From Halorubrum xinjiangense (GTDB taxonomy: Archaea; Halobacteriota; Halobacteria; Halobacteriales; Haloferacaceae), in contig NZ_FNBO01000002.1 of NCBI RefSeq assembly GCF_900102375.1, positions 62,001-126,000 of the forward strand: a DNA stretch of 64,000 nt. The letters are read 5' to 3'. Positions 1-64,000 of this stretch are shown here, piece after piece (the first letter of the stretch is position 1; every line of letters starts with the position of its first letter). Position numbers and translations under genes: made by a program. Under the pieces are notes generated by a model. That model ran no database searches. It worked only from the letters and a program-made list of their open reading frames with translations, and was not told the DNA's origin.

Positions 1-2
1 CC

Positions 3-407
3 GGCGAACAGGGCGACTCCGCCGACGGCGACGACGGCGAGGAGAAGTCCTTCCGCGAGCGCGTCGAGGAGATCCGCGAGCGACGCGAGCAGGAGCGCGA
101 GGAGGGCGACCGGCCCGACCCCGAAGAGATGATGGGCGGCGGCGGCCCGCCGGGGATGGGCGGTGGCGGCGGCGGCAACCCCTTCGCGCAGATGATGTCC
201 GGCATGATGGGCGGCGGCGGCGGCCCCGGCGGCGCGGGCGGCCCGCCCGGCATGGGCGGCGGTCCCGGCGCGCCCGGCGAGCAGGGCGCTCGCGGCGACG
301 ACGGCGGCAACGAGGAACTCGTCCGCGAGGTGCGCCAGCTCCGCGACGAGGTCCGCGACGCGACCCGGCAGCTCCAGCGCATCGCGCAGGCGCTCGAAGA
401 CGACTGA
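3..407 (+). CDS. C-terminal part of an unidentified Gly/Met-rich protein (start lies before the window)
   Basis: The reading frame is open from base 3, so the N-terminus is outside the window. The visible 134 residues have three parts: a highly charged stretch rich in Glu and Arg that looks helical, a roughly 60-residue linker made almost only of Gly, Pro, Met and Ala (repeated MMGGGG and PPGMGGG blocks), and a C-terminal segment of about 35 residues with heptad-like spacing (ELVREVRQLRDEVRD...) that should form a coiled coil. It ends at a TGA at 405-407. I do not recognise the family. Met/Gly-rich tails occur on chaperones and some ATPases, but nothing here identifies a catalytic domain. Confidence 0.75.
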   Translation, partial: GEQGDSADGDDGEEKSFRERVEEIRERREQEREEGDRPDPEEMMGGGGPPGMGGGGGGNPFAQMMSGMMGGGGGPGGAGGPPGMGGGPGAPGEQGARGDDGGNEELVREVRQLRDEVRDATRQLQRIAQALEDD

Positions 408-543
408 CCGGTCGCGACCCCGCGTCGCGGTGACGCGGACTCGCGGTGTCTCGCCGCCACCTTCTTTCGTTACTTCCCGTACTAAACCCTACAGAAGTCC
501 ATAAATTCGCATTTTAACGATAGCGTTACGCATACCGATATCG

Positions 544-551
544 TTTTTATC
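544..551 (+). promoter_or_regulatory. TATA-like box of the cupredoxin gene, with nearby inverted repeat
   Basis: The sequence gtttttatc lies about 27 nt before the ATG at 576, the spacing expected for a leaderless haloarchaeal transcript. Just upstream, at about 513-526, TAACG-atag-CGTTA forms a 5-bp inverted repeat, followed by the palindrome cgatatcg. These could be a regulator site; that is only inference. Confidence 0.5.
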
Positions 552-575
552 ACGTGGTCGTATCAACACACCGCA

Positions 576-1346
576 ATGTTCGCGAGCCGGGAGCGACAGA
601 CCCGTTCGGGGTCGCGACGAACGACGCGGCGACGGGCATTGGCCGCCATCGGCGCGGCGGCCATGCCGGCCGTCGCCGGCTGTTCCGGCGCACAGGACGA
701 CGGACGAAACGACGATTCGAGCGACGACATGACCGACGACACGACGACTCGACAGACGGAGGACTCGGCGATGGACACTCGGTTCGGCTACGTCGGCACC
801 GGCGACGACTCGCCGCCCGTCGAGCCCGACCACACTGTCCAGCTGTTGATCCGCCCGCGCGAGGATACACCGATCCCGGAGTTCTACTTCGAGCCGACCG
901 GTCTCGCGGTCGATGTCGGCGACACCGTCCGGTTCGATCTGGCGACGCCCCACCACAACGTCAACGCGTACCACCCCGCGTTCGGCTACACCCAGCGGGT
1001 GCCCGACTCGGTGCCGGCGTACTCGTCGCCGATCCTGAGCGTCGACGAGTACTGGCTCTACACGTTCGAAACGGAAGGGGTCCACAACATCATGTGTGCG
1101 CCACACGAGCTGTTCGGCATGGTCGGCAGCATCGTCGTCGGCTCCCCTTCTGGCCCCGGCGCCAACCCCGTCGGCGAGGCCCCCGCGCCGACGGAGGAGT
1201 CGCGACCGCCGGAGTTCACCGCCGGACTGGTGTTGAGCGACCCGGCGCTCGAACCGGAGAACATCGTCGACGCCGGCTCCGTCTCGTGGGACGACCTCGA
1301 CCCCGCAAGCAAGGAACTACGGCTCGCGCCGATTGGCGAGGCGTAG
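576..1346 (+). CDS. Cupredoxin-domain lipoprotein exported by the Tat pathway (halocyanin-like)
   Basis: This is a 256-residue protein. Its N-terminus has twin arginines (RRTTRRRALAAIG) followed by a lipobox ending at Cys36 (AVAGC), so it should be folded before Tat export and lipid-anchored outside the membrane. A disordered acidic linker rich in Asp and Thr (about residues 38-70) precedes a cupredoxin fold at about 85-190. Likely type-1 copper ligands are His126 or His127 (TPHHNV), Cys174, His177 and Met182 (in CAPHELFGM). It is probably a periplasmic-side electron carrier; the partner is not evident. The gene is monocistronic and converges on nrdJ with a 32-nt gap. The last 60 residues are outside the cupredoxin fold and unassigned. 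Confidence 0.85.
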   Translation: MFASRERQTRSGSRRTTRRRALAAIGAAAMPAVAGCSGAQDDGRNDDSSDDMTDDTTTRQTEDSAMDTRFGYVGTGDDSPPVEPDHTVQLLIRPREDTPIPEFYFEPTGLAVDVGDTVRFDLATPHHNVNAYHPAFGYTQRVPDSVPAYSSPILSVDEYWLYTFETEGVHNIMCAPHELFGMVGSIVVGSPSGPGANPVGEAPAPTEESRPPEFTAGLVLSDPALEPENIVDAGSVSWDDLDPASKELRLAPIGEA

Positions 1347-1378
1347 GACCGGCCGCCGTCGCGGTCCCCGCTACCCGC

Positions 1379-4300
1379 CTAACACTCCGACCAGCCGCAC
1401 GACTCGCACGTCTTGCAGCCCTCGGAGTAGTAGAGGTTCATTCCGCCGCACTCGGGACACTCGGGCGACTCGCCCGCCGCGATGAGCTCTTGCGTCGAGT
1501 CGTCGGCGCCGGCGGCGTCGTCTTCCGCCGCCGGACCGGGACCGCCCGCGCTCGGCGCGTCGGTCGCCGTCCCGGCGTCGACCGCGCCGCCGTCCGTCTG
1601 GCTCGGGGGGCTCGCGCCCGACGCGGCCTCCTCGACGTCGTCGAGGCTCTGCTGTTGGGGAATCCCCTTGTCGACGTCGTCGTCGAGGTAGCGCCGCAGC
1701 GCGGTGCCGATGGCGTCCGGGATCGACTGGATCTGCTCGCCTTTGTCCCAGGCGACCTTCGGGCTCCGGGTGCCCTGAAGCTCGTCGACGATCTCCTCGG
1801 GGTCGACGCCGGAGCGCAGCGCCGTCGAGATGACCTTCGCGAGCGCCTCCGTGAAGGAGTTGGTGTAGCCGCCGGAGTGGCCGATGTTCGCGAACAGCTC
1901 GAACGGCAGTCCCTGCTCGTCCTCGTTGATGGTGACGTACAGCTTGCCGTAGCCCGTCTCGACGCGCTGGGTAACGCCCGACAGCGAGTCGGGGCGCGGG
2001 CTCCGTTCGCTGTAGTCGATCCGCGGCTGCTCGCTGGCTTCGAGCAGGTCCGCGACCTCCGCGTCGATCGCCGCGCGGACGTCCTCGTTGTCGAGGAACG
2101 ACTCGACGCCGCCGAAGACCTCGTTGATCTGCTCGACGATCGTCTCGGCCGCCTCGCTCTCGTCGGCGAACTCGGTGTTCTGTGCGCGCGTCGTGAGCAC
2201 CTGCTTCGAGCGGGTGCCGTCGCGGTAGTAGGTGACGCCCTTCCCGCCGTTCTCGTAGATGTACTCGAAGACCTCCTTGGCGTCGCCCAGCGTGGAGTCG
2301 TTGGGCGCGTTTACCGTCTTCGAGATGGCGGAGTCGACGCCCTTCTGGCAGGCGACCTGCACGCCGGCGTGGTCCTTCGCGGAGAGGTCGCCGGTGACGA
2401 CGAACAGCTCGCCGATCGCGTCCGGCACGGTGTCGAGCCCCTCGACGCCGTCGAACTCGTTTGCGGCCATCTGTTCTTGCGCCTCCCGCTTGACGGCGTC
2501 GACGTCGACGTCGTTGGCCTCCAGCGTGCGCAAGAAGTAGTCGTCGAACTCGACGAGCATCTCGTCGCCCTGGACGTCGTCGGAGACGTTCTTGTAGTAG
2601 GCGACGTTGTAGATGGGCTCGCAGCCGCCGGTCGTGTTGCCGATCATCGACGTCGTGCCCGTCGGGGCGATCGTCGTCGTGTTGTGGTTGCGGATCGGGA
2701 AGCCGTCCGCCCAGTCGTCGGCGTCGAGCCCGGTGTAGTGTTCGAACCAGTCGCTGTACTCCGTCGGGTTCGCGTACTTCGAGTCCTCCCAGTCGTTGAA
2801 CGTCCCGCGCTCCTCGGCGAGTTCGTGGGAGGCGAGCTTCGACTCGTGGTTGATGTGGGTCATCAGCTGCCGGGCGATCTCGTTGCCCGACTCGGAGCCG
2901 TAGCGGACGCCGAGCTGGACGTACAGCTGCGCGAGCCCCATGATCCCGAGCCCGATCTTCCGCATGTCGCGGACCTTCTCTTCGATCTCCGGGACCGGGA
3001 AGTCGGACATCGTGACGACGTTCTCGAGGAAGCGGGTGCCGTAGTCGATCCGCTCTTCGAACTCCTCGAAGTCTATCGCCTCCTCTAAGAACGCCTCGAC
3101 CGCGGCCGCCTCGGAGTCGTACTCGTCGGCGTGTTCGTCGGACCACACGCGCCAGTCCGGCGCGTCGAGGTCCGCGAGCGTCGAGAGGTTGATGTGGCCG
3201 AGGTTACACGCCTCGTACTCTTCGAGCGGCTGCTCGCCGCAGGGGTTCGTCGCGAGGATCCGATGGTCCGGGTTCTCCTCGACGTCGAAGGAGTGCTCCT
3301 TGTTGATCCGCTCGAGGTAGACGACGCCCGGCTCGCCGTTCTCGTGGGCGCCCTCGATCATGTGGTCCCAGATATCGGCCGCGGGGACGGAGAGGACCTC
3401 GCCGACCTCGACGTGCTCGCCGAGGCCGAACATATCGTAGAGTTCCTTTGTCTCCGGAGTAGCGACGTGGGGCTCCTCCGTGCGGGGGTTGGTGAAGGTG
3501 AACTCCTCGTCGTTCGCCAGCGCCTCCATGAACTCGTCCGTGACGCCGACGCTGATGTTGAAGTTCGAGAGGTGGCCCTCGACCGCGTTCCGGAGGTGTT
3601 CGGGCACCTTCCCGTCCTCGTCGATGAGCTCACGGGCCTCCTCTAAGGCGTCCGCGAAGGAGTTGTGCGTGAAGTCGTCGGGGTCGTTCAGGCGCAGCGA
3701 GTGGGCAAGCGAGACGTCCTTGTTCTTCGCGTGGATGAACTGGATGACGTCCGGGTGCGAGATCCGCATGACGCCCATCTGGGCGCCGCGGCGCGCGCCG
3801 CCCTGCGCGATCGTCTCGCACATCTGGTCGAACGTCCGCATGAACGTGATCGGGCCGGAGGCGATACCGCCGGTGGAGCCGACCGCGTCGCCGTACGGGC
3901 GGAGCTTCCAGAACGCGTACCCCATGCCGCCGCCGGACTGGAACACCTCGGCCGCCTCCTTGGCGGTCTGGTGGATATCGGTGATGTCGTCGCCCGGCGA
4001 GTCGACGAAGCAGGCGGAGAGCTGCTGGAGCTCGTCGCCCGCGTTCATCAGGGTCGGGGAGTTCGGCATGAACGAGAGCGACTCCATCCCGTCACGGAAC
4101 CGGTCCGCGGTCGCCTCGACATGGTCGCGCACCTCGTCGGGCAGCTCGGGGACGACGGTCTCGTACGCGAACTTGTTGACGTTGTGGGCGGTGAGCGTCG
4201 TCTCCGCGTCGTCGTCGGCGGTCGTCCCCGCGCCGAACACTTCTTCGGCGAGCTCGTCGCGCCGGGGGTGGTCGGGCTTCAGCTGGGCGGGCGTGACGGT

Positions 4301-4540
4301 GACCTCGACGCCCTGCTTTTCGGCCTCGAAGACAGCTTCCGCGAGCGCGACGTTGCGCGCGACGCGGTCGAACAGCTCCTCCTGATCTTCGATCGGTTCG
4401 CCGTCCGCGTTCTTCCGGAGGTAGCGCGCGGGCAGGATGTTCTGGTAGGCGTTGCCCGTGAGCCGCTCCTCCATGGTGTCGCCCGTGGTTCGTTTGATCG
4501 GCAGTTCGACTCCGTCGGCGGAGACGCCGTCGCTGCTCAT
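1379..4540 (-). CDS. nrdJ: Adenosylcobalamin-dependent (class II) ribonucleotide reductase
   Basis: A 1053-residue enzyme that reduces ribonucleotides to deoxyribonucleotides using a radical from coenzyme B12; it makes DNA precursors without needing oxygen. Visible signatures are an active-site Cys region (SACFVDSP), NPCGEQPL near residue 431, the phosphate-binding PTGTTSMIGN motif near 626, and a C-terminal zinc ribbon in the last 26 residues (CPECGG...CKTCESCGW). An acidic low-complexity linker of about 70 residues joins the core to this ribbon. I chose the ATG at 4540 because the upstream in-frame extension is basic, unlike haloarchaeal protein, and because a TATA-like box lies about 30 nt upstream. 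No B12-box (GCCACTG) was found in the leader, so cobalamin-riboswitch control is not supported. Confidence 0.95.
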   Translation of the reverse strand: MSSDGVSADGVELPIKRTTGDTMEERLTGNAYQNILPARYLRKNADGEPIEDQEELFDRVARNVALAEAVFEAEKQGVEVTVTPAQLKPDHPRRDELAEEVFGAGTTADDDAETTLTAHNVNKFAYETVVPELPDEVRDHVEATADRFRDGMESLSFMPNSPTLMNAGDELQQLSACFVDSPGDDITDIHQTAKEAAEVFQSGGGMGYAFWKLRPYGDAVGSTGGIASGPITFMRTFDQMCETIAQGGARRGAQMGVMRISHPDVIQFIHAKNKDVSLAHSLRLNDPDDFTHNSFADALEEARELIDEDGKVPEHLRNAVEGHLSNFNISVGVTDEFMEALANDEEFTFTNPRTEEPHVATPETKELYDMFGLGEHVEVGEVLSVPAADIWDHMIEGAHENGEPGVVYLERINKEHSFDVEENPDHRILATNPCGEQPLEEYEACNLGHINLSTLADLDAPDWRVWSDEHADEYDSEAAAVEAFLEEAIDFEEFEERIDYGTRFLENVVTMSDFPVPEIEEKVRDMRKIGLGIMGLAQLYVQLGVRYGSESGNEIARQLMTHINHESKLASHELAEERGTFNDWEDSKYANPTEYSDWFEHYTGLDADDWADGFPIRNHNTTTIAPTGTTSMIGNTTGGCEPIYNVAYYKNVSDDVQGDEMLVEFDDYFLRTLEANDVDVDAVKREAQEQMAANEFDGVEGLDTVPDAIGELFVVTGDLSAKDHAGVQVACQKGVDSAISKTVNAPNDSTLGDAKEVFEYIYENGGKGVTYYRDGTRSKQVLTTRAQNTEFADESEAAETIVEQINEVFGGVESFLDNEDVRAAIDAEVADLLEASEQPRIDYSERSPRPDSLSGVTQRVETGYGKLYVTINEDEQGLPFELFANIGHSGGYTNSFTEALAKVISTALRSGVDPEEIVDELQGTRSPKVAWDKGEQIQSIPDAIGTALRRYLDDDVDKGIPQQQSLDDVEEAASGASPPSQTDGGAVDAGTATDAPSAGGPGPAAEDDAAGADDSTQELIAAGESPECPECGGMNLYYSEGCKTCESCGWSEC

Positions 4541-4567
4541 TCGGCGGTCACCCCGCTGGGTTGTCGT

Positions 4568-4575
4568 GAGATATG
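4568..4575 (-). promoter_or_regulatory. TATA-like box of nrdJ
   Basis: On the minus strand the sequence reads catatctc, centred about 31 nt before the nrdJ ATG at 4540. This fits a leaderless or very short-leader transcript and supports the start chosen for nrdJ. Confidence 0.5.
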
Positions 4576-4963
4576 GGTCATCTGTAGTGTTGGTGTACTG
4601 GCGAGGCGGGCCCTTGTAGGTTCGGATGTTCGGACCCGCCCGGCGTCTACGTGTCCGATTCGATATGTAACGTCTGCCCGGTGCGTCTGACGCTGAATAC
4701 GGTACGTCGGCAAGAAAGGGACTCCGGACACATAAGCATAGGTAGACCGGAGTGAAACTGGTCGAAGATCGAACAAACCGCAGTAGGAGAGCGGCTCCCC
4801 ACCGGAACACAAGGGGGGTTGTTCGGTGGTCGTTCCGTCGGCGACATCGGGTGCTGGCGCCTCCACAGTGATCGCGCCGACGAGCCCGCGTCCGAACTCG
4901 GCGTCGTTTTTACCACACACCTATCAGAATTCGTACCCGGCTCGCTCCTCGTCCCACAAGCTT
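4576..4963. other. Intergenic stretch between nrdJ and the small membrane protein; no gene recognised
   Basis: About 390 bases without a convincing gene. The possible reading frames are short and not acidic. It contains an imperfect inverted repeat near 4604-4641 (ggcgggccc ... ggacccgcc) around a short direct repeat (ttcgga twice), and TATA-like motifs on the minus strand near 4668 and 4732. I see no tRNA, riboswitch or Shine-Dalgarno signature. Confidence 0.5.
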
Positions 4964-4968
4964 ATGCC
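4961..4968 (+). promoter_or_regulatory. TATA-like box for the small membrane protein at 4991
   Basis: The sequence cttatgcc lies 23-30 nt before the ATG at 4991. The in-frame ATG at 4964 falls inside this box, which argues that translation starts at 4991 instead. Confidence 0.45.
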
Positions 4969-4990
4969 CGACCTCGCCGTGGCACCGGAC

Positions 4991-5206
4991 ATGACCGCAT
5001 CGTCACTCGCGCTCGCGGGACTCGTCGCGCCGGCACAGGCCGCGCTGCTCGGCAGTCAGGTCGGGCAGCTGCTGGTCGCGTTGGTCGCCGTCGCGCTGAT
5101 CATCGTCGTCGGCAAGTTCGTGCTGAAGCTCGCGTGGCGGCTCGTCACAATCGGCATCGTCGTCGTCGCCGTCTTCTACCTGCTGTCGACGCTCGGCCTG
5201 GTCTAA
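4991..5206 (+). CDS. Small membrane protein of unknown function
   Basis: A 71-residue protein. An initial hydrophobic stretch rich in Ala and Leu (residues 1-20) is followed by two adjacent strongly hydrophobic segments at about 26-43 and 49-68, separated by a short Lys/Trp/Arg turn (VLKLAWRLV). This suggests a small hairpin-type membrane protein. I placed the start at 4991 because a TATA-like box sits 26-30 nt before it; an in-frame ATG at 4964 would add nine residues. It stands alone, between divergent nrdJ and convergent cdc48. No function can be assigned. Confidence 0.7.
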   Translation: MTASSLALAGLVAPAQAALLGSQVGQLLVALVAVALIIVVGKFVLKLAWRLVTIGIVVVAVFYLLSTLGLV

Positions 5207-5255
5207 AACAATCGCCGCGAGCGAACCGACCCCCGGACCGCATCGGGCCGCCGCC

Positions 5256-7523
5256 CTACTGGAAGGCAGCGCCCGGCTCGGCCTCGGTGCGGTCGACCTC
5301 CGACCGCTTGAACTGCTTTTCGATCTCCTCGTAGCGCTCGCGCGTCTCGGGGGTAACGCTGGGGTTCACCTCGCTCAGCGCGTCCTCGAAGTGCTCCATC
5401 GTCACGCGGACGTTGCCGACGGACTCGCCGACCTCCTCGCGCGTGACGCTCCCGATGAACTCCCGGGAGGCGTTCATCGACGCCTCGCGGGCGACCGCCT
5501 CGATGTCGGCGCCCACGTAGCCCTCGGTCTTCCGGGCGAGGGCGTCGAGGTCGACGTCGTCCGCCAGCGGCTTGTTCCGCGTGTGGACCTCGAAGATCCG
5601 GCGGCGCGCCGTCTCGTCGGGGACGGGCACGTGTACGTGCCGGTCTAAGCGGCCGGGGCGGAGCAGCGCCGAGTCGATGAGGTCCGGGCGGTTCGTCGTC
5701 GCGATGACGACGACGTCCTCCAGCGATTCGAGCCCGTCGAGCTCCGTCAGCAGCTGGGAGACGACGCGCTCGCCGACGCCGGAGTCGCCGGAGTTCTTCC
5801 CGCGCTCGGTCGCGATCGAGTCGATCTCGTCGAAGAACACGATCGTCGGCGCGTTCTCGCGGGCCTTGCTGAACACCTCGCGGACGCCCTTCTCGGACTC
5901 GCCCACGTACTTGTTCAAAAGCTCCGGCCCCTTGATCGAGATGAAGTTCGACTCGCTCTCGTTGGCGACGGCCTTCGCGAGCAGGGTCTTCCCCGTGCCC
6001 GGCGGGCCGTACATCAGGACGCCCTTGGCGGCCTGCATGTCCAGCTCCTCGAACACCTCGGGGTACTCGAGGGGCCACTGGATCGTCTCGCGGAGCCGCT
6101 CTTTGGTGTCCGCTAAGCCGCCCACGTCCTCCCAGGTGGTGTCGGGGACCTCCACGAACACCTCCCGCAGCGCGGAGGGTTCGATCCCCTTGATCGCCTC
6201 CTTGAAGTCGGACTCGGTCACCTGGATGCTGTTCAGCACGTCGGCGTCGATCTCGTCGCTCTCTAAGTCGATCTCGGGCCGGATGCGCCGCAGCGCGTGC
6301 ATCGCGGACTCCTTAGCGAGCGACTCGAGGTCGGCCCCGACGAAGCCGTGGGTGTTCTCGGCGTACTCGTCTAAGTCGATCCCCTCGGTCAGCGGCATGT
6401 TCCGCGTGTGGACCTGGAGGATCTCCTTGCGGCCGTCGCGGTCGGGGACGCCGACCTCGATCTCGCGGTCGAAGCGGCCGCCCCGTCGGAGCGCCTGGTC
6501 GATGGCGTCGACGCGGTTCGTCGCCCCGATGACGACGACCTCGCCGCGCTCCTCTAACCCGTCCATCAGCGAGAGCAGCTGGGCCACGACGCGACGCTCC
6601 ACGTCGCCGCCGGCCTCCTCGCGCTTGGGCGCGATGGAGTCCAGCTCGTCCATGAAGATGATGGCGGGCGACTCCTCGGACGCCTCCTCGAACACCTCGC
6701 GGAGCTGCTCTTCGCTCTCGCCGTAGTACTTCGACATGATCTCCGGGCCGGAGATCGTGTGGAAGTTGGCGTCGATCTCGTTGGCGACCGCCTTCGCGAT
6801 CAGCGTCTTGCCCGTGCCCGGCGGGCCGTGGAGCAGGACGCCCTTCGGCGGGTCGATGCCGAGGCGCTTGAACAGCTCCGGGTGCCGCATCGGGAGCTCG
6901 ATCATCTCGCGGACCTGCTCGAGCTCGTCGTCGAGCCCGCCGATGTCCTCGTAGGTGACGTCGGGGCCCTCGCCGGTTCCGCCCGCGGCGTCGCCGCGGT
7001 CGGCGAGCTCCTCGGCGGAGATCTCGGAGATGCTGATCTCCGTCTCGTCGGTGATGACGACCGTGCCGCCCGGGCTCGTCTCGGCGATCTTCATCGGGAC
7101 CGCCTGCGACTGGCCGCCCATCAGCCCGAAGCCGAGGGAGGTGCGGATCGTCTGTCCCTCAGTGACGGGCTGCCCGGAGAGCTTGTCGCGGATGAACGGG
7201 GCGATCTGCCCCCGCACCCGCAGCTGGCTCGGGAAGGCGATCGTCACCGCGTCCGCCCGCGAGACGTCGACGTCTTCGACGGTCACGCGGTCGTCGATCC
7301 CCACGTCGGCCTCCTGGCGGAGGCGGCCGTCGATGCGGATCACGCCGGTCCCGTCGTCCTCGGGGTAGCCGGGCCAGACGCGGGCGATCGCGGCCCCGTC
7401 GGCACCCTCGACGCGGACGATGTCGCCGCCGGAGAGCCCGAGCTCGTCGGCCGCGACGCGGTCGATCGCCGCGAGGCGGCGACCGGCGTCCTTCTGTTTC
7501 AGCGGCTTGACGGTGAGCTTCAT
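5256..7523 (-). CDS. cdc48: Cdc48/VCP-type AAA+ ATPase
   Basis: A 755-residue double-AAA ATPase that unfolds proteins and remodels complexes, often feeding the proteasome. The N-domain (residues 1 to about 185) begins with the double-psi barrel typical of Cdc48. D1 has Walker A GPPGTGKT at 233-240 and Walker B FMDELDS near 290-296; D2 has Walker A at 506-513 and a Walker B FFDEIDS. Arginine-finger regions (RRGGRFDRE and LRPGRLDRH) are present in both rings. The C-terminus (EAEPGAAFQ) does not show the HbYX motif used for docking to the 20S proteasome. The ATG overlaps the stop of the small gene upstream in an ATGA arrangement, so the two are translationally coupled. Confidence 0.96.
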
Positions 7524-7771
7524 CGCTCGCCCTCCACGGTGAGCACGCCGTTGTTCACGACCGCGTCCGCGGCCGCGCCGGGCAGCTCGAGCTCCGATTC
7601 GACCGGCCCGTCCGGTCCCTCCACGACGACGATCGCGGTGTCACCGACGGTGTCGACGGTGACGGTCTCGTCGTCGACGCCCAGGTCGGCGGCGACGATC
7701 CAGCCGTCGTCGTACTCGTACCGACGCAGCAGCGCGCCGTCGCCGGTCGATCGGGTCTGTATGTGATTCAT
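7520..7771 (-). CDS. Small acidic Hsp20-like protein co-transcribed with cdc48 (DUF7127-type)
   Basis: An 83-residue acidic protein with short beta-strand-like segments ([24 protein letters not shown]) that resemble a minimal alpha-crystallin domain ending in the usual GVLTVE pattern. I recall such proteins upstream of haloarchaeal cdc48 as DUF7127; I could not check this. Its stop codon overlaps the cdc48 start by 4 nt, so it is in the same operon and may be a cofactor or adaptor of the unfoldase. A strong TATA box (tttaaata) lies 26 nt upstream of the ATG. Confidence 0.75.
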
Positions 7772-7796
7772 CCTAACTACGAGTTAGTCGCGTAGA

Positions 7797-7804
7797 TATT
7801 TAAA
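7797..7804 (-). promoter_or_regulatory. TATA box of the cdc48 operon
   Basis: The minus strand reads tttaaata 26-33 nt before the ATG at 7771, a textbook haloarchaeal promoter giving an almost leaderless message. Confidence 0.7.
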
Positions 7805-8010
7805 CCTAATGCTCAAAATCGCAAGACGTGAGTGTGTCTCTGTGCTATCGGTAGTGTAGCGGTTCGGGCCCGATCGGCCCCGAGCGGTCGCCGTCCGGCG
7901 GTCGGCGTCGTGTCCCGTCACCCGTTCGGATCGCGGGCCACGACCGCGGGGCGCCGACCGCGGTCCGACCCCGCCGTCGTTTATCACCCTCGGCGGCGAA
8001 CCCACCGGAC

Positions 8011-8781
8011 ATGGAACGAGTGACCCATCACGGGCGCGAAACGGCGTACCGCCGCTTCGACCGGGGCGGCGACGGGCCGACGGCGTGTTTCGTCCACGGC
8101 AGCGGCGGCACGAAGGACGTCTGGAAGTCGCAGGCGCGGATCGCCGACCGGTTCCCGGGCGTCGCCGTCGACCTCTCCGGGCACGGCGACAGCGACGACG
8201 TGGCGACGCCCGCCGGGCGCGAGACGCTCGACGCGTACGCGGACGACGTCGTCGCGGTCGCGGAGGAGGCGGACGCGACCGTCCTCTGTGGCAACTCCCT
8301 CGGCGGCGCGGTCGCGCTGTGGGTCGCCCTGGAGCGCGAGCTCGCGCTCGACGGCCTCGTCCTCGCGGGCACGGGCGCGAAGCTCGCGGTGGCCGAGCCC
8401 CTCCGCGACGCGCTCGCGGACGACTTCGACCGGGCGGTCTCGCTGCTCCACGAACCGGACCGACTGTTCCACGACGCGCCCGCCGAGTACGTCGACCTCT
8501 CGGAGGCGTCGATGCGCGCGTGCGGACGGGCGGTCACCGAGCGCGACTTCCTGACGTGCCACCGCTTCGACGTCCGGGACCGCCTCGACGCGGTCGACGC
8601 CCCGGCGCTCGCGCTCGTCGGCACGCACGACGAGCTCACCCCGCCCGCCTATCACGAGTACCTCGCGGACGGGATTCCGGCCGGGGAGTACGTCGAACTC
8701 CCCGACGCCGCCCACCTCGCGATGCTCGAACGGCCGACCGCGTTCAACGAGGCACTCTCCGAGTTCCTCGGTCGGCTGTAG
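8011..8781 (+). CDS. Alpha/beta hydrolase
   Basis: A 256-residue hydrolase. The oxyanion-hole loop FVHGSGGT is at about 27-34, the nucleophile elbow GNSLGG places Ser96, and the remaining triad is Asp207 (GTHDELT) and His235 (DAAHLAML). A helical cap lies between strands at about 120-190. This fold covers esterases, lactonases and C-C hydrolases, so the substrate cannot be inferred. No signal peptide is seen and the protein should be cytoplasmic. A TATA-like tttatca 26-30 nt before the ATG supports this start. It is a single gene, followed 80 nt later by a membrane-protein gene with its own promoter. Confidence 0.9.
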   Translation: MERVTHHGRETAYRRFDRGGDGPTACFVHGSGGTKDVWKSQARIADRFPGVAVDLSGHGDSDDVATPAGRETLDAYADDVVAVAEEADATVLCGNSLGGAVALWVALERELALDGLVLAGTGAKLAVAEPLRDALADDFDRAVSLLHEPDRLFHDAPAEYVDLSEASMRACGRAVTERDFLTCHRFDVRDRLDAVDAPALALVGTHDELTPPAYHEYLADGIPAGEYVELPDAAHLAMLERPTAFNEALSEFLGRL

Positions 8782-8864
8782 CCGCGACGCGGCCGTCGGT
8801 GGCCGAGCGGCCCGCGGCGGCCGCGAGGGCGTCCTTTTAGGTCGCTCGCGCGCCGCGGAGGCAC

Positions 8865-9563
8865 ATGGTCGACAGCGACGAACGGGACGCGGGGCGGGCG
8901 GGCGGTCCGGAGGGGTCGGGAGACCGGCTCGCCGCCGAGCGCGCCCCCGACGAGCCCGACATCGACGACCTGCTTGCGAAGCTCGACGCCCTGCGCGACA
9001 CGGTCGACGAGGGGCACGAGCGCGAGAAGGTCAGGGAGACGATCTCGCTCGTCGAGCGGATGCCCGGAACCAGCGCGCTCGCCCAGCGGATCACCAAGTA
9101 CACCTCCCGCGACCTGGCCGAGTCGTTCGTCGGGGCGGTGCTGTTCGCGCTCCCCCTGCTCGTCGAGGGCGGCGTCTTCGAGATCGCGGCCTGGTTCGCG
9201 GCGACGACCGTCGCCGGGGTTCCGGTCCTCCTGGTCGGTCACGTCGGCTTCATCTTCCTCGCGACCGCCGGGCTCCTCTACTTCGCCGACTTCCGCCAGA
9301 TCACGATCCGACACCCGATCCTCGGCGTCGTCCCCCGCCGGTACGCGGGCGTCCTCCTCGTCTCGCTCGCCACGTCGGCGGCCATGCTGCTGTTCTGGGG
9401 CCGGCTCCACGAGGGCGACCCGACCCCGATCGAACGGCTCGGCCGGATCGCGGTCGTCTGGGCCCCGGCCGCGTTCGGCGCGGGCCTCGGGGACATCCTC
9501 CCCGGGGAGTCACAGGGGGAGGACCTCGGGAAGTTCGACCTCGACATCGGGGACGACGACTGA
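8865..9563 (+). CDS. Integral membrane protein, DUF2391 type
   Basis: A 232-residue protein. The first 80 or so residues are soluble, acidic and helical (DDLLAKLDALRDTVDE), probably a coiled coil. Four hydrophobic segments follow at about 90-108, 115-142, 160-178 and 192-208, with a Gly-rich acidic tail. The layout matches the DUF2391 family of archaeal and cyanobacterial membrane proteins as I remember it. Function is unknown. A TATA-like ccttttagg is found 25-32 nt before the ATG. Confidence 0.75.
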   Translation: MVDSDERDAGRAGGPEGSGDRLAAERAPDEPDIDDLLAKLDALRDTVDEGHEREKVRETISLVERMPGTSALAQRITKYTSRDLAESFVGAVLFALPLLVEGGVFEIAAWFAATTVAGVPVLLVGHVGFIFLATAGLLYFADFRQITIRHPILGVVPRRYAGVLLVSLATSAAMLLFWGRLHEGDPTPIERLGRIAVVWAPAAFGAGLGDILPGESQGEDLGKFDLDIGDDD

Positions 9564-9662
9564 TTCGAGGCCGTCTCCCGCGCTCGCGACCGCCCGCCGC
9601 GGGCCCGCGGTCAGGTCCGAACTTTCCACAGGTTTTTCGCCGCGGCGACCCTATCTCCCTCT

Positions 9663-10037
9663 ATGTCAGCGCTACGCGACGCGCTCCGGGACCTCCCGGA
9701 CGCGGTGTTTGCGGACCTACTCGAGTCCGACGAGGGGTACGTCCTCGTCGTCGACCTCCCGGGCGCGGCCGCCGAGACCACCGAGGTACTCGTTGAGGAC
9801 GGGCGCATCGACATCGAGGGGCGCCGCGAAAAGTCGGTCCCCGAGGGGTTCGAGTACGTCCGCGAGGACCGCCCCCTGTTCCTCGACGCCGAACTCCCCC
9901 TCCCGAGCGACGCCGACGGCACGGGCGCCGACGCCGAAATCGACCGCGGCGTCCTCGAGATCTCCCTGCCGAAGCGGGAATCCGACGTCTCCCGGACCAT
10001 CCCCGTCGACGACGCGGACGACGAGGGCGACGCCTGA
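9663..10037 (+). CDS. Small heat-shock protein, Hsp20/alpha-crystallin family
   Basis: A 124-residue protein with a compact alpha-crystallin domain: YVLVVDLPGA, then EVLVEDGRIDIEGRREKS, then an FLDAELPLPS strand and the terminal GVLEISLPK motif, followed by an acidic tail. Such proteins hold unfolded clients in large oligomers. The gene ends 3 nt before the GTG of the AarF-family gene, so the two are probably one operon, which suggests that the chaperone and the kinase-like protein are used together, perhaps under stress. Confidence 0.85.
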   Translation: MSALRDALRDLPDAVFADLLESDEGYVLVVDLPGAAAETTEVLVEDGRIDIEGRREKSVPEGFEYVREDRPLFLDAELPLPSDADGTGADAEIDRGVLEISLPKRESDVSRTIPVDDADDEGDA

Positions 10038-10040
10038 CGG

Positions 10041-11714
10041 GTGGTCACGCTGGTAAACCTTCGCGCCTACTGGCGGTTCGTCGTCGTCCTGCGGCGGTTC
10101 TCGCCGCTGATCGTCGCCTACTGGCGTGACAGCCGCCGCTACTTTCTGTTCGGCGGGAGCCGCGAGGTCGACGCCGAGACCCAGCGCGAGCGCGCGGCGG
10201 TACTGCTCGACATCCTGCTCACGCTCGGCCCGACGTTCATCAAGCTCGGGCAGATCCTCTCGACGCGGCCCGACATCCTCCCGCCCGCGTACATCGAGGT
10301 GCTGGAGGGGCTCCAAGACGACGTGCCGCCCGCGCCCTGGAAGGAGTCGAAGGTCGTCCTCGAAGACGAGTTCGGGCCGGTCGACGAGACGTTCGACGAC
10401 TTCGACCGCGACCCGATAAGCGGCGCGAGCCTCGGGCAGGTGTACACCGCCGAGTACGACGGCGACCCGGTCGCGGTGAAGGTGCGCCGCCCCGGGATCG
10501 AGTCGCTCGTCGAGGCCGACCTCCGGACGATCCGCTGGTCGATCCCGCTCGTCAAGCGGTTCACCGGCGCCGGCCGGGCGTTCTCGTTGGAGAACCTCGC
10601 CGACGAGTTCGCGAAGACGATCCGCGAGGAGATGGACTACGAGCGCGAGCGGACGATGCTCGAGGAGATCCGCGGGAACTTCGCCGACGAGGACCGGATC
10701 CGGATCCCCGAGACGTACGAGTCGGTCTCCGGGCCGCGCGTGCTCACGATGGAGTACGTCCCGGGCGCGAAGATCAGCGACATCGACGCCCTTGACGAGG
10801 CGGGACACGACCGGACGCAGATCGCGGAGACGCTCCAGGAGGTGTACCTCCAGATGATCATCGAAGACGGCGTGTTCCACGCCGACCCCCACCCGGGGAA
10901 CCTCGCCGTCACGGACGGCGGGGCCGTGATATTCTACGACTTCGGGATGGCGGGCCGGGTCGACCCGTTCGTTCAGGAGAAGATCGTCGACTTCTACGTC
11001 GCGGTCGCGCGCCAGGACATCGACGGCATCCTCGACACGCTCATCGCGATGGGTACCCTCTCGCCGGAGGCGGACCGCGAGGTGATGGGGAACGTGATGG
11101 AGCTGGCCATCGCCGACGCCAGCGGCGAGGACATCGAGCAGTACCAGGTGAACCAGATCATCGAGCAGGTGGAGTCGACCATCTACGAGTTCCCGCTGCG
11201 GCTCCCGCCGAACCTCGCCTTGGTCCTCCGGGTCGCCACCGTCGTTGAGGGCGTCTGCGTCACGCTCGACCCCGAGTTCGACTTCATCTCGACTGCCACC
11301 GACTACCTCCGCGAGGAGGGGTACTACGAGCAGACCGCCCGCGACCTCGCCGAGGACGCCGGCAGACAGGTCCAGCGGACGACCGAGGCGCTGTTCACGG
11401 TGCCGCCGAAGGCCGACGAGTTCCTCGACCGCGCCAACCGCGACGACCTGACGGTCAACGTCGTGTTAGAGGACGACACCAAGGTGTTAGAGAAGCTGGC
11501 GATGCGGATCGCCTACTCGGTGCTGCTCGCGGTCGGCGTCCTCTCGGCGACGATCCTCTACTCGTTCGCGAACAACTGGCGGCTCGCGCTCGTCGTCCTC
11601 GCGCTGGCCGCGCCGCTCGCGATCGCCTTGTACCGGTCGTTCCGGAAGAAGCGCGGGCTCCGCACCACGCCGCAGTTCACCAGGCAGGGCATGAAGAACC
11701 GGCGCGAGGACTGA
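10041..11714 (+). CDS. ABC1/AarF/UbiB-family atypical protein kinase-like protein
   Basis: A 557-residue member of the UbiB/COQ8 family. The diagnostic KxGQ motif is at 68-71 (KLGQ) with RPDILP just after it. Lys147 lies in VAVKVRRPG, and the catalytic HADPHPGN and metal-binding YDFGMAG motifs lie around 275-305. Two C-terminal hydrophobic segments (about 490-508 and 514-532) anchor it to the membrane. In other organisms this family supports quinone biosynthesis through ATP-dependent lipid handling; that role is known for relatives, not shown here. It starts with GTG, 3 nt after the Hsp20 gene. Confidence 0.92.
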   Translation: MVTLVNLRAYWRFVVVLRRFSPLIVAYWRDSRRYFLFGGSREVDAETQRERAAVLLDILLTLGPTFIKLGQILSTRPDILPPAYIEVLEGLQDDVPPAPWKESKVVLEDEFGPVDETFDDFDRDPISGASLGQVYTAEYDGDPVAVKVRRPGIESLVEADLRTIRWSIPLVKRFTGAGRAFSLENLADEFAKTIREEMDYERERTMLEEIRGNFADEDRIRIPETYESVSGPRVLTMEYVPGAKISDIDALDEAGHDRTQIAETLQEVYLQMIIEDGVFHADPHPGNLAVTDGGAVIFYDFGMAGRVDPFVQEKIVDFYVAVARQDIDGILDTLIAMGTLSPEADREVMGNVMELAIADASGEDIEQYQVNQIIEQVESTIYEFPLRLPPNLALVLRVATVVEGVCVTLDPEFDFISTATDYLREEGYYEQTARDLAEDAGRQVQRTTEALFTVPPKADEFLDRANRDDLTVNVVLEDDTKVLEKLAMRIAYSVLLAVGVLSATILYSFANNWRLALVVLALAAPLAIALYRSFRKKRGLRTTPQFTRQGMKNRRED

Positions 11715-11715
11715 G

Positions 11716-12561
11716 TCACCCCGGCGCGTCGGGGGCCTCGACCGGCCGACAGATCCAGACGTCTTCCGCCGCCTCGACCGCGTAGCCCCGAGCCGCGAGC
11801 CACTCGCGGAGGCCGGCGCTCGCTGGGCCCGCCGCGCTGCCGCCCGCCGAGTCTCCGTCCGCTGCTCCCGCCTTGTGGACCTCGACGACCAGCAGCGGCC
11901 GGTGGGTCGCGAACGTTCCCGCCGCCCCCCGGAGGACGGCGGCCTCGCGGCCCTCCACGTCGACTTTGATCGCGTCCGGCGGCGGGACGGGGTCGGCGGC
12001 GCCCGGCGCCGCGCCGTCGACCCCTTCGACGAGGTCGTCGAGCCGCCGGATCGGGACCGACTCCGTCCCCGCGATCGTCGCGCCCCACCTGGTCGCCGAC
12101 TCGCGGTCGAACGCGGAGCACTTCGAGAACGTCGACCGGTAGAAGGTGAGCGTCGCGTTCGCGTCGCCGACCCCGGCCCGACGGAGGTCGATCCGTCCGT
12201 CGGATCCGTTCCGGCCGCCGAGCCCGTTTCGGTCGGCGTTGCGCGCCAATCGGTCCGCGCTCTCGCCGTTCGGCTCGAACGCGACCACCCGTCGGTCGGT
12301 GTCGCGCGCCAGCGGAATCGCGTGTTCGCCCACGTGCGCGCCGGCGTCGACGATCACCGCGTCGTCCGGGAGGCGGTCGAGGGCGGCGAGTCCGGGGTCG
12401 TCGCCGTGTGGATTCGTCGGCTCGTAGCTCCAGTAGGCGCCGGCGACGGTCCGCTTCGGGGTCGCGACGCCGAGCGCGTACGTCAGGTCAGCGAGGCGGT
12501 ACAGCGTCCGGAAGCCGAGGCGTTCGAGCCGCGCCCGCAGCGGCGAGAGGATTCGGGTCAT
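11716..12561 (-). CDS. FkbM-family SAM-dependent methyltransferase
   Basis: A 281-residue protein with a Rossmann-type methyltransferase fold. Motif I is VDAGAHVGEHA at about 71-81, then VAFEPN at the end of strand 2 and IKVDVEGREAAVLRG near 195-208, the FkbM hallmark. Family members O-methylate sugars or natural products; in haloarchaea they often sit near glycan genes, but here the neighbours are AarF and a site-2 protease, so the substrate is unclear. It converges on aarF with only one base between the stops. Confidence 0.87.
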   Translation of the reverse strand: MTRILSPLRARLERLGFRTLYRLADLTYALGVATPKRTVAGAYWSYEPTNPHGDDPGLAALDRLPDDAVIVDAGAHVGEHAIPLARDTDRRVVAFEPNGESADRLARNADRNGLGGRNGSDGRIDLRRAGVGDANATLTFYRSTFSKCSAFDRESATRWGATIAGTESVPIRRLDDLVEGVDGAAPGAADPVPPPDAIKVDVEGREAAVLRGAAGTFATHRPLLVVEVHKAGAADGDSAGGSAAGPASAGLREWLAARGYAVEAAEDVWICRPVEAPDAPG

Positions 12562-12568
12562 CGCGTCG

Positions 12569-13714
12569 TCACGCGCCGATGACTTGGATCGGCACGAGGA
12601 GGAAACAGAGCGCGCCGACGGCGAACGTGAGGACGCCGACCGCGACCCGGACCAGGCCCAGTCCCTCCTCGTCGGTCGGGTCTGCCGGGCCGTTGTACGC
12701 GATCACCGCCGCGAACACGCCCCAGAACGCCCACAGTCCGACGGATTCGTTCAGCCCGAGCCCGCGCCAGAAGTAGAGGTAGGCGGCGATGCTGAGCAAC
12801 GCGCCGGGGACGAGCGCCGCCACGGTCTCTTGACGCGGCCCGAGCATCGCCCGAACCATGTGGCCGCCGTCAAGCTGGCCGACCGGGAGGAGGTTTAAGA
12901 GAGTGAAGAACATCCCGATCCACCCGCCCATCACCACCGGGTGCGTGGTGAGTCCCGGGTCCCCGTAGCTCGTCGTCTGGCCTAGGGCGTCGGCGATGAT
13001 GTTCAACAGCGGCGGGTTGTTGAACCGGATCACCGCTCCCGATTCCGACGCGCTCGCGGGCACCTGGATCGGGTCCAGCGAGAGGCCGATCGCGGTCACG
13101 ATCACCGTCGCGACCAGCCCCGCGATCGGTCCGGCGACGCCGACGTCGAAGAGGACCTTCCGCGACGGCATCCGCCCGCGGATGCGGATCACCGCCCCGA
13201 GCGTGCCGAACGGGAACATGAAGGGGATGACGTACGGGAGCGAGACGGGGACGCCGTGGTAGCGACCGGCGGCGTAGTGGCCGAGCTCGTGGGTCATCAG
13301 CACGCCGAGGACGGCGGCGGTGAACGGCCACGCCTGAAGCAGCGCCAGCGGGTTCGACTGGATCTCCGCCAACGGGATGTAGTACCAGCCGTACGCGCCG
13401 ACGAACAGCGTCGACAGCACGGTGGCCGCGAACATGGCGACGTTCACCCACGGGATCCCATCGCGGCCGCGGTCGAACGGCGTTGCGACGACGATGTGCC
13501 CGTCGTCGACGACCTCGACGTCGACCTCGTACCCCGCCTCGCGGAAGTGCGGGGTCAGCTTCCGCAGCAGCGTCCGCTCCGGGACGTACGACTCGCCGCG
13601 GTATCGCACGCGACCGTCCTCGCGGCGGACCTCGTCGATCCGGAAGAACGTCCGGAGCGGCTCCGGACGCGGCGCGCCGTCGCCGGCCGCCGCCGCGTCC
13701 TCGTGTTCTGGCAT
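12569..13714 (-). CDS. Site-2 protease family intramembrane zinc metalloprotease
   Basis: A 381-residue multi-pass membrane protein. The zinc site HELGHYAAG begins at about residue 141, and the second motif NLLPVGQLDGG supplies the Asp ligand. The first 95 residues form a cytosolic domain of alternating short strands (VRYRGESY, GYEVDVEVVDD). Six to seven hydrophobic segments follow. Relatives cut anti-sigma factors or membrane-bound regulators within the bilayer; no partner gene is adjacent. I prefer the ATG at 13714 over a GTG two codons upstream because a TATA-like gtttatac lies about 26 nt before it. Its stop is 7 nt from the FkbM gene start, so the two may be co-transcribed. Confidence 0.9.
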   Translation of the reverse strand: MPEHEDAAAAGDGAPRPEPLRTFFRIDEVRREDGRVRYRGESYVPERTLLRKLTPHFREAGYEVDVEVVDDGHIVVATPFDRGRDGIPWVNVAMFAATVLSTLFVGAYGWYYIPLAEIQSNPLALLQAWPFTAAVLGVLMTHELGHYAAGRYHGVPVSLPYVIPFMFPFGTLGAVIRIRGRMPSRKVLFDVGVAGPIAGLVATVIVTAIGLSLDPIQVPASASESGAVIRFNNPPLLNIIADALGQTTSYGDPGLTTHPVVMGGWIGMFFTLLNLLPVGQLDGGHMVRAMLGPRQETVAALVPGALLSIAAYLYFWRGLGLNESVGLWAFWGVFAAVIAYNGPADPTDEEGLGLVRVAVGVLTFAVGALCFLLVPIQVIGA

Positions 13715-13919
13715 CGTCACGTGGTAACTGGCCGGCGAGTATAAACCCCGCGTCGGCGGGTGAGGGAACCGGAAACGGGAGACCCGTGGTCCGTCCGGGT
13801 CGTGTGACGGACACGCGTCGCGGTGAGGAAAGCGCGGGGCGGGGACCGGGGCGCCGAATTCGGTGCGGCGCCCTGCGCCGGGGCCGATGCCGCGAGCGTC
13901 GGTCGGCTGACGGGGAGCC

Positions 13920-14180
13920 TCAGGCGGGCTCGACGCGCCAGGTCGTCGCGCCCGTGTACGACCACTTCTCGACGGTGAGCTCCGTCGCGGAGTCGCGGAG
14001 CTTCACCATCAGGGCGCCGATCTCCTTCGGCGAGAGGTCGACGTCCTCGGAGATGAACTTCCCTTTGAAGTACATCTCGCCGTCCTGGGCGCGGTCGAGC
14101 AGGTACTGCTTCAGCCGCTCTTCCTTGCTGCGGTCGTCGTTCGCGCTCGCGTTCGTGGAGGGGTTCGCTGTCGCGCTCAT
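13920..14180 (-). CDS. Small wHTH-like protein, DUF7123 type
   Basis: An 86-residue protein: a polar N-terminus rich in Asn, Ser and Thr, then a helical region (ERLKQYLLDRAQDGEMYFKGKFI) and a helix-turn-helix-like segment with the conserved SPKEIGALM, ending in beta strands (WSYTGATTWRVE). The pattern matches the haloarchaeal DUF7123 family as I recall it. It may bind DNA or protein. The ATG at 14180 is favoured by a TATA box (tttataac) 30-37 nt upstream. Confidence 0.75.
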   Translation of the reverse strand: MSATANPSTNASANDDRSKEERLKQYLLDRAQDGEMYFKGKFISEDVDLSPKEIGALMVKLRDSATELTVEKWSYTGATTWRVEPA

Positions 14181-14549
14181 GGTACATCCCACGCTTGCCG
14201 CCAGAGGGTGTTATAAAGGCTACACCGTTGGGTGACGTTCAGGGGGTTTCAGGGCGTTTCACCGAACTCGACGGAGTAAAACGTGTCTGACGGACTCTTT
14301 ATAACGATTCTAAAACGCCGCAGATATTTTATAATCGGTTCTGAGAGCGTTTTTGGTGCTTACCACTCGGTAAGCGAGTCATTCGTCACCGCCGCGTTCG
14401 CCCGGCATTTGGCGGCAAATTACTCTGGTTGTTTTTCGTCTCGCTGCGACCGCGCGCTCCTCGCGCGGTCGTCCCACGGGCCGTTCCCGGCCGCATTCGG
14501 TTGGCAGACCCTTCGGTGCGCCGGCCGAAATCCGCCCCGCACACGCCGT
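14181..14549. other. A+T-rich intergenic region with hairpins between moaE and the DUF7123 gene
   Basis: This 369-nt stretch is much richer in A+T than its neighbours and holds no credible protein gene. It contains TATA-like boxes in both orientations (14211-14217, 14298-14304, 14328-14335), a hairpin gcttacc-actc-ggtaagc at about 14359-14376, a T-rich run (gtttttcgtc) at 14431-14440 and a perfect 10-bp hairpin at 14447-14471. It may be a long regulatory leader of the DUF7123 gene or encode a small RNA on the plus strand. Confidence 0.45.
14447..14471. terminator. Strong hairpin, possible transcription end signal
   Basis: The arms cgaccgcgcg and cgcgcggtcg form 10 perfect base pairs around the 5-nt loop ctcct. 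A T-rich tract lies just to its left. It is 79 nt downstream of the moaE stop on the minus strand, so it could mark the end of that message, or the end of a plus-strand small RNA. Confidence 0.35.
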
Positions 14550-15437
14550 TCAGTCCCGCCGGTGGACCCAGAACGTCTCCGACTCCGTCGCCTCCTTCTT
14601 GAAGATCGGCACCTCGTCTTTCAGCCGGTCGATCCCGTCCTCGACCGCGCGGAACGCCTCCCGGCGATGCCCGGCGAGCACGACCACGAACACGATGTCC
14701 TCTCCGGCCTCGATCACGCCGGTTCGGTGGTGCATCCGGACGTCGAAGACGCCGTCGCGGTCCGCGAGCTCGTCGGCGATGTCGTCCATCCGCGCCTCCG
14801 CGACGCCCTCGTACTTCTCGAACGCGAGGTGCGTCGTCCGGCCGTCGTCCGGGGAGTCGCGAGCGCGCACGCGGCCGGTGAACGTGGCGATCGCGCCCGA
14901 CCGCTCCGCGTCCGCTGAGGCCTCGACGCGTTCCACCAGCGTCTCCCGGGTGATCCACGGCGCCGCGTCGTCGAGGGCGGCGACGAGTCCGTCGAGGTCG
15001 ACCTCGTCAGGAGAGCTCGCCGTCGCGAGGACCGTCCCCGGCACGCTCTCGGGGTCCGGATCCGGACCGAGGAGGACCGCGGGCACGCGTAGCCGCGACT
15101 CGCCGACCGCCAGCAGGTAGTCGTGGTCGGGCGCGAGCCCGTCGAGCAGGTCGTCGAACCCCTCGACGCTCCCCCGACCGCGCCAGTTTCCGTCGGCGTC
15201 GAACGCGATATCGGTGTCGGCGTCGGGACGCTGCGCCGGGTCGAGGGCCCCGCCGTCGACGACCCCGCCGTCCGCGGCCGGGTCGCTCGGGTCCGGTTCG
15301 CTCGGGTCCGGTTCGCTTCGGTCTCCGTCGGGCGAGTCGTCGCCGCGCTCCACGACGGCGACCCGTCCGTCGAGCCGGGCCGCGAGCCGGCGCGCCAGCG
15401 TCGGGGCCCCGTCGCCGACGATCGATATCGGTCGCAT
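14550..15437 (-). CDS. moaE: MoaE (molybdopterin synthase large subunit) with an N-terminal MobB-like domain
   Basis: A 295-residue fusion. Residues about 155-295 are MoaE, which with MoaD adds two sulfurs to precursor Z to make molybdopterin. It shows AFEKYEGVAEARM, the HHRTGVIEAGEDIVFVV core and the C-terminal catalytic-lysine region VPIFKKEATESETFWV. The N-terminal 30 residues read like the start of MobB (ISIVGDG...), but the P-loop GKT/S is replaced by GDGAPTLA, so nucleotide binding is probably lost. An acidic Asp/Pro/Glu spacer of imperfect EPDPS repeats separates the parts. The gene diverges from pyrH. No moaD is nearby. Confidence 0.88.
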   Translation of the reverse strand: MRPISIVGDGAPTLARRLAARLDGRVAVVERGDDSPDGDRSEPDPSEPDPSDPAADGGVVDGGALDPAQRPDADTDIAFDADGNWRGRGSVEGFDDLLDGLAPDHDYLLAVGESRLRVPAVLLGPDPDPESVPGTVLATASSPDEVDLDGLVAALDDAAPWITRETLVERVEASADAERSGAIATFTGRVRARDSPDDGRTTHLAFEKYEGVAEARMDDIADELADRDGVFDVRMHHRTGVIEAGEDIVFVVVLAGHRREAFRAVEDGIDRLKDEVPIFKKEATESETFWVHRRD

Positions 15438-15570
15438 ACCCGAGAGCGGGCCGCGACCGGCTTAGGCGTTTCCCGGTCGATCCGTCGGGCCGGATCCGCG
15501 TCCCGGCGTCGGCCGCCGCCGCGACCGGGCTTGACAATCCTTAAGCCCGCGACAGGGGTACTCGTCGCCA

Positions 15571-16290
15571 ATGAGAGTCGTCGTTTCTATCGGCGGGAGC
15601 GTGCTCGCGCCGGACCTCGACCCCGAGCGCGTCGCCGCGTACGCCGAGGCGATCGAACGGCTGGCGGCCGACGGCTGCGAGGTCGGGGTCGTCGTCGGCG
15701 GCGGCGGCGTCGCCCGCGAGTACATCGAGACGGCCCGCGAGATCGGGGCCAACGAGGTGGAGCTCGACCGGCTCGGCATCGGCACGACCCGGCTCAACGC
15801 CCGGCTGCTGATCGCCGCGCTTGGCGACCGCGCGAGCCTCGCGCCCGCGGTCGACACCGAGGAGGCGGCCGCGGCCCTCCGCCGCGACGAGGTCGCGGTG
15901 ATGGGCGGCGTCACGCCGGGACAGACGACCGACGCGGTCGCCGCCACGTTCGCCGAGTCGGTCGACGCCGACCTGCTCGTGTACGCCACGAGCGCCGACG
16001 GCGTGTACGACGCCGACCCCAACGCCGACCCCGACGCGACCCAGTTCGCGTCGCTGTCGCCGGCCGAGCTCGTCGAGGTCGTCCTCCCGATGAGCCGGGA
16101 CGCGGGCGCGTCCGCGCCCGTCGACCTGCTCGCCGCGAAGCTGATCGACCGGGCTGGGATCCGGTCGATCGTCTTAGACGGCACCGACCCGACCGCCGTC
16201 GTCGACGCCGTGTTACGCGGCGACCACACCGGGACCGACGTGGTCCCCGTCGACGGCGAGGAACCGGACTACTGGACGGAGGAGCGATGA
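15571..16290 (+). CDS. pyrH: UMP kinase (archaeal type)
   Basis: A 239-residue amino-acid-kinase-fold enzyme that phosphorylates UMP to UDP for pyrimidine nucleotide synthesis. It begins with the typical VVSIGGSVLAP strand and loop, then VVVGGGGVAREYI, IGTTRLNA and the nucleotide-binding TSADGVYDADPN, all in family order. Length matches the archaeal family (about 225-240). A TATA-like cttaagcc lies 26-30 nt before the ATG. Its TGA overlaps the lysS ATG (ATGA), which makes pyrH, lysS and the following zinc protein one operon. Confidence 0.93.
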   Translation: MRVVVSIGGSVLAPDLDPERVAAYAEAIERLAADGCEVGVVVGGGGVAREYIETAREIGANEVELDRLGIGTTRLNARLLIAALGDRASLAPAVDTEEAAAALRRDEVAVMGGVTPGQTTDAVAATFAESVDADLLVYATSADGVYDADPNADPDATQFASLSPAELVEVVLPMSRDAGASAPVDLLAAKLIDRAGIRSIVLDGTDPTAVVDAVLRGDHTGTDVVPVDGEEPDYWTEER

Positions 16291-18059
16291 GCGCAGACGA
16301 CGCGGCCGGCGAGTCCGCGACCGACGACGCCGCGATCGATGACGCGTCCGCCGCCCCCGACGACTCCCCGCACATCCTCTCCGAGCAGACCGCGCTCGAC
16401 GAGGGAGAGGTCGACGGCGAGGGGGACGCCGCCGAGGAGTCCGCCGGAACCTTCCACGCCTTCTGGGCCGACGTCGTCGCCGACGAGATCGAAGCCCAAG
16501 AGCCCGACGAGCCGATCGTGATCAAGGGCGGCGTCTCGCCGTCCGGCGTCGCGCACCTCGGCAACTTCAACGAGATCATGCGCGGCTACTTCGTCGCCGA
16601 GGTGTTGCGCGACCGCGGCCACGAGGTCCGGCAGGTGTTCACCTCCGACGACAAGGACCCGCTGCGGAAGGTCCCGCGCAAGCTGGCGAACGCGGACGGC
16701 GAGATCGTCGGGCTCGGCGAGGTGGACGCCGGCGCGCTCGGCCGCAACCTCGGGAAGCCGTACACGGCGATCCCGGACCCGTTCGGCGAGGCCGAGTCGT
16801 ACGCGGCCCACTTCGCGGGCCTGCTGAAGGCCGACGCCGACCGCCTGAACGTCCCCGTCGAGATGCTCTCGAACACGGAGCTGTACGCCGACGGGACGTT
16901 CGACGACGCGCTCCGGACGGTCCTCGCCGACGTCGAGGGCGTCCGCGAGGTGCTCTCCCAGTACCAGGACAAGGTCGACGGGGAGTACGTCCCGTTCAAC
17001 CCGGTCTGTGAGGCCTGCGGCAAGGTCACGGAGACGGTGACGGCGGTCGACCTCGATAGCGAGACCGTCGACTACGTCTGTACCGACATGGACGCCGGCG
17101 GCAACACCATCGAGGGCTGCGGCCACGAGGGCACCGCGACGTTCCGGGAGGGGAAGCTCCCGTGGCGGCTGGAGTGGCCCGCCCAGTGGGGGGCCCTCGG
17201 CGTCGACTTCGAGCCGTTCGGAAAGGACCACGCGGAGGGGTCGTGGCCCTCCGGCGTCGACGTCGCGCGGAACGTGTTCGGCGAGGAGCCGCCCGTCCCG
17301 ATGGTGTACGAGTGGTTCACCCTCAACGGCGAGGCGTTCTCTTCCTCCGAGGGGAACGTCGTCACGGTCCAGGAGCTCTTGGAGCTGATCGAACCCGAGG
17401 TGTTGCGGTACTTCTTCGCGCTCCACCCGAAGAAGGCCCGCGACCTCGAAATCAAGCGGCTCGACCAGCTGGTCGACCGCTTCGACCGGTTCGAGCGCGC
17501 CTACTTCGGCGAGGTCGACGACCCGGACCTCACCGCCTTCGCCGAGCGCGCCTACCCGTTCGTCGTCGGTCGTCCCGACGACCCGCCGACGGAGAAGCCG
17601 ATCCGACTGCCGTACACCTTCGCGGCGGTCCTCGGGATGGTCGACGACCCCGACTTCCGCGAGCGACTCGCTCGCGACGAGGGCCACATCCCCGACGACG
17701 CCGACCCCGACGCGATCGCCGCCGCGCTCGCTCGCGTCGAGCAGGCGCGGAACTGGGCCGAGCGGACGGAAAACGAGTACGACTACCGGCTCCAGACCGA
17801 CCTCCCCGCGGTCGAGTTCGACGAGGCCGTCGCCGCCGCGCTCGACGACCTCGCGGACTTCGTCGCGGCCGGCCACGACGGCGAGGAGATCCAGGGCGCG
17901 ATGTACGAGACCGCGCGCGACCACGACGTCGAAGTGAGCGACTTCTTCGCGGCGGGCTACCGCCTCTTCTTCGACGACACGCAGGGGCCGCGCCTCGGCG
18001 AGTTCCTCGGCGAACTGGAGCGCGATTACGTCGTCGACCGGCTGCGACGGGAGGCGTAG
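16287..18059 (+). CDS. lysS: Lysyl-tRNA synthetase, class I
   Basis: A 590-residue class I LysRS, which charges tRNA-Lys; this archaeal form is unrelated to the bacterial class II enzyme. A haloarchaeal acidic N-terminal extension of about 50 residues precedes the core. The HIGH-like motif is PSGVAHLGN near 90-98. The KMSKS-like loop is AFSSSEGNV near 352, lacking both usual lysines. Four cysteines (CEACG ... CTDMDAGGNTIEGCG) near 235-275 form the zinc site in the connective peptide. The C-terminal helical region is the anticodon-binding cage. The start overlaps the pyrH stop by 4 nt. Confidence 0.93.
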   Translation: MSADDAAGESATDDAAIDDASAAPDDSPHILSEQTALDEGEVDGEGDAAEESAGTFHAFWADVVADEIEAQEPDEPIVIKGGVSPSGVAHLGNFNEIMRGYFVAEVLRDRGHEVRQVFTSDDKDPLRKVPRKLANADGEIVGLGEVDAGALGRNLGKPYTAIPDPFGEAESYAAHFAGLLKADADRLNVPVEMLSNTELYADGTFDDALRTVLADVEGVREVLSQYQDKVDGEYVPFNPVCEACGKVTETVTAVDLDSETVDYVCTDMDAGGNTIEGCGHEGTATFREGKLPWRLEWPAQWGALGVDFEPFGKDHAEGSWPSGVDVARNVFGEEPPVPMVYEWFTLNGEAFSSSEGNVVTVQELLELIEPEVLRYFFALHPKKARDLEIKRLDQLVDRFDRFERAYFGEVDDPDLTAFAERAYPFVVGRPDDPPTEKPIRLPYTFAAVLGMVDDPDFRERLARDEGHIPDDADPDAIAAALARVEQARNWAERTENEYDYRLQTDLPAVEFDEAVAAALDDLADFVAAGHDGEEIQGAMYETARDHDVEVSDFFAAGYRLFFDDTQGPRLGEFLGELERDYVVDRLRREA

Positions 18060-18422
18060 ATGCCCGAGGACCGCTCGCTCGACGACTTTGCCGACTCGGA
18101 CGCCGCGGCCGACGCGGACGTCGCCGCCGACGTGGACGCTGGCACCGACTCGGACGCCGCCGCCGACGCGGATGCCACAGCCGATTCCGTGGCGGCCGAC
18201 TCGGCCGATTCGGACGGTGGCGCCGCCGATTCCGCCGACGCGGAGGGTGACGCGGCCGAGGCCGCCGACCCGGACGACGCCGACCCGGACGACGCCGACC
18301 CGGCGGTCGCCACCTCGACGTGGCACGCCGACGGCGCCGAGTGCGACCGGTGCGGCGAGCGGGTCGAGCGTCGGTGGCGCGAGGCGGACGCCTTCGTCTG
18401 TGCCGACTGCGCCTCGTGGTGA
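18060..18422 (+). CDS. Acidic small protein with C-terminal zinc ribbon
   Basis: A 120-residue protein that begins directly after the lysS stop, so it is the third gene of the pyrH operon. Residues 1-85 are low-complexity Asp/Ala with repeats such as DPDDADPDDADP. The C-terminal 35 residues contain CDRCG and CADC, a small zinc ribbon ending in SW. The opening MPEDRSLDDF and the final WREADAFVCADC look like a haloarchaeal family I remember as DUF7573. Function is unknown; linkage to lysS suggests a translation-related role, which is inference. Confidence 0.75.
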   Translation: MPEDRSLDDFADSDAAADADVAADVDAGTDSDAAADADATADSVAADSADSDGGAADSADAEGDAAEAADPDDADPDDADPAVATSTWHADGAECDRCGERVERRWREADAFVCADCASW

Positions 18423-18494
18423 CGGGTCCGGCCTGCCGCGCCCGGCGTCCGGCGGTCAAAACTTAAGCCGTCGGCCGTCGAGGTGTTCCGTGCG

Positions 18495-18508
18495 AAGCGA
18501 ATTCGCTT
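18495..18508. promoter_or_regulatory. 14-bp perfect palindrome upstream of the histidine kinase
   Basis: The sequence aagcgaattcgctt is its own reverse complement. It ends 19 nt before the ATG at 18528, while a TATA-like cttaagcc at about 18463 would place transcription initiation close to the palindrome. This position suits a repressor site. Confidence 0.45.
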
Positions 18509-18527
18509 GGTGTTACATCAAATATAA

Positions 18528-19439
18528 ATGAAATCTTTGTCGGACCTACTCTACGCGCGGTCGGCGGCCGCGCTCACGGCGACGTACCTCTGTCTCGGAG
18601 TGGCGGTTGCGGTCGCGCTCGACCTCGCGGTCGCGTCGGCGAACGGGACCGCGGCCGGCTTGACGCCGACGCGCCTTCTCGGGGACTGGCTGCTCGTCGC
18701 CGGGTCCGGCGGGCTCCTCTACGGCGCGGTCACGCACCACCGCCGTCGGGCGGAGAACGCCCGCAGCGACCTCGAAACCTCCAACCAGCAGTTACAGGTG
18801 TTGAGCCGCGTGTTCCGGCACAACGTGCGCAACGACCTCAACGTGATTCAGGGGTACACCGACCTGTTGGCCGACCGGATCGACGACGAGCGGAGCCGGG
18901 AGTGCCTGGAGACGATCCGTGAGACGACCGACGACGTCGTCGCGATCAGCGAGAAGCTCCGGGTGATCGAGGACGCGTCGCCCGAGCCGCCGGACGGCCG
19001 CGTAAACCTCGTCGACGCGGTTCACGATGCGGTCGGAGTCGTCGACGCCGAGGGGGTCGCGGTCACCGTCGAAACTCCCTCCGAGGCGTGGATCCGCGCG
19101 GACGACTCCGTCGAGTTCCCGATCCGCGAGGTGTTCGAGAACGCGGTCACGCACAACGACGGCACGACGCGGCGCGTGTCGGCGACGATCCGCGAGAACG
19201 GGACGACCACCTGCCTGGAGGTGACTGACAACGGGCCGGGGATCCCTTCTGACGAGCGCGCGGTGTTACAGGCCGAAGAGGAGACGCCGCTCTCGCACGC
19301 GAGCAGCATCGGGCTGTGGCTCGTGAAGTGGATGTGCGAGACGCAGGGGGGTACCGTCCGGTTCGACGCGACCGACGACGGCACCACGGTCCGGCTCCGC
19401 TTCGAGGCGGCGTCGCCGCCCGCTAATCCAGCTCGGTGA
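18528..19439 (+). CDS. Membrane sensor histidine kinase (haloarchaeal type)
   Basis: A 303-residue kinase. Two transmembrane segments (about 12-36 and 52-68) enclose a very short outside loop. The H-box FRHNVRNDLNVIQGY places the phosphorylated His98, and the ATPase domain has N-box VFENAVTHND near 205-214, G1 DNGPGIP near 235 and a G2-like SIGLWLVKWM near 265. There is no PAS or HAMP domain, so sensing is probably through the membrane part. No response regulator is adjacent, making it an orphan kinase. The palindrome at 18495-18508 may control it. Confidence 0.9.
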   Translation: MKSLSDLLYARSAAALTATYLCLGVAVAVALDLAVASANGTAAGLTPTRLLGDWLLVAGSGGLLYGAVTHHRRRAENARSDLETSNQQLQVLSRVFRHNVRNDLNVIQGYTDLLADRIDDERSRECLETIRETTDDVVAISEKLRVIEDASPEPPDGRVNLVDAVHDAVGVVDAEGVAVTVETPSEAWIRADDSVEFPIREVFENAVTHNDGTTRRVSATIRENGTTTCLEVTDNGPGIPSDERAVLQAEEETPLSHASSIGLWLVKWMCETQGGTVRFDATDDGTTVRLRFEAASPPANPAR

Positions 19440-19557
19440 TGGTCACGGCGTACACCGCGCCGCAGTTCCCGCATTCGACGTGGACCCCCCGGCTGGTCTC
19501 GCCGCGGGTGAACTCGGAGATCTCCTCCGAACACGAGCACTCGAACTGAACTTTCAC
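19423..19557 (-). CDS. Very small zinc-finger protein (44 residues)
   Basis: The 44-residue product reads MKVQFECSCSEEI... and carries CSC and CGNCG cysteine pairs, so it is a small CPxCG-like zinc-binding protein. The start is a GTG at 19557; a TATA box (tttaaata) at about 19581-19589 lies 26 nt upstream, giving a leaderless message. The gene converges on and overlaps the histidine kinase 3-prime end by 17 nt. Function is unknown; tiny zinc fingers of this sort are common regulators or adaptors in haloarchaea. Confidence 0.7.
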   Translation of the reverse strand: MKVQFECSCSEEISEFTRGETSRGVHVECGNCGAVYAVTITELD

Positions 19558-19674
19558 TACCCTGGCATAGACACTTCTAGTATTTAAAAGAACCCGACGC
19601 GGAATCAGCGCTGAAATCCGGCGATCGCGGTACCACGCCACACGGGCCCCCCCGGTCGGAAGTCGCGGCCGCCG

Positions 19675-19977
19675 TCAGTCGTCGTCCACGATCACTTCGA
19701 CCGGACCGTCGTCGTCGTCGGCTGCGTCCTCGTCGTGCCCGCCGGGCGGGGCGGCCCCGCCGGACTGCTGTTGCTGGTAGTAGAGCCCGCCAGCGACCGC
19801 GAGGACGATCCACGACCGCCAGTTGGCGAGGTTCAGCGTGTAACCGATGCCGAACGGCTTCTCGACGAGCATCCCCTTGCCGGGCTGCCAGTAGGACGAG
19901 AGCAGCCGCCCGAGGCTCGGCCGCTCGAAGTTGTACGGGATCCCGAGAATCTCTCCCGACGACGGTTTGTCTGCCAT
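19675..19977 (-). CDS. Small membrane-associated protein, DUF5808 type
   Basis: A 100-residue protein. It begins with a soluble signature EILGIPYNFERPSLGRLLSSYW followed by a hydrophobic stretch (WRSWIVLAVAGGLYY, about 60-74), a Gln/Gly/Pro linker and a very acidic tail. The pattern resembles DUF5808 from memory. The ATG at 19977 is selected because a TATA-like atttatgg lies 26-30 nt upstream. Role unknown. Confidence 0.7.
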   Translation of the reverse strand: MADKPSSGEILGIPYNFERPSLGRLLSSYWQPGKGMLVEKPFGIGYTLNLANWRSWIVLAVAGGLYYQQQQSGGAAPPGGHDEDAADDDDGPVEVIVDDD

Positions 19978-20071
19978 ACCCGTTCCTCTATCCGCTGGCA
20001 CCATAAATCGTGGCGCCGCGGAACGCCGAGCGGGGCGGGGCCCGGGGACGCGCCGACGGCGTCGGACGCGG

Positions 20072-21793
20072 TCAGCGATAGCGGCCGCGGTCCGCAACGT
20101 CTCGAAGCCGGTCGAGGACATCGTCCTCGCCGACCGCCTCGTACCCCGATTCGAACGCCGCGATCAGCTGATCGGGGTCGGTCGCTGTCGCCCGGATCGA
20201 CCCCTCGAACACGTGGAGGTCCATCGCGTGGTCCTCGACGTGACCGGTGTGATAGCCCAGTCCGAAGTCGATGAGGTACGTCTCCGGCGCCGGGTCGGTC
20301 TCGCCGTTCTCCGCCCCACCGCCGACGCCGTCGGGCGACACGCGCACGTTGCGGGTCGTCGGGTCGCCGTGGACGATCCCCGCGCCGTGAAGCCGCGCGA
20401 GGTGGCGGCCGACCGCCTTCGTCGAGCGCTCATCGAGGGCGGTCGCGAGGTCGCGATCGCCGACGTACTGGAGCGTCAGCGTTGCGTTCGAGAGGTCGAC
20501 GTCGTACACGAGCGGCGTCGGCACGCCAGCGCGCCGCGCCTCGCTCGTCAGCCGCGCCTCCGCGACGGTCCGGTCGCGTCTGAGGGTTCGGTCGAGTTCG
20601 GGGTGGCGGTACGACTTCTCGACCCGCCGCTTGACCACCCGGCGGTCATCCCCACTCCCCGCGACCGTCACGGTCGCCTCCGCGCCGCGGCGGTCCGCGT
20701 CCGGATCGCGCGCCGCGCCGCTCGACGCGCCGCCCGCGCGCCCCCGCGCGACCGACTCGCCGTCCCGCCACGTCACCGGCACCTGATCCGGCCGGAAGTT
20801 CGGGTCGACGGCGGACTCAGGAATCGCGACGGTGTCCCCGGCGGCGGCCATCTTCGCGCCCAACACGGCGATCATCCCGGCGTTGTCGCGGAGGAAGCGC
20901 GGCTCCGGCGCGTGGAAGTCGGCGCCGCGGGCCTCGCACATCGTCGCCAGCATCTCGCGCAGGCGGTCGTTCTGCGCGACGCCGCCGCCCAACACGAGCT
21001 CGTCGGCGCCCGTCAGCGACAGCGCGCGCTCGGAAACCTCCGTGAGCATCGCGAACACGTGCTCCTGGAGCGAAAAGCAGATCCCCCCGACCGGGACGCC
21101 GTCGTCCGCGGCGTCGTTTGCGGCCGAGCTGATCCCGGAAAACGAGAAGTCCATCCCCTTGACCACGTACGGGAGATCGAGGAGGGCGGCGTCGGCGATC
21201 CTCCCGCCACCTTCACCGTCGCCCGCGGCCGCCGCGAACTCGGCGGCCGCCGCCTCCACCTTCGGCCCGCCGGGGTGGCTCCATCCGACGTGGCGCGTGA
21301 ACTTGTCTATCGCGTTGCCGACGCCGGCGTCCATCGTCTCGCCGAGGACGCGGTAGCGCCCGTCGTGGTAGCCGAGCAGGTGCGCGTTCGCGCCCGAGGC
21401 GTTCAGACAGACCGGGTTGTCGAAGCCGGAGCGGTGTCGACCGATCTCCAGGTGCGCCACCATGTGGTTGACGCCGACAAGGGGGACGCCGAGCGTCCCG
21501 GCGAGCGACCGCGCCGCGGTCCCGACGATCCGGAGGCAGGGGCCGAGTCCGGGGCCGCGGGAGAAGGCAACGGCGTCAACCGCGTCCGGACCGTGTTCCT
21601 CCTCGGCCGCGGTCAACACCCGGTCGACGACCGCGGGGATCGCCTCCGACATGTGTTCGGCGGCCTCGCGCGGATGAATGCCGCCGCTGTCCGGCTCGTA
21701 GGGGTCGGATTCGATGAGAACGGAGTCCGTCTCGGCGTCGTACAGCGCGGCGCTCGCGCACCACGCGGTACCCTCGATGCCGAGAACGCGCAT
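20072..21793 (-). CDS. kae1-bud32: KEOPS fusion: Kae1 (tRNA t6A synthase subunit) plus Bud32 kinase
   Basis: A 573-residue natural fusion. Residues 1 to about 330 are Kae1, which transfers the threonylcarbamoyl group to A37 of ANN-decoding tRNAs; the metal ligands His110 and His114 lie in NHMVAHLE, and GGGVAQND is present. Residues from about 365 are Bud32, a small atypical kinase/ATPase that regulates Kae1, with IVHGDPTTRNV and the LIDFGLGYH metal loop. A Gly/Ala/Arg linker joins the two. The start codon is 9 nt after the S24e stop, so it is co-transcribed with a ribosomal protein, a common archaeal arrangement. Confidence 0.96.
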   Translation of the reverse strand: MRVLGIEGTAWCASAALYDAETDSVLIESDPYEPDSGGIHPREAAEHMSEAIPAVVDRVLTAAEEEHGPDAVDAVAFSRGPGLGPCLRIVGTAARSLAGTLGVPLVGVNHMVAHLEIGRHRSGFDNPVCLNASGANAHLLGYHDGRYRVLGETMDAGVGNAIDKFTRHVGWSHPGGPKVEAAAAEFAAAAGDGEGGGRIADAALLDLPYVVKGMDFSFSGISSAANDAADDGVPVGGICFSLQEHVFAMLTEVSERALSLTGADELVLGGGVAQNDRLREMLATMCEARGADFHAPEPRFLRDNAGMIAVLGAKMAAAGDTVAIPESAVDPNFRPDQVPVTWRDGESVARGRAGGASSGAARDPDADRRGAEATVTVAGSGDDRRVVKRRVEKSYRHPELDRTLRRDRTVAEARLTSEARRAGVPTPLVYDVDLSNATLTLQYVGDRDLATALDERSTKAVGRHLARLHGAGIVHGDPTTRNVRVSPDGVGGGAENGETDPAPETYLIDFGLGYHTGHVEDHAMDLHVFEGSIRATATDPDQLIAAFESGYEAVGEDDVLDRLRDVADRGRYR

Positions 21794-21802
21794 CCGGCGG
21801 CG

Positions 21803-22108
21803 TTAGGCTTCCTCGGCGTCCGCCTCGTCGCCGCCGATCTTGTTGCGTTCGAGCATGTGGTCCTGTTCGACATCTAAGGCGTCGGCCGCGGAGTCGTACA
21901 CCTTCGCGTAGCCGATCGTCTTCCGCATGCCGAACTTCGTGTCGAGCTCGTGGACGACGACCTCCTCGGAGTCCTTGTCGAGCTTGGCCGCAAGCGAGTC
22001 GCGGACCGACAGCCGCGAGGGCGTCGCCTCTTTGTGGGTCGTCTCGAAACGGATGTCCGTGCGGTGCAGCATCGGGTTCTCCTCCTCGGAGATGATATCG
22101 ACGTCCAT
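21803..22108 (-). CDS. rps24e: Ribosomal protein S24e
   Basis: A 101-residue small-subunit ribosomal protein. It shows the family core ENPMLHRTDIRFETTHKEATPSR and FGMRKTIGYAKVYDS, then an acidic tail typical of halophiles. A TATA-like ccttttac lies 30-38 nt upstream of the ATG. It leads an operon with kae1-bud32. Confidence 0.95.
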   Translation of the reverse strand: MDVDIISEEENPMLHRTDIRFETTHKEATPSRLSVRDSLAAKLDKDSEEVVVHELDTKFGMRKTIGYAKVYDSAADALDVEQDHMLERNKIGGDEADAEEA

Positions 22109-22257
22109 GGTTCAGTTGGGCGTATATCCCCTCGAAAGCTGTAAAAGGATTTCGAAGCGGGGGTGTCGCCGCCGAACTGCCAGTCGACCGTCGACAAAAC
22201 AGCCCCTTCGACGTCAGGGTTTCACTTCTTTGGGCCGTGGGTTCAATTACCACGCGG

Positions 22258-22839
22258 ATGCCCGACGAATCGCGATTCGACCCCACGGACCGCTCGGAGT
22301 ACGAGCTCGTCCGGGCGGGGAACGTCATCGTCCCGCTGTCGCCGGTTCGCAAGGCCCGTATGTGCGGCGCCATCGCGCTCCTCGGTTCGCTCGCGGCGCC
22401 AATCGTCGCGACGCTACCCCTGGCTGTCCGCGAGGCCGCGTTCTCGGGGCCGCCGCTCGCGGCGCCGCTGGGCGTCGCGGCGGTCGTGCTAGTCGGCGCC
22501 CTCGCGGCCGGCGGGGGCGGCCTCGGCCTCGTCGCGCTCCAGCGACGCCTCACGCGCGGCCCCGAACCGACCGGTGACGGCGCCTGGGAGGTCCTCGCCG
22601 TCGAGGACGTGCTCACGGGGATCGGGTTCGTCACCGGCGGTCTCGGCGTCGGCGTCGGGCTCTCGCTGCTGGCGAGCGGTCACTGGGGCGTCGACGCGCT
22701 CGAGTCCCTCCGTCGAAACGGGATCGAACCGTACGCTTCGCTCTCGACGCCCCTGGTCACGCCGCAGCTGGCGACCGCGGTGGCGCTGACGGCCGGCCTC
22801 GTCGTCCTCGCGGCGACCGCGGTCGTCGACGGCGAGTGA
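22258..22839 (+). CDS. Haloarchaeal membrane protein of unknown function
   Basis: A 193-residue protein with a polar N-terminus (about 30 residues) and four hydrophobic segments at roughly 39-58, 70-92, 118-138 and 166-188. Loops are rich in Gly, Ala and Pro. I start it at the ATG at 22258 (MPDESRF) because an in-frame ATG at 22237 sits where a promoter would be expected. No family is recognised. It converges on the dephospho-CoA kinase gene. Confidence 0.65.
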   Translation: MPDESRFDPTDRSEYELVRAGNVIVPLSPVRKARMCGAIALLGSLAAPIVATLPLAVREAAFSGPPLAAPLGVAAVVLVGALAAGGGGLGLVALQRRLTRGPEPTGDGAWEVLAVEDVLTGIGFVTGGLGVGVGLSLLASGHWGVDALESLRRNGIEPYASLSTPLVTPQLATAVALTAGLVVLAATAVVDGE

Positions 22840-22860
22840 CGCCGATCGCTTTGGTCGCCG

Positions 22861-23484
22861 CTATGTCGCGTCGGTCCCGTCGAAGCCGTCCGGGTCGACG
22901 CCGAGCGTCTCGGCCGCGACCGCGGTGTCGCCCGTTAATCCCTCGAACAGCTCTCGGGCCCGGCGACGGGTCTCGGGGGTGATCGCCACGCGGACCATCC
23001 CCTCGCCGGGCTGGCCGTAGACGACTGTCGACCCGAGCGGCGCTGCCAGCATCGCCGGCAGCGCCGCTAGGTCCTCCTCGCCGGTCACCTCGATCGTCAC
23101 CGGCTCGGCCGCCGCGAGCGCGTCGGCGAGCGCGTCGAGCAGGGCGGCTGACAGCCCCGCCGCCGGGTTCTCGACCGCGACTCGTCGCTCCGCAGCGGCG
23201 TCGAGCGCGGTCGCTATCTCCTCGCGGACAGCCTCGCGCTCCGTCTTTCCGTCGACGAACGCCACGTCCGGGACGCGGCCGGCCTCCCGGAGGTGGTAGG
23301 TGACCACGTCGCCGACCGCGATCAGCCGCGGAGGGGTCTCGTCCGGCGAGCCGTGTCGCTCGCGGGTCTCATCGACACCTGCGAGCAGCTCCTCGGCGTC
23401 CGTCGTCACCGGTCCCAACGGCTCTTTGAACGCGTCGCGCAGCGAGTCGGGCAGCGTGAGAAGCGGGTCGGATGGGTCGGTCAT
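22861..23484 (-). CDS. GTP-dependent dephospho-CoA kinase (DUF359)
   Basis: A 207-residue protein of the archaeal DUF359 family, shown in Thermococcus to phosphorylate dephospho-CoA with GTP, the last step of coenzyme A synthesis. Diagnostic segments are LIAVGDVVTYHL, AFVDGKTER, VENPAAGLS, VTGEEDLAALP and VVYGQPGEGMV. It is the last gene of the operon that begins with aIF2-gamma, 28 nt after spt4; pairing with spt4 and rpoE1 is widely conserved in archaea. Confidence 0.92.
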   Translation of the reverse strand: MTDPSDPLLTLPDSLRDAFKEPLGPVTTDAEELLAGVDETRERHGSPDETPPRLIAVGDVVTYHLREAGRVPDVAFVDGKTEREAVREEIATALDAAAERRVAVENPAAGLSAALLDALADALAAAEPVTIEVTGEEDLAALPAMLAAPLGSTVVYGQPGEGMVRVAITPETRRRARELFEGLTGDTAVAAETLGVDPDGFDGTDAT

Positions 23485-23512
23485 CGGTTTCGCTCGGCCG
23501 TCGCGCGGCCGG

Positions 23513-23710
23513 TTATCGAACCTTGAGCGCGTACGCGCCCGCCTCGGAGACGTTCATCTCCTCGGCGATCTGGCTGTCCTCGGGCTTGGTGATGATGACG
23601 TAGCCCGCCCAGTCCTCCGTCAGCGACGAGGACCCGCAAAGCGCACAGGTCTGGGCGTCCGGGTCGTTGACGTGGTGACACTCCCGACACGCCAGGCGGT
23701 CCTCGGCCAT
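23513..23710 (-). CDS. spt4: Transcription elongation factor Spt4
   Basis: A 65-residue zinc protein with CRECHHV and CALCGSSS cysteine pairs followed by DWAGYVIITKPEDS, the Spt4 signature. It partners Spt5 at the RNA polymerase clamp and increases processivity. Its start overlaps the rpoE1 stop (TGATG), so the two are coupled. Earlier databases call it RpoE2. Confidence 0.95.
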   Translation of the reverse strand: MAEDRLACRECHHVNDPDAQTCALCGSSSLTEDWAGYVIITKPEDSQIAEEMNVSEAGAYALKVR

Positions 23711-24285
23711 CAGTCGGCCTCCTCACCGGTCTGTTCGCGGTGTTTCCGCTGGCCTTCCAGCCACTCGTGTTTGCCGAGGCCGGGCTGTTTCGCCGTGAGC
23801 CCGATCTTCGAGTCGCGGGGGTTGCGCTCGTCGATGCTCTTGGTGACGACGCGGACGCGCACGGCGTCGTCGACGCCGAGCGTCTTGTCCGAGTCCGACG
23901 AGGCGAGCTGCTGGTTCGCGCCGTCGAACGTGAGGTACTCGTCGGTGATCTGTGAGACGTGGAGCAGCCCGTCCACCGGGCCGATCCCGACGAAGGCGCC
24001 GAACTCCACCGTCTCGACGACGGTGCCGTCGGCGACCTCCTGCATGTCGGGGTCGTAGGTGAGCGCGTCGAACTCCGCCTCGTAGTAGACGCCGGGGCGG
24101 TTGTGTAACACCGCGCCCTCGCCGATGTCGTGAACCTCGATGACGCTCACGACGCTGCCGACGTCCTCGTCCATCCGTCCTTCCAGCTTATCTTGGAGCA
24201 GGGCCTTCACCCGCTCGTCGGTGACGTCCGCCAAGTGCTTCGGCGGGACCTCGACCGTGTCCTTGAGTCGAACTCGTTTGTACAT
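23710..24285 (-). CDS. rpoE1: DNA-directed RNA polymerase subunit E-prime (Rpo7)
   Basis: A 191-residue homologue of eukaryotic Rpb7, part of the polymerase stalk with Rpo4. The N-terminal RNP-like domain (MYKRVRLKDTVEVPP, KLEGRMDEDVGSVVSV) is followed by an S1 RNA-binding domain (VETVEFGAFVGIGPVDGLLHVSQI). It lies 21 nt after the PIN-domain gene and overlaps spt4. Confidence 0.96.
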   Translation of the reverse strand: MYKRVRLKDTVEVPPKHLADVTDERVKALLQDKLEGRMDEDVGSVVSVIEVHDIGEGAVLHNRPGVYYEAEFDALTYDPDMQEVADGTVVETVEFGAFVGIGPVDGLLHVSQITDEYLTFDGANQQLASSDSDKTLGVDDAVRVRVVTKSIDERNPRDSKIGLTAKQPGLGKHEWLEGQRKHREQTGEEAD

Positions 24286-24306
24286 GTTGTTGGTTGTCCG
24301 CGGCCG

Positions 24307-24768
24307 CTAGGGTTCCGTTATCGCCAGTGTGTTCCGGCCCCTTAAACCGATTACTGGTGCGTCCGCGGCCAGCACCCGGTTCGCGAGGGGCCCGTCGTTG
24401 GTGACGACCGCGTCGACCCGGCCGGCCGCGGCCAGGGCGACGAGCGCGTCGTCGGCGTACGATTCGTCCGTTGCCACCGCCTCCGCCCGCTCCGCGAGGT
24501 CCGCGCCGACGCTCGCGGCGGTCGCCTCCGCGCCGTTCCCGGCTTGAAGGGATTCGAGCTCCGCGATCACCGTCGCCGGGACCACGGCCTCGTAGCCGCC
24601 GAGGAGCCGATCCAACTCCTCGAACAGCCGCAGGTCGGCTTCGACCGGCGCCATCAGCGCGCTCGCGTCGAGCGCGACGACGGGCGCGCCGCCTCCGCCG
24701 ACCGCCTCGGTACGGGCGTCGCCCGCAGGCGCTGACTCCGGACCGTCCGCGCGGGCGTCGTCGGCCAC
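24307..24768 (-). CDS. PIN-domain protein (Fcf1/Utp24-like)
   Basis: A 153-residue protein with a disordered N-terminus and a PIN nuclease fold: VVALDASALM (first Asp), a conserved Glu in VIAELESLQ, SYADDALVALA and VVTNDGPLANRV supplying the other acids. Its position between aIF2-gamma and rpoE1 is conserved in euryarchaea and points to rRNA processing rather than a toxin-antitoxin pair; no antitoxin gene is next to it. The stop of aIF2-gamma is one base away. Confidence 0.85.
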   Translation of the reverse strand: MADDARADGPESAPAGDARTEAVGGGGAPVVALDASALMAPVEADLRLFEELDRLLGGYEAVVPATVIAELESLQAGNGAEATAASVGADLAERAEAVATDESYADDALVALAAAGRVDAVVTNDGPLANRVLAADAPVIGLRGRNTLAITEP

Positions 24769-24769
24769 G

Positions 24770-26014
24770 CTACGCGAGCGTCCCGACGCCGATGAGTCGC
24801 CAGCGCGCGCCGACGCGCCGGTTGATCGCGATCTGGGCGCCCTCCTCGGCGCAGACGGGCCGCTTGAGGCTCACCTCGCATTCACCGTCGCGCGCGCTCG
24901 TCACGGCGCCGACCGTCGTCGCCGTGCCGACCGTGAGCATCAGCGGCTCGCCGGTGCTGATCTCCTCGATGTCGCTCTCGCCGCTCTCGTCGTCCTCCTT
25001 GCCGACGACGCGGTCGAGGAGGTCGACCTCCATCTCGAACTCCTCGCGGGTCGGCGGGAGCGTTCCTGGCTCGCCGGCGACCTGCCCGGCGAGCGCGTCG
25101 CCCTTCGTCAGGCTGGGGTCGAGCCCGGTGCCGACGCCGAGCAGGCCGCCCGGGTGGGCGGTCTCGACGTCGCGGTTACCGGCCTGAAGCGAGCGGACGG
25201 TCGTTTCGAGGGGGCGCCACTCGGTCTGGCCCTCCTCGTCGACCTCGCGGCCCGGGCGGATCTCTAGTCCGTCGCCGACCGACAGCTCGCCGCTGACGAG
25301 CGAGCCGCCGACGACACCGCCCTTGAGGTCCTCGGCGGTCGCGCCCGGCCGGTTGATGTCGAACGAGCGGGCCGCGTACATCCGGGCGCTCTCGCCCGGG
25401 TCGCGGTCCGGCGTCGGGATCTCGGACTCGATGGCGTCGATGAGCAGGTCGAGGTTGACCTCCTGTTGGGCCGAGACGGGGACGATCGGCGCGTCCTCGG
25501 CGACGGTGCCCTCAACGAACTCCTGAATCTGTTCGTAGTTGTCGACGGCGCGGTCGCGGCCGACCAGGTCGACCTTGTTCTGCGCGATGACGATGTTCTC
25601 GATCCCGATGAGATCGAGCGCCATTAGGTGCTCTTCCGTCTGGGCCTGCGGGACATCTTCGGTCGCGCTGACGACCAGGACCGCCCCGTCCATAATCGAG
25701 GCGCCCGACAGCATCGTCGCCATCAGCGTCTCGTGGCCCGGGGCGTCGACGAACGACACCGTCCGGATCGGATCGCTCTCGGAGCCGTCCTCGCACTCCT
25801 CGTCGACGGTGTAACACTCGGGTTCGTCGACACCGGGGCAGCGTCGGAACGTCGCGTCCGCGTACCCCAGCCGAATCGAGATGCCGCGCTTCATTTCCTC
25901 GCTGTGCTGGTCGGTCCACGAGCCGGACAACGCCTGTACCAGCGTCGTCTTCCCGTGGTCGACGTGACCGACGAGACCGATGTTCACCTCCGGTTGTGTG
26001 TTGGCTTCAGTCAC
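24770..26014 (-). CDS. eif2g: Translation initiation factor aIF2 gamma subunit
   Basis: A 414-residue GTPase that carries initiator Met-tRNA to the ribosome as part of aIF2. GTPase motifs are GHVDHGKTT (16-24), DAPGHE and NKVD, with the family zinc-knuckle cysteines CPGVDEPEC...EEC before the DAPGH box. EF-Tu-like domains II and III follow. I start it at the GTG at 26014: a strong Shine-Dalgarno (aggaggt) sits 6 nt upstream, whereas longer in-frame extensions are not acidic or conserved-looking. It heads the operon aIF2-gamma, PIN, rpoE1, spt4, dephospho-CoA kinase. Confidence 0.96.
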
Positions 26015-26020
26015 TGTTGG

Positions 26021-26027
26021 ACCTCCT
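26021..26027 (-). promoter_or_regulatory. Strong Shine-Dalgarno deciding the aIF2-gamma start
   Basis: The minus strand reads aggaggt six bases before the GTG at 26014. Most genes in this window are leaderless, so this leadered initiation stands out and fixes the start. Confidence 0.75.
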
Positions 26028-26290
26028 AACGGAGTAGTCTTATGCGAAATTCGCCCCGTGCGAGTGATAAAGTTGCTGTTATAGGTGCGAGAGAGCCCCG
26101 CGGACGAGCCGGCGACGACCCGCTTCGGCTCCACACTGACCCGCGTCACGCGCTCCCGACACCGGTCACTGCTCTTCCTCCGCGGATCGAGACGCGCTCT
26201 TCGCGAGTACGGAAAATTCGCATGGCCACAATACAGAATAAAACAGTATAGTTCCATGCTAACTATCCATGTGGTGTTCGAGATAGAAGT

Positions 26291-26470
26291 ATGGCACATA
26301 GCCCGGAGCGCGTCGAGGAGTTCGTTTGCGAGGACTGTCAAGTAACCCATGCTGGGACGCCGGTTCAGGGCTCGTCCGGCGGCCACGAGTTCGAACCGCC
26401 CGTATCCTGCGGCGCGTGCGGCGGGACCGAGTTCGTTTCGACGGAAGAATGGATCCATCACCGCAAGTGA
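26291..26470 (+). CDS. Small zinc-finger protein (59 residues)
   Basis: The frame from the ATG at 26291 to the TGA at 26470 encodes 59 residues starting [16 protein letters not shown]. It has two cysteine pairs, CEDC near 13-16 and CGAC near 40-43, flanked by acidic residues ([10 protein letters not shown]), and ends WIHHRK. This is the architecture of the haloarchaeal small CPxCG-like zinc fingers. An A+T-rich stretch with a TATA-like aactatcc about 26 nt upstream suggests a leaderless transcript. It lies between divergent aIF2-gamma and the DUF5810 gene. Function unknown. Confidence 0.75.
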
Positions 26471-26573
26471 GCGACAGCCTCGGTGACCGAACACCGCGGA
26501 TCGCTGCTCCTCCCGGATCTCGTCGTCGGCGTTCGACGCCGATTTACGCCGCACGCGTCAACGCGGGCGTATA

Positions 26574-27083
26574 ATGGGATACGCGTGCCCCGTCTGCGAG
26601 ACCCCGCAGCGCGACGGCGAACACCTCGCGCACCACCTCGCGTTCACGGCGATGCTCCACGGCGGCGACCACGAGTCGTGGCTCGACGAGCGCGTCGCCG
26701 ACTGGAGCGACCGGGAACCGGCGGAGCTCGCCGCCGAGGTGACCCCGCACGCCGACGACGCCGAGTACGACGAGGTGTTCGAAGACACCGTCCCGCGCGG
26801 CCGCCCGGACGTCGGGATGGGCTCGGGCGGGCACGGGGCCTCGCCGGACCACGATCACGCGCACGACCACGGGTCGGGCCACGACCACGCTCACGGCACC
26901 GACCCGGACCCGTCTCCCGGGTCCGGCGTCCCGGACCCCGAATCGGTCGACGACCCGGCCGTCGCCGAAGCGCTCCGCGAGGCGCGCGAGATGACCCGAG
27001 AGGCGGGCGCTGACGACGCTGACTCCGAGGCGAGCGACACCGGCGAAGGCCCCGATTCCGCGGACGCCGACCCCGACGCGTAG
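26574..27083 (+). CDS. His-rich zinc-binding protein, DUF5810 type
   Basis: A 169-residue protein. It opens with CPVC and a HLAHHLAFTAMLHGGDHE helix, a possible C2H2-like metal site. A middle region with HDHAHDHGSGHDHAH is strongly metal-binding, and the C-terminus is acidic and disordered. I recall this family as DUF5810, found next to DUF5809 as it is here (gap 36 nt). It may be a metal store or chaperone, which is inference from the His cluster. A TATA-like gatttacg is about 30 nt before the ATG. Confidence 0.75.
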   Translation: MGYACPVCETPQRDGEHLAHHLAFTAMLHGGDHESWLDERVADWSDREPAELAAEVTPHADDAEYDEVFEDTVPRGRPDVGMGSGGHGASPDHDHAHDHGSGHDHAHGTDPDPSPGSGVPDPESVDDPAVAEALREAREMTREAGADDADSEASDTGEGPDSADADPDA

Positions 27084-27119
27084 CGGAACGCCCTTGCCCG
27101 CCCCCGGCCAATCGCGCGT

Positions 27120-27557
27120 ATGGAGACCAGAGGCACGTTCGCCCCCGAGACGCGAGCCGAGGCGCTCGAACGGTACGAGGAGGTCGGCCCCGTCGCGCAG
27201 GTGGTCGTCCGCGAGGCGACGAAGGCGATGTCGTTCGACGCCGCCGAGTACGACGAGCGCGTCACCCCCGAGGTGATCCGGACCGCCCGCGACGCGACGT
27301 TCGCCGAGTTACTCGCGGTCCACGTCGGCGAGGGCGACGAGTTCGACGCGTGGCTCGCGGACAGCGAGTTCGACGACGCGGACGTCGTCCGGATCGGCTC
27401 CGAGAACGTCGACAACGTCGTCTGGCACCCGATCCCCTTCGCCGAGACGGTGATCGCGGCGACGTACCAGGAGGAGCCCGACGCGGCGGCCAGCACCCTC
27501 CGGCGCAACGCCTTCGGACGCGTCTACCGCGAGGAGTTCTACGAGTCTGGACGGTAG
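27120..27557 (+). CDS. DUF5809-type haloarchaeal protein
   Basis: A 145-residue acidic soluble protein with conserved-looking stretches RYEEVGPVAQVVVREATKAM, EVIRTARDATFAELL and NVVWHPIPFAETVIAATY. No catalytic motif is recognised. It follows the DUF5810 gene in the same direction, the usual neighbour of this family, so the two probably act together. Confidence 0.75.
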   Translation: METRGTFAPETRAEALERYEEVGPVAQVVVREATKAMSFDAAEYDERVTPEVIRTARDATFAELLAVHVGEGDEFDAWLADSEFDDADVVRIGSENVDNVVWHPIPFAETVIAATYQEEPDAAASTLRRNAFGRVYREEFYESGR

Positions 27558-27664
27558 ATCGATCGACCGGGACGAATCACGACGCGGCCGCTTTCCGAGA
27601 CGAACGAAACCGCAAAATCGAACCGCCAGCGTCGCGGCCGGCGACGCGTTACGGGCTCGGCGCC

Positions 27665-27931
27665 TTACAGGCGGCCGACGTTCTCGACCGCGACGGACTC
27701 GACGTCTTCGACCTGCGAGAACGCCTCCTCGACGGCCTCTGTCCCGCCCGCGCCGTCGGGGACGATGACGGTCGGCAGGAGCGCGACCAGCCCGAACGCG
27801 ACGTCGTCGCGCTCGAAGCCGCGGATCTTCGCGCCCTCGGGGAGCGCCTCCTCCAGGCGGTCTTGGAGGTCGTCGAGGTCGACTCCGGGGCTGTTCGGCA
27901 TGACCTTGATCTTGGCGGCGACGTCGCCCAT
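27665..27931 (-). CDS. ef1b: Translation elongation factor aEF-1 beta
   Basis: An 88-residue archaeal guanine-nucleotide exchange factor that recharges aEF-1alpha with GTP. It has the family pattern [44 protein letters not shown] and [14 protein letters not shown]. It starts one base after the stop of the two-zinc-finger gene, so they form an operon. Confidence 0.95.
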
Positions 27932-27932
27932 C

Positions 27933-28112
27933 TCAGGGCCCCCGGAATCCGCAGTCGTAGCACTCGTAGAGGTTGCTCTGCTTCCGGCACTTCGAGCACC
28001 GGTAGATGGTGGCGCCACAGTCCGGACAGGAGAACTGCGCGGCGTTCATGCCGGACACCTGAATCCCACAGGAGACGCACTGCGGGGTGGCTTGAGAGTC
28101 GCTCTGGCTCAT
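27933..28112 (-). CDS. Two-zinc-finger small protein, HVO_2753-like
   Basis: A 59-residue protein with four CxxC pairs (CVSC, CPDC, CSKC, CYDC), enough for two zinc sites. It strongly resembles Haloferax HVO_2753, a structurally characterised small zinc protein that I recall also sits beside aEF-1beta; deletion there affects swarming and biofilm. The ATG at 28112 is supported by a TATA-like ggttaaaag about 26 nt upstream. The linked translation-factor gene suggests a role with nucleic acids or the ribosome. Confidence 0.88.
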
Positions 28113-28224
28113 ACACGTACTCACCGGCGGCGACTTTTAACCGTTGTTCTTTTCGCCGCAACGCTTCGTGCGCCCCGGTACCGTGCCGCTCGACGGTCGC
28201 AATCCGTTCGGTCGACGGCGGGCT

Positions 28225-28270
28225 GTCACGTCGCGGTCGACGAGGGGATCGTCACGTCGCGGTCGACGAG
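28225..28270. repeat. Two 20-nt exact direct repeats
   Basis: The sequence gtcacgtcgcggtcgacgag occurs at 28225-28244 and again at 28251-28270, a period of 26 nt. It lies between the zinc-finger promoter and the permease stop. It may be replication slippage or paired binding sites. Confidence 0.6.
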
Positions 28271-28294
28271 AGACCGTCACCCTCCTCTGACCGC

Positions 28295-29530
28295 TTAGCC
28301 GACGATCAGCGGGCCGATAAGGACGCCCATCAGGTGGACGCGCCGCGCGCCGACCCGCGGCGGGACGAGCCCTAGCGCGCCGGCGACGAGGAGGACGCCG
28401 ACGCCGAACGCCCCGGCAAACGCGTACGACACGAGCGCGAGCAGCCCCAACACGCCGGCCGAGAGCCGGGTGTAGTCGGCGTTCCCGACGATCCGGAGGT
28501 ACGGGTCGCCGACCAGCACGACCAGGGCGAACCCGAAGCAGGCGGCGGTCGCGGCCGCGACGAGCAGCATCGGCAGCGCGAACGGCACGCCCGCCCGGTC
28601 GATCGCGACGGTCACGCCCGTCCGCGGCGTTCCGAGCGCGACTAGCGCGAACAGGGCGAATATCGTGTTCGCCGTGCTCGCGCCGCTCGTCGCCACGACG
28701 AACCCGCGGTCGGCCGACGCGCGCGGCACCGCGGGCATCGCGGCGACGGCGGCGATGGCGGCCGACACGCCCGGCACGTAGCCCACTACCGCGCCGGCGA
28801 GCGAGCCGGCGCCGGCGCTCGTCCCGAGGTCGCGCGCCCGCATCGCGATCCGGGGATCGGCCTGCGGCGGGACGCCATCGCCGCCGAGCGCGTCGACGAG
28901 GACGGGGACGCCGAACAGCCCGGCGAAGAGCGGCGCGAGGACGCCCCCGGTCGACAGCGGCGCCGCGGGGTCGGCGTCGAGCGTCGCGAACCCGAGCGCG
29001 GCGCTCGCGAGGAAGGCGACCAATCCGCCGACTGCGGCCCGACGCGACGACTCGGTGAGGACGAGCAGGGCGACGACGCCCCCGAGCAGCAGTGGGAGGT
29101 GCGCGCGCAGCGTCGGATACCACCGAACCATGAGCCACGTGATCGGGACCGCCAGCGGCACCGCGAGCGCGACCGCCAGCCCGGAGCCGACTGCGGAGAG
29201 GCGGAGCGCCTCCCGGCCGCGGCCCGCGATCACCAGGCGGTGGCCGGGGAGCGCGGCGACCGCGGTCGCGGCGTCGGGCACGCCGAGCGCGAGCGCAGGG
29301 ACGATGTCAAGGAAGGAGTGGACGACGCCGGCACCGAGCATCGCGACGCCGACGAACAGCGGATCGGCCGGCACCGACGGCGCGAACCCGGCCAGAAGCA
29401 GCGCGAAGTTGTTGGCGTGGAGCCCGGGGACCAGCCCGCTCGCGGTCCCGAGCGCGACCCCGCCGAGCAGGAACGCGAGCGCGCCGGCCGCGAACGTCGG
29501 GTCGACGACCGGCCGCACGAGCGCGTCCAT
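28295..29530 (-). CDS. TctA-like membrane permease (DUF112 family)
   Basis: A 411-residue protein with about ten hydrophobic segments. The conserved GTASGLVPGLHANNFALLL loop near residue 30 and a second, inverted-repeat half (VVGYVPGVSAAIAAVAAMP near 240) match the large subunit of tripartite tricarboxylate transporters. No binding-protein (TctC) or small-subunit (TctB) gene is adjacent, and archaeal members of this DUF112 group are usually alone, so the substrate is unknown. Confidence 0.85.
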   Translation of the reverse strand: MDALVRPVVDPTFAAGALAFLLGGVALGTASGLVPGLHANNFALLLAGFAPSVPADPLFVGVAMLGAGVVHSFLDIVPALALGVPDAATAVAALPGHRLVIAGRGREALRLSAVGSGLAVALAVPLAVPITWLMVRWYPTLRAHLPLLLGGVVALLVLTESSRRAAVGGLVAFLASAALGFATLDADPAAPLSTGGVLAPLFAGLFGVPVLVDALGGDGVPPQADPRIAMRARDLGTSAGAGSLAGAVVGYVPGVSAAIAAVAAMPAVPRASADRGFVVATSGASTANTIFALFALVALGTPRTGVTVAIDRAGVPFALPMLLVAAATAACFGFALVVLVGDPYLRIVGNADYTRLSAGVLGLLALVSYAFAGAFGVGVLLVAGALGLVPPRVGARRVHLMGVLIGPLIVG

Positions 29531-29614
29531 CGAGGCGGGATGGCCGCGGCTCCGGACTTAACGTGTCGGACGGCCGCGACCCTCCGCAGAACCAGCGCGA
29601 TTCGGACCGAGCGA

Positions 29615-29809
29615 TCAGGCGTGCTTCGCCGCCTGCGCCTTCTTCTGGGTGACGTAGCCGGCGATCCGGTTGCGGACGCCCTTCGACTCGACGGTCGTCA
29701 GGGCGGTGACGCTCTCCTTGTTCGTCTCGAAGTCCGTGTTGAACGAGTCGGGATACCGCTCCAGCAGGACGTTCCCGAGCTGCTTGATGTACTTGGGTTT
29801 GATGGCCAT
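29615..29809 (-). CDS. rps17e: Ribosomal protein S17e
   Basis: A 64-residue small-subunit protein with the family pattern IKPKYIKQLGNVLLERYP and NKESVTALTTVESKGVRNRIAGYVT. A TATA-like ccttttag lies about 26 nt upstream. It follows the CofD operon but has its own promoter. Confidence 0.95.
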   Translation of the reverse strand: MAIKPKYIKQLGNVLLERYPDSFNTDFETNKESVTALTTVESKGVRNRIAGYVTQKKAQAAKHA

Positions 29810-29926
29810 ACCGAGCGATACCGCCGGCCCGAACTAAAAGGGTTCGTTCCGCCGCGAGCGGCCGCGAGGCGCTGTCCCGGCCGCAGAAACGAGCCCGACG
29901 CGACCGCGCCGTCTAGTCACCCCTCG

Positions 29927-30583
29927 TCACGTCCCGCCCAGGCGCTCCCGCCACCCGGTCGCCTCGTCGATGCGCGCAAACGCCTCGCGCTCGGCCGGCC
30001 CGCCGCAGCGCTCGACCACGTCGGCGAAGTATTCGAGCCGCTCCACCAGCTCGTCGGTGTCGAACGCCGGCACGTCGAGCCGCGAGGCGGCCACCGTGGC
30101 GTCGACGACCGCGCCGAACCCGCGGTTCACCGTCGGGACGCGCTCCGCGACGACCTCCGCCTCGACGGGCTTCAGTTCCCACGTCCGAATCGTGGTGTCG
30201 CCCTCGGTCTCGGCGCTCACCCGCTCCGCGCGCACCTCCACCCACGCGTCGGCCCCCGGAAGGACCGGCTCGTCGACCTCGCGGACCGTCAGCGCCGCGT
30301 CGACGAACGTCCGCGGGTCGACGGTGAACTGGACCACCCCGCCGCCGCGCTCGGCGAAGTTCCGCCACGTGCGGGTGCGCCCGTAGGTGCGCGCGGTGAC
30401 GACCCCCTCGGAGCTGTCCGGCGCGTGGAGCCCCAGCGCCGCGACGTTCCACCGGTCGTTCGGCCCGAGCGTCGTCACCACGGACTCGGTGACCCCCCGG
30501 AGCGCCACCGGCCAGCCGTCGGGGGCGACCTCGGCGGGGTCGGTCCCCTCTGCGGCTGCTCCGTCGGGCCGTTCGTCGCTCAC
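29927..30583 (-). CDS. DUF447 family flavin-reductase-like protein
   Basis: A 218-residue protein of the DUF447 family, predicted to have the FMN-binding split-barrel fold. It shows VTESVVTTLGPNDRWNVAALGLH at the N-terminus, YGRTRTWRNFAERG and an RGFGAVVDATVAASRL motif near 150. The ATG overlaps the stop of the CitG-like gene (ATGA), making it the last gene of a four-gene operon. In archaea DUF447 repeatedly neighbours CitG-like genes; the reaction is not known. Confidence 0.85.
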   Translation of the reverse strand: MSDERPDGAAAEGTDPAEVAPDGWPVALRGVTESVVTTLGPNDRWNVAALGLHAPDSSEGVVTARTYGRTRTWRNFAERGGGVVQFTVDPRTFVDAALTVREVDEPVLPGADAWVEVRAERVSAETEGDTTIRTWELKPVEAEVVAERVPTVNRGFGAVVDATVAASRLDVPAFDTDELVERLEYFADVVERCGGPAEREAFARIDEATGWRERLGGT

Positions 30584-31614
30584 GGCGCCACCTCCGCGCC
30601 GCGCCGGAGCGCGACGAACAGCGCCGCGCAGGTGAGGTCGGCGGTCGTGCCGGGGTTGACCCCCTCGGCGACGAACGCCTCGGCCAGCGACTCCGCGGCC
30701 TCGAGGTCGGCGTCGTGGACGTCGTCGGCGTCGACCGCGGAAACGTCACCGATCGGGCCGGCCGGATCTCCTCCGCCCGGTTCCAGAACCGCCCTCGCGC
30801 GTCCGCTCGCCTCGCGCGCCGTCTCCGCGCCGCGCGTCGACGCGACGAGGGTGTCCGGTTCCGCGGCGAGCAGCCCCAGGAACGCCCGCGCGGCCCGGTC
30901 CGTGAGCGGCCCCTCGTCGGTCAGGATCCACTCGGCCGCGCGGAACGTCCGCGGGAACCCCTCGGTCCACTCGGCGGCGTTGCGGTCGGGGACGCGGTCC
31001 GGGTCTACCGAGTCGGTCGCCGTCCCCGAGCCGGTCTCCGCCGACCCGCCCGACTCCGCGGACAGCGCCAACACGTCGCGCAGGGCCATCTCGCGCTCGC
31101 GGAGCGCGGGCTCGGCGTCGCTCCCGCGGCGCACGTCGAGGCCGGCCGCGCCCGGCGGCGGGTCGTCGACCGCGACGTCGACGGCCTCGAACGCGCGGTA
31201 GAACGCGACGGCGTCGTCGACGGTCGTCGCGCGACAGACAGCGTCGAGGCCGGCGGGCGAGAGCTCCCGATCGGGGTCCGCGGTCGCCCGAACCAGCGGA
31301 ACCAAGAGCAGCAGGCAGCCGAACTGCGTGTTCGTGCCGGCGCGGTCGGCCATCCCCGCCACGGCGCGCTCGAACGCCTCGCCGATCGCGGGGGGGTCAG
31401 CGGCGTCGATACCGCTTCCGGCGGCCAGTTCGAGTCCCGACCGCGCGCCGACGGCGCCGCCGAGGAACGCCTCGAACCGCAGGTCGTCGAGGTCGCGGCG
31501 TCGGTCGACGTTCCCGGGCTTCGGCGTGCCGGCGACCTCCAGCAGGAGCGCGAGCGTCGCGTCGTCGACCGGGCCGACCGCGTCCGCCCCGCCGCCGCGC
31601 TCGTCGCGGGTCAC
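30580..31614 (-). CDS. Triphosphoribosyl-dephospho-CoA synthase-like (CitG/MdcB) protein
   Basis: A 344-residue protein related to CitG. Motifs are LEVAGTPKPGNVDRRRD near 25-40, GTNTQFGCLLLLVPL near 95 and the C-terminal VNPGTTADLTCAALFV. In bacteria CitG makes the prosthetic-group precursor of citrate lyase; no citrate or malonate lyase genes are seen here, so the archaeal enzyme probably makes a different compound. The GTG start overlaps the upstream stop by 4 nt (GTGA), and the end overlaps DUF447. Sandwiched between CofD/Dus-like and DUF447, it is likely part of a cofactor or RNA-modification route. Confidence 0.85.
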   Translation of the reverse strand: MTRDERGGGADAVGPVDDATLALLLEVAGTPKPGNVDRRRDLDDLRFEAFLGGAVGARSGLELAAGSGIDAADPPAIGEAFERAVAGMADRAGTNTQFGCLLLLVPLVRATADPDRELSPAGLDAVCRATTVDDAVAFYRAFEAVDVAVDDPPPGAAGLDVRRGSDAEPALREREMALRDVLALSAESGGSAETGSGTATDSVDPDRVPDRNAAEWTEGFPRTFRAAEWILTDEGPLTDRAARAFLGLLAAEPDTLVASTRGAETAREASGRARAVLEPGGGDPAGPIGDVSAVDADDVHDADLEAAESLAEAFVAEGVNPGTTADLTCAALFVALRRGAEVAP

Positions 31615-32453
31615 AGCCGCGCCTCCGGCTCGGGGCCCGCTTCGCCGCCGCGCAGGCGGAGCCGTCCCGCCCGCCACTTCTCCACCGCGTCCGCGACGCG
31701 CGCGAGGACCGGCGGGTCCTCCGTCGGGCGCCCGACGCTCACCGCGTCGGCGCCGTGTCCGGCGTACTCGGCGACCGTTTCGCGGGCCCGGACGCCGTTG
31801 TTGGCGACGAGCGTCAGGCCGGCGAGCGCGGTCTCCTCGCCGCCCACAGACGCCGCTTCGACCGCTGCGGCGTCGATTGCTGCCGCGAGGTCCGCGATCA
31901 CCGCCTCCGAGTCCATCGCGTCGACGTGGAGCCAGTCCGCGCCCGCGGCGGCGACGGTCTCAGCGACGGCGACGAGGTCGACGCCCGGCACCTCGGCGCG
32001 GACCTTCACGCTCGTCGTCACGCCGGTCTCGGCCGCGGCGGCGACGTACCGCGCGAGGCGGTCGGGCTCGCGGAGCAGCGACTCGCCGCAGCCGACCGCG
32101 CGCAGTTCGGGCTGTCGGCAGTGGGCGTTGACCTCGCAGACCGCGTCGCGGTCGGCGCAGATCCGCGCCGCCTCTCGGACCGGCCCCGGCGTCGCGCTCC
32201 GGACGTTGACCCCGGGGCGGACCGGCGCGTCCGCGAGCGCGTCGAGCTGGTCGGCGACGAAGGCGAGCGGGTCGGCCGGGAGGAACTCCTCTCGGCCGCG
32301 GGCGACGAGGTCGCGGGCCGCCGCCCGGCTGGCCGGGTCGAGCGCGACCCCGCCGAGCAGCGCGACGTCGACGTGCTCGGCTGCGTCTCGTGCCCACTCG
32401 GCGTCGGCGGCGCCGCTGAGGCTCGCGGCGACGAGGAACGGTTCCCGCGTCAC
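31611..32453 (-). CDS. tRNA-dihydrouridine synthase-like TIM-barrel flavoprotein
   Basis: A 280-residue protein with a GTG start overlapping the cofD stop by 4 nt. Dus-like features are [36 protein letters not shown] (with the two-Cys [11 protein letters not shown] region), [11 protein letters not shown] and [15 protein letters not shown] near the end, plus [13 protein letters not shown] as the phosphate-binding end. It differs from true Dus by lacking a long C-terminal RNA-binding helical domain. It may act on tRNA or on a small molecule; the operon with CofD hints at the latter. Note the usual Dus active-site Cys region cannot be placed with certainty. Confidence 0.75.
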
Positions 32454-33487
32454 TCCGCGCCCTCCCGCGGCGGTCCCGCGTCCGGCGCGTCCTCGGTGAC
32501 AGCCGCCAGCGCGCGCTCGCAGGCGCGAGCGACGCGCTCGGCGTCGTCCGCGTCGTCGATACGCGTGTCGGTGCGCTCGACGTGGCGGTCGAGGTCGGTC
32601 GGGTCCGCGTCGTCGAGGACGAACGCGTCCGCGAAGGGGTAGGCGTCGGCCACGCCCGCGGTCGAAGGCTCGCGGCCGACGCCCGCCATCAGCTCCGCCG
32701 CGGGACCAGAAAACACCTCGTCGCCGACGAACGGCGAGACGGCGACCACGGGCGTCTCCCGGAGCGCGCGCTCGAAGCCGGGGAGCGCCAGCATCGGCCC
32801 GAGGCTCGTCACGGGATTCGAGGGGCCGATCACGACCGGATCCGCGAGGGCGTCCCGCACGGCGTCGGTCGGCTCGGCATCGGCGGCGCCCCGGAACTCC
32901 ACGTCGGCCACCGGCGGCTCGCCGCGGCGCGCGACCCAGTACTCCTGGAAGTGGAGCGTCTCGCCGCTCTCGGTGTGGACCAGCGTCGCGACCGGGTCGT
33001 CGGACATCGGGAGGAGGTCGACGTCGAGGTCGAACGCGTCCGCGAGGATTCGGATCGCTTCGGTGAGCGATTTCCCCTCGTCGAGCAGGCTCGTCCGCGT
33101 GAGGTGGACCGCGCGGTCGCGGTCGCCGATCTCCATGAACTCGCCGACCGCCGAGAACCGCCGCCACCGGGCGATCTCGCGGCCCGCGGTCTGCGCGTCG
33201 TCGGCGAGGTATCGGGGGGCCGTTCCGAGGCCGACCTCGTCGGCGAGCCGCCGCAGCTCCGCGTGGGTCGCGGTCGTGTCGCCGTCGATCCCCCACCACG
33301 TCTCGCGGTCGAGGACGCCGCCGCCGGCGAACAGCACGGTGTCGACGTCGGGGCAGACGAGGTGGCCGCCGAGCTCGACGTCGTCGCCGGTGTTGGCGAC
33401 GACCGCGGTCTCGGCCGACTCGAACACCCGGGCCGCGCCGTCGAGGAGCTTCGGCGTGCCCGTCCCCCCGGCGAGGAAGGTTACCAT
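32450..33487 (-). CDS. cofD: 2-phospho-L-lactate (or PEP) transferase CofD
   Basis: A 345-residue enzyme of coenzyme F420 synthesis; it joins the lactyl- or enolpyruvyl-phosphate unit to the deazaflavin Fo. The opening [22 protein letters not shown], then [22 protein letters not shown] and [19 protein letters not shown], are family signatures. The ATG at 33487 begins directly at the conserved strand; a TATA-like gatacaaatc about 25 nt upstream agrees. It heads the operon cofD, Dus-like, CitG-like, DUF447, all with 4-nt overlaps. Confidence 0.95.
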
Positions 33488-33565
33488 ACCGGCGCAAGGC
33501 GACGCCCGGATTTGTATCCTCGCCTCCGCGGACGACGAGCCGGATCGGCGCGAGCGCGCCGGCGT

Positions 33566-34077
33566 CATTTATAAGCTCCCGATGACGCGCTATCGATCTC
33601 CGCGGTTGGCGCGTGCCGACGAGTGCCCGCAGGGCGCGAGTCGCACGCGCGAGGTCGCCGGCGCTACGCGCCGGCTGCCAGAGGGACCTTCGGTCCCTCG
33701 CTGGAGTCAGTCGCCGAAGCGAAGCGGAGGCGACTGACGAGGCTGGGGAGGTGTGAGGCTGCGGTCCCGCGAGCGACCGAAGGGAGCGAGCGGGAATACG
33801 GAAGACGCAGCGCCGAGCGAAGCGAGGCGACCGTCTTCCGGTGGTGCTGTGCGGGGCGGGAATCGAAGGGGCAGCCGCGAGGCGGGCGCAGGCGACGTAA
33901 GCACCGCAACGAGGGAGCGGAGCGACCGAGTGAGGAGCGCAACGAGCGTGCGCCCGCCTCGCGGCTGGGGCTTCGGCGGTGTTCGCCGCGGCGGCTGCGG
34001 TTTATAAGCAAGCGGCTGGGGTTTTGGGAATGTTCGCCGCCGTCCTGTTGACACCTATTTATAAGCAAGCGACCGGG
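33566..34077 (+). repeat. Dispersed structured element, copy R1 (largest; candidate noncoding RNA)
   Basis: This fills most of the 723-nt gap between cofD and icd. In order: TATA-like tttataa (33568-33574); hairpin P1 at 33609-33650; an extra hairpin gccggcgc-tac-gcgccggc (33657-33675); an extra hairpin gagggacc-ttc-ggtccctc (33681-33699); stem P2 with arms gtcagtcgcc / ggcgactgac (33706-33715 with 33729-33738); the conserved gaggctggggagg; a stem cggaagacg / cgtcttccg (33799-33840); long-range stem P3 of 19 perfect pairs (33872-33890 with 33949-33967); then a tail with TATA motifs at 34001 and 34058. Copies R2 and R3 lie at 60.87 and 45.07 kb. P1 is nearly identical in all three. No acidic protein is encoded. 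Confidence 0.7.
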
Positions 34078-34210
34078 TCGGACATGGCCGCCGCAATATT
34101 TTAAATACGAGATTCGACGGAATCCAACTGGTAGCCGACACCGAAAGAGATCGGAAAAACACCGAGATCGAACAGACAGCGATCCGCCGAGAGCCGACCG
34201 TCTGTCCGCC

Positions 34211-35473
34211 TTACGCCAGTTCGTCGATCTTGTCGACGACGGCGTCCGCGAACTCGCTGGTCGCGAGCTTCTCGCCGCCCTCGATCTGCCGGTGAAGGTC
34301 GTAGGTGACCTTCCCGGAGGCGATGGTCTCTTCGACGGCGTCGCGCACGAGATCCGCGGCGTCGGACCAGCCGAGGTAATCGAGCATCTCGCGGCCCGAG
34401 AGGATCATCGCGGTGGGGTTCACCTTGTCCTCGCCGGCGTACTTGGGCGCGGAGCCGTGGACCGGCTCGGCGAGACAGCGGCCGTGACCGAAGTTGGCGC
34501 CGGGCGCGATGCCGAGGCCGCCGATCTGCGCGCCGGCGGCGTCGGACATGTAGTCGCCGTTGAGGTTCATCGTCGCGATGACCTCGTACTCGTCGGTGCG
34601 GGTCAACAGCTGCTGGAGCATGTTGTCCGCGATGCGGTCCTTAACGACGACGGTGCCCTCGGGCTGCTCGCCGTCGTGCTCCTCCCAGAGCTGGTCCTCG
34701 GTGATGACGTCCTCGCCGTACTCCTCCTCGGCGACCTCGTAGCCCCAGTCGCGGAAGGCGCCCTCGGTGAACTTCATGATGTTCCCCTTGTGGACGAGGG
34801 TGACCGAATCGCGGCCGTTGGCGACCGCGTAGTCGATGGCCTCGCGGACGAGGCGCTTCGAGCCGAACTCGGAGATGGGCTTGACGCCGATGCCGACCGG
34901 GCCGTCGTGGATGACGTCCGCGATGCCCATGTCGTCTTCGAGGAAGTCGCGTACCTCCTCGACCTCGTCGGTGCCGGCCTCCCACTCGACGCCCGCGTAG
35001 ACGTCCTCCGTGTTCTCGCGGAAGGTGATCATGTCCATCTTCTCGGGGTTCTTGACGGGCGACGGGACGCCCTCGAGGTGGTAGGTCGGGCGGACGTTCG
35101 CGAACAGGTCGAGCGTCTGCCGGAGCGCGACGTTCAGCGAGCGGAACCCGGCGCCGACCGGCGTCGTCAGCGGGCCCTTGATCGCGACGCGGTGGTCGCG
35201 GATGGCCGAGACGGTGTCCTCGGGGAGGTTCTCGTCGTACTTCTCGCGGGCGGACGCCCCGGCGTAGACCCGCATCCACGCGATGGAGCGACCCGTCGCC
35301 TCGGCGGCGGCGTCGAGTACCTGCTGCGCGGCCGGCCCGACGTCGGTACCGATTCCGTCGCCGTGAATGATCGGGACGATCGGGTTGGACGGAACGTTCA
35401 GCTCGCCGGTCTCCTCGTCGGCGATCGTGATGACTTCGCCGTCGTCGGGGACGTCGACCTTATCGTAGCTCAT
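34211..35473 (-). CDS. icd: Isocitrate dehydrogenase (NADP-dependent type)
   Basis: A 420-residue decarboxylating dehydrogenase of the citric acid cycle, converting isocitrate to 2-oxoglutarate. Substrate-binding FRSLNVALRQTLDLFANVRP, ITFRENTEDVYAG, and the KGNIMKFTEGAFRDWGYEVA and NLNGDYMSDAAGAQIGGLGIAPGANFG segments are all present. Length and motifs match the monofunctional bacterial-type icd used by haloarchaea. NADP preference is inferred from the family. The gene has a proline/lysine-poor acidic surface typical of halophiles. Confidence 0.96.
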   Translation of the reverse strand: MSYDKVDVPDDGEVITIADEETGELNVPSNPIVPIIHGDGIGTDVGPAAQQVLDAAAEATGRSIAWMRVYAGASAREKYDENLPEDTVSAIRDHRVAIKGPLTTPVGAGFRSLNVALRQTLDLFANVRPTYHLEGVPSPVKNPEKMDMITFRENTEDVYAGVEWEAGTDEVEEVRDFLEDDMGIADVIHDGPVGIGVKPISEFGSKRLVREAIDYAVANGRDSVTLVHKGNIMKFTEGAFRDWGYEVAEEEYGEDVITEDQLWEEHDGEQPEGTVVVKDRIADNMLQQLLTRTDEYEVIATMNLNGDYMSDAAGAQIGGLGIAPGANFGHGRCLAEPVHGSAPKYAGEDKVNPTAMILSGREMLDYLGWSDAADLVRDAVEETIASGKVTYDLHRQIEGGEKLATSEFADAVVDKIDELA

Positions 35474-35629
35474 GAACGTTCGTGGATTCCTGTGCCCCCC
35501 TAAAGTGCCTGCCGTTTTCGGCGGGAGCGTCGCGCTCGCAGCGTTTGCCGGTTCTCGCCGGGCGATCCTCGGGCCGCTCCGCGGACGCGTCTCCCGACGC
35601 CTCGCTGCTGCTCGCCCGGCGGTTGCCGG

Positions 35630-36694
35630 TCAAACCGGTTCGACCTCGACGTCGAACAGCGACCGCCAGCGGTAGCGGCGCCCGCCCCAGACGAACGTCC
35701 GGCGGGCGAGCGCGTACGCCATCAGCGGCGGGGCGATCAGGACGCCGGGCGCCGCGAGCAGGAACGTCGCGCGCCGGATCCCGAACCGAGCGTACGCCGC
35801 CCCCGCCAGCGCCGTGACGAGAGACACCCCGGCGACCGGCGCGAGCAGACAGAGCGCGGCCATGACGACGCCGAAGGCGGCGTTGAACGCCGTCGCCCCC
35901 GGCGCGTGGTACCGGGTGATCGTCAGGAAGCGGACGAACCGCTCCAACGAGCCCCGGAGCGACCCGCCGGCCCGGACGTAGCGCGTCCGATCGACCGCCG
36001 AGACGTCGACGTGTTCGGTGAGCGTCCCGTCGTCGCTGACGGTGCGTCGGAGGTCCCGCAGGAACGCCGGCTCCCCGTCGCGGAGGTCGTCGCGCTCGAA
36101 GATCACGGCGCCGCCCCACGCGACGCCGGTCTCGAACACCGCGAGCGTCCCGCCGATCACGTACGCCGGCTCGAACAGGCGAGCGAGGGGGTCGCGCCCG
36201 ACGAACACCGGCACCTCCGTGGTCGGTCCTCGCCGGTCGTAGTCGGCGTCGAGCGTCGCCAGCCAGTCTGACGGGTGGTGAAAGTCGTCGTCCGTCCAGG
36301 CGATACGGTCGTTCGCGGCCGCCTCCATCCCGGCCGCGATCGCGTTCGCCTTCCCCGAACAGCCCTCGGGCTCGCCGGCGATCACGATCCGGGTGCGGGC
36401 CGGCAGGTCGCCGCGCCGATCCGCCACGGGGTCGTCCGGCGAGTCGCAGATCACGAGGAGTTCGTCGCCGTGGCGGTCGCGGTCACTGTCGGCGTCTTCG
36501 CGGTCGCGGTCACTGTCGCGGTCGCCGTCGTCGCGGTCGCCGTCGGCCTCACCGCCCTCATCGCCGCGGAACGCCTCTGGGCCGCGGAGCTGCGCCGCCA
36601 CCTCGTCGCAGGCGTCGGTCCAGCGGACGGTCGGCAACAGGACGGACACCGGCGTCGGACTCGTCGGCGGCGCGGTCGATTCCGAATCGGTCAC
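35630..36694 (-). CDS. Family 2 glycosyltransferase with C-terminal membrane segments
   Basis: A 354-residue protein. The GT-A domain starts with VSVLLPTVRW and has CSGKANAIAAGMEAA and the metal-binding region RIAWTDDDFHHPSDW, then YVIGGTLAVFET and a WGGAVIFERDDL loop. A low-complexity Asp/Arg insert (DRDDGDRDSDRD...) near 50-75 interrupts the first strands. Three hydrophobic segments at the C-terminus (about 268-345) anchor it. Start chosen at a GTG at 36694 with a TATA-like tttaaaca 26 nt upstream. Acceptor and sugar are unknown. Confidence 0.82.
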   Translation of the reverse strand: MTDSESTAPPTSPTPVSVLLPTVRWTDACDEVAAQLRGPEAFRGDEGGEADGDRDDGDRDSDRDREDADSDRDRHGDELLVICDSPDDPVADRRGDLPARTRIVIAGEPEGCSGKANAIAAGMEAAANDRIAWTDDDFHHPSDWLATLDADYDRRGPTTEVPVFVGRDPLARLFEPAYVIGGTLAVFETGVAWGGAVIFERDDLRDGEPAFLRDLRRTVSDDGTLTEHVDVSAVDRTRYVRAGGSLRGSLERFVRFLTITRYHAPGATAFNAAFGVVMAALCLLAPVAGVSLVTALAGAAYARFGIRRATFLLAAPGVLIAPPLMAYALARRTFVWGGRRYRWRSLFDVEVEPV

Positions 36695-36764
36695 GCCGCG
36701 CGCTTCGGGCGCTCGATGTTTAAATCGCGGCGTCGAGCGGCGGACGGCTCGCCGGCGCGGTCGG

Positions 36765-38345
36765 TCACCGCCCCGAACAGGAGCCCGTCCCGACCTCCTC
36801 GACTCGCGTCTCCCCGTCGTAGACGTCGACGCCGACCGCCGAGACGGTGACCGATTGGATCCGACCGTCTCCGGCGTCCCCGGCGTCTCCGGCGCCACCA
36901 CCGTCGGCGAACCCCGCAGCGCGGTCACAGAGGTGCGCGAGCAGCGGGTCGACGCGGGCCGGGTCGGGATCGTCCGCGAGCGGCGTGAGGAACTTCCGCC
37001 AGCGCGCGGTGGGGTACGCGCGGGCGTCGCCGGGCGGTCGATCGCGCGCGACGCGGTCACCGTACAGGGCGTCGATCCGCTCGCCGTCGGCGGTCGTCGC
37101 GGTCGCCAGCACGAGCGCGTCGGTCGAGGGCGGGTCCGGCGCAAACATGTCCCACCCACGCTCGGTCGGGTCCGACACCGACGCGACGGGGTCGGGCGCC
37201 TCGACGAGCCCGAGTACCATCCCGTTCCACGCCACGAGCGCGACGAGGAGGACCGCGGCGACGACCGGAATCGCGGCCGCGGCCCGCTCGCGGACGGCCG
37301 AGGCCGCCCCGCTGCCCTCGGTTCGGCTCGGGGGCGCGAACCGACGCTCCGCGAGCTCTCGGAGGCGGCCGGCCGCGGGAGCGACCACGCGCTCGACCCG
37401 GTCCCAGACGAACGGCGGGAAGAAGGGCACCAGCGCGGCCGCGGAGGTCACGGAGAAGACGCCGATCTGGAGCGTGAGGGCCATCGAGAGGTGCGCCGCG
37501 AGGAGCGTCCCCGCGAGCGCCGCGCGGACCCGGCCGGCGGCCGCGATCAGCAGCGGGGAGGCGAAAAGCAGCGCGAGCCAGCCGTACGTCGCCGCCGAGA
37601 GCAGCACCGACCACTCGGGGACGAGGCCCCCGAGCGGGCCGTGGAGATAGGTGAGCCGGAAGACGCGCTCGACGGCCTCGCCCGCGGGCCACGCGATCCC
37701 GCGGAGCTTCTCCACCGCGTTAGAGACGTACACCACCGCGACGAGGCTCAAGAGCAGCGCCGCGGCGGGGCCGGCGACGCGTCCGGAGGCGGGGCCGGCG
37801 ACGCGTCCGGCTTCCCTTTTGCCCGTCGCGTCCGCTGGACCGTCCCCGCGCCGGCGGACCGCGTCGACCGACCAGCGAGCGCCGAGCGGGCACAGGAGCC
37901 CGGAGCCAACCAGCTGGAGGAGGAGGGTGTCCCCGGCGTTGAGGACGAACGGGTTCCGCGCCTGGAGCGACGCGAGCAGGACCAGCGAGACCGCGGCCGC
38001 GACGCGGGTGCGGTAGCCGGCCGCGAGCGCGACGGCCGCGGCGCCCGCGACGAGGAACAGCAGCGCGACGGCCCACGGTTCGCCCGAGACGGTGTGGAGC
38101 GAGAGGCGGGCGCCGAGCGGGGACGCCTCGGCGAGCGTCGCCCGCGGGAGGGCGCCCGCGTCGGTGTAGAAGGCGGTGAGGTTCCGCGCGCGGAGCGCGA
38201 GGTCGGCGAGGAGGACGACGCCGAGCGCGACCCGGAACGCGGCGAGTGCGCGCGGGTCGACTCCGAGACGGCGGCTGAGCGCGGCGCGAACGCGGGAGGC
38301 GGGCCGCGCGCGGCCCGTCGCCTCCCCGGCGTCGGCGGTCGTCAC
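36765..38345 (-). CDS. HTTM-domain membrane protein (vitamin K-dependent carboxylase-like)
   Basis: A 526-residue multi-pass protein. The first transmembrane helices include LAAFRVALGVVLLADLALRARNL and the HTTM pattern of helices with charged residues (FVLNAGDTLLLQLVGSGLLCPLGARWSVDA, VVYVSNAVEKL, WSVLLSAATYGWLALLF). The last 180 residues are soluble and end near a Cys. HTTM proteins share a membrane fold with gamma-glutamyl carboxylase, but function in archaea is unknown. GTG start; a TATA-like acctattcc lies about 28 nt upstream. An in-frame duplication encodes the repeat GRVAGPA near residue 180. It precedes the glycosyltransferase gene on the same strand by 70 nt. Confidence 0.78.
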   Translation of the reverse strand: MTTADAGEATGRARPASRVRAALSRRLGVDPRALAAFRVALGVVLLADLALRARNLTAFYTDAGALPRATLAEASPLGARLSLHTVSGEPWAVALLFLVAGAAAVALAAGYRTRVAAAVSLVLLASLQARNPFVLNAGDTLLLQLVGSGLLCPLGARWSVDAVRRRGDGPADATGKREAGRVAGPASGRVAGPAAALLLSLVAVVYVSNAVEKLRGIAWPAGEAVERVFRLTYLHGPLGGLVPEWSVLLSAATYGWLALLFASPLLIAAAGRVRAALAGTLLAAHLSMALTLQIGVFSVTSAAALVPFFPPFVWDRVERVVAPAAGRLRELAERRFAPPSRTEGSGAASAVRERAAAAIPVVAAVLLVALVAWNGMVLGLVEAPDPVASVSDPTERGWDMFAPDPPSTDALVLATATTADGERIDALYGDRVARDRPPGDARAYPTARWRKFLTPLADDPDPARVDPLLAHLCDRAAGFADGGGAGDAGDAGDGRIQSVTVSAVGVDVYDGETRVEEVGTGSCSGR

Positions 38346-38467
38346 GATGCCCGCGGATCGCCCGGCGGCGGGAATAGGTCTTGCGGCGTCGCGGCGAGCG
38401 GCCGGTCGGTCCCAGCCGTCGCCGCCGGGTTCCGGGCGCTTATGTGGCCGCCGCGGATGGCCCCGGT

Positions 38468-39391
38468 ATGCGAGTTATCGTCCACGGCGGCGCGGGCGGC
38501 GCGCCCGACGACCCGGAGCCCAGACAGGCGGTCCTCGACGAGGCGGCCGCACGCGGTGCCGACGCCGCCTCGCCGCTCGACGCGGTCGAGTCCGCGGTCG
38601 GCGTCCTCGAATCGGACCCCCGGTTCAACGCGGGCGTCGGCGGCGCGGTCCAGTCGGACGGCGTCGTCCGCACCGACGCCGGCGTGATGACGTCGGACCG
38701 CGAGGTCGGCGCGGCCTGCTCGATGCCGGGCGTCGAGCACGCGGCGAGCGTCGCCCGCGTCGTCCACGCCGAGACGCCCCACATTTTCGTCTCGGGCGAG
38801 CACGCGGTCGACCTCGCCGACGAGTTCGGCGTCGACACCGGCGTCGACCTGCGTACCGACGAGAAACGGGAGCGCTACGAGACGGAGGACCCGCCGCGGG
38901 GCGGCCCGCGCGAGCACCTCGACTGGCTCGCGACGCGGTTCGGCTCGGGCGACGACCAGGCGGGCGAGGGATCGGAGGGGGAGCGCTCGGAGGGTGACGA
39001 CGGGAAACACGGCGCCCCCGACCACGACACGGTCGGCGCGGTCGCGACCGACGGCGAGTCGTTCGCGGCGGTGACCTCCACGGGCGGCCGGTCGTTCGCG
39101 CTCGCCGGGCGCGTCGGCGACGTGCCGCAGGTCGGCTCGGGGTTCTTCTGTACCGAGGCCGGCGGCGCGAGCGCGACGGGCGCCGGCGAGGACATCGCGC
39201 GCGTCATGCTCTCGCGGCGCGCCGTTGACTACCTCGACGACGGCCTCGACGCGCAGGCCGCGGCCGACCGCGCAATAGACGAGTTCGAGGCGATCACGGG
39301 ATCGGGCGCCGGCGTGATCGTCCTCGGCGACGAGGGCGCCGGGAGCGCGTTCAACACGGAAGGGATGCAGACGAGCGTGGCGGAAGAGTAG
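38468..39391 (+). CDS. Isoaspartyl peptidase / L-asparaginase (Ntn hydrolase)
   Basis: A 307-residue plant-type asparaginase. It starts MRVIVHGGAGG and has FNAGVGGAVQSDGVVRTDAGVMT. The nucleophile Thr is expected in HDTVGAVATDGESFAAVTSTGG; autocleavage just before it would split the protein into alpha and beta chains. A disordered acidic linker (GEGSEGERSEGDDG) precedes the cut site, as usual for this family. It removes isoaspartyl damage from peptides or hydrolyses asparagine. The ATG at 38468 has a TATA-like gcttatg 26-30 nt upstream. Confidence 0.92.
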   Translation: MRVIVHGGAGGAPDDPEPRQAVLDEAAARGADAASPLDAVESAVGVLESDPRFNAGVGGAVQSDGVVRTDAGVMTSDREVGAACSMPGVEHAASVARVVHAETPHIFVSGEHAVDLADEFGVDTGVDLRTDEKRERYETEDPPRGGPREHLDWLATRFGSGDDQAGEGSEGERSEGDDGKHGAPDHDTVGAVATDGESFAAVTSTGGRSFALAGRVGDVPQVGSGFFCTEAGGASATGAGEDIARVMLSRRAVDYLDDGLDAQAAADRAIDEFEAITGSGAGVIVLGDEGAGSAFNTEGMQTSVAEE

Positions 39392-39428
39392 TCGGTGAGA
39401 GGCGGTCGCCGAGCCGCTCGGTCCCCGC

Positions 39429-39842
39429 CTACCCCAACCGCTCGTCGAGAATGAGCCGCGTCTTCGTCGACTTGACCTCGTCCATCTCGCGGGCCTGCGT
39501 GATCAGTTCGTTGACCGCGCGCGTGTCGACCGCGTCGACGACGAGGACGATGTCTTCCTCGCCCGACACCTGCCAGACGAAGTCGACCTCCTCCCACTCC
39601 ACCATCCGCTGCCCGACCGCGTCGGTGTTGACGTTCATCTCCACCGAGATCTCGATCATCGCCTTCACGTTGCCGGTGCGGGTCGTGACCGTGAACCGCT
39701 CGATCACGCCCTCGTCGGTCATGCGGTCGACGCGGTTGCGCACGGTCCCCTCGGAGGTCCCCACCCGGTCCGCGATCTCCGTGTACGGGGTCCGCGCGTC
39801 CCGTCGCAGGATCGAGAGGATCCGTCGGTCGAGGTCGTCCAT
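39429..39842 (-). CDS. Lrp/AsnC-family transcription regulator
   Basis: A 137-residue regulator: an N-terminal helix-turn-helix (MDDLDRRILSILRRDARTPYTEIADRVGTSEGTVRNRVDRM) and a C-terminal RAM ligand-binding domain (VKAMIEISVEMN, VDFVWQVSGEEDIVLVVDAVD). Such proteins sense amino acids as octamers. It is transcribed divergently from carA; the intergenic inverted repeat at 39873-39889 overlaps its own promoter region, so it likely autoregulates and controls carA. Confidence 0.93.
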   Translation of the reverse strand: MDDLDRRILSILRRDARTPYTEIADRVGTSEGTVRNRVDRMTDEGVIERFTVTTRTGNVKAMIEISVEMNVNTDAVGQRMVEWEEVDFVWQVSGEEDIVLVVDAVDTRAVNELITQAREMDEVKSTKTRLILDERLG

Positions 39843-39872
39843 ACCGATCCGTCTCGGTCCCCCGCCTTACCC

Positions 39873-39889
39873 GTTACGAATATCGTAAC
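39873..39889. promoter_or_regulatory. Inverted repeat, candidate Lrp operator between lrp and carA
   Basis: The sequence gttacga-ata-tcgtaac has two perfect 7-nt arms around three bases. It is 31-47 nt upstream of the lrp ATG, covering its BRE/TATA position, and 18 nt upstream of the carA TATA box. That location suits control of both genes. Confidence 0.55.
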
Positions 39890-39906
39890 GAACCTTCGAA
39901 CGACGC

Positions 39907-39914
39907 ATTTATAT
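39907..39914 (+). promoter_or_regulatory. TATA box of carA
   Basis: The sequence atttatat lies 25-32 nt before the ATG at 39939, and this spacing makes that ATG preferable to the in-frame one at 39921. Confidence 0.65.
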
Positions 39915-39938
39915 CTCTTTGTGCGTACGTTTCTCGTA

Positions 39939-41000
39939 ATGTCGGACGCCTACATCGCGCTGGCCGACGGACGCGTGCTCGAAGCGCGCGCTCGTGCGCC
40001 GGGGCGGACCCGCGGCGAACTGGTGTTCACGACCGCGTACACCGGCTACGAGGAGTCGCTCACCGACCCCTCCTACGCCGAACAGATCCTCACCTTCTCG
40101 TACCCCCTCATCGGGAACTACGGCGTCCGAACCGAGCGGTTCGAGTCCGAGTCGGTCCAGCCCCGCGCGGCGGTCGCCCGCGAGCTGACCGACGACGTCG
40201 CCGACTGGCTCGCCGGGGAGGACGTGCCGGCCGTCGACCACATCGACACCCGTGAGATCGTCACCACCGTCCGCGAAGAGGGCGCGATGGCCTGCGGGAT
40301 CGCGGCCGGCCCGGACGCGACGCCCGAGGACGCGGTCGCGGAGATGGAGGCGTGTAAGCCGATGAGCGACCACGTCGACATCGGCGCGCAGGTCTCGGTC
40401 GCGGAGCCGACCGTCCACGAGGGCGGCGGCGATGTCGACGTGGCCCTGCTCGACTGCGGCGCGAAGGGCTCGATCATCTCCTCGCTCACCGAGCGCGACG
40501 CGGACGTCCACGTCCTCCCGTACGACGCGACTCCCGAGCACGTGGCCGCCGTCGAGCCAGACGTGCTCTTCGTCTCGAACGGCCCGGGCGACCCGGAGAA
40601 CTTCGTCGCCGCGCAAGCGGTCGTCGACGAGTTCGCGGGCGACCTGCCGCTGGCCGGCATCTGCCTCGGCCAGCAGGTGATCACGAGCGCGCTCGGCGGC
40701 TCGACCGAGAAGATGGCGTTCGGCCACCGCGGCGTCAACCAGCCGGTGAAGGACCTCCGCACCGACAAGGTCGTGATGACCACCCAGAACCACGGCTACA
40801 CGGTCGCCGACACCGGCCCGCTCGAGGTGACGCAGGTGAACGTCAACGACGACACCGTCGAGGGGCTCGACAGCGAGGAGCTGGACGTCATCACCCGCCA
40901 GTACCACCCCGAGGCGAACCCCGGCCCGCACGACTCGCTCGGCTTCTTCGACGAGGTGCTCGACCTGGCGACCTCGTCGCGCCGCCTCGCGGCCGACTGA
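39939..41000 (+). CDS. carA: Carbamoyl-phosphate synthase small subunit
   Basis: A 353-residue glutamine amidotransferase subunit that supplies ammonia to CarB for carbamoyl phosphate, used for arginine and pyrimidines. The N-terminal CPSase domain is followed by a class I GATase with nucleophile Cys242 in AGICLGQQV and the His/Glu pair in YHPEANPGP near 325. The ATG at 39939 was chosen from the TATA position. No carB follows; the next gene is surE, so the large subunit is elsewhere. Divergent lrp and the shared operator suggest amino-acid control. Confidence 0.95.
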   Translation: MSDAYIALADGRVLEARARAPGRTRGELVFTTAYTGYEESLTDPSYAEQILTFSYPLIGNYGVRTERFESESVQPRAAVARELTDDVADWLAGEDVPAVDHIDTREIVTTVREEGAMACGIAAGPDATPEDAVAEMEACKPMSDHVDIGAQVSVAEPTVHEGGGDVDVALLDCGAKGSIISSLTERDADVHVLPYDATPEHVAAVEPDVLFVSNGPGDPENFVAAQAVVDEFAGDLPLAGICLGQQVITSALGGSTEKMAFGHRGVNQPVKDLRTDKVVMTTQNHGYTVADTGPLEVTQVNVNDDTVEGLDSEELDVITRQYHPEANPGPHDSLGFFDEVLDLATSSRRLAAD

Positions 41001-41176
41001 CCGTTCGACTCATCGCGTTCCCGTTTTCCGCCGCTCCGGCGCCCTCCGACTGACCACACGGAGTACCACCCGGCCGACGCCCGCGACGTTCCTCCCCGAT
41101 CCCGCTCGAGTCGCTCACCCTCCGCTCTTCGACCCGGACCGGCGACGTTTTCTCTCGCCGGCTCGCAGGGTGTCGC

Positions 41177-42073
41177 ATGCCAACCGAGATCCTGCTCACC
41201 AACGACGACGGGATCGACGCCGTCGGGCTCCGGGCGCTCGCGGACGCGCTCTCGCGCGACCACGACGTGACGGTCGTCGCGCCCGCGAGTAACCAGTCCG
41301 GCGTCGGCGGCGCGCGCTCGTGGTGGGAGACGACGGTCGACTACACCGAGACGGACCGCGGCTACGCGGTCGAAGGCACCCCCGCGGACTGCGTCGCGGT
41401 CGCGGAGGTGGCGCTCGGGCTCGACCCCGACGTCGTCGTCTCCGGCTGTAACCACGGGCCGAACATCGGTGCGCACATCCTCGGGCAGTCCGGCACCGTC
41501 GGCGCCGCGATGGAGGCTTCCTTCCTCGGCACGCCCGCGATCGCCGTCTCGCTGTACGACCGCGGGAACCTCCCCGTGCCGCCGACGCTGGACAACGGCG
41601 ACTTCGCGGTCGCCGGCGAGGTCGTCGCCGACCTGCTCGCTCGCGCCGACCTCGGTGACGGCGAGCGAGACGCGGACGGCTCGCCCCTCCCGTTCGGCGC
41701 CGACGTGTTGAACGTCAACGTGCCGGCCGCGGACGACGAGGCGGCGGCGAACCCGACCTACCGGCTGACCGAGCCCGCGCGCGGCTTCGATGTGATCGAG
41801 TTCCGCCCGGGCGAGGAGGGGCCGGACGAGGAGAACGCCCCTGAGGGCTGGGAGTTCGGCGAGCGCCGGGGCGAGATGGGGATGGAGCTGCGCGACCGCT
41901 TCTGGCGGGAGTTCCTGCGCGGCAACGTTCCGGACGACCCCGGCTCGGACCGCCGCGCGGCCGTCGAGGGCGAGGTGAGCATCTCGCCGCTGTCGAGTTC
42001 CCGGTCCGTCGCGGGCGAGCAGGCCGGCGACCTCGTCGAGCCGGTTCGGGGCGCCCAGACGGGCGCCGATTAG
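41177..42073 (+). CDS. surE: 5-prime/3-prime-nucleotidase SurE
   Basis: A 298-residue metal-dependent phosphatase that dephosphorylates nucleoside monophosphates. The N-terminal metal site is LLTNDDGIDAVG (Asp10, Asp11), followed by VVAPASNQSGVG, VEGTPADCV and VVVSGCNHGPNIG, in canonical order. It is longer than bacterial SurE (about 250) owing to an acidic C-terminal region. It starts 176 nt after carA; the linkage between nucleotide synthesis and recycling is suggestive only. Confidence 0.93.
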   Translation: MPTEILLTNDDGIDAVGLRALADALSRDHDVTVVAPASNQSGVGGARSWWETTVDYTETDRGYAVEGTPADCVAVAEVALGLDPDVVVSGCNHGPNIGAHILGQSGTVGAAMEASFLGTPAIAVSLYDRGNLPVPPTLDNGDFAVAGEVVADLLARADLGDGERDADGSPLPFGADVLNVNVPAADDEAAANPTYRLTEPARGFDVIEFRPGEEGPDEENAPEGWEFGERRGEMGMELRDRFWREFLRGNVPDDPGSDRRAAVEGEVSISPLSSSRSVAGEQAGDLVEPVRGAQTGAD

Positions 42074-42155
42074 CGGGGCGTCGCGCCGCCGGCAGCGGGA
42101 GGGCGAACGACGGTCGATATCAGCGCCGGCGTGACGATGCGAACGCCGGTCGATC

Positions 42156-42395
42156 TCAGCGCGGGCGCCGGCGCCGAGGGCCGCTGCCGGCGAACTCCGC
42201 CGCGAGACGGCCGAGGTACCACACGACCACGAGGCCGAGACCGAGCCCGGCCCCGGCCGCGGCCAGGAGCTGGACCGGCGTCGGGTCCAACTGGAGGGCG
42301 ATAAGCGGCGGCGTGGCCGTGACGATCGCGAGCAGCACGAGCTTGATCTTCCGGTTTCCGGCCTCTCGCTCCGCCTCGGAGATAGGTCCTACCAC
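42156..42395 (-). CDS. Small two-helix membrane protein
   Basis: A 79-residue protein starting at a GTG with a ggag Shine-Dalgarno-like sequence about 9 nt upstream. Two hydrophobic segments (about 18-36 and 43-66) are separated by a short loop (QLDPTPVQ), and the C-terminus is Arg-rich (PRRRRPR), unusual in this acidic proteome. No family is recognised. Because the coding signal is weak, treat as probable. Confidence 0.5.
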   Translation of the reverse strand: MVGPISEAEREAGNRKIKLVLLAIVTATPPLIALQLDPTPVQLLAAAGAGLGLGLVVVWYLGRLAAEFAGSGPRRRRPR

Positions 42396-42609
42396 CGTGA
42401 TCTCCCCCGCGTTCCGACGACTACCGGCGCGATGCTCATGCCTCGACCACGGTCCCGGCGACTATCAAGGCGACGAACCGAACCGGTTCGTCCGGCGTCG
42501 AGGGCCGGCGCGAGACGATCACCACCGCCCGGCGAGGGTCGGCGCAAGACGAACACCGCCGCGCGGCGACCGATCGCGCCACTGGGTCCCCCGCGCTAAA
42601 AAGGGTCTC

Positions 42610-42652
42610 GACCGTTTACGCCGGTAGCGGGCCCGTACCGCCGTGAACGGTC
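42610..42652. repeat. Long imperfect inverted repeat
   Basis: The arms gaccgtttacgccggta and taccgccgtgaacggtc pair over 17 positions with one mismatch and one G-T pair, enclosing the loop gcgggcccg. It sits just before a TATA-like box. It could be a terminator-like hairpin or an operator. Confidence 0.6.
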
Positions 42653-42738
42653 TGGGTCGTTTAAGCCCGTCCGACCGCTCGTGTCGAGTGCCCCTACCCG
42701 CCGTCCCGGCGCGACGGACGTCGCGGCGGTCGCCGCCC

Positions 42739-42820
42739 GAGCCGCTCGTGCTGCCCGTCCCGCTCGCGTCGTCCGAGCCGCTCGTGCTGCCCGTCCCGCT
42801 CGCGTCGCCCGAGCCGCTCC
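42739..42820. repeat. 36-nt tandem repeat, 2.3 copies
   Basis: Units begin with gagccgctcgtgctgcccg at 42739 and 42775, with a partial third at 42811; the two full units differ by one base. On the plus strand it would encode a Leu/Pro-rich 12-residue repeat and on the minus strand a Gly/Ser/Thr linker-like repeat. Confidence 0.8.
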
Positions 42821-42881
42821 GGGACCCGCCCCTCCCCGCCGTTTCGCGGCGTTTTTGACCCGACCCCGACAAGCCACGCCC

Positions 42882-45503
<2,622 letters not shown>

Positions 45504-45521
<18 letters not shown>

Positions 45522-47843
45522 CTCCCGCTCCTTGCGCGCGAAGTCGGTTCCGTACCGCTCGACGACGGGGACGAAGGCGTCGCCGAGCGCGCGCATACAC
45601 GCGCTCGGCGAGACGAAGTCGAGTTCCTCGGCGACCTTCTCCCACGGCCGGCCCTGAAGCACCTTCCGCACGAGCAGGCGCTCCTCGCGGTCATCGAGGC
45701 CGACGCCGTCGCCGCCGCTCCCCTCGATCAGCGTTGCGAGCGCGAGGTCGCGGAACGCCCCGGGCGCCGTGTCGTACATCCCCGGGCCGACCGACGCGCC
45801 GACGACCGAGCGCCACTCGGTGTCAGTGAGGTCTATCGGGACCGGCGCGGGACACGCGCGGAGCGCGCCGCGGACCACGTCCGGGTCGACGTCGCGGTGC
45901 GCGTCCGAGAGCCCGTCGCGCTCGCGGTCCCGGAAGGCGACCGCGTGGCGGTCCAGCAAGTCGCGCCCGGCCTTGGTCTCCGGGCGGAGCATGACTGCGG
46001 AGTACTCTCCCGAGGCGTCGTTGCGGCTCGTCGAGAGGTGAACGGTCCGGTAGCCCGCCCGGCGCCAGAAGCGGAGCAGCCGCGGCGTCGCGCCGTAGCC
46101 GACCGAGAAGTAGTCGACTCCCTCGCCGAACTCCGCGTGGACCTCGTCGAGCAGCCGCGAGCCGAACTCCGCGTCCCGGAGCGCGTGGTGGGTCGCGATC
46201 CGGACCGTCCGCAGGCCGCGCGGCGCGGCGGCCGCCTCGTCGCGAAGCTGGCTCGTGAGCACGTCCGGCACCATGTTGCCGCGGACGCGCTCGCCCTCGT
46301 ACATCCCCCGCCGCGTCTCGGCGTCGAGCCCGCCCTCACGCGCGAGCAGCGCGACCGCGACGACCCGGCCGTTCGCGACGAGCGCCCGCGCGACGAGGTT
46401 CGGCGCGTCGAGCAGCCGCGCGAGGTCGTTCGGCTCGGTCCGGTAGTGGGCGGCGACGAGCAGCCCGAACGCCTCGCCGAGCAGCGTCTCGTCCGCAAGC
46501 AGGTCGTCCGGGTCGAGCGCGCGATAGGCCGCGTCGTCGACCGCGGCGTCGCCGACCGCCTCGTCGACCGCGGGCCGGGCGTCCAAGAGGAGCGCGCGCG
46601 ACGCCCACGCCTCAACCGGGTCGTTCCGCGCGTATCGGATCGGCTCGTCGAGCCGCACGTCGCGGACCGCGAACCGCGAGGCGAGCAGCCGCTCGCGGAA
46701 CCGGACGGCGAACCCGCGCCCCGCCCCCTCGTAGCCGTGGACCGTCGTGCAGAACGCGACCGCGGGCGCGTCGAGGAACCCCTCCAGCAGCCGCACCGGG
46801 AGCGCCGCCGCCTCGTCGACGATCGCCGCGTCCGCCTCGCCCGCTTCTGCCGCGGCGGCCGCGGGCGGCAGGAACCGGACGCGACCGCCGGCCGGCGTTC
46901 GAAGATCGCGCTCGTCCGCGTCGCTGGCGGGGTCGCCCTCGCCGTCCCCGTCTCTCTCGCTCCCGATCAGCTCCCGGGCCCGCGCGAACACCTCCGCGGC
47001 GTTCCGGAACGCGGGCGCGGTGACGAGCACGTCGCGGCCCGCCAGCGCGAGCGCGCCCGCCGCCAGCCCGGCCGCGCTCGACTTCCCGCGCCCCCGATCC
47101 GACTCGACGACGACGGCGGCGCCGGGCTCGGCCAGTGCCTCGAACGCGCGCAGCGCCCGCGCCTGGTCGGCCGTGCGGCAGGCGCCGTACGCGGCCGCGG
47201 GGAACGTCGCCCCTGGCGGCGCGCTCCGGGAATCGGCGGCGTCGACCGCGGCGTCGCCGACCGCCTCGTCGACCGCGTCGCCGGCGTCGACCGCCTCGTC
47301 GCGCTCGTCACGCTGTCCCCCGGTGAGTCCGTCGCGCTCCAAGCCGTCGGCGGCCGGCTCGTCGCCGAGCGCGACGACCGCGATTCCGGGGTGTCCGCGG
47401 AGCGTCGCGACGAGGCGCTCGCGGAACCGCCCGGTCACGTCGTCGATGCCGAAGGGAGGCACCGCGAGCGAGTCGTCGAACCGGTCGCGGATCGCCGGCC
47501 AGTCGTCGAGCGCGGGCGTCAGGAGGATCAGGAGCCCGCCGCCGTCGACGGCGCCGACCGCGCGGCCGAGCGCGTTCGGGACGAACCGCTCGTGGCAGTC
47601 CAAGACGACCGCCTCCCGGGTGCGACCGAGGAGTTCGTCGGCGTTTCGCGGGCGGCACTCCTCGAACCGGAACCCCCCGCGCGTCGAGACGATGGAGACG
47701 TCCCCGTCGTCGACTCCGAGCGACTCGACCGCGTCGTAGGCGGCGTCGATCGCGCGGTTGCGGTCGCCCGCGAGCACGAGGACGCGCCGCTCGTTCGCCC
47801 GCTCGGCCTCTGCGCGCAGGTCGCGCGCGACTCCCGCGATCAT
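45504..47843 (-). CDS. tmcA: tRNA(Met) cytidine acetyltransferase TmcA
   Basis: A 779-residue enzyme that acetylates cytidine in tRNA using acetyl-CoA and ATP; archaeal members can act on many RNA sites. It has an N-terminal DUF1726 domain, a RecD-like helicase domain with Walker A ESDRGRGKSSAAG near 255 and Walker B AAIVDEAAALP near 335, a GNAT domain (LRTVRIATHHALRDAEFGSRLLDEV, near 560) and a C-terminal tRNA-binding region. Acidic linkers are present near 185-210. It converges on the ferredoxin gene across copy R3, and its final codons (FISS) overlap a TATA motif of that element. Confidence 0.95.
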
Positions 47844-47972
47844 CTTCGGTCGTGGTTGCCGAGGCGCGCGGATGTGTCTTGCCCTCCGGACTTCTTCGCC
47901 CCGTTTTCAGGGCGACCCGGCGACGCCCGCCGAGGCGGGAGGCTTACGGACGCTCGGCGCGTCGCTCCGGGC

Positions 47973-48419
47973 ATGACCACGGTCACGCTCATCGGGACGC
48001 GGCTCGCGGACGTGGGCCGCGAGTTCGTCTACGAGGGGGAATCGACCGACTGCGAGGGGTGCCCCTACCGCGGCCAGTGCCTCAACCTCTCCGAGGGCAC
48101 CCGCTACCGGGTGACCGGGATCCGCGAGAACGCCCAGACGCTCGACTGCGCCGTCCACGACGCAGGGGTCCGGGCGGTCGAGGTCGAACCCGCGTCGGTC
48201 CCCGCGAACGTCCCCTCGAAGCGCGCGTACGCCGGTAGCAAGGTGTCGCTCGCGGGCCCCTGTCCGCACACCGAGTGCCCCAGCCACGGCTACTGCGTCC
48301 CCGACGGCGCCGACTTCGACGAGGAGCGCGTCATCGATCAGGTGCTCGGCGATCCCCCCCACGAGACGTGCGCGCTCGACCGCGAGCTAACGCTCGTGGA
48401 GTTCCGCGCGGAGGAGTAG
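47973..48419 (+). CDS. UPF0179 family cysteine-rich protein
   Basis: A 148-residue protein of the archaeal UPF0179 family. Conserved segments are VTLIGTRLADVGREFVYEGES, then CEGCPYRGQCLNL (three Cys), then AGPCPHTECPSHGYCVP (three more) and HETCALDREL. The seven or more cysteines suggest an iron-sulfur or zinc centre; no function is known. Divergent from tmcA. TATA-like ggcttacg lies about 26-32 nt before the ATG. Confidence 0.88.
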   Translation: MTTVTLIGTRLADVGREFVYEGESTDCEGCPYRGQCLNLSEGTRYRVTGIRENAQTLDCAVHDAGVRAVEVEPASVPANVPSKRAYAGSKVSLAGPCPHTECPSHGYCVPDGADFDEERVIDQVLGDPPHETCALDRELTLVEFRAEE

Positions 48420-48450
48420 AAACCGAACGATCGGCGGCCGCTCCGCCCGA

Positions 48451-49176
48451 CTACAGCGAGGTGATCGCGTTCAGCGTGATCCGGATCGCGCGCTCGACGT
48501 TATCTTTCGCCTTCTCCGGCAGCTCGTCGTCGGAGTCCGCCCCCTTCTGTGATCCGGCGACGAGGTTGCCGTCGACGGTACAGATGGCGCCGGCGGCGAG
48601 CCCCTTCCGCCGCGCGAGCGCGAAGACGGTCGCGGCCTCCATCTCGATCGCGAGCAGGTTCGCGTCGTTCCAGTCGTCGACGTACTCGTTGCTCTCGTTG
48701 TAGAACGCGTCGTCGGAGACGATGGGGCCGACGTGGATCTCCTCGTCGTTGTCCTCGGCCGCCCCGACGAGCCCCGTGAGCACGTCGTAGTCGGGGACCG
48801 CCGGGTAGTTCGCGGACTCGTAGCGCTTGCTCGTCCCCTCCTCCTTGGCCGCGCCCGTCGCGACGACCATGTCGCCGACCTCCATCTCCGGCTGGAGCGC
48901 CCCGCAGGTGCCACACCGGACGAACGTCTCGACGCCGACCCGCGAGAGCTCCTCGACGGCGATGGCGGCCGACGGGCAGCCGATCCCGGTCGAGCAGATA
49001 GTGAGGTCGGTCCCCTCGTAGCTCGCGTTGACGACCTTGTACTCGCGGTTCTGCGCGACGACCTCGCTGTCGTCACAGAGGTCCGCGATCCGGTCGACGC
49101 GCCCCGGGTCGCCCGGGATGACCGCGATGTCGTGTACGTCGCCCTCCTCGACCAGCAGGTGCGGCTGTTTCGCCAT
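48451..49176 (-). CDS. udp: Uridine phosphorylase
   Basis: A 241-residue nucleoside phosphorylase that splits uridine to uracil and ribose-1-phosphate for pyrimidine salvage. It has VIPGDPGRVDRIADL, the phosphate site CGTCGALQPEMEVGDMVVATGA, and the substrate loop LLAIEMEAATVFALARRKGL typical of the PNP/Udp family. I start at the ATG at 49176; a TATA-like gtttttg lies about 26 nt upstream. A 12-bp palindrome atatcgcgatat is at 49250-49261 further upstream. Confidence 0.92.
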   Translation of the reverse strand: MAKQPHLLVEEGDVHDIAVIPGDPGRVDRIADLCDDSEVVAQNREYKVVNASYEGTDLTICSTGIGCPSAAIAVEELSRVGVETFVRCGTCGALQPEMEVGDMVVATGAAKEEGTSKRYESANYPAVPDYDVLTGLVGAAEDNDEEIHVGPIVSDDAFYNESNEYVDDWNDANLLAIEMEAATVFALARRKGLAAGAICTVDGNLVAGSQKGADSDDELPEKAKDNVERAIRITLNAITSL

Positions 49177-49249
49177 ACGAGCGGGGACAGCCGCCGCGCG
49201 CAAAAACGGACCGGTCGGCAGGCGGGGGTGGCGGCGCGAGACGAATTTG

Positions 49250-49261
49250 ATATCGCGATAT
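49250..49261. promoter_or_regulatory. 12-bp palindrome between udp and the following small gene
   Basis: The sequence atatcgcgatat is self-complementary and lies in an A+T-rich island (aatttgatatcgcgatatgagatttatta). It is 74 nt upstream of the udp start and 102 nt upstream of the small membrane protein at 49364, so it could be a regulator site for either. Confidence 0.35.
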
Positions 49262-49363
49262 GAGATTTATTAGCGGGTCGAGGCGCCGTCAGTCTCCTCT
49301 CGATGAGCGCGACGGCTTCGGGCGAATCGGCCGATTTATCGCCCGAGAACTCTCCGTTCGCGT

Positions 49364-49552
49364 ATGGTCGACGCTGACGCTTCCCTCGCCTCGACGATCG
49401 GCGCCCTCACGGTCGCGTTCGTTCTTGTCACGCTGGTCGCCGGGACGCTCCTCGGCTTTAACTGGACGCAAGCGGTGCTGCTCGGGGGGTTCGCCGGCGT
49501 CGTGGCCGTCGCGTCGGCGTGGCTGACGGACCGGCGCGCAGGCGGCGACTGA
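49364..49552 (+). CDS. Small membrane protein of unknown function
   Basis: A 62-residue protein with two hydrophobic segments (about 11-30 and 36-52) and a short charged tail (TDRRAGGD). A TATA-like gatttatc lies 26-33 nt before the ATG. A 24-codon frame beginning at an ATG at 49303 overlaps its start, but I see no sign that it is translated. The gene precedes the large pilin-like protein by 95 nt on the same strand; the second gene has its own TATA. Confidence 0.65.
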   Translation: MVDADASLASTIGALTVAFVLVTLVAGTLLGFNWTQAVLLGGFAGVVAVASAWLTDRRAGGD

Positions 49553-49647
49553 GTCAGGTCCCCCGGCTCTCGACAGCACTCGCCCGAGTATCGCGATTGA
49601 GAGGTCGGACGGAGGCTTTTATACCCGCTCGGCGTCGACACCGTACA

Positions 49648-52014
49648 ATGCGATTCAGTCGCGACCGTCGGGGCCAGTCGGTCGTGGTCGGGACGGTGAT
49701 CCTGTTCGGCTTCCTGATCTTAGCGCTCTCGCTGTATCAGGTGCAGATCGTTCCGCAGGAGAATACGCAAGTGGAGTTCGACCACAGCCAGCAAGTCGAG
49801 GGAGAGTTCCTCGACGTACGGAACGCGGTCTTGAGCGCCAGTCGCACCGGAACCGGTCGATCGACCTCGGTGAAACTCGGAACGCGGTATCCACAGCGTA
49901 CGTTCGCGTTGAATCCACCACCGGCCTTCGGCCGACTGTCCACGAGCGCTCCGCGTGAACTACGCGTAGAGAACGCCACCGTCGAAGGAGGGTCAAACGT
50001 CGTCGATTACTGGCAGAACCGAACTAACATGGACGGGGCCATCGCGTTCGACACGCGGTCGCTGCGGTACTCACCCGAATACAACGAACTCCGGGACAGC
50101 CCCGACCTCGTGTACGAGAATTCTTTCGTCGTTGCCGAGTTTGATAACACCGCTCTCGGCCGGAGTGGACAGACGGTGGTGGATAGCGATAATCGGATCC
50201 GGTTAATCGCGTTGAACGGAAATATCGACGAGTCTGACACTCGGCGGACGAGTGTGGACCCTGACGCGCTCTCCCAGAGTCGGCGCTCGGTGCGCCTGAC
50301 GTCGGCTGGAGGTGATCCGATCGTCCTCGAACTCCCGACCGATGTCTCGCCGGACCGATCCGGAGATCTCGAGCAGGTGTGGAGCGATCGCCTCGGTACG
50401 GACGTAGAAGAAGTCACCGTATCGGGCGGAACGGTACGGATTGAACTCGACGGCGCCGAAGCCTATCGTCTTAGCTTGGGTGCGGTAGGAGTCGGTGACG
50501 GAACGAGTGCTCCGAACGAGTCGGACGGATACATCACGAAGATCTCCTCAAACAACGGTGTCGCGGTCGCTGAAGTCCGTGATCGATACAACAACCCCGT
50601 TGAGGACGCGCAGGTCAACATCTCGGTCGACGGAGCCTTCGAAGAGACGACACGGACCGACGGTGAGGGTCGCGTCAGCTACGAGGTCACCGACGTTTCC
50701 GACGTCGAAATGGAGATCAATGCCGGGACGGAAACGTGGGAGTCCGTTCTGTTCGAAAACGTCGGCGTTGGCGCCGGTGGCGGTGATAGAACGGAATCGC
50801 TTCTCGTCGCACCAGATGAAGCAGTCGCGTTCAACGGTCCTGGATCCGCTGAACAAGGCGGATTCCAACTCGACGTCGAGAACCAGCACGACGGGGCGAT
50901 TCGCATCACTGACGTGACCGTGCTCCCGGATGATCCCAACCTCAACGGGCTATCGGACGAAGCTGCCGGCTCTGGACCGGGGCGGTCAGAACTGTACGTT
51001 GAGTCTGCTGGCGGTGTTGTCGGCGAAAAGAACGTACTCTTAGGACTCGATCAGGAGTACACGTTCGTACCGAACAGCGGACTTCGGCTGAACCTCCAGC
51101 GTGGTCCGGAAAAACGAGCGTACGACATTGGTGCGGAGGCATACGTCGATGCTGAGACCGAATTTGCCGGCGCAGAGGTCCCGCTGGGGTCTAACGAACG
51201 TGCGACAATTACCCTAGCCGAGTTCTACGAAGTCGGGCAGAACACGGCGAACGTCGTCAATGTCGTCGATGAGACATTTAGCGTGACTGTGGGGTACAAA
51301 ATCGACGGGGAACGGCGGACCGAGCAGTTCGTCACGACGGTTACCCAGGGACCAGTCGGGCAGGTGGACCTCCAAGACAATATTGAGGACAGTGACGGGA
51401 GCTTCGAGGTGACGACCGACCAGTATCAGAACCTCGCAGAGGGATGGGTCGTCGTTGAGAACATCGATACCGGTCAGACCGAATCATTCGAATCGAGCGA
51501 CGGACAGACAACGACAGTCGATTCAGCTGATGCCGGCGGCGTGGCTGCCGGCGACGAAATTGTCGCTACGCTCTATGAGAGTGATGCGGAACAAAACGAA
51601 CTCGACACGGACTCGACGGTCGTCGGTGGTGAACCGTTCGGGGTGTTCGTCCAAGGCGAGGAGTCGCTTGGAAATGGCGGCGATATCGACGCAGATTTCG
51701 AAGTCAATAGCGGCAGCGAAGTGTTCAGCTTTGATGTCAATGTTGATCGGTCGGGTAACAGCGCTAACTATGGCGGAACAGTAACTATTGACGGCGGAGC
51801 GTTTAATAACGAGGAATTGACTCTCACGGGCGCCGCAGCAGAAGATCTAGGCACGGGGAATGAAATAGATCTCCTCAATCCTGATATCTATGACTCCGTT
51901 AACGAAGGTGGCCTCCAGTCGATCAGTGAGCAGCTTGACTCGGGTTCAACTGTCGAGTCGCTAAACAATGGAGGAAGCGTTGATCTCGGGCAACCTGACG
52001 TCCGTGAGCAGTAG
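49648..52014 (+). CDS. Large pilin-like surface protein (DUF7289 type N-terminus)
   Basis: A 788-residue protein. Its N-terminus RRGQSVVVGTVILFGFLILALSLYQ resembles the type IV pilin-like signal and hydrophobic helix of the haloarchaeal DUF7289 family, suggesting membrane insertion with the bulk outside. The ectodomain has beta-rich repeats, including a bacterial-Ig/carboxypeptidase-like stretch (VAVAEVRDRYNNPVEDAQVNISVDGAFEETTRTDGEGRVSYEV, near 310-350), and is rich in Asp, Ser, Thr and Asn with almost no cysteine. Codon use drifts toward A+T in the second half, unlike neighbouring genes, which is compatible with acquisition or fast evolution. A TATA-like ttttatac is 26-33 nt upstream of the ATG. 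Role likely adhesion or surface structure. Confidence 0.75.
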   Translation: MRFSRDRRGQSVVVGTVILFGFLILALSLYQVQIVPQENTQVEFDHSQQVEGEFLDVRNAVLSASRTGTGRSTSVKLGTRYPQRTFALNPPPAFGRLSTSAPRELRVENATVEGGSNVVDYWQNRTNMDGAIAFDTRSLRYSPEYNELRDSPDLVYENSFVVAEFDNTALGRSGQTVVDSDNRIRLIALNGNIDESDTRRTSVDPDALSQSRRSVRLTSAGGDPIVLELPTDVSPDRSGDLEQVWSDRLGTDVEEVTVSGGTVRIELDGAEAYRLSLGAVGVGDGTSAPNESDGYITKISSNNGVAVAEVRDRYNNPVEDAQVNISVDGAFEETTRTDGEGRVSYEVTDVSDVEMEINAGTETWESVLFENVGVGAGGGDRTESLLVAPDEAVAFNGPGSAEQGGFQLDVENQHDGAIRITDVTVLPDDPNLNGLSDEAAGSGPGRSELYVESAGGVVGEKNVLLGLDQEYTFVPNSGLRLNLQRGPEKRAYDIGAEAYVDAETEFAGAEVPLGSNERATITLAEFYEVGQNTANVVNVVDETFSVTVGYKIDGERRTEQFVTTVTQGPVGQVDLQDNIEDSDGSFEVTTDQYQNLAEGWVVVENIDTGQTESFESSDGQTTTVDSADAGGVAAGDEIVATLYESDAEQNELDTDSTVVGGEPFGVFVQGEESLGNGGDIDADFEVNSGSEVFSFDVNVDRSGNSANYGGTVTIDGGAFNNEELTLTGAAAEDLGTGNEIDLLNPDIYDSVNEGGLQSISEQLDSGSTVESLNNGGSVDLGQPDVREQ

Positions 52015-52137
52015 CCGACACATGATTCGACCACTTCGAAATTAACCCGCGGGAGCAATGGTAGTGCCGAAAACAGTACCACGATCGACGTAATCCCCAT
52101 CGACAAAACCATATGCCAGTCCCGTGAACGACCGTGT

Positions 52138-53481
52138 ATGACCGCAGTCGGGATCGACGGCATCGAGATCTGGACCGGGAAGCTCAAGCTCGACCTGCCG
52201 GGGACGTTCGCGCCCGAGCAGGGCGACGACCCCGAGAAGTACACGAAGGGGCTCGGGCTCAACAACTCCTCGTTCCCCGACGTGTACGAGGACATCGTCA
52301 CGATGGGGGCAAACGCGGCGAAGGGACTGATGGACCGGAAGGGGCTCGAACCCGAGGACGTCGGGCGGATCGACGTCGCCACCGAGTCGGCGTTCGACCA
52401 CTCGAAGCCCGTGTCGACGTACATCGCGGGCTGTCTCGAACAGGTGTACGACGGCGACTTCACCCACGCCAACAAGGGAGAGCGCAAGTTCGCTTGCCTG
52501 GCGGGGACACAAGCCATCGACGACGCGTACAACTGGATCCGCGCCGGCCGCAACCGCGGTCGCCCCGCGATCGTGATCACCACGGACACGGCGCTGTACG
52601 CCCGCGGCGACCCCGGCGAGGCGACGCAGGGCGCGGGCGCCGTCGCGATGCTGATCGACGAAGACCCCTCCGTCGTCGAGCTCTCGACCGACCAGGGGTA
52701 CGGCTCGAAAGACGAGACGGACTTCCTCAAGCCGAACCAGCAGTTCCCCAGCGTCGACGGGAAGCGCTCGGTCCAAGTGTACCTCTCCCGGATGCGCGAG
52801 GCCTTAGAGGACTACGAGTCCGTCACCGACGACATCGAACTCGAGGACTTCGCGTACGCCCCGTTCCACACGCCGTTCCCGGGCATGGTCCGGAAGGCGG
52901 CGCTGCTGGCGTACCGGCACGTCATCCGCGACACGGCCCACGAGGACGCCTTGGCCGACGAGATCGGCCGCCAGCCCCGCGAGGGCGAGTACGACGACCG
53001 CGAGGCGTACGAGGAGGCGATCCGCGGGTACATGGACGACCTGAAGACGACCGAGCAGTACCAGACGTGGTACGACGCGACCGTCGAGCCGACGCTCGGC
53101 CTCTCTCGCGAGGTCGGCAACTGGTACACCAGTTCCGTCCACATCGCTCGCGTGAGCGCCCTGCGCGACGCCCTGACCCGCGACCGCGAGTTTGTCGACG
53201 AGACGCTGCTCGTCGCCTCCTACGGTTCGGGCGCGCAGGCCGAGATCCACGCCGAGACGATCCGCGAGGGGTGGCGCGCGGAGATTGCGGGCCTCGACAT
53301 CGACGACCAGCTCGACGCCCGCTACGACCTCACGTGGGACGAGTACGAGGACGTCCACGACGTCCACGAGTATGACATGGACGTCGAACGCGAAATCGAG
53401 GAGTTCACCCAGCCCGACGGGGAGTTCGTCTTCACCGGCTGGGGCCGGATGAACGAGCGGAAGTACGAGTACGTCGAGTAG
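52138..53481 (+). CDS. hmgB: Hydroxymethylglutaryl-CoA synthase
   Basis: A 447-residue thiolase-fold enzyme that condenses acetyl-CoA and acetoacetyl-CoA to HMG-CoA in the mevalonate pathway, which feeds archaeal isoprenoid lipids and carotenoids. The nucleophile is Cys120 in KFACLAGTQAI; ATESAFDHSK supplies the general acid-base Glu, and FHTPFPGMV contains the conserved His. Family length fits the haloarchaeal type, longer than the usual archaeal form of about 350 residues. A TATA-like catatgcc lies about 26 nt before the ATG. Confidence 0.94.
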   Translation: MTAVGIDGIEIWTGKLKLDLPGTFAPEQGDDPEKYTKGLGLNNSSFPDVYEDIVTMGANAAKGLMDRKGLEPEDVGRIDVATESAFDHSKPVSTYIAGCLEQVYDGDFTHANKGERKFACLAGTQAIDDAYNWIRAGRNRGRPAIVITTDTALYARGDPGEATQGAGAVAMLIDEDPSVVELSTDQGYGSKDETDFLKPNQQFPSVDGKRSVQVYLSRMREALEDYESVTDDIELEDFAYAPFHTPFPGMVRKAALLAYRHVIRDTAHEDALADEIGRQPREGEYDDREAYEEAIRGYMDDLKTTEQYQTWYDATVEPTLGLSREVGNWYTSSVHIARVSALRDALTRDREFVDETLLVASYGSGAQAEIHAETIREGWRAEIAGLDIDDQLDARYDLTWDEYEDVHDVHEYDMDVEREIEEFTQPDGEFVFTGWGRMNERKYEYVE

Positions 53482-53613
53482 GCCGCGCCCGTCGCCGCTC
53501 GGTTTCTCCGATCCGTGAGTCGCCCGCAGCGGCCCGCAACCCCGTGAAAACGGCTCACACGGGCCGTACGCGATACGATGGTTTTAAACGACGCTGGCGT
53601 GAATCGAGACCCA

Positions 53614-54069
53614 ATGGTAACCATCTACGACGTGCCGGCCGACGACCTCATCGAGGCCGTCGCGGCGCGACTCGAGGACCGCATCGACGAGCCCGACTGG
53701 GTCGAGTTCGCCAAGACCGGCGCCGGGAAGGAACTCCCGCCGGAACAGGAGGACTTCTGGTACGTCCGCTCCGCGAGTCTCCTGCGGAAGGTCGCCCAGA
53801 ACGAGCCGATCGGCATCGAGCGGCTCGCGACCGAGTACGGCTCGAAGAAGCGCGGCTCGAACCGCTACGTCGTCCGCCCCGGCGAACACGAGGGGGGCTC
53901 CCGCAAGCTCATCCGCTCGGCGCTGCAGGCGCTCGAAGAGGACGGCCTCGTCACCACCGCCTCCGGTGAGGGCCGCCGCCTCTCCGACGAGGGCGAGGCG
54001 TTCCTCTCGGAGGTCGCGACCGAGGTCTTCGAGGACCTCGACCGCCCGGAACTCGAACGCTACGCGTAG
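53614..54069 (+). CDS. rps19e: Ribosomal protein S19e
   Basis: A 151-residue small-subunit protein with the family pattern YDVPADDLIEAVAARLE, PEQEDFWYVRSASLLRKVA and SRKLIRSALQALEEDGLV. Start at 53614, 12 codons inside a longer frame, because a strong TATA box (ttttaaac) sits about 26 nt upstream of this ATG. Confidence 0.95.
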   Translation: MVTIYDVPADDLIEAVAARLEDRIDEPDWVEFAKTGAGKELPPEQEDFWYVRSASLLRKVAQNEPIGIERLATEYGSKKRGSNRYVVRPGEHEGGSRKLIRSALQALEEDGLVTTASGEGRRLSDEGEAFLSEVATEVFEDLDRPELERYA

Positions 54070-54373
54070 ACCGCTTCTTCTGTTCGTTTTCGCCGATCCC
54101 CACTAGCTGAAGATCCGCTGAGCGGCCCTGAGACGGCCGTTCGGCGGCGTTTCGTCGGCTGTCCCCGTCACTCGGTAGTGCGCGCCGGTCTTCCGCAATA
54201 AATTGCTGACCGCTATACAGAATTGGTACGGCGTCGCCGTCGGTCCCCTCCGGCCGAGCGGCGCGCCGTCGACTCTGGCGGTCGGGTAAGCGAGAGCCAG
54301 CTACCGCGTCGATGTCGGCGAAGCAAAGAGGGGCCGCGGGCGGTGTCCGCTCGGTTCGACTGACTCGGTCGCG
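54070..54373. other. Intergenic region between converging rps19e and ppc
   Basis: About 304 nt with no gene I can support. The possible minus-strand frame is Arg/Pro-rich and out of character. It has a short A+T-rich patch (aataaattgctg) near 54196. No hairpin stands out and no tRNA-like cloverleaf was found. Confidence 0.45.
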
Positions 54374-57076
54374 CTACCCGGTGTTCTTCATCCCGGCTGC
54401 GATGCCGTTGACGGTGAGCCGCAGGGTGCGCTCCTCCTCGTCGGTGCGGTGGGTGCGCCCGAGCAGGTTCGCCTGGAGGAGGTTCAGGGGGTCGACGTAG
54501 GGGTTGCGGCGGTCGAGGCTCCCCTCGAGCCACTCGCGGCGGAGTAGCTGGTCGCGGCCGCTAATCTCCAACACCAGTTCGCGTCCGCGCTCGTACTCGC
54601 CGACGAGTTCGGGGAAGAAGCGCTCGCGGAGGTCGTCGTCGGCCAGGTCGGCGTACTCGGCGGCGATCTCGGGCTCGGTGCGCGCGAGCGCCAGCGAGGC
54701 GTTGTCGAGCGTGGTCCGGAAGAACGGCCACTCGTCGAACATCTCGCGGAGCGTCTCCATCCCCTCCTCGTCGCCCACCTCGTCGAGGTAGGCGTCGATG
54801 CCGGTGGCGATCGCGTACCAGCCGGGGAGGATGAGCCGGGTCTGGGTCCACGAGAACACCCACGGGATCGCCCGCAGGTCCTCGACGCTGCGCTCGCCCG
54901 AGCGGGAGGCGGGCCGCGAGCCGAGGTTGAGGTCCTCGACGACGGTGATCGGTGTCGCCTGCTCGAAGTAGGAGACGAACCCGTCCGTGTTCAGCAGGTC
55001 GCGGTAGGTCTCGCGCGCCGCGGGCGCCATGATCTCCATCGCCTCCACCCAGCGGTCGGGCACGTCCTCGACGGGCTCCTCGTTCGCCTCCTTCCGAGCG
55101 CGGATCTGGGCGTCGAGCATCTGTTCGAGCTCGCGCTCGGCGATCTGCGGGTTGGCGTACTTCTCGGCGATCGCCTCGCCCTGCTCGGTGAACTTCACCT
55201 GGCCGGTGACGGTCTCGTTCGGGAGCGCGAGCAGCGCCTCGTTCATCGGGCCGCCGCCGCGCGAGATGGAGCCGCCGCGGCCGTGGAACAGCCGGAGGGT
55301 GACCTCCTCCTCGCGGCAGAACCGAGCGATCCGGCGCTGGTTCTCGTAGAGGTCCCAGTTCGCCGCGAGGAACCCGTTCTCCTTGTTGGAGTCGGAGTAG
55401 CCGAGCATGACTTCTTGTACCTCGCCACGGGCCTCCAGTGCGGTCGCGTACGCCTCGTTCTCGAAGAGCGTGCCGAGGATGCGCTCGGCGCCGTTGAGCG
55501 CCGACTCGGTCTCTAAGAGGGGGACGACGTCGACCGCGCAGTGGTCGGGCAGCGAGACGACGCCGACCTGGTCGGCCAAGAAGAGCACCTCCAGCACGTG
55601 GCTGGGCTCCTCCGTCATCGAGATACAGTAGGTGTCTATCGCCTGCTGGCCGTACTCCTCTTGCCACTCGGCGAACGACGCGAACCGGCGGAGGACGCGC
55701 TCCGTTATCTCCGAGACGTCGCCCGGTTCGTCGACGTCGACGACCGGCTCCTCTTGGAGGATGGCCTCGGTGAGGAAGTCGACGCGCTCGGACTCGTCCA
55801 TCCCCTCGTAGTCGACGCCCTCGACGGCGACCGCCTCGGCGACGGCCTCGGTGTGGTTCTCGCGGTGGTCGCGCAGGTCGAGCGACGCCAGCGTGAGCCC
55901 GAACGTGTCCACCTGCCGGCGGAACGGCTCGACGAAGGATTCGAGGACCGACTCCTGGCCGTCCTCGCGCAGCGACTCGGCGATGACGTCGAGGTCGTCG
56001 AGGAAGGCGTCGCCGTCGGGGTACTCGCCCGGGCGGACGTCGTTGACGCGGTCGAGCCGCTCGCGCATCAGCCGGAGCTTCTGGCGGTACGGCTCGTCGG
56101 GGTAGCGCTCGCGGGCCTCCTCGACGACGGTCGGGAACCGCTCGGCGTCGGCCGCGAGCGACCGCGCCAGCGCGTCGCCGTCGGCGTACCGGTCGCCGTC
56201 CTGACTCAGCACCGCCGAGAGCCGCTTGCACCGGTCGCGGTACTTCTCGACGGCGACCTCGCGCTGGCGTTCGAGCGTCTCGTCGGTCACCTCGGGGGTG
56301 ACGAACGGGTTGCCGTCGCGGTCGGAGCCGGCCCACGAACGGAACTCGAAGAGCTTGGGGCAGTCGACGTCGTCGTACTCCTTCGAGATGGTCTCTTCGA
56401 ACTCCTCGTAGGCGTCGCCGACGACGTCGAAGAGGGTGTTTTCGAGGTACCACTGGACGTTGCGCGCCTCGTCTTCCGGCTCGGGGGCTCGCTGGCGGAC
56501 CTGGCGGGTGCCCCACAGGCTGGTCACCTCGGCGGTGACGTCGCGCCAGACGGCGCGCCGCTCCCGGTCGGTGAGGTTGCGCTCGTCGAGCTCGCCCAGG
56601 TGGTTCGCGATGGAACGGAGCTTGGACTTCACCGTCGACCGCCGAGCCTCCGTCGGGTGGGCGGTGAACGTCGGCTCGATGAGCACGTCGGCGAGCAGCT
56701 CCTCCAGCTCGTCGGCGTCGACGCCGGCCTCGGCGAACTCGGCTATCGTCGCGTCGAAGGAGTCGTGGAGGGCGCTTCCGTCGTCGGCGTTCCGGACCGC
56801 GCGGACGCGCTCGCGCTCCTCGGCGAGGTTGATCAGCTCGAAGTAGGTCGTGAACGCGCGGGCGACGACCTCCTCGCGGGTCGTCGAGAGGTCGTCGACC
56901 GCCTCGTGGAGGGCCGCTCGGTCATCAGCGTCGCCCCGCCGGTAGTCGATCGCCGCGTTCCGAAGCGTCTCGACCGTCTCGTACGCCTCAGTCGAGGCCT
57001 GCGCGGCCAGGACGTCCCCCACCAACGCCCCGAGTTCTCGAACGTCCGTCCGCACGTCCCGATTGTGCAACTTCAT
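54374..57076 (-). CDS. ppc: Phosphoenolpyruvate carboxylase
   Basis: A 900-residue bacterial-type enzyme that adds bicarbonate to PEP to give oxaloacetate, refilling the citric acid cycle. The catalytic His140 is in AHPTEARRSTVKSKL, and LFHGRGGSISRGGGP is found near 597. GYSDSNKENG and the C-terminal SVEDLRAIPWVFSWTQTR and ending NTG match the family. Start at the ATG at 57076; a TATA-like ggttttaac lies about 26 nt upstream. Bacterial-type ppc is common in haloarchaea. Confidence 0.95.
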   Translation of the reverse strand: MKLHNRDVRTDVRELGALVGDVLAAQASTEAYETVETLRNAAIDYRRGDADDRAALHEAVDDLSTTREEVVARAFTTYFELINLAEERERVRAVRNADDGSALHDSFDATIAEFAEAGVDADELEELLADVLIEPTFTAHPTEARRSTVKSKLRSIANHLGELDERNLTDRERRAVWRDVTAEVTSLWGTRQVRQRAPEPEDEARNVQWYLENTLFDVVGDAYEEFEETISKEYDDVDCPKLFEFRSWAGSDRDGNPFVTPEVTDETLERQREVAVEKYRDRCKRLSAVLSQDGDRYADGDALARSLAADAERFPTVVEEARERYPDEPYRQKLRLMRERLDRVNDVRPGEYPDGDAFLDDLDVIAESLREDGQESVLESFVEPFRRQVDTFGLTLASLDLRDHRENHTEAVAEAVAVEGVDYEGMDESERVDFLTEAILQEEPVVDVDEPGDVSEITERVLRRFASFAEWQEEYGQQAIDTYCISMTEEPSHVLEVLFLADQVGVVSLPDHCAVDVVPLLETESALNGAERILGTLFENEAYATALEARGEVQEVMLGYSDSNKENGFLAANWDLYENQRRIARFCREEEVTLRLFHGRGGSISRGGGPMNEALLALPNETVTGQVKFTEQGEAIAEKYANPQIAERELEQMLDAQIRARKEANEEPVEDVPDRWVEAMEIMAPAARETYRDLLNTDGFVSYFEQATPITVVEDLNLGSRPASRSGERSVEDLRAIPWVFSWTQTRLILPGWYAIATGIDAYLDEVGDEEGMETLREMFDEWPFFRTTLDNASLALARTEPEIAAEYADLADDDLRERFFPELVGEYERGRELVLEISGRDQLLRREWLEGSLDRRNPYVDPLNLLQANLLGRTHRTDEEERTLRLTVNGIAAGMKNTG

Positions 57077-57308
57077 ACCACACACACTGCGCGCGCGGTC
57101 GGTTAAAACCGCGGGCTGAACGAATGTTTGCCTCGCTTCCGAGTTAATTCGTCACGAACGTTCCACGGTGACTGGGGCGCGACGAAGCGTCCGACGGTCC
57201 ACAGCGCGGTCCGACTCGAAAGCGTCGGCGTCGTCGGACGATCCCCGCGATTCTCGCGCCGGTGGAGGGTTCGTCACCCTTTTTACCGATCCAACCGCAG
57301 GTGCGAGT

Positions 57309-58148
57309 ATGAGTGCGTCCGACAAGTATCCGTCTGAGTCCGGGCGGCGACGCTTCGTGAAGGGCGTCGTCGGCGGCGCGGCCCTCGCCGGGGTCGGCGC
57401 GATGGGGTCGGCGACCGTGAACACGCTGACGACCGCCGGCGGCGTCGGCGGCGGGTCGACGATCGCGAAGACCATCGCCCACACCGGCGGGCCGGCGCCG
57501 CGCGGCCTGCCGCAGATCCCGGTCCGGGTCACGGACGAGGGGTACATCGAGGGCATCTGGCCCGAGACGACCACCGTCACCCAGGAGGGACAGGAGATCG
57601 AGGTCGCCCAAGAGGAGCTCGGCGGGGAGACCTACTCCGGCGCGTGGTACCAGTACTGCGGCGTCGAGTCCCAAGAGAACGTCCAGCCGAACTTCGAGTC
57701 CGACAACCTGTTCCGCGCCGCGAGCGGCCCGCCGTACGACTGGCAGGCCGACACCTACTCGGGCGGCGACCAGATCCACATCGACGACTTCGACGACTAC
57801 ACCGAATGGGGCAACGGGATCGGCAGCGACGGCGTCGGCAAGCCGGCCGCGGTCACGTGGCGCTCCGAGGACGCCGAGACGAACCTCAACGCGGTCGTCA
57901 TCCGCTCGCCGGAGATTGAGGAGGCGGCCCAGAACAACGAGTGGCTCCAGGCCTCGACCGACCAGGGGTTCATGGCGTACCTCAACGTCTGTACGCACTT
58001 CTGTTGTATCCCCGGCTACAAGGTGTTAGACGAGTCCGCGCGCTACGACGCCGCCGACGGGACGTACTGCGTCTGCCACCAGTCAGTGTACGACCCCTTC
58101 ACCATCGAGGACGCGCTGTTCATCGCCCGCCCCCGGCCGGACGAGTAA
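57309..58148 (+). CDS. Rieske 2Fe-2S protein with Tat signal
   Basis: A 279-residue protein. The N-terminal SGRRRFVKGVVGGAALAGVGAMG is a twin-arginine signal-anchor. The C-terminal Rieske domain has cluster ligands Cys228 and His230 (CTHFCC) and Cys254 and His257 (CVCHQS), with Cys233 and Cys256 probably forming the stabilising disulfide. This resembles the Rieske subunit of quinol:cytochrome oxidoreductase; no cytochrome b gene is adjacent, so it may act in a separate respiratory complex. The ATG at 57309 has a TATA-like ctttttac 22-30 nt upstream. Confidence 0.92.
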   Translation: MSASDKYPSESGRRRFVKGVVGGAALAGVGAMGSATVNTLTTAGGVGGGSTIAKTIAHTGGPAPRGLPQIPVRVTDEGYIEGIWPETTTVTQEGQEIEVAQEELGGETYSGAWYQYCGVESQENVQPNFESDNLFRAASGPPYDWQADTYSGGDQIHIDDFDDYTEWGNGIGSDGVGKPAAVTWRSEDAETNLNAVVIRSPEIEEAAQNNEWLQASTDQGFMAYLNVCTHFCCIPGYKVLDESARYDAADGTYCVCHQSVYDPFTIEDALFIARPRPDE

Positions 58149-58198
58149 GCCCCTCCGTCTCGTTCCTGGCTCTGCGTTACCTCTCGTTTCCGTGTTTC

Positions 58199-58242
58199 AC
58201 GCGACCGTCGCCGCGCTTTCGACGCGACCGTCGCCGCGCTTT
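58199..58242. repeat. Two 21-nt exact direct repeats at the promoter of the next gene
   Basis: The sequence acgcgaccgtcgccgcgcttt occurs at 58199-58219 and 58222-58242, a period of 23 nt. The second copy leads into the TATA-like gctttt about 26-30 nt before the ATG at 58269, so a promoter-proximal segment has been duplicated. Confidence 0.7.
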
Positions 58243-58268
58243 TCACGCCGCTCGCCCGAGGTATCGAC

Positions 58269-58601
58269 ATGAGCGACGACGACGCCGCTTCCGAAGCATC
58301 CGCGAGCGACGACTTCGAGACGGAACTCGCCCGGGCCCGCGACCTCCTCGACGGCGACGACATCGACGCGGTCCACGTCGGCGTCGTCCGCGACGGCGAG
58401 GTCGACACCACGTTCGCCCAGCGCACCGACGACGACCCCGACGGCGCCGGCCTCCGGGCGCTCGCGCTGCTCGCCGCGCACGTCAGGCTGGTCGCGGGCG
58501 AGGCCGGCGTCGAGCCCTCCACCGTCGCCGGCGACGCCGCGACGCTCGCGGGGCAGGTCGAACAGATCCCGGCCAGCACCGATCAGATCCCCGACGAGTA
58601 G
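58269..58601 (+). CDS. Small acidic haloarchaeal protein of unknown function
   Basis: A 110-residue protein with alternating helical and strand segments (ETELARARDLLDGDD, AVHVGVVRDGEVDTTF, GAGLRALALLAAHVRLVAGEAG) that look like a small alpha-beta domain, and a DAATLAGQVEQIP region. I recognise no family or active site. TATA-like gctttt lies about 28 nt before the ATG. Confidence 0.7.
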   Translation: MSDDDAASEASASDDFETELARARDLLDGDDIDAVHVGVVRDGEVDTTFAQRTDDDPDGAGLRALALLAAHVRLVAGEAGVEPSTVAGDAATLAGQVEQIPASTDQIPDE

Positions 58602-58638
58602 GACCGGGGTTCCACTCGGGGCCGCCGGATTCAGTCGC

Positions 58639-59178
58639 TTACCGCTCGGTTCGCCTCTCCGTCGCTTCCCGCTCGTGACCGCCGGACTCCGCCGCGCGGA
58701 TCCGCCGGAGCTGGTGGGCGACGCCCGCGACCGCGACGAGCAGGACCGCGAGGTTGAACACCGCGAGCGCCACGGACTGGTAGGCCGGGTCGAACCACGT
58801 GCGGATCGCGTTCCCGGACTGGCTGTAGAACCCCCAGCCGGCGACGACCGCGAGCAGCGACATCGCGGCCAGCCCGACGCGGTCGAGCAGCCCGCGGAGG
58901 TCGTCGGTCGAGAGGCGGCCGAAGCCCGAGGAATCGACCGGCTCCGTCGAGTAGTCCTCCTCGGTGCGGTCGGGGTCGGTCGCCGTGCGGTCGGCGTCGG
59001 TCTCCGTGCGGTCGGCGTCGGTCTCCGTGCGGTCGGGGTCGATCGCCGTGCGGTCGGTCGCGTCGGTGTCGTCAGTCATTGGCTGTGGTGGGTCGCGGGT
59101 GTGGTCGGTCTCGGTGGTCGCCTCGTCGTCAGTCGCGTCGCCGTCTGCCGGGTCGTCGCGCGGCGGTCCGTCGGTCAT
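58639..59178 (-). CDS. Two-helix membrane protein with Asp/Thr repeat domain
   Basis: A 179-residue protein. The first 75 residues are disordered and contain a tandem 7-residue repeat of the type DRTETDA (about four units; 21-nt DNA repeat at 58971-59060). Two transmembrane segments follow at about 102-118 and 133-155, then a charged tail rich in Arg and Glu. The ATG overlaps the stop of the upstream surface-protein gene (ATGA), so it is co-translated with it. Function unknown. Confidence 0.7.
   Translation of the reverse strand: MTDGPPRDDPADGDATDDEATTETDHTRDPPQPMTDDTDATDRTAIDPDRTETDADRTETDADRTATDPDRTEEDYSTEPVDSSGFGRLSTDDLRGLLDRVGLAAMSLLAVVAGWGFYSQSGNAIRTWFDPAYQSVALAVFNLAVLLVAVAGVAHQLRRIRAAESGGHEREATERRTER
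58971..59060. repeat. 21-nt tandem repeat within the coding sequence
   Basis: Units with the plus-strand form gtgcggtcggcgtcggtctcc recur about four times with small changes, encoding a 7-residue Asp/Arg/Thr repeat in the gene at 58639-59178. Such repeats vary in number between strains by slippage. Confidence 0.7.
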
Positions 59179-60188
59179 CGTCGCCTCCGCGCGGTCAGCG
59201 CCGCGACGACGAGTGCGACGAGCGCGACGAGGGGGCCGAAGCCGGGCGTCGCGTCGTCGGTCGACCCGTCGCTCGGCGCGCGGTCGGCGCCGTCGTCGCC
59301 GGAAACTCCGTCCTCGCCGCGCTGGAAGTCCTCGACGGAGAACGCCACGTCGCGGACGGTCTGGTTCGGGCTGATCGTCTCCTGCGGATTCAGGTTCGCG
59401 ACGCCCTGCGTCTCGTCGACGAGCACGTCGTCGTCGAACAGCGCGGCGTCGACGTAGTAGTTGTACCCCTGGGGGACCTCGACGGTCGTCGTCACGGTGT
59501 CGGTGCGGCCGGGGCGGACGGTGCCCACCGTCTCCGTCGCTTCCGCGGCGATCACGTTCGACTCCGCCTGCCGGAGGTAGAGCCGGAGGTCGACGTCGTC
59601 GGAGGGCTCGTCGCCGCGGTTCGTCACCGACACCGACGCGGACAGCGTCGCCGTCTCGTTGTCGGCCTCGACGACGCTCACCGCGACGGTCGGCCAGACG
59701 GAGCCGTCGGTGAAGCCGACCTGCGTGTCGGCGTAGTCGGGCGTGAGCGCCGCGACGCCGGCGACGCGGGTGGTCTGCTGCTCGCGGCGCTCGCCGTCGG
59801 CGAAGATGACCGTCTCGATGCGGTAGCCGCCCTCGCGCTCGACGGTGACGGTCCCGTTGACGGTGCGCTCGCCCTCGAAGTCGACATCGCCGACGTCGAC
59901 GGTGGTCTCGTTGACGAGGAGGCCGGACTCGGCGCCGATCGCGCGGTGCCGGACGGTGACGTTCTCGACCGCCGAGCCGCGGTGACGGAGGTCGGTGCCG
60001 AGGCGGAGCTCGGCGGTCTCGCCGCGCACCTCGCCGGGCGCGACCGTCGCGCCGGCGACGTCGATCCGGCCGGGCGGCTCGTTCGCCTCTCGGGGGTCGC
60101 TGATAGCCTCGGGCGCGGCGACGGCGCCGACCGCGCCCGCGACGAGGAGCGCGGCGGCCGCCGCCAGGAGGGCCGTGCGGGTGTCCAT
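59175..60188 (-). CDS. Secreted surface protein, DUF7490-like with PGF-CTERM-type anchor
   Basis: A 337-residue protein. An N-terminal signal segment (ALLAAAAALLVAGAVGAVAAPEA) is followed by two or three beta-sandwich domains (VTVRHRAIGAESGLLVNETTV and VSVTNRGDEPSDDVDLRLYL) and a Thr/Asp/Ser-rich spacer. It ends TPGFGPLVALVALVVAALTARRRR, a PGF-CTERM sorting signal: a PGF motif, a hydrophobic helix and Arg residues. Archaeosortase A would cut near PGF and attach lipid. The DUF7490 label is from memory. Its stop overlaps the next gene by 4 nt. Confidence 0.8.
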   Translation of the reverse strand: MDTRTALLAAAAALLVAGAVGAVAAPEAISDPREANEPPGRIDVAGATVAPGEVRGETAELRLGTDLRHRGSAVENVTVRHRAIGAESGLLVNETTVDVGDVDFEGERTVNGTVTVEREGGYRIETVIFADGERREQQTTRVAGVAALTPDYADTQVGFTDGSVWPTVAVSVVEADNETATLSASVSVTNRGDEPSDDVDLRLYLRQAESNVIAAEATETVGTVRPGRTDTVTTTVEVPQGYNYYVDAALFDDDVLVDETQGVANLNPQETISPNQTVRDVAFSVEDFQRGEDGVSGDDGADRAPSDGSTDDATPGFGPLVALVALVVAALTARRRR

Positions 60189-60257
60189 GTGCGACCCGTT
60201 ACGAGCCCGATATAAGTGCTTTGTCCAGTGGTCGACTCGAAGGGCGAAAAATCAGCC

Positions 60258-60788
60258 TCAGAGGACGCGATACCGGCCGTTCGACTCGGTGACCTCACCG
60301 CGGCGCGCGAGGCGCGTCAGGATCTCGCGGGCCGCGTCGGCGGGGACGCCGTCGGCCGCGGCGCGCTCCACCACCGCCGACTCGGTGGGGTCGTCGACAC
60401 CCTTGACCGCGTCGCGGACGACCTCGGTGCGACTCCGCGAGCCGCCCCCGCCGCCTTCGGCTCTTGAGGCGGCCTCGTCGACCGCGTCGGCGTCGATCCC
60501 CGCGGATTCGAGGTACTCGCGGTCGTCGATGCCGGCGTCCTCGACGGCGGCTTCCAGCTCCGAGACGTGGTCGACCTCGGCGAACGAGGCGCTGTCGCCG
60601 CGCTTCTTCGCGAGCAGTGCCGACCGCGCCTCCCGAGCCGCCGCGCGGTCCTCGGACTCGAAGAAGCGCTTGAGCTTGGCGGTCCGGTGGGTCTTGCCGC
60701 ACCGCGAGCACTTCGCCGTCTCGCTCGTCTCCGGGTCCGTGACCAGCCACATGTTGGCGCACTCGTTGCAGCCGACGACCGCGTACAT
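60258..60788 (-). CDS. Zinc-ribbon plus winged-helix protein, DUF5817 type
   Basis: A 176-residue protein. The N-terminal zinc ribbon has CNEC and CSRCG (MYAVVGCNECANMWLV ... ETAKCSRCGK), followed by KTHRTAKLKRFFESED and a helical linker. The last 65 residues look like a winged helix (TEVVRDAVKGVDDPTESAVVERAAADGVPADAAREILTRLARRGEV). This matches the haloarchaeal DUF5817 family as I recall it. It may be a DNA- or RNA-binding regulator. Start at the ATG at 60788. Confidence 0.8.
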   Translation of the reverse strand: MYAVVGCNECANMWLVTDPETSETAKCSRCGKTHRTAKLKRFFESEDRAAAREARSALLAKKRGDSASFAEVDHVSELEAAVEDAGIDDREYLESAGIDADAVDEAASRAEGGGGGSRSRTEVVRDAVKGVDDPTESAVVERAAADGVPADAAREILTRLARRGEVTESNGRYRVL

Positions 60789-60852
60789 GCGACGAGATTT
60801 GCCGGCCCCGGATTTGAACCCTCGGCTCCGGGACGCGACCGCGCCTTCGAAC

Positions 60853-61195
60853 ACCTCACGCGATGCCGTGGCGCGTGCCGACGAGCGCCCGGAGGGCGCG
60901 AGTCGCACGCGCGAGGGAGTCGGGCGTTCCGAGGGCGACCGAAGGGAGCCCGAAGGATGCGCCCGACGAGGCTGGGGAGGCGTGAGGTGCGGTCGCTGTG
61001 CTGGGTGGGACTCAAAGGGGCAGCCGCGAGGGCGAAGCACGGCGCAGTAAGTACCGCAGCGAGGGAGCGACAGCGACCGAGCGAGGAACGCAGCAAGCCG
61101 CGCGAGCCGTCGCGGCTGGGGCTTTGGCGGTGTTCGCCGCCGCTCCGCTATCAGCCATTTATTAGCGAGCGGCTGTGGCTTCGGAGGCCTTCACC
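60853..61195 (+). repeat. Dispersed structured element, copy R2 (candidate noncoding RNA)
   Basis: It lies between the DUF5817 gene start and the inositol-phosphatase gene end. Hairpin P1 at 60871-60912: gcgcgtgc / gcacgcgc, gac / gtc, a tandem ga/ga internal loop and gcgccc-gga-gggcgc, with one bulged c. Stem P2 gtcgggcg / cgcccgac pairs 60919-60926 with 60960-60967, followed by gaggctggggagg. Then gggactcaaaggggcag and stem P3 cagccgcga / tcgcggctg (61021-61029 with 61110-61118). The tail has ggggctttggcggtgttcgcc and a TATA-like tttatta at 61158, then a second partial unit ggctgtggcttcggagg. No clear TATA box precedes P1 here. Confidence 0.7.
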
Positions 61196-61266
61196 CTTGA
61201 CCGATCGCCAGCCCCGGCTTGATTTCTACCGGCCCGAAGTCGACTCGCGACCGCCCCGAAAATCGC

Positions 61267-62145
61267 TTACGAGTCTGATTCGATCTCGTTCGCGGCCGCG
61301 AGCACCTCGTCGTGGAGGGCGCCGTTCGAGGCGACGAGCCCCTTCGAGTCGTGCCGCCACCGGTTCCCGTCGAGGTCCGTCACGCGCCCGCCGGCCTGCC
61401 GGATCACGAAGACGCCGGCCACCGTGTCCCACGGGTTCGCGGCGACGTTCGTGATCGTCCCCTCCAGCCCTCCGGCCGCGACGGTCGGGAGCACCACCTG
61501 CGCGGCGCCGAGCCGGCGCATATCCCCGAAGCGGGTGACGATCGCCTCGCAGGCGCGGGCGTACTCTTCGCGTGCGTCGTACGCCCACCAGATCGTCGGG
61601 TCGACGGCGGCGCCGCGGGGCTCGGACACGTCGCTCACGGAAATCGGCTCGCCGTTGCAGTACGCGCCCGTGGCGTCGGCGGTGTAGGTGTCGCCGAGCG
61701 CGGGCGCGACGATGGCGGCCGCCACGGGCTCGCCGTCGACGACGGCCGCGACCGCGGTGGCCCACACGGGGATGTCGCGGACGTAGTTGTTCGTCCCGTC
61801 GATGGGGTCGATCACCCACGCGGCGCCGTCGTCGGGCACGGTCTTGCGCTCCTCTTCCTCCTCGCCCACTATCGCGTCGTCCGGGTACGACTCGCGAATG
61901 CTCTCGATGACGGTGCGCTGGGCGGCGCGGTCGGCCTCCGTCACCACGTCGTCTTCGCCTTTCGTCTCCACGTCGATGTCGCTCCGGAAGCTCTCGTTCG
62001 CGACCGCGGCGCCCGCCTCCGCGGCGCGCTTCGCAACGGCCGCGCGCTCGGCGACGTCGTCCGCGCGGTCCGTGACGGGGGAGGGCTCGGCGGCGGCGTC
62101 GTCGCGGTCGCCCGGGGCGGCGCCGCGCTCGGCTTCGTCGGTCAT
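61267..62145 (-). CDS. Inositol monophosphatase-family phosphatase
   Basis: A 292-residue magnesium-dependent phosphatase. Metal-binding motifs are GEEEEERK (from the first acid cluster, near 95), WVIDPIDGTNNYVRDIP near 110-126 and the C-terminal NPWDTVAGVFVIRQAGG near 236. Relatives act on inositol phosphates, fructose-1,6-bisphosphate or 3-prime-phosphoadenosine phosphates; in archaea the fructose-bisphosphatase role is frequent, but the substrate is not decided here. A 30-residue acidic extension precedes the core. A TATA-like gtttatac is about 26 nt upstream of the ATG. Confidence 0.9.
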   Translation of the reverse strand: MTDEAERGAAPGDRDDAAAEPSPVTDRADDVAERAAVAKRAAEAGAAVANESFRSDIDVETKGEDDVVTEADRAAQRTVIESIRESYPDDAIVGEEEEERKTVPDDGAAWVIDPIDGTNNYVRDIPVWATAVAAVVDGEPVAAAIVAPALGDTYTADATGAYCNGEPISVSDVSEPRGAAVDPTIWWAYDAREEYARACEAIVTRFGDMRRLGAAQVVLPTVAAGGLEGTITNVAANPWDTVAGVFVIRQAGGRVTDLDGNRWRHDSKGLVASNGALHDEVLAAANEIESDS

Positions 62146-62262
62146 GCCCCCAGTCGACGCCCCCGACGCGTATAAACGTCGGTTCGGCGCGGGGCGCGGA
62201 TCGAAATTAACTCAGTTTCGAATCCGAGTACCTTTAAGTGGGTCGGCGCCGGTGTACCGCGT

Positions 62263-62520
62263 ATGGAACCAGAGGAAGCGGTCCGTCAGCTCGAGTACAC
62301 CATCGACGCCTCGCTCGACGAGATCGGTCAGCGCGCCGCCGCGGGCTACCGGCCCACCTTCGAGCGCGTGGCCGAGCGCGCGGACGGATCCGCGGTGTAC
62401 GACCTCGCGGGCGAGCTCTGCCAGGACGTCGTCGACGGCACCTGTCCCTCGCCGGCGGAGGCGAACGCGGTCGCCGAGCGCGTACTCGACGACTGGGCGT
62501 ACACCGACGGCGGGGAGTAG
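62263..62520 (+). CDS. Small acidic protein of unknown function
   Basis: An 85-residue, mainly helical acidic protein (EEAVRQLEYTIDASLDEIGQRAAAGYRP, EANAVAERVLDDWAY) with two cysteines (LCQDVVDGTC). It is typical of compact haloarchaeal hypotheticals. A TATA-like cctttaag lies 26-34 nt before the ATG. No family is recognised. Confidence 0.65.
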   Translation: MEPEEAVRQLEYTIDASLDEIGQRAAAGYRPTFERVAERADGSAVYDLAGELCQDVVDGTCPSPAEANAVAERVLDDWAYTDGGE

Positions 62521-62584
62521 GCGAAGGCCGGCCTCACAGTCGTTTTTCTCGCTCCCTCCCGATCCCAAACGCTTCTCGCAGCGA

Positions 62585-64000
62585 TCACCGCGGCGCACGT
62601 CGAACCAGGAACAGCGTCGCGAGGACGATCCCGACGAGCGCCGCGAGCCCCGCGACGTCGCCGAGATCGAACTCGGACAGTTCCGGGCTCGTTTCGTCGC
62701 TATCGTCCCCTGACCCGGAACCGCTGTCGCCCACTGACTCGGAACCGCTATCGCCCACTGACTCGGAACCGCTATCGCCCACTGACTCGGAACCGCTGTC
62801 ATCCCCTGACCCGGAACCGCTGTCGGCTCCTACTCCGTCCCCATCAGTAAGCTTGGTTCCATCGTCCCCCGGGCCGTCTGCTCGGTCCGCCACCGTGACG
62901 GATCCGAGGACCGGCCTCTCGTCTGTCGCTCTCGCCTCGACCGCCTCGCCCGCGAGAACGAGGTCGTACTCTCCGGGATCGTCGAATCGGACCGTCACCG
63001 AGGCGCTCGCGGTCCCTCCGGGCGCGACATCGACCCCCACCCGCTCGCCGGTCGCAAGCGACTCCCCGTTGCTGGCCGCGACTTGGAGTTCGGCGTCGCG
63101 AGCGGGGGCTCGTCCGATGTTCTCGATGTCGACCGCGACCGTCAGGGGCTCGCCCGCCCGGACTTGATCGTCGGAGAGGCTCGCTTCCGCCGGGGCCAGC
63201 GCCGGACGCTCGGCCGCGACCGCGAACGCGGAGAACCCTTCGCTGACGGCCCGGAACCGGACCGTCTCGGTTCCCGCACCGACGACGCGCGTCTCGACGC
63301 GCTCCCAGCCCACATCGGTCTCACGGTAGACGGCGAAGCGCTCTGGGGCGACGCCGGTCTCTTCGAGCCGCTCACGGTCCACGGTAATCTCGGCTGTCGC
63401 CTCCGCGATCGGCTGGCCGGGCTCCGCGAACTCGACCGTGTAGTACCCGATCGGGTCGACGCCGGGCGGAACCGGCGGCACCTCGGCGGGTCGGTCGGTC
63501 CGTCCCCGCACCGCGAACTCGACGTCGCCGGGCGACTCTCGGACGAACGTCAGGTCGTCGAGTCGGACGCTCGGGTCGCCGACGTGTAGGCCTCGCAGGT
63601 CGACCTCCGTCTCCGACCCGCCGACGACCGATAGGAGTTCCACCTCCCGGTGTGTCGCGTCCGGGCGCTCGACGGAGGCGGTCGGTCCCGCGGTCGGGTC
63701 CAGACCGTCACTCTCCCCGTCGCCGTCGCTTCCGTCGTCCCCGCCCGGCTCTTCGGGGCTCTCCGGCTCCGTGGGGCGCGCACGGACCGAGATCTCGTCG
63801 ATGAGTCGGTCGCCCGGCGCGATCTCTGCGACGCGGGTGTCGATCTCGACGCCGACCGGGACGGCGTCGCGTTCGGGCGTGAGCCGCACCGCCCGCTCGG
63901 GGCTCTCGACCGGCTCACCGTTGACGACGAAGGTGACGCCCGTCCCCTCGTGTTCGATCCACGCCTCGGCGGACGCGTTCCCGTCATAGGTGATGTAGAA
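62585..64000 (-). CDS. Surface protein with PGF-pre-PGF and CARDB-like domains (N-terminus beyond the window)
   Basis: The frame is open to the right edge, so the start is missing; at least 471 residues are visible. In order: a beta-rich region (ITYDGNASAEAWIEHEG), an acidic linker (SPEEPGGDDGSDGDGESDG), the domain beginning PIGYYTVEFAEPGQPI and ending EGFSAFAVAAE that matches the PGF-pre-PGF domain, then a CARDB-like Ig domain (ASLSDDQVRAGEPLTVAVDIENIGRAPARDAEL). A Gly/Ser/Asp linker with GSESVGDS repeated three times precedes a terminal hydrophobic helix (LAALVGIVLATLFLVRRAPR). The C-terminus ends with a membrane helix and Arg residues but has no clear PGF triplet just before it. Likely an S-layer-type or adhesion protein. 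Confidence 0.78.
   Translation of the reverse strand, partial: FYITYDGNASAEAWIEHEGTGVTFVVNGEPVESPERAVRLTPERDAVPVGVEIDTRVAEIAPGDRLIDEISVRARPTEPESPEEPGGDDGSDGDGESDGLDPTAGPTASVERPDATHREVELLSVVGGSETEVDLRGLHVGDPSVRLDDLTFVRESPGDVEFAVRGRTDRPAEVPPVPPGVDPIGYYTVEFAEPGQPIAEATAEITVDRERLEETGVAPERFAVYRETDVGWERVETRVVGAGTETVRFRAVSEGFSAFAVAAERPALAPAEASLSDDQVRAGEPLTVAVDIENIGRAPARDAELQVAASNGESLATGERVGVDVAPGGTASASVTVRFDDPGEYDLVLAGEAVEARATDERPVLGSVTVADRADGPGDDGTKLTDGDGVGADSGSGSGDDSGSESVGDSGSESVGDSGSESVGDSGSGSGDDSDETSPELSEFDLGDVAGLAALVGIVLATLFLVRRAPR
62726..62797. repeat. 24-nt tandem repeat within the surface-protein gene
   Basis: The unit tcgcccactgactcggaaccgct-atc appears three times in succession (with a related unit on each side), encoding GSESVGDS on the minus strand as a linker. 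Copy number is likely to differ between strains. Confidence 0.7.

Follow-up and report, generated by a model that had tools for sequence, protein, structure and literature searches.

Since the tail of an element in the window (the whole 64,000-nt stretch of Halorubrum xinjiangense DNA analysed here) had been described in a first-pass annotation as a series of TATA-containing units with a period of 57 nt, we asked whether this spacing is real, what it is that repeats, and whether the TATA motifs may act as promoters. The element, R1, comprises a core (stems P1, P2 and P4) and a tail, occupies positions 33607 to 34090 of the plus strand and was delimited by homology to two other elements of the window, R2 and R3, and to about 155 genomic copies. 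A TATA-like TTTATAA (33568 to 33574) is located 39 nt upstream of the core start TGGCGCG (33607), and the 5' strand of the closing helix P5 (CGAAG, 33864 to 33868), followed by GGG and CAG, pairs with the CTTCG of the first tail box as indicated by covariation over 200+ copies. This first box, GGCTGGGGCTTCGG (33963 to 33976), holds the 3' strands of P4 and P5 with the GGG loop. It is followed by the TATA motif of tail unit 1 (34001 to 34007), the second box GGCTGGGGTTTTGG 51 nt past the first (34014 to 34027), the TATA motif of unit 2 57 nt past the first one (34058 to 34064) and a degenerate third box read from the sequence (GACCGGGTCGGACATGGCCG, 34071 to 34090), all on the plus strand. The TATA motif TTTATAAGCAAGCG recurs at 34001 and 34058 with the spacing of 57 nt that had been claimed, but the boxes (GGCTGGGG/TGTTCGCC), which had been assigned to the same period, are 51 nt apart, GGCTGGGG being found at 33963 and 34014 and TGTTCGCCGC at 33980 and 34031, so that the first unit of R1 is six bases short of the usual 57.

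R3 is located on the minus strand (45071 to 45466, core start TGGCGCG at 45466), is found at the same place and in the same orientation in most orthologous Halorubrum loci, and its tail points to a ferredoxin-like gene (44747-45076). Its parts, all on the minus strand, are a TATA-like motif upstream of the core (45479 to 45484), the 5' strand of P5 (CAAAG, 45328 to 45332), the first tail box TGGGGCTTTGG (45219 to 45229), the TATA motif of unit 1 (45182 to 45187), a second box TGGGGCTTTGG 57 nt from the first (45162 to 45172) and the TATA motif of unit 2 (45125 to 45130). The repetition reported for R3 was recovered, CCAAAGCCCCAG (45162 and 45219) and GGATCGG (45143 and 45200) both recurring after 57 nt, and the TATA motifs were located as TTATAA at 45071, 45125 and 45182. 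The stop codons of both flanking genes (TTA-TAA) fall within TTATAA motifs, at 45071-45076 and 45512-45517. R2 (60869 to 61215, plus strand), which the earlier annotation did not name, also carries a 57-nt repeat, with GGCTGGGG at about 61114 and GGCTGTGGCTT at 61171; it has one full and one degenerate tail unit, the core anchor GGGACTCAAAGGGGCAG (61007 to 61023, plus strand) and a tail (61114 to 61184, plus strand) made of the box GGCTGGGGCTTTGG at 61114, an imperfect TATA motif (TTTATTA) at 61158 and the degenerate box GGCTGTGGCTTCGG at 61171. Beside R2, a sequence similar to the 3' half of a tRNA (ccggccccggatttgaaccctcggctccggg, minus strand, window 60797-60840) gave no ARAGORN tRNA call and may therefore be an attachment-site remnant.

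For each of the three tails the best 46-nt self-match over shifts of 30-90 nt was compared with 300 Markov shuffles. The match of R3 was clear, 33/46 at a shift of 57 (shuffles: mean 22.0, maximum 28), while R1 reached 28/46 at a shift of 51 (shuffle maximum 27) and R2 28/46 at a shift of 57 (shuffle maximum 28); since the last two values match or barely exceed the shuffle maxima, each is borderline alone and the wider family decides.

R1, R2 and R3 are paralogues of one structured intergenic repeat. The first-pass annotation had considered the same spacing in two independent copies unlikely by chance; the spacing is real, but the independence fails because R1 and R3 are copies of one family. 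A 352-nt query of the 3.26-Mb genome returned 263 candidates and 40 scored copies, and the core anchor GGGAYTCAAAGGGGCAG occurs 155 times in this genome with at most one mismatch (the reversed control pattern, 0 times). The anchor is present in 48 of the 52 Halorubrum genomes, and a single genome may hold as many as 189 copies of the core. Gene calls made with a simple codon-usage script indicated that the copies sit between predicted genes and none inside, the gene contexts in the genome of R1-R3 being 28 (<E<), 26 (>E<, convergent), 22 (>E>) and 12 (<E>), and 12 of the last kind being the fewest. As the sequences are related, none of the counts given in this analysis represents independent events.

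The regular tail spacing was also sought in other copies and is present. Among 218 Halorubrum elements, which carry 1-5 tail units each, the box-to-box distance was 57 nt 88 times, 51 nt 10 times and 54 nt 9 times, rarer spacings being 72 nt (twice) and 53, 60 and 61 nt (once each). The last tail unit is usually degenerate. In a related genus (G113, g15) the period is 75 nt in 12 of 12 neighbouring boxes. The number of units varies between species at the same orthologous sites; at the ferredoxin site, counted with one genome per species, the element keeps its place and orientation in the majority of some 28 usable species and carries 1, 2 or 3 tail units depending on the species. Adjacent 57-nt units within an element are on average 90% identical (median 95%) and those of different elements 74%, which suggests that the arrays grow by local duplication. 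We consider it likely that the tail arose when the 3'-terminal module of a new structured repeat, MITE- or BOX-like in kind, expanded locally in tandem. Judging from the homogeneity of the units, growth would very probably occur by slippage or unequal exchange between direct repeats, which would copy the box together with the sequence between boxes; in Halorubrum the duplicated segment would usually be 57 nt with TTTATAA and sometimes 51 or 54 nt from which the motif is absent.

Nearly all periods (51, 54, 57, 72, and 75 in genus g15) are multiples of three, as would be expected if the tail encoded a repetitive peptide, and in the pneumococcus large BOX elements likewise give rise to ORFs that are expressed (PMC3049150). 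Independent classes of period are few, however, so that their divisibility by three may be fortuitous, and no frame is open across all unit types: the TATA motif gives TTA-TAA in one frame, 54-nt units contain TAG and many units contain TGA in the other frames. A coding tail was rejected on the ground that every frame is closed in some unit type, and a peptide is the least probable of the explanations considered here, to the point of being hardly credible.

Analysis of the core indicated what the repeating module is. Every tail unit repeats the strand CGGCTG-GGG-CTTTG, and the first box is the 3' strand of the closing helix of the core, pairing with CAAAG-GGG-CAGCCG and leaving a GGG/GGG internal loop between the two helices. 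P5 pairs between core and first box covary, with CAAAG/CTTTG (198-207) and CGAAG/CTTCG (8-12) in Halorubrum, GAAAG/CTTTC (about 100) in most genera and GGAAG/CTTCC (13) in others, mismatches being few, and the GGG/GGG loop is invariant. In the closing helix G.U far exceeds A.C, 45 to 7 in Halorubrum and 11 to 1 in other genera, which indicates that the strand running from core to tail folds, as RNA or as single-stranded DNA; stem P2 showed no such excess (13 versus 15). The hairpin P4 covaries strongly and is a near-terminal palindrome without a coding gene, as in PATEs. Folding prediction paired the first box with the core at 0.54-0.90 in most copies. Later boxes were rejected as substitutes for the first one in the core helix, their predicted pairing being only 0-0.11; they keep the motif though they are predicted to pair rarely with the core, so something else may conserve them. 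A hairpin inside one 57-nt unit was likewise discarded as no covarying column pair stood out. We regard as a long shot that the elements are copies of a functional nucleic acid, either RNA or single-stranded DNA, that is structured, shared across the Halobacteria and new to description, its G-tracts acting as a fold which the multimolar KCl of the cells stabilises. It is just as speculative that the invariant GGGYGGG and the GGG/GGG loop would form, for example, a quadruplex-duplex junction, and equally so that the Halorubrum tail would provide a reserve of 3' strands, a TBP-like site accompanying every one of them.

A TTTATAA-like hexamer was found in 218 of 327 units, against 0.6% expected. 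It is present in 84 of the 94 units whose next unit lies at 57 nt and in 0 of the 20 units of 51/54 nt, which are amplified in like manner; TATA is also missing from the 75-nt units of the related genus (G113). When duplicates of 75-90% identity are compared, the TATA columns differ by 8% and the spacer columns by 30%, and where the first unit has the motif the second keeps it in 53 of 64 pairs below 90% identity; such conservation in duplicates, in a GC-rich genome, indicates constraint. We infer that recognition by a protein, either TBP or a mobilising enzyme, is what preserves TTTATAA. According to the first of these possibilities each unit would be a promoter or TBP-binding site and the tail would provide several starts, or a TBP sink, for the neighbours or for the element itself. 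The retention of TTTATAA in two thirds of the units and in old duplicates agrees with this, as does a similar motif, TTATAA, which 93 of 176 copies have about 18 nt ahead of the core irrespective of how the left gene is oriented. A distal AT-rich motif at about -51 may belong to the element. Against the promoter idea, since TATA begins about 26 nt before the transcription start site (PMC8707807), transcripts from the upstream TATA would begin inside stem P1. Class I intergenic repeats of HF2, 58 bp long and containing TATA, are real promoters in Halorubrum coriense (PMC8707807) and are thus a precedent for the promoter idea; they share with the tail units the Halorubrum context and nearly the same length, but they are dispersed and have the conserved motif TCTTTAAGTC (PMC8707807) while the units of the element are in tandem, and they are not relatives.

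The first-pass annotation had proposed that the repeated TATA boxes give several promoters or TBP-binding sites; the motif is conserved between duplicated units and may thus matter, but the analysis yielded nothing positive for promoters or TBP sites, and gene distances, the form of the motif and the TATA-less units (both the 51/54-nt and the 75-nt ones) speak against them. In a haloarchaeal promoter TATA would be expected about 25-31 nt ahead of the gene start, which is mostly leaderless. Of the 33 tails that point at a gene start, a single one places its last TATA at a distance of 24-34 nt from the start codon, and the majority of tails point at gene 3' ends. At -34 to -26 of the starts predicted in these loci TTTATAA is also rare (1 of 15 TTTATA sites); gene promoters there have, near -31, either TTTATA with T or C after it or TTTAA. 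The unit TATAs were consequently rejected as promoters of neighbouring genes, as the distances do not fit. TBP binding or weak promoters at the tails are possible, but we consider it rather unlikely that the units serve as promoters or TBP sites in the sense outlined above, and the chance that TTTATAA is kept as a TBP site seems similarly low.

A covariance model built on the P4/P5 core identified relatives in 128 of 167 genomes and 21 of 28 genera of the family, and in 219 of 292 genomes and 61 of 77 sampled genera of the class Halobacteria. Reading of the sequences confirmed the order GGGYGGGACTGAAAGGGGC, hairpin, GGGGCTTTC, GAGGTGTT in many genera. Outside Halorubrum head-to-head inverted core doublets are common and have terminal inverted repeats that reach about 50 nt; doublets were noted at L281, L293, L296, L333 and L349, and paired matches in G172, G219, G255 and G324. 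Searches of Rfam 15 gave no match above the gathering score in the window, only a chance-level match at R1 (E 0.95), and a known structured RNA was therefore rejected. The core was absent from 2.9 million viral contigs and BLAST against 50,697 phage records gave no match of the element; a viral or plasmid origin was discarded since these searches were negative and only scattered matches to haloarchaeal plasmids were found. Nothing related was found in the open-licence papers searched, and an earlier description elsewhere is possible. The array is carried by a hairpin-rich, non-coding repeat interspersed between genes throughout Halorubrum, with diverged forms through most Halobacteria.

On balance the element has probably spread as a non-autonomous repeat (MITE/REP/BOX-like), a mobility suggested by its copy number and by its presence or absence at the icd site, where, with one genome counted per species, about one in three of 30 species has it and the others do not. 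Comparison of filled and empty icd sites revealed no clean empty site with a target duplication, the flanks being too diverged to define one. Retention at the ferredoxin site in most species also fits a host function. If the element is mobile, its tail units and ends could be the sites that a mobilising enzyme recognises (MITE, PATE or REP-like), a tentative proposal that we place below even chance; no more probable is the related idea that box, spacer and AT-rich motif form a terminal repeat in which TTTATAA marks the end of the element or its target. Non-Halorubrum cores are often inverted doublets with terminal inverted repeats from the box to the AT-rich motif, that of L296 being about 50 nt long and including TTTAGATAA/TTATCTAAA; in Halorubrum TTATAA flanks elements on both sides, and the near-terminal palindromes are like those of Haloquadratum PATEs (PMC3119063). 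Against such an enzyme, the icd comparison showed no target duplication, no autonomous partner was identified, and the Y1 transposase (IS200/IS605-type) does not track the element. No co-occurrence of the two was found among 51 Halorubrum genomes: G001, G019 and G029 have 85-100 copies and no Y1 match, and G026, G042 and G050 have Y1 genes and no core anchor. This lack of agreement between Y1 and the element leaves a simple IS200/IS605 origin unsupported, and mobilisation by such a system was rejected.

The non-autonomous repeat proposed here works like BOX and resembles PATEs and SMRs, a likeness that need not mean membership. BOX elements of Streptococcus pneumoniae (boxA-boxBn-boxC; PMC3049150) are also intergenic and hairpin-forming, exceed 100 copies per genome and contain one module in a variable number of tandem copies; the likeness is one of architecture, and no sequence relation is expected. 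The repeated module of the element, however, lies at the end and forms pairs with the core through its first copy, while little interaction with boxA and boxC is predicted for boxB (PMC3049150). BOX has inverted repeats and target duplications; of these, terminal inverted repeats were seen here in the doublets of other genera, and in Halorubrum no target duplication could be defined. The PATEs, MITEs and SMRs of Haloquadratum walsbyi (PMC3119063) are haloarchaeal, transposase-free and present in hundreds of copies, as is the element, which shares near-end palindromes with PATEs and, with SMRs, terminal inverted repeats and a mobiliser that is unknown (PMC3119063). PATEs are tied to IS605-type transposons (PMC3119063), while here the presence of Y1 does not follow the number of elements.

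Neither Rfam nor the literature searched appears to contain this hairpin-rich repeat, which has covarying helices and relatives in the majority of haloarchaeal genera. It would account for much intergenic sequence in Halorubrum, its variable unit number offers markers for strain typing, and it provides a clear test of whether such repeats are parasites or regulators in archaea. As for the tail, the recurring part is the box that closes the core hairpin and the lineage-specific part is the TATA motif.

Comparison of orthologues also revealed that the stem cassettes vary between them and reappear at other loci, which suggests exchange among copies. R1 carries an extra hairpin cassette (gaggtcgccggcgctacgcgccggctgccagagggaccttcggtccctcgct) between P1 and P2 (window 33650-33703), as do L024 and L148, and its presence in R1 and at other loci and in other species indicates that stems behave as exchangeable cassettes. 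In L099:4913-5040 and L124:5101-5230 the inner part of the P4 hairpin is reverse-complemented while the outer helix is normal, as if recombination between the arms had flipped it.
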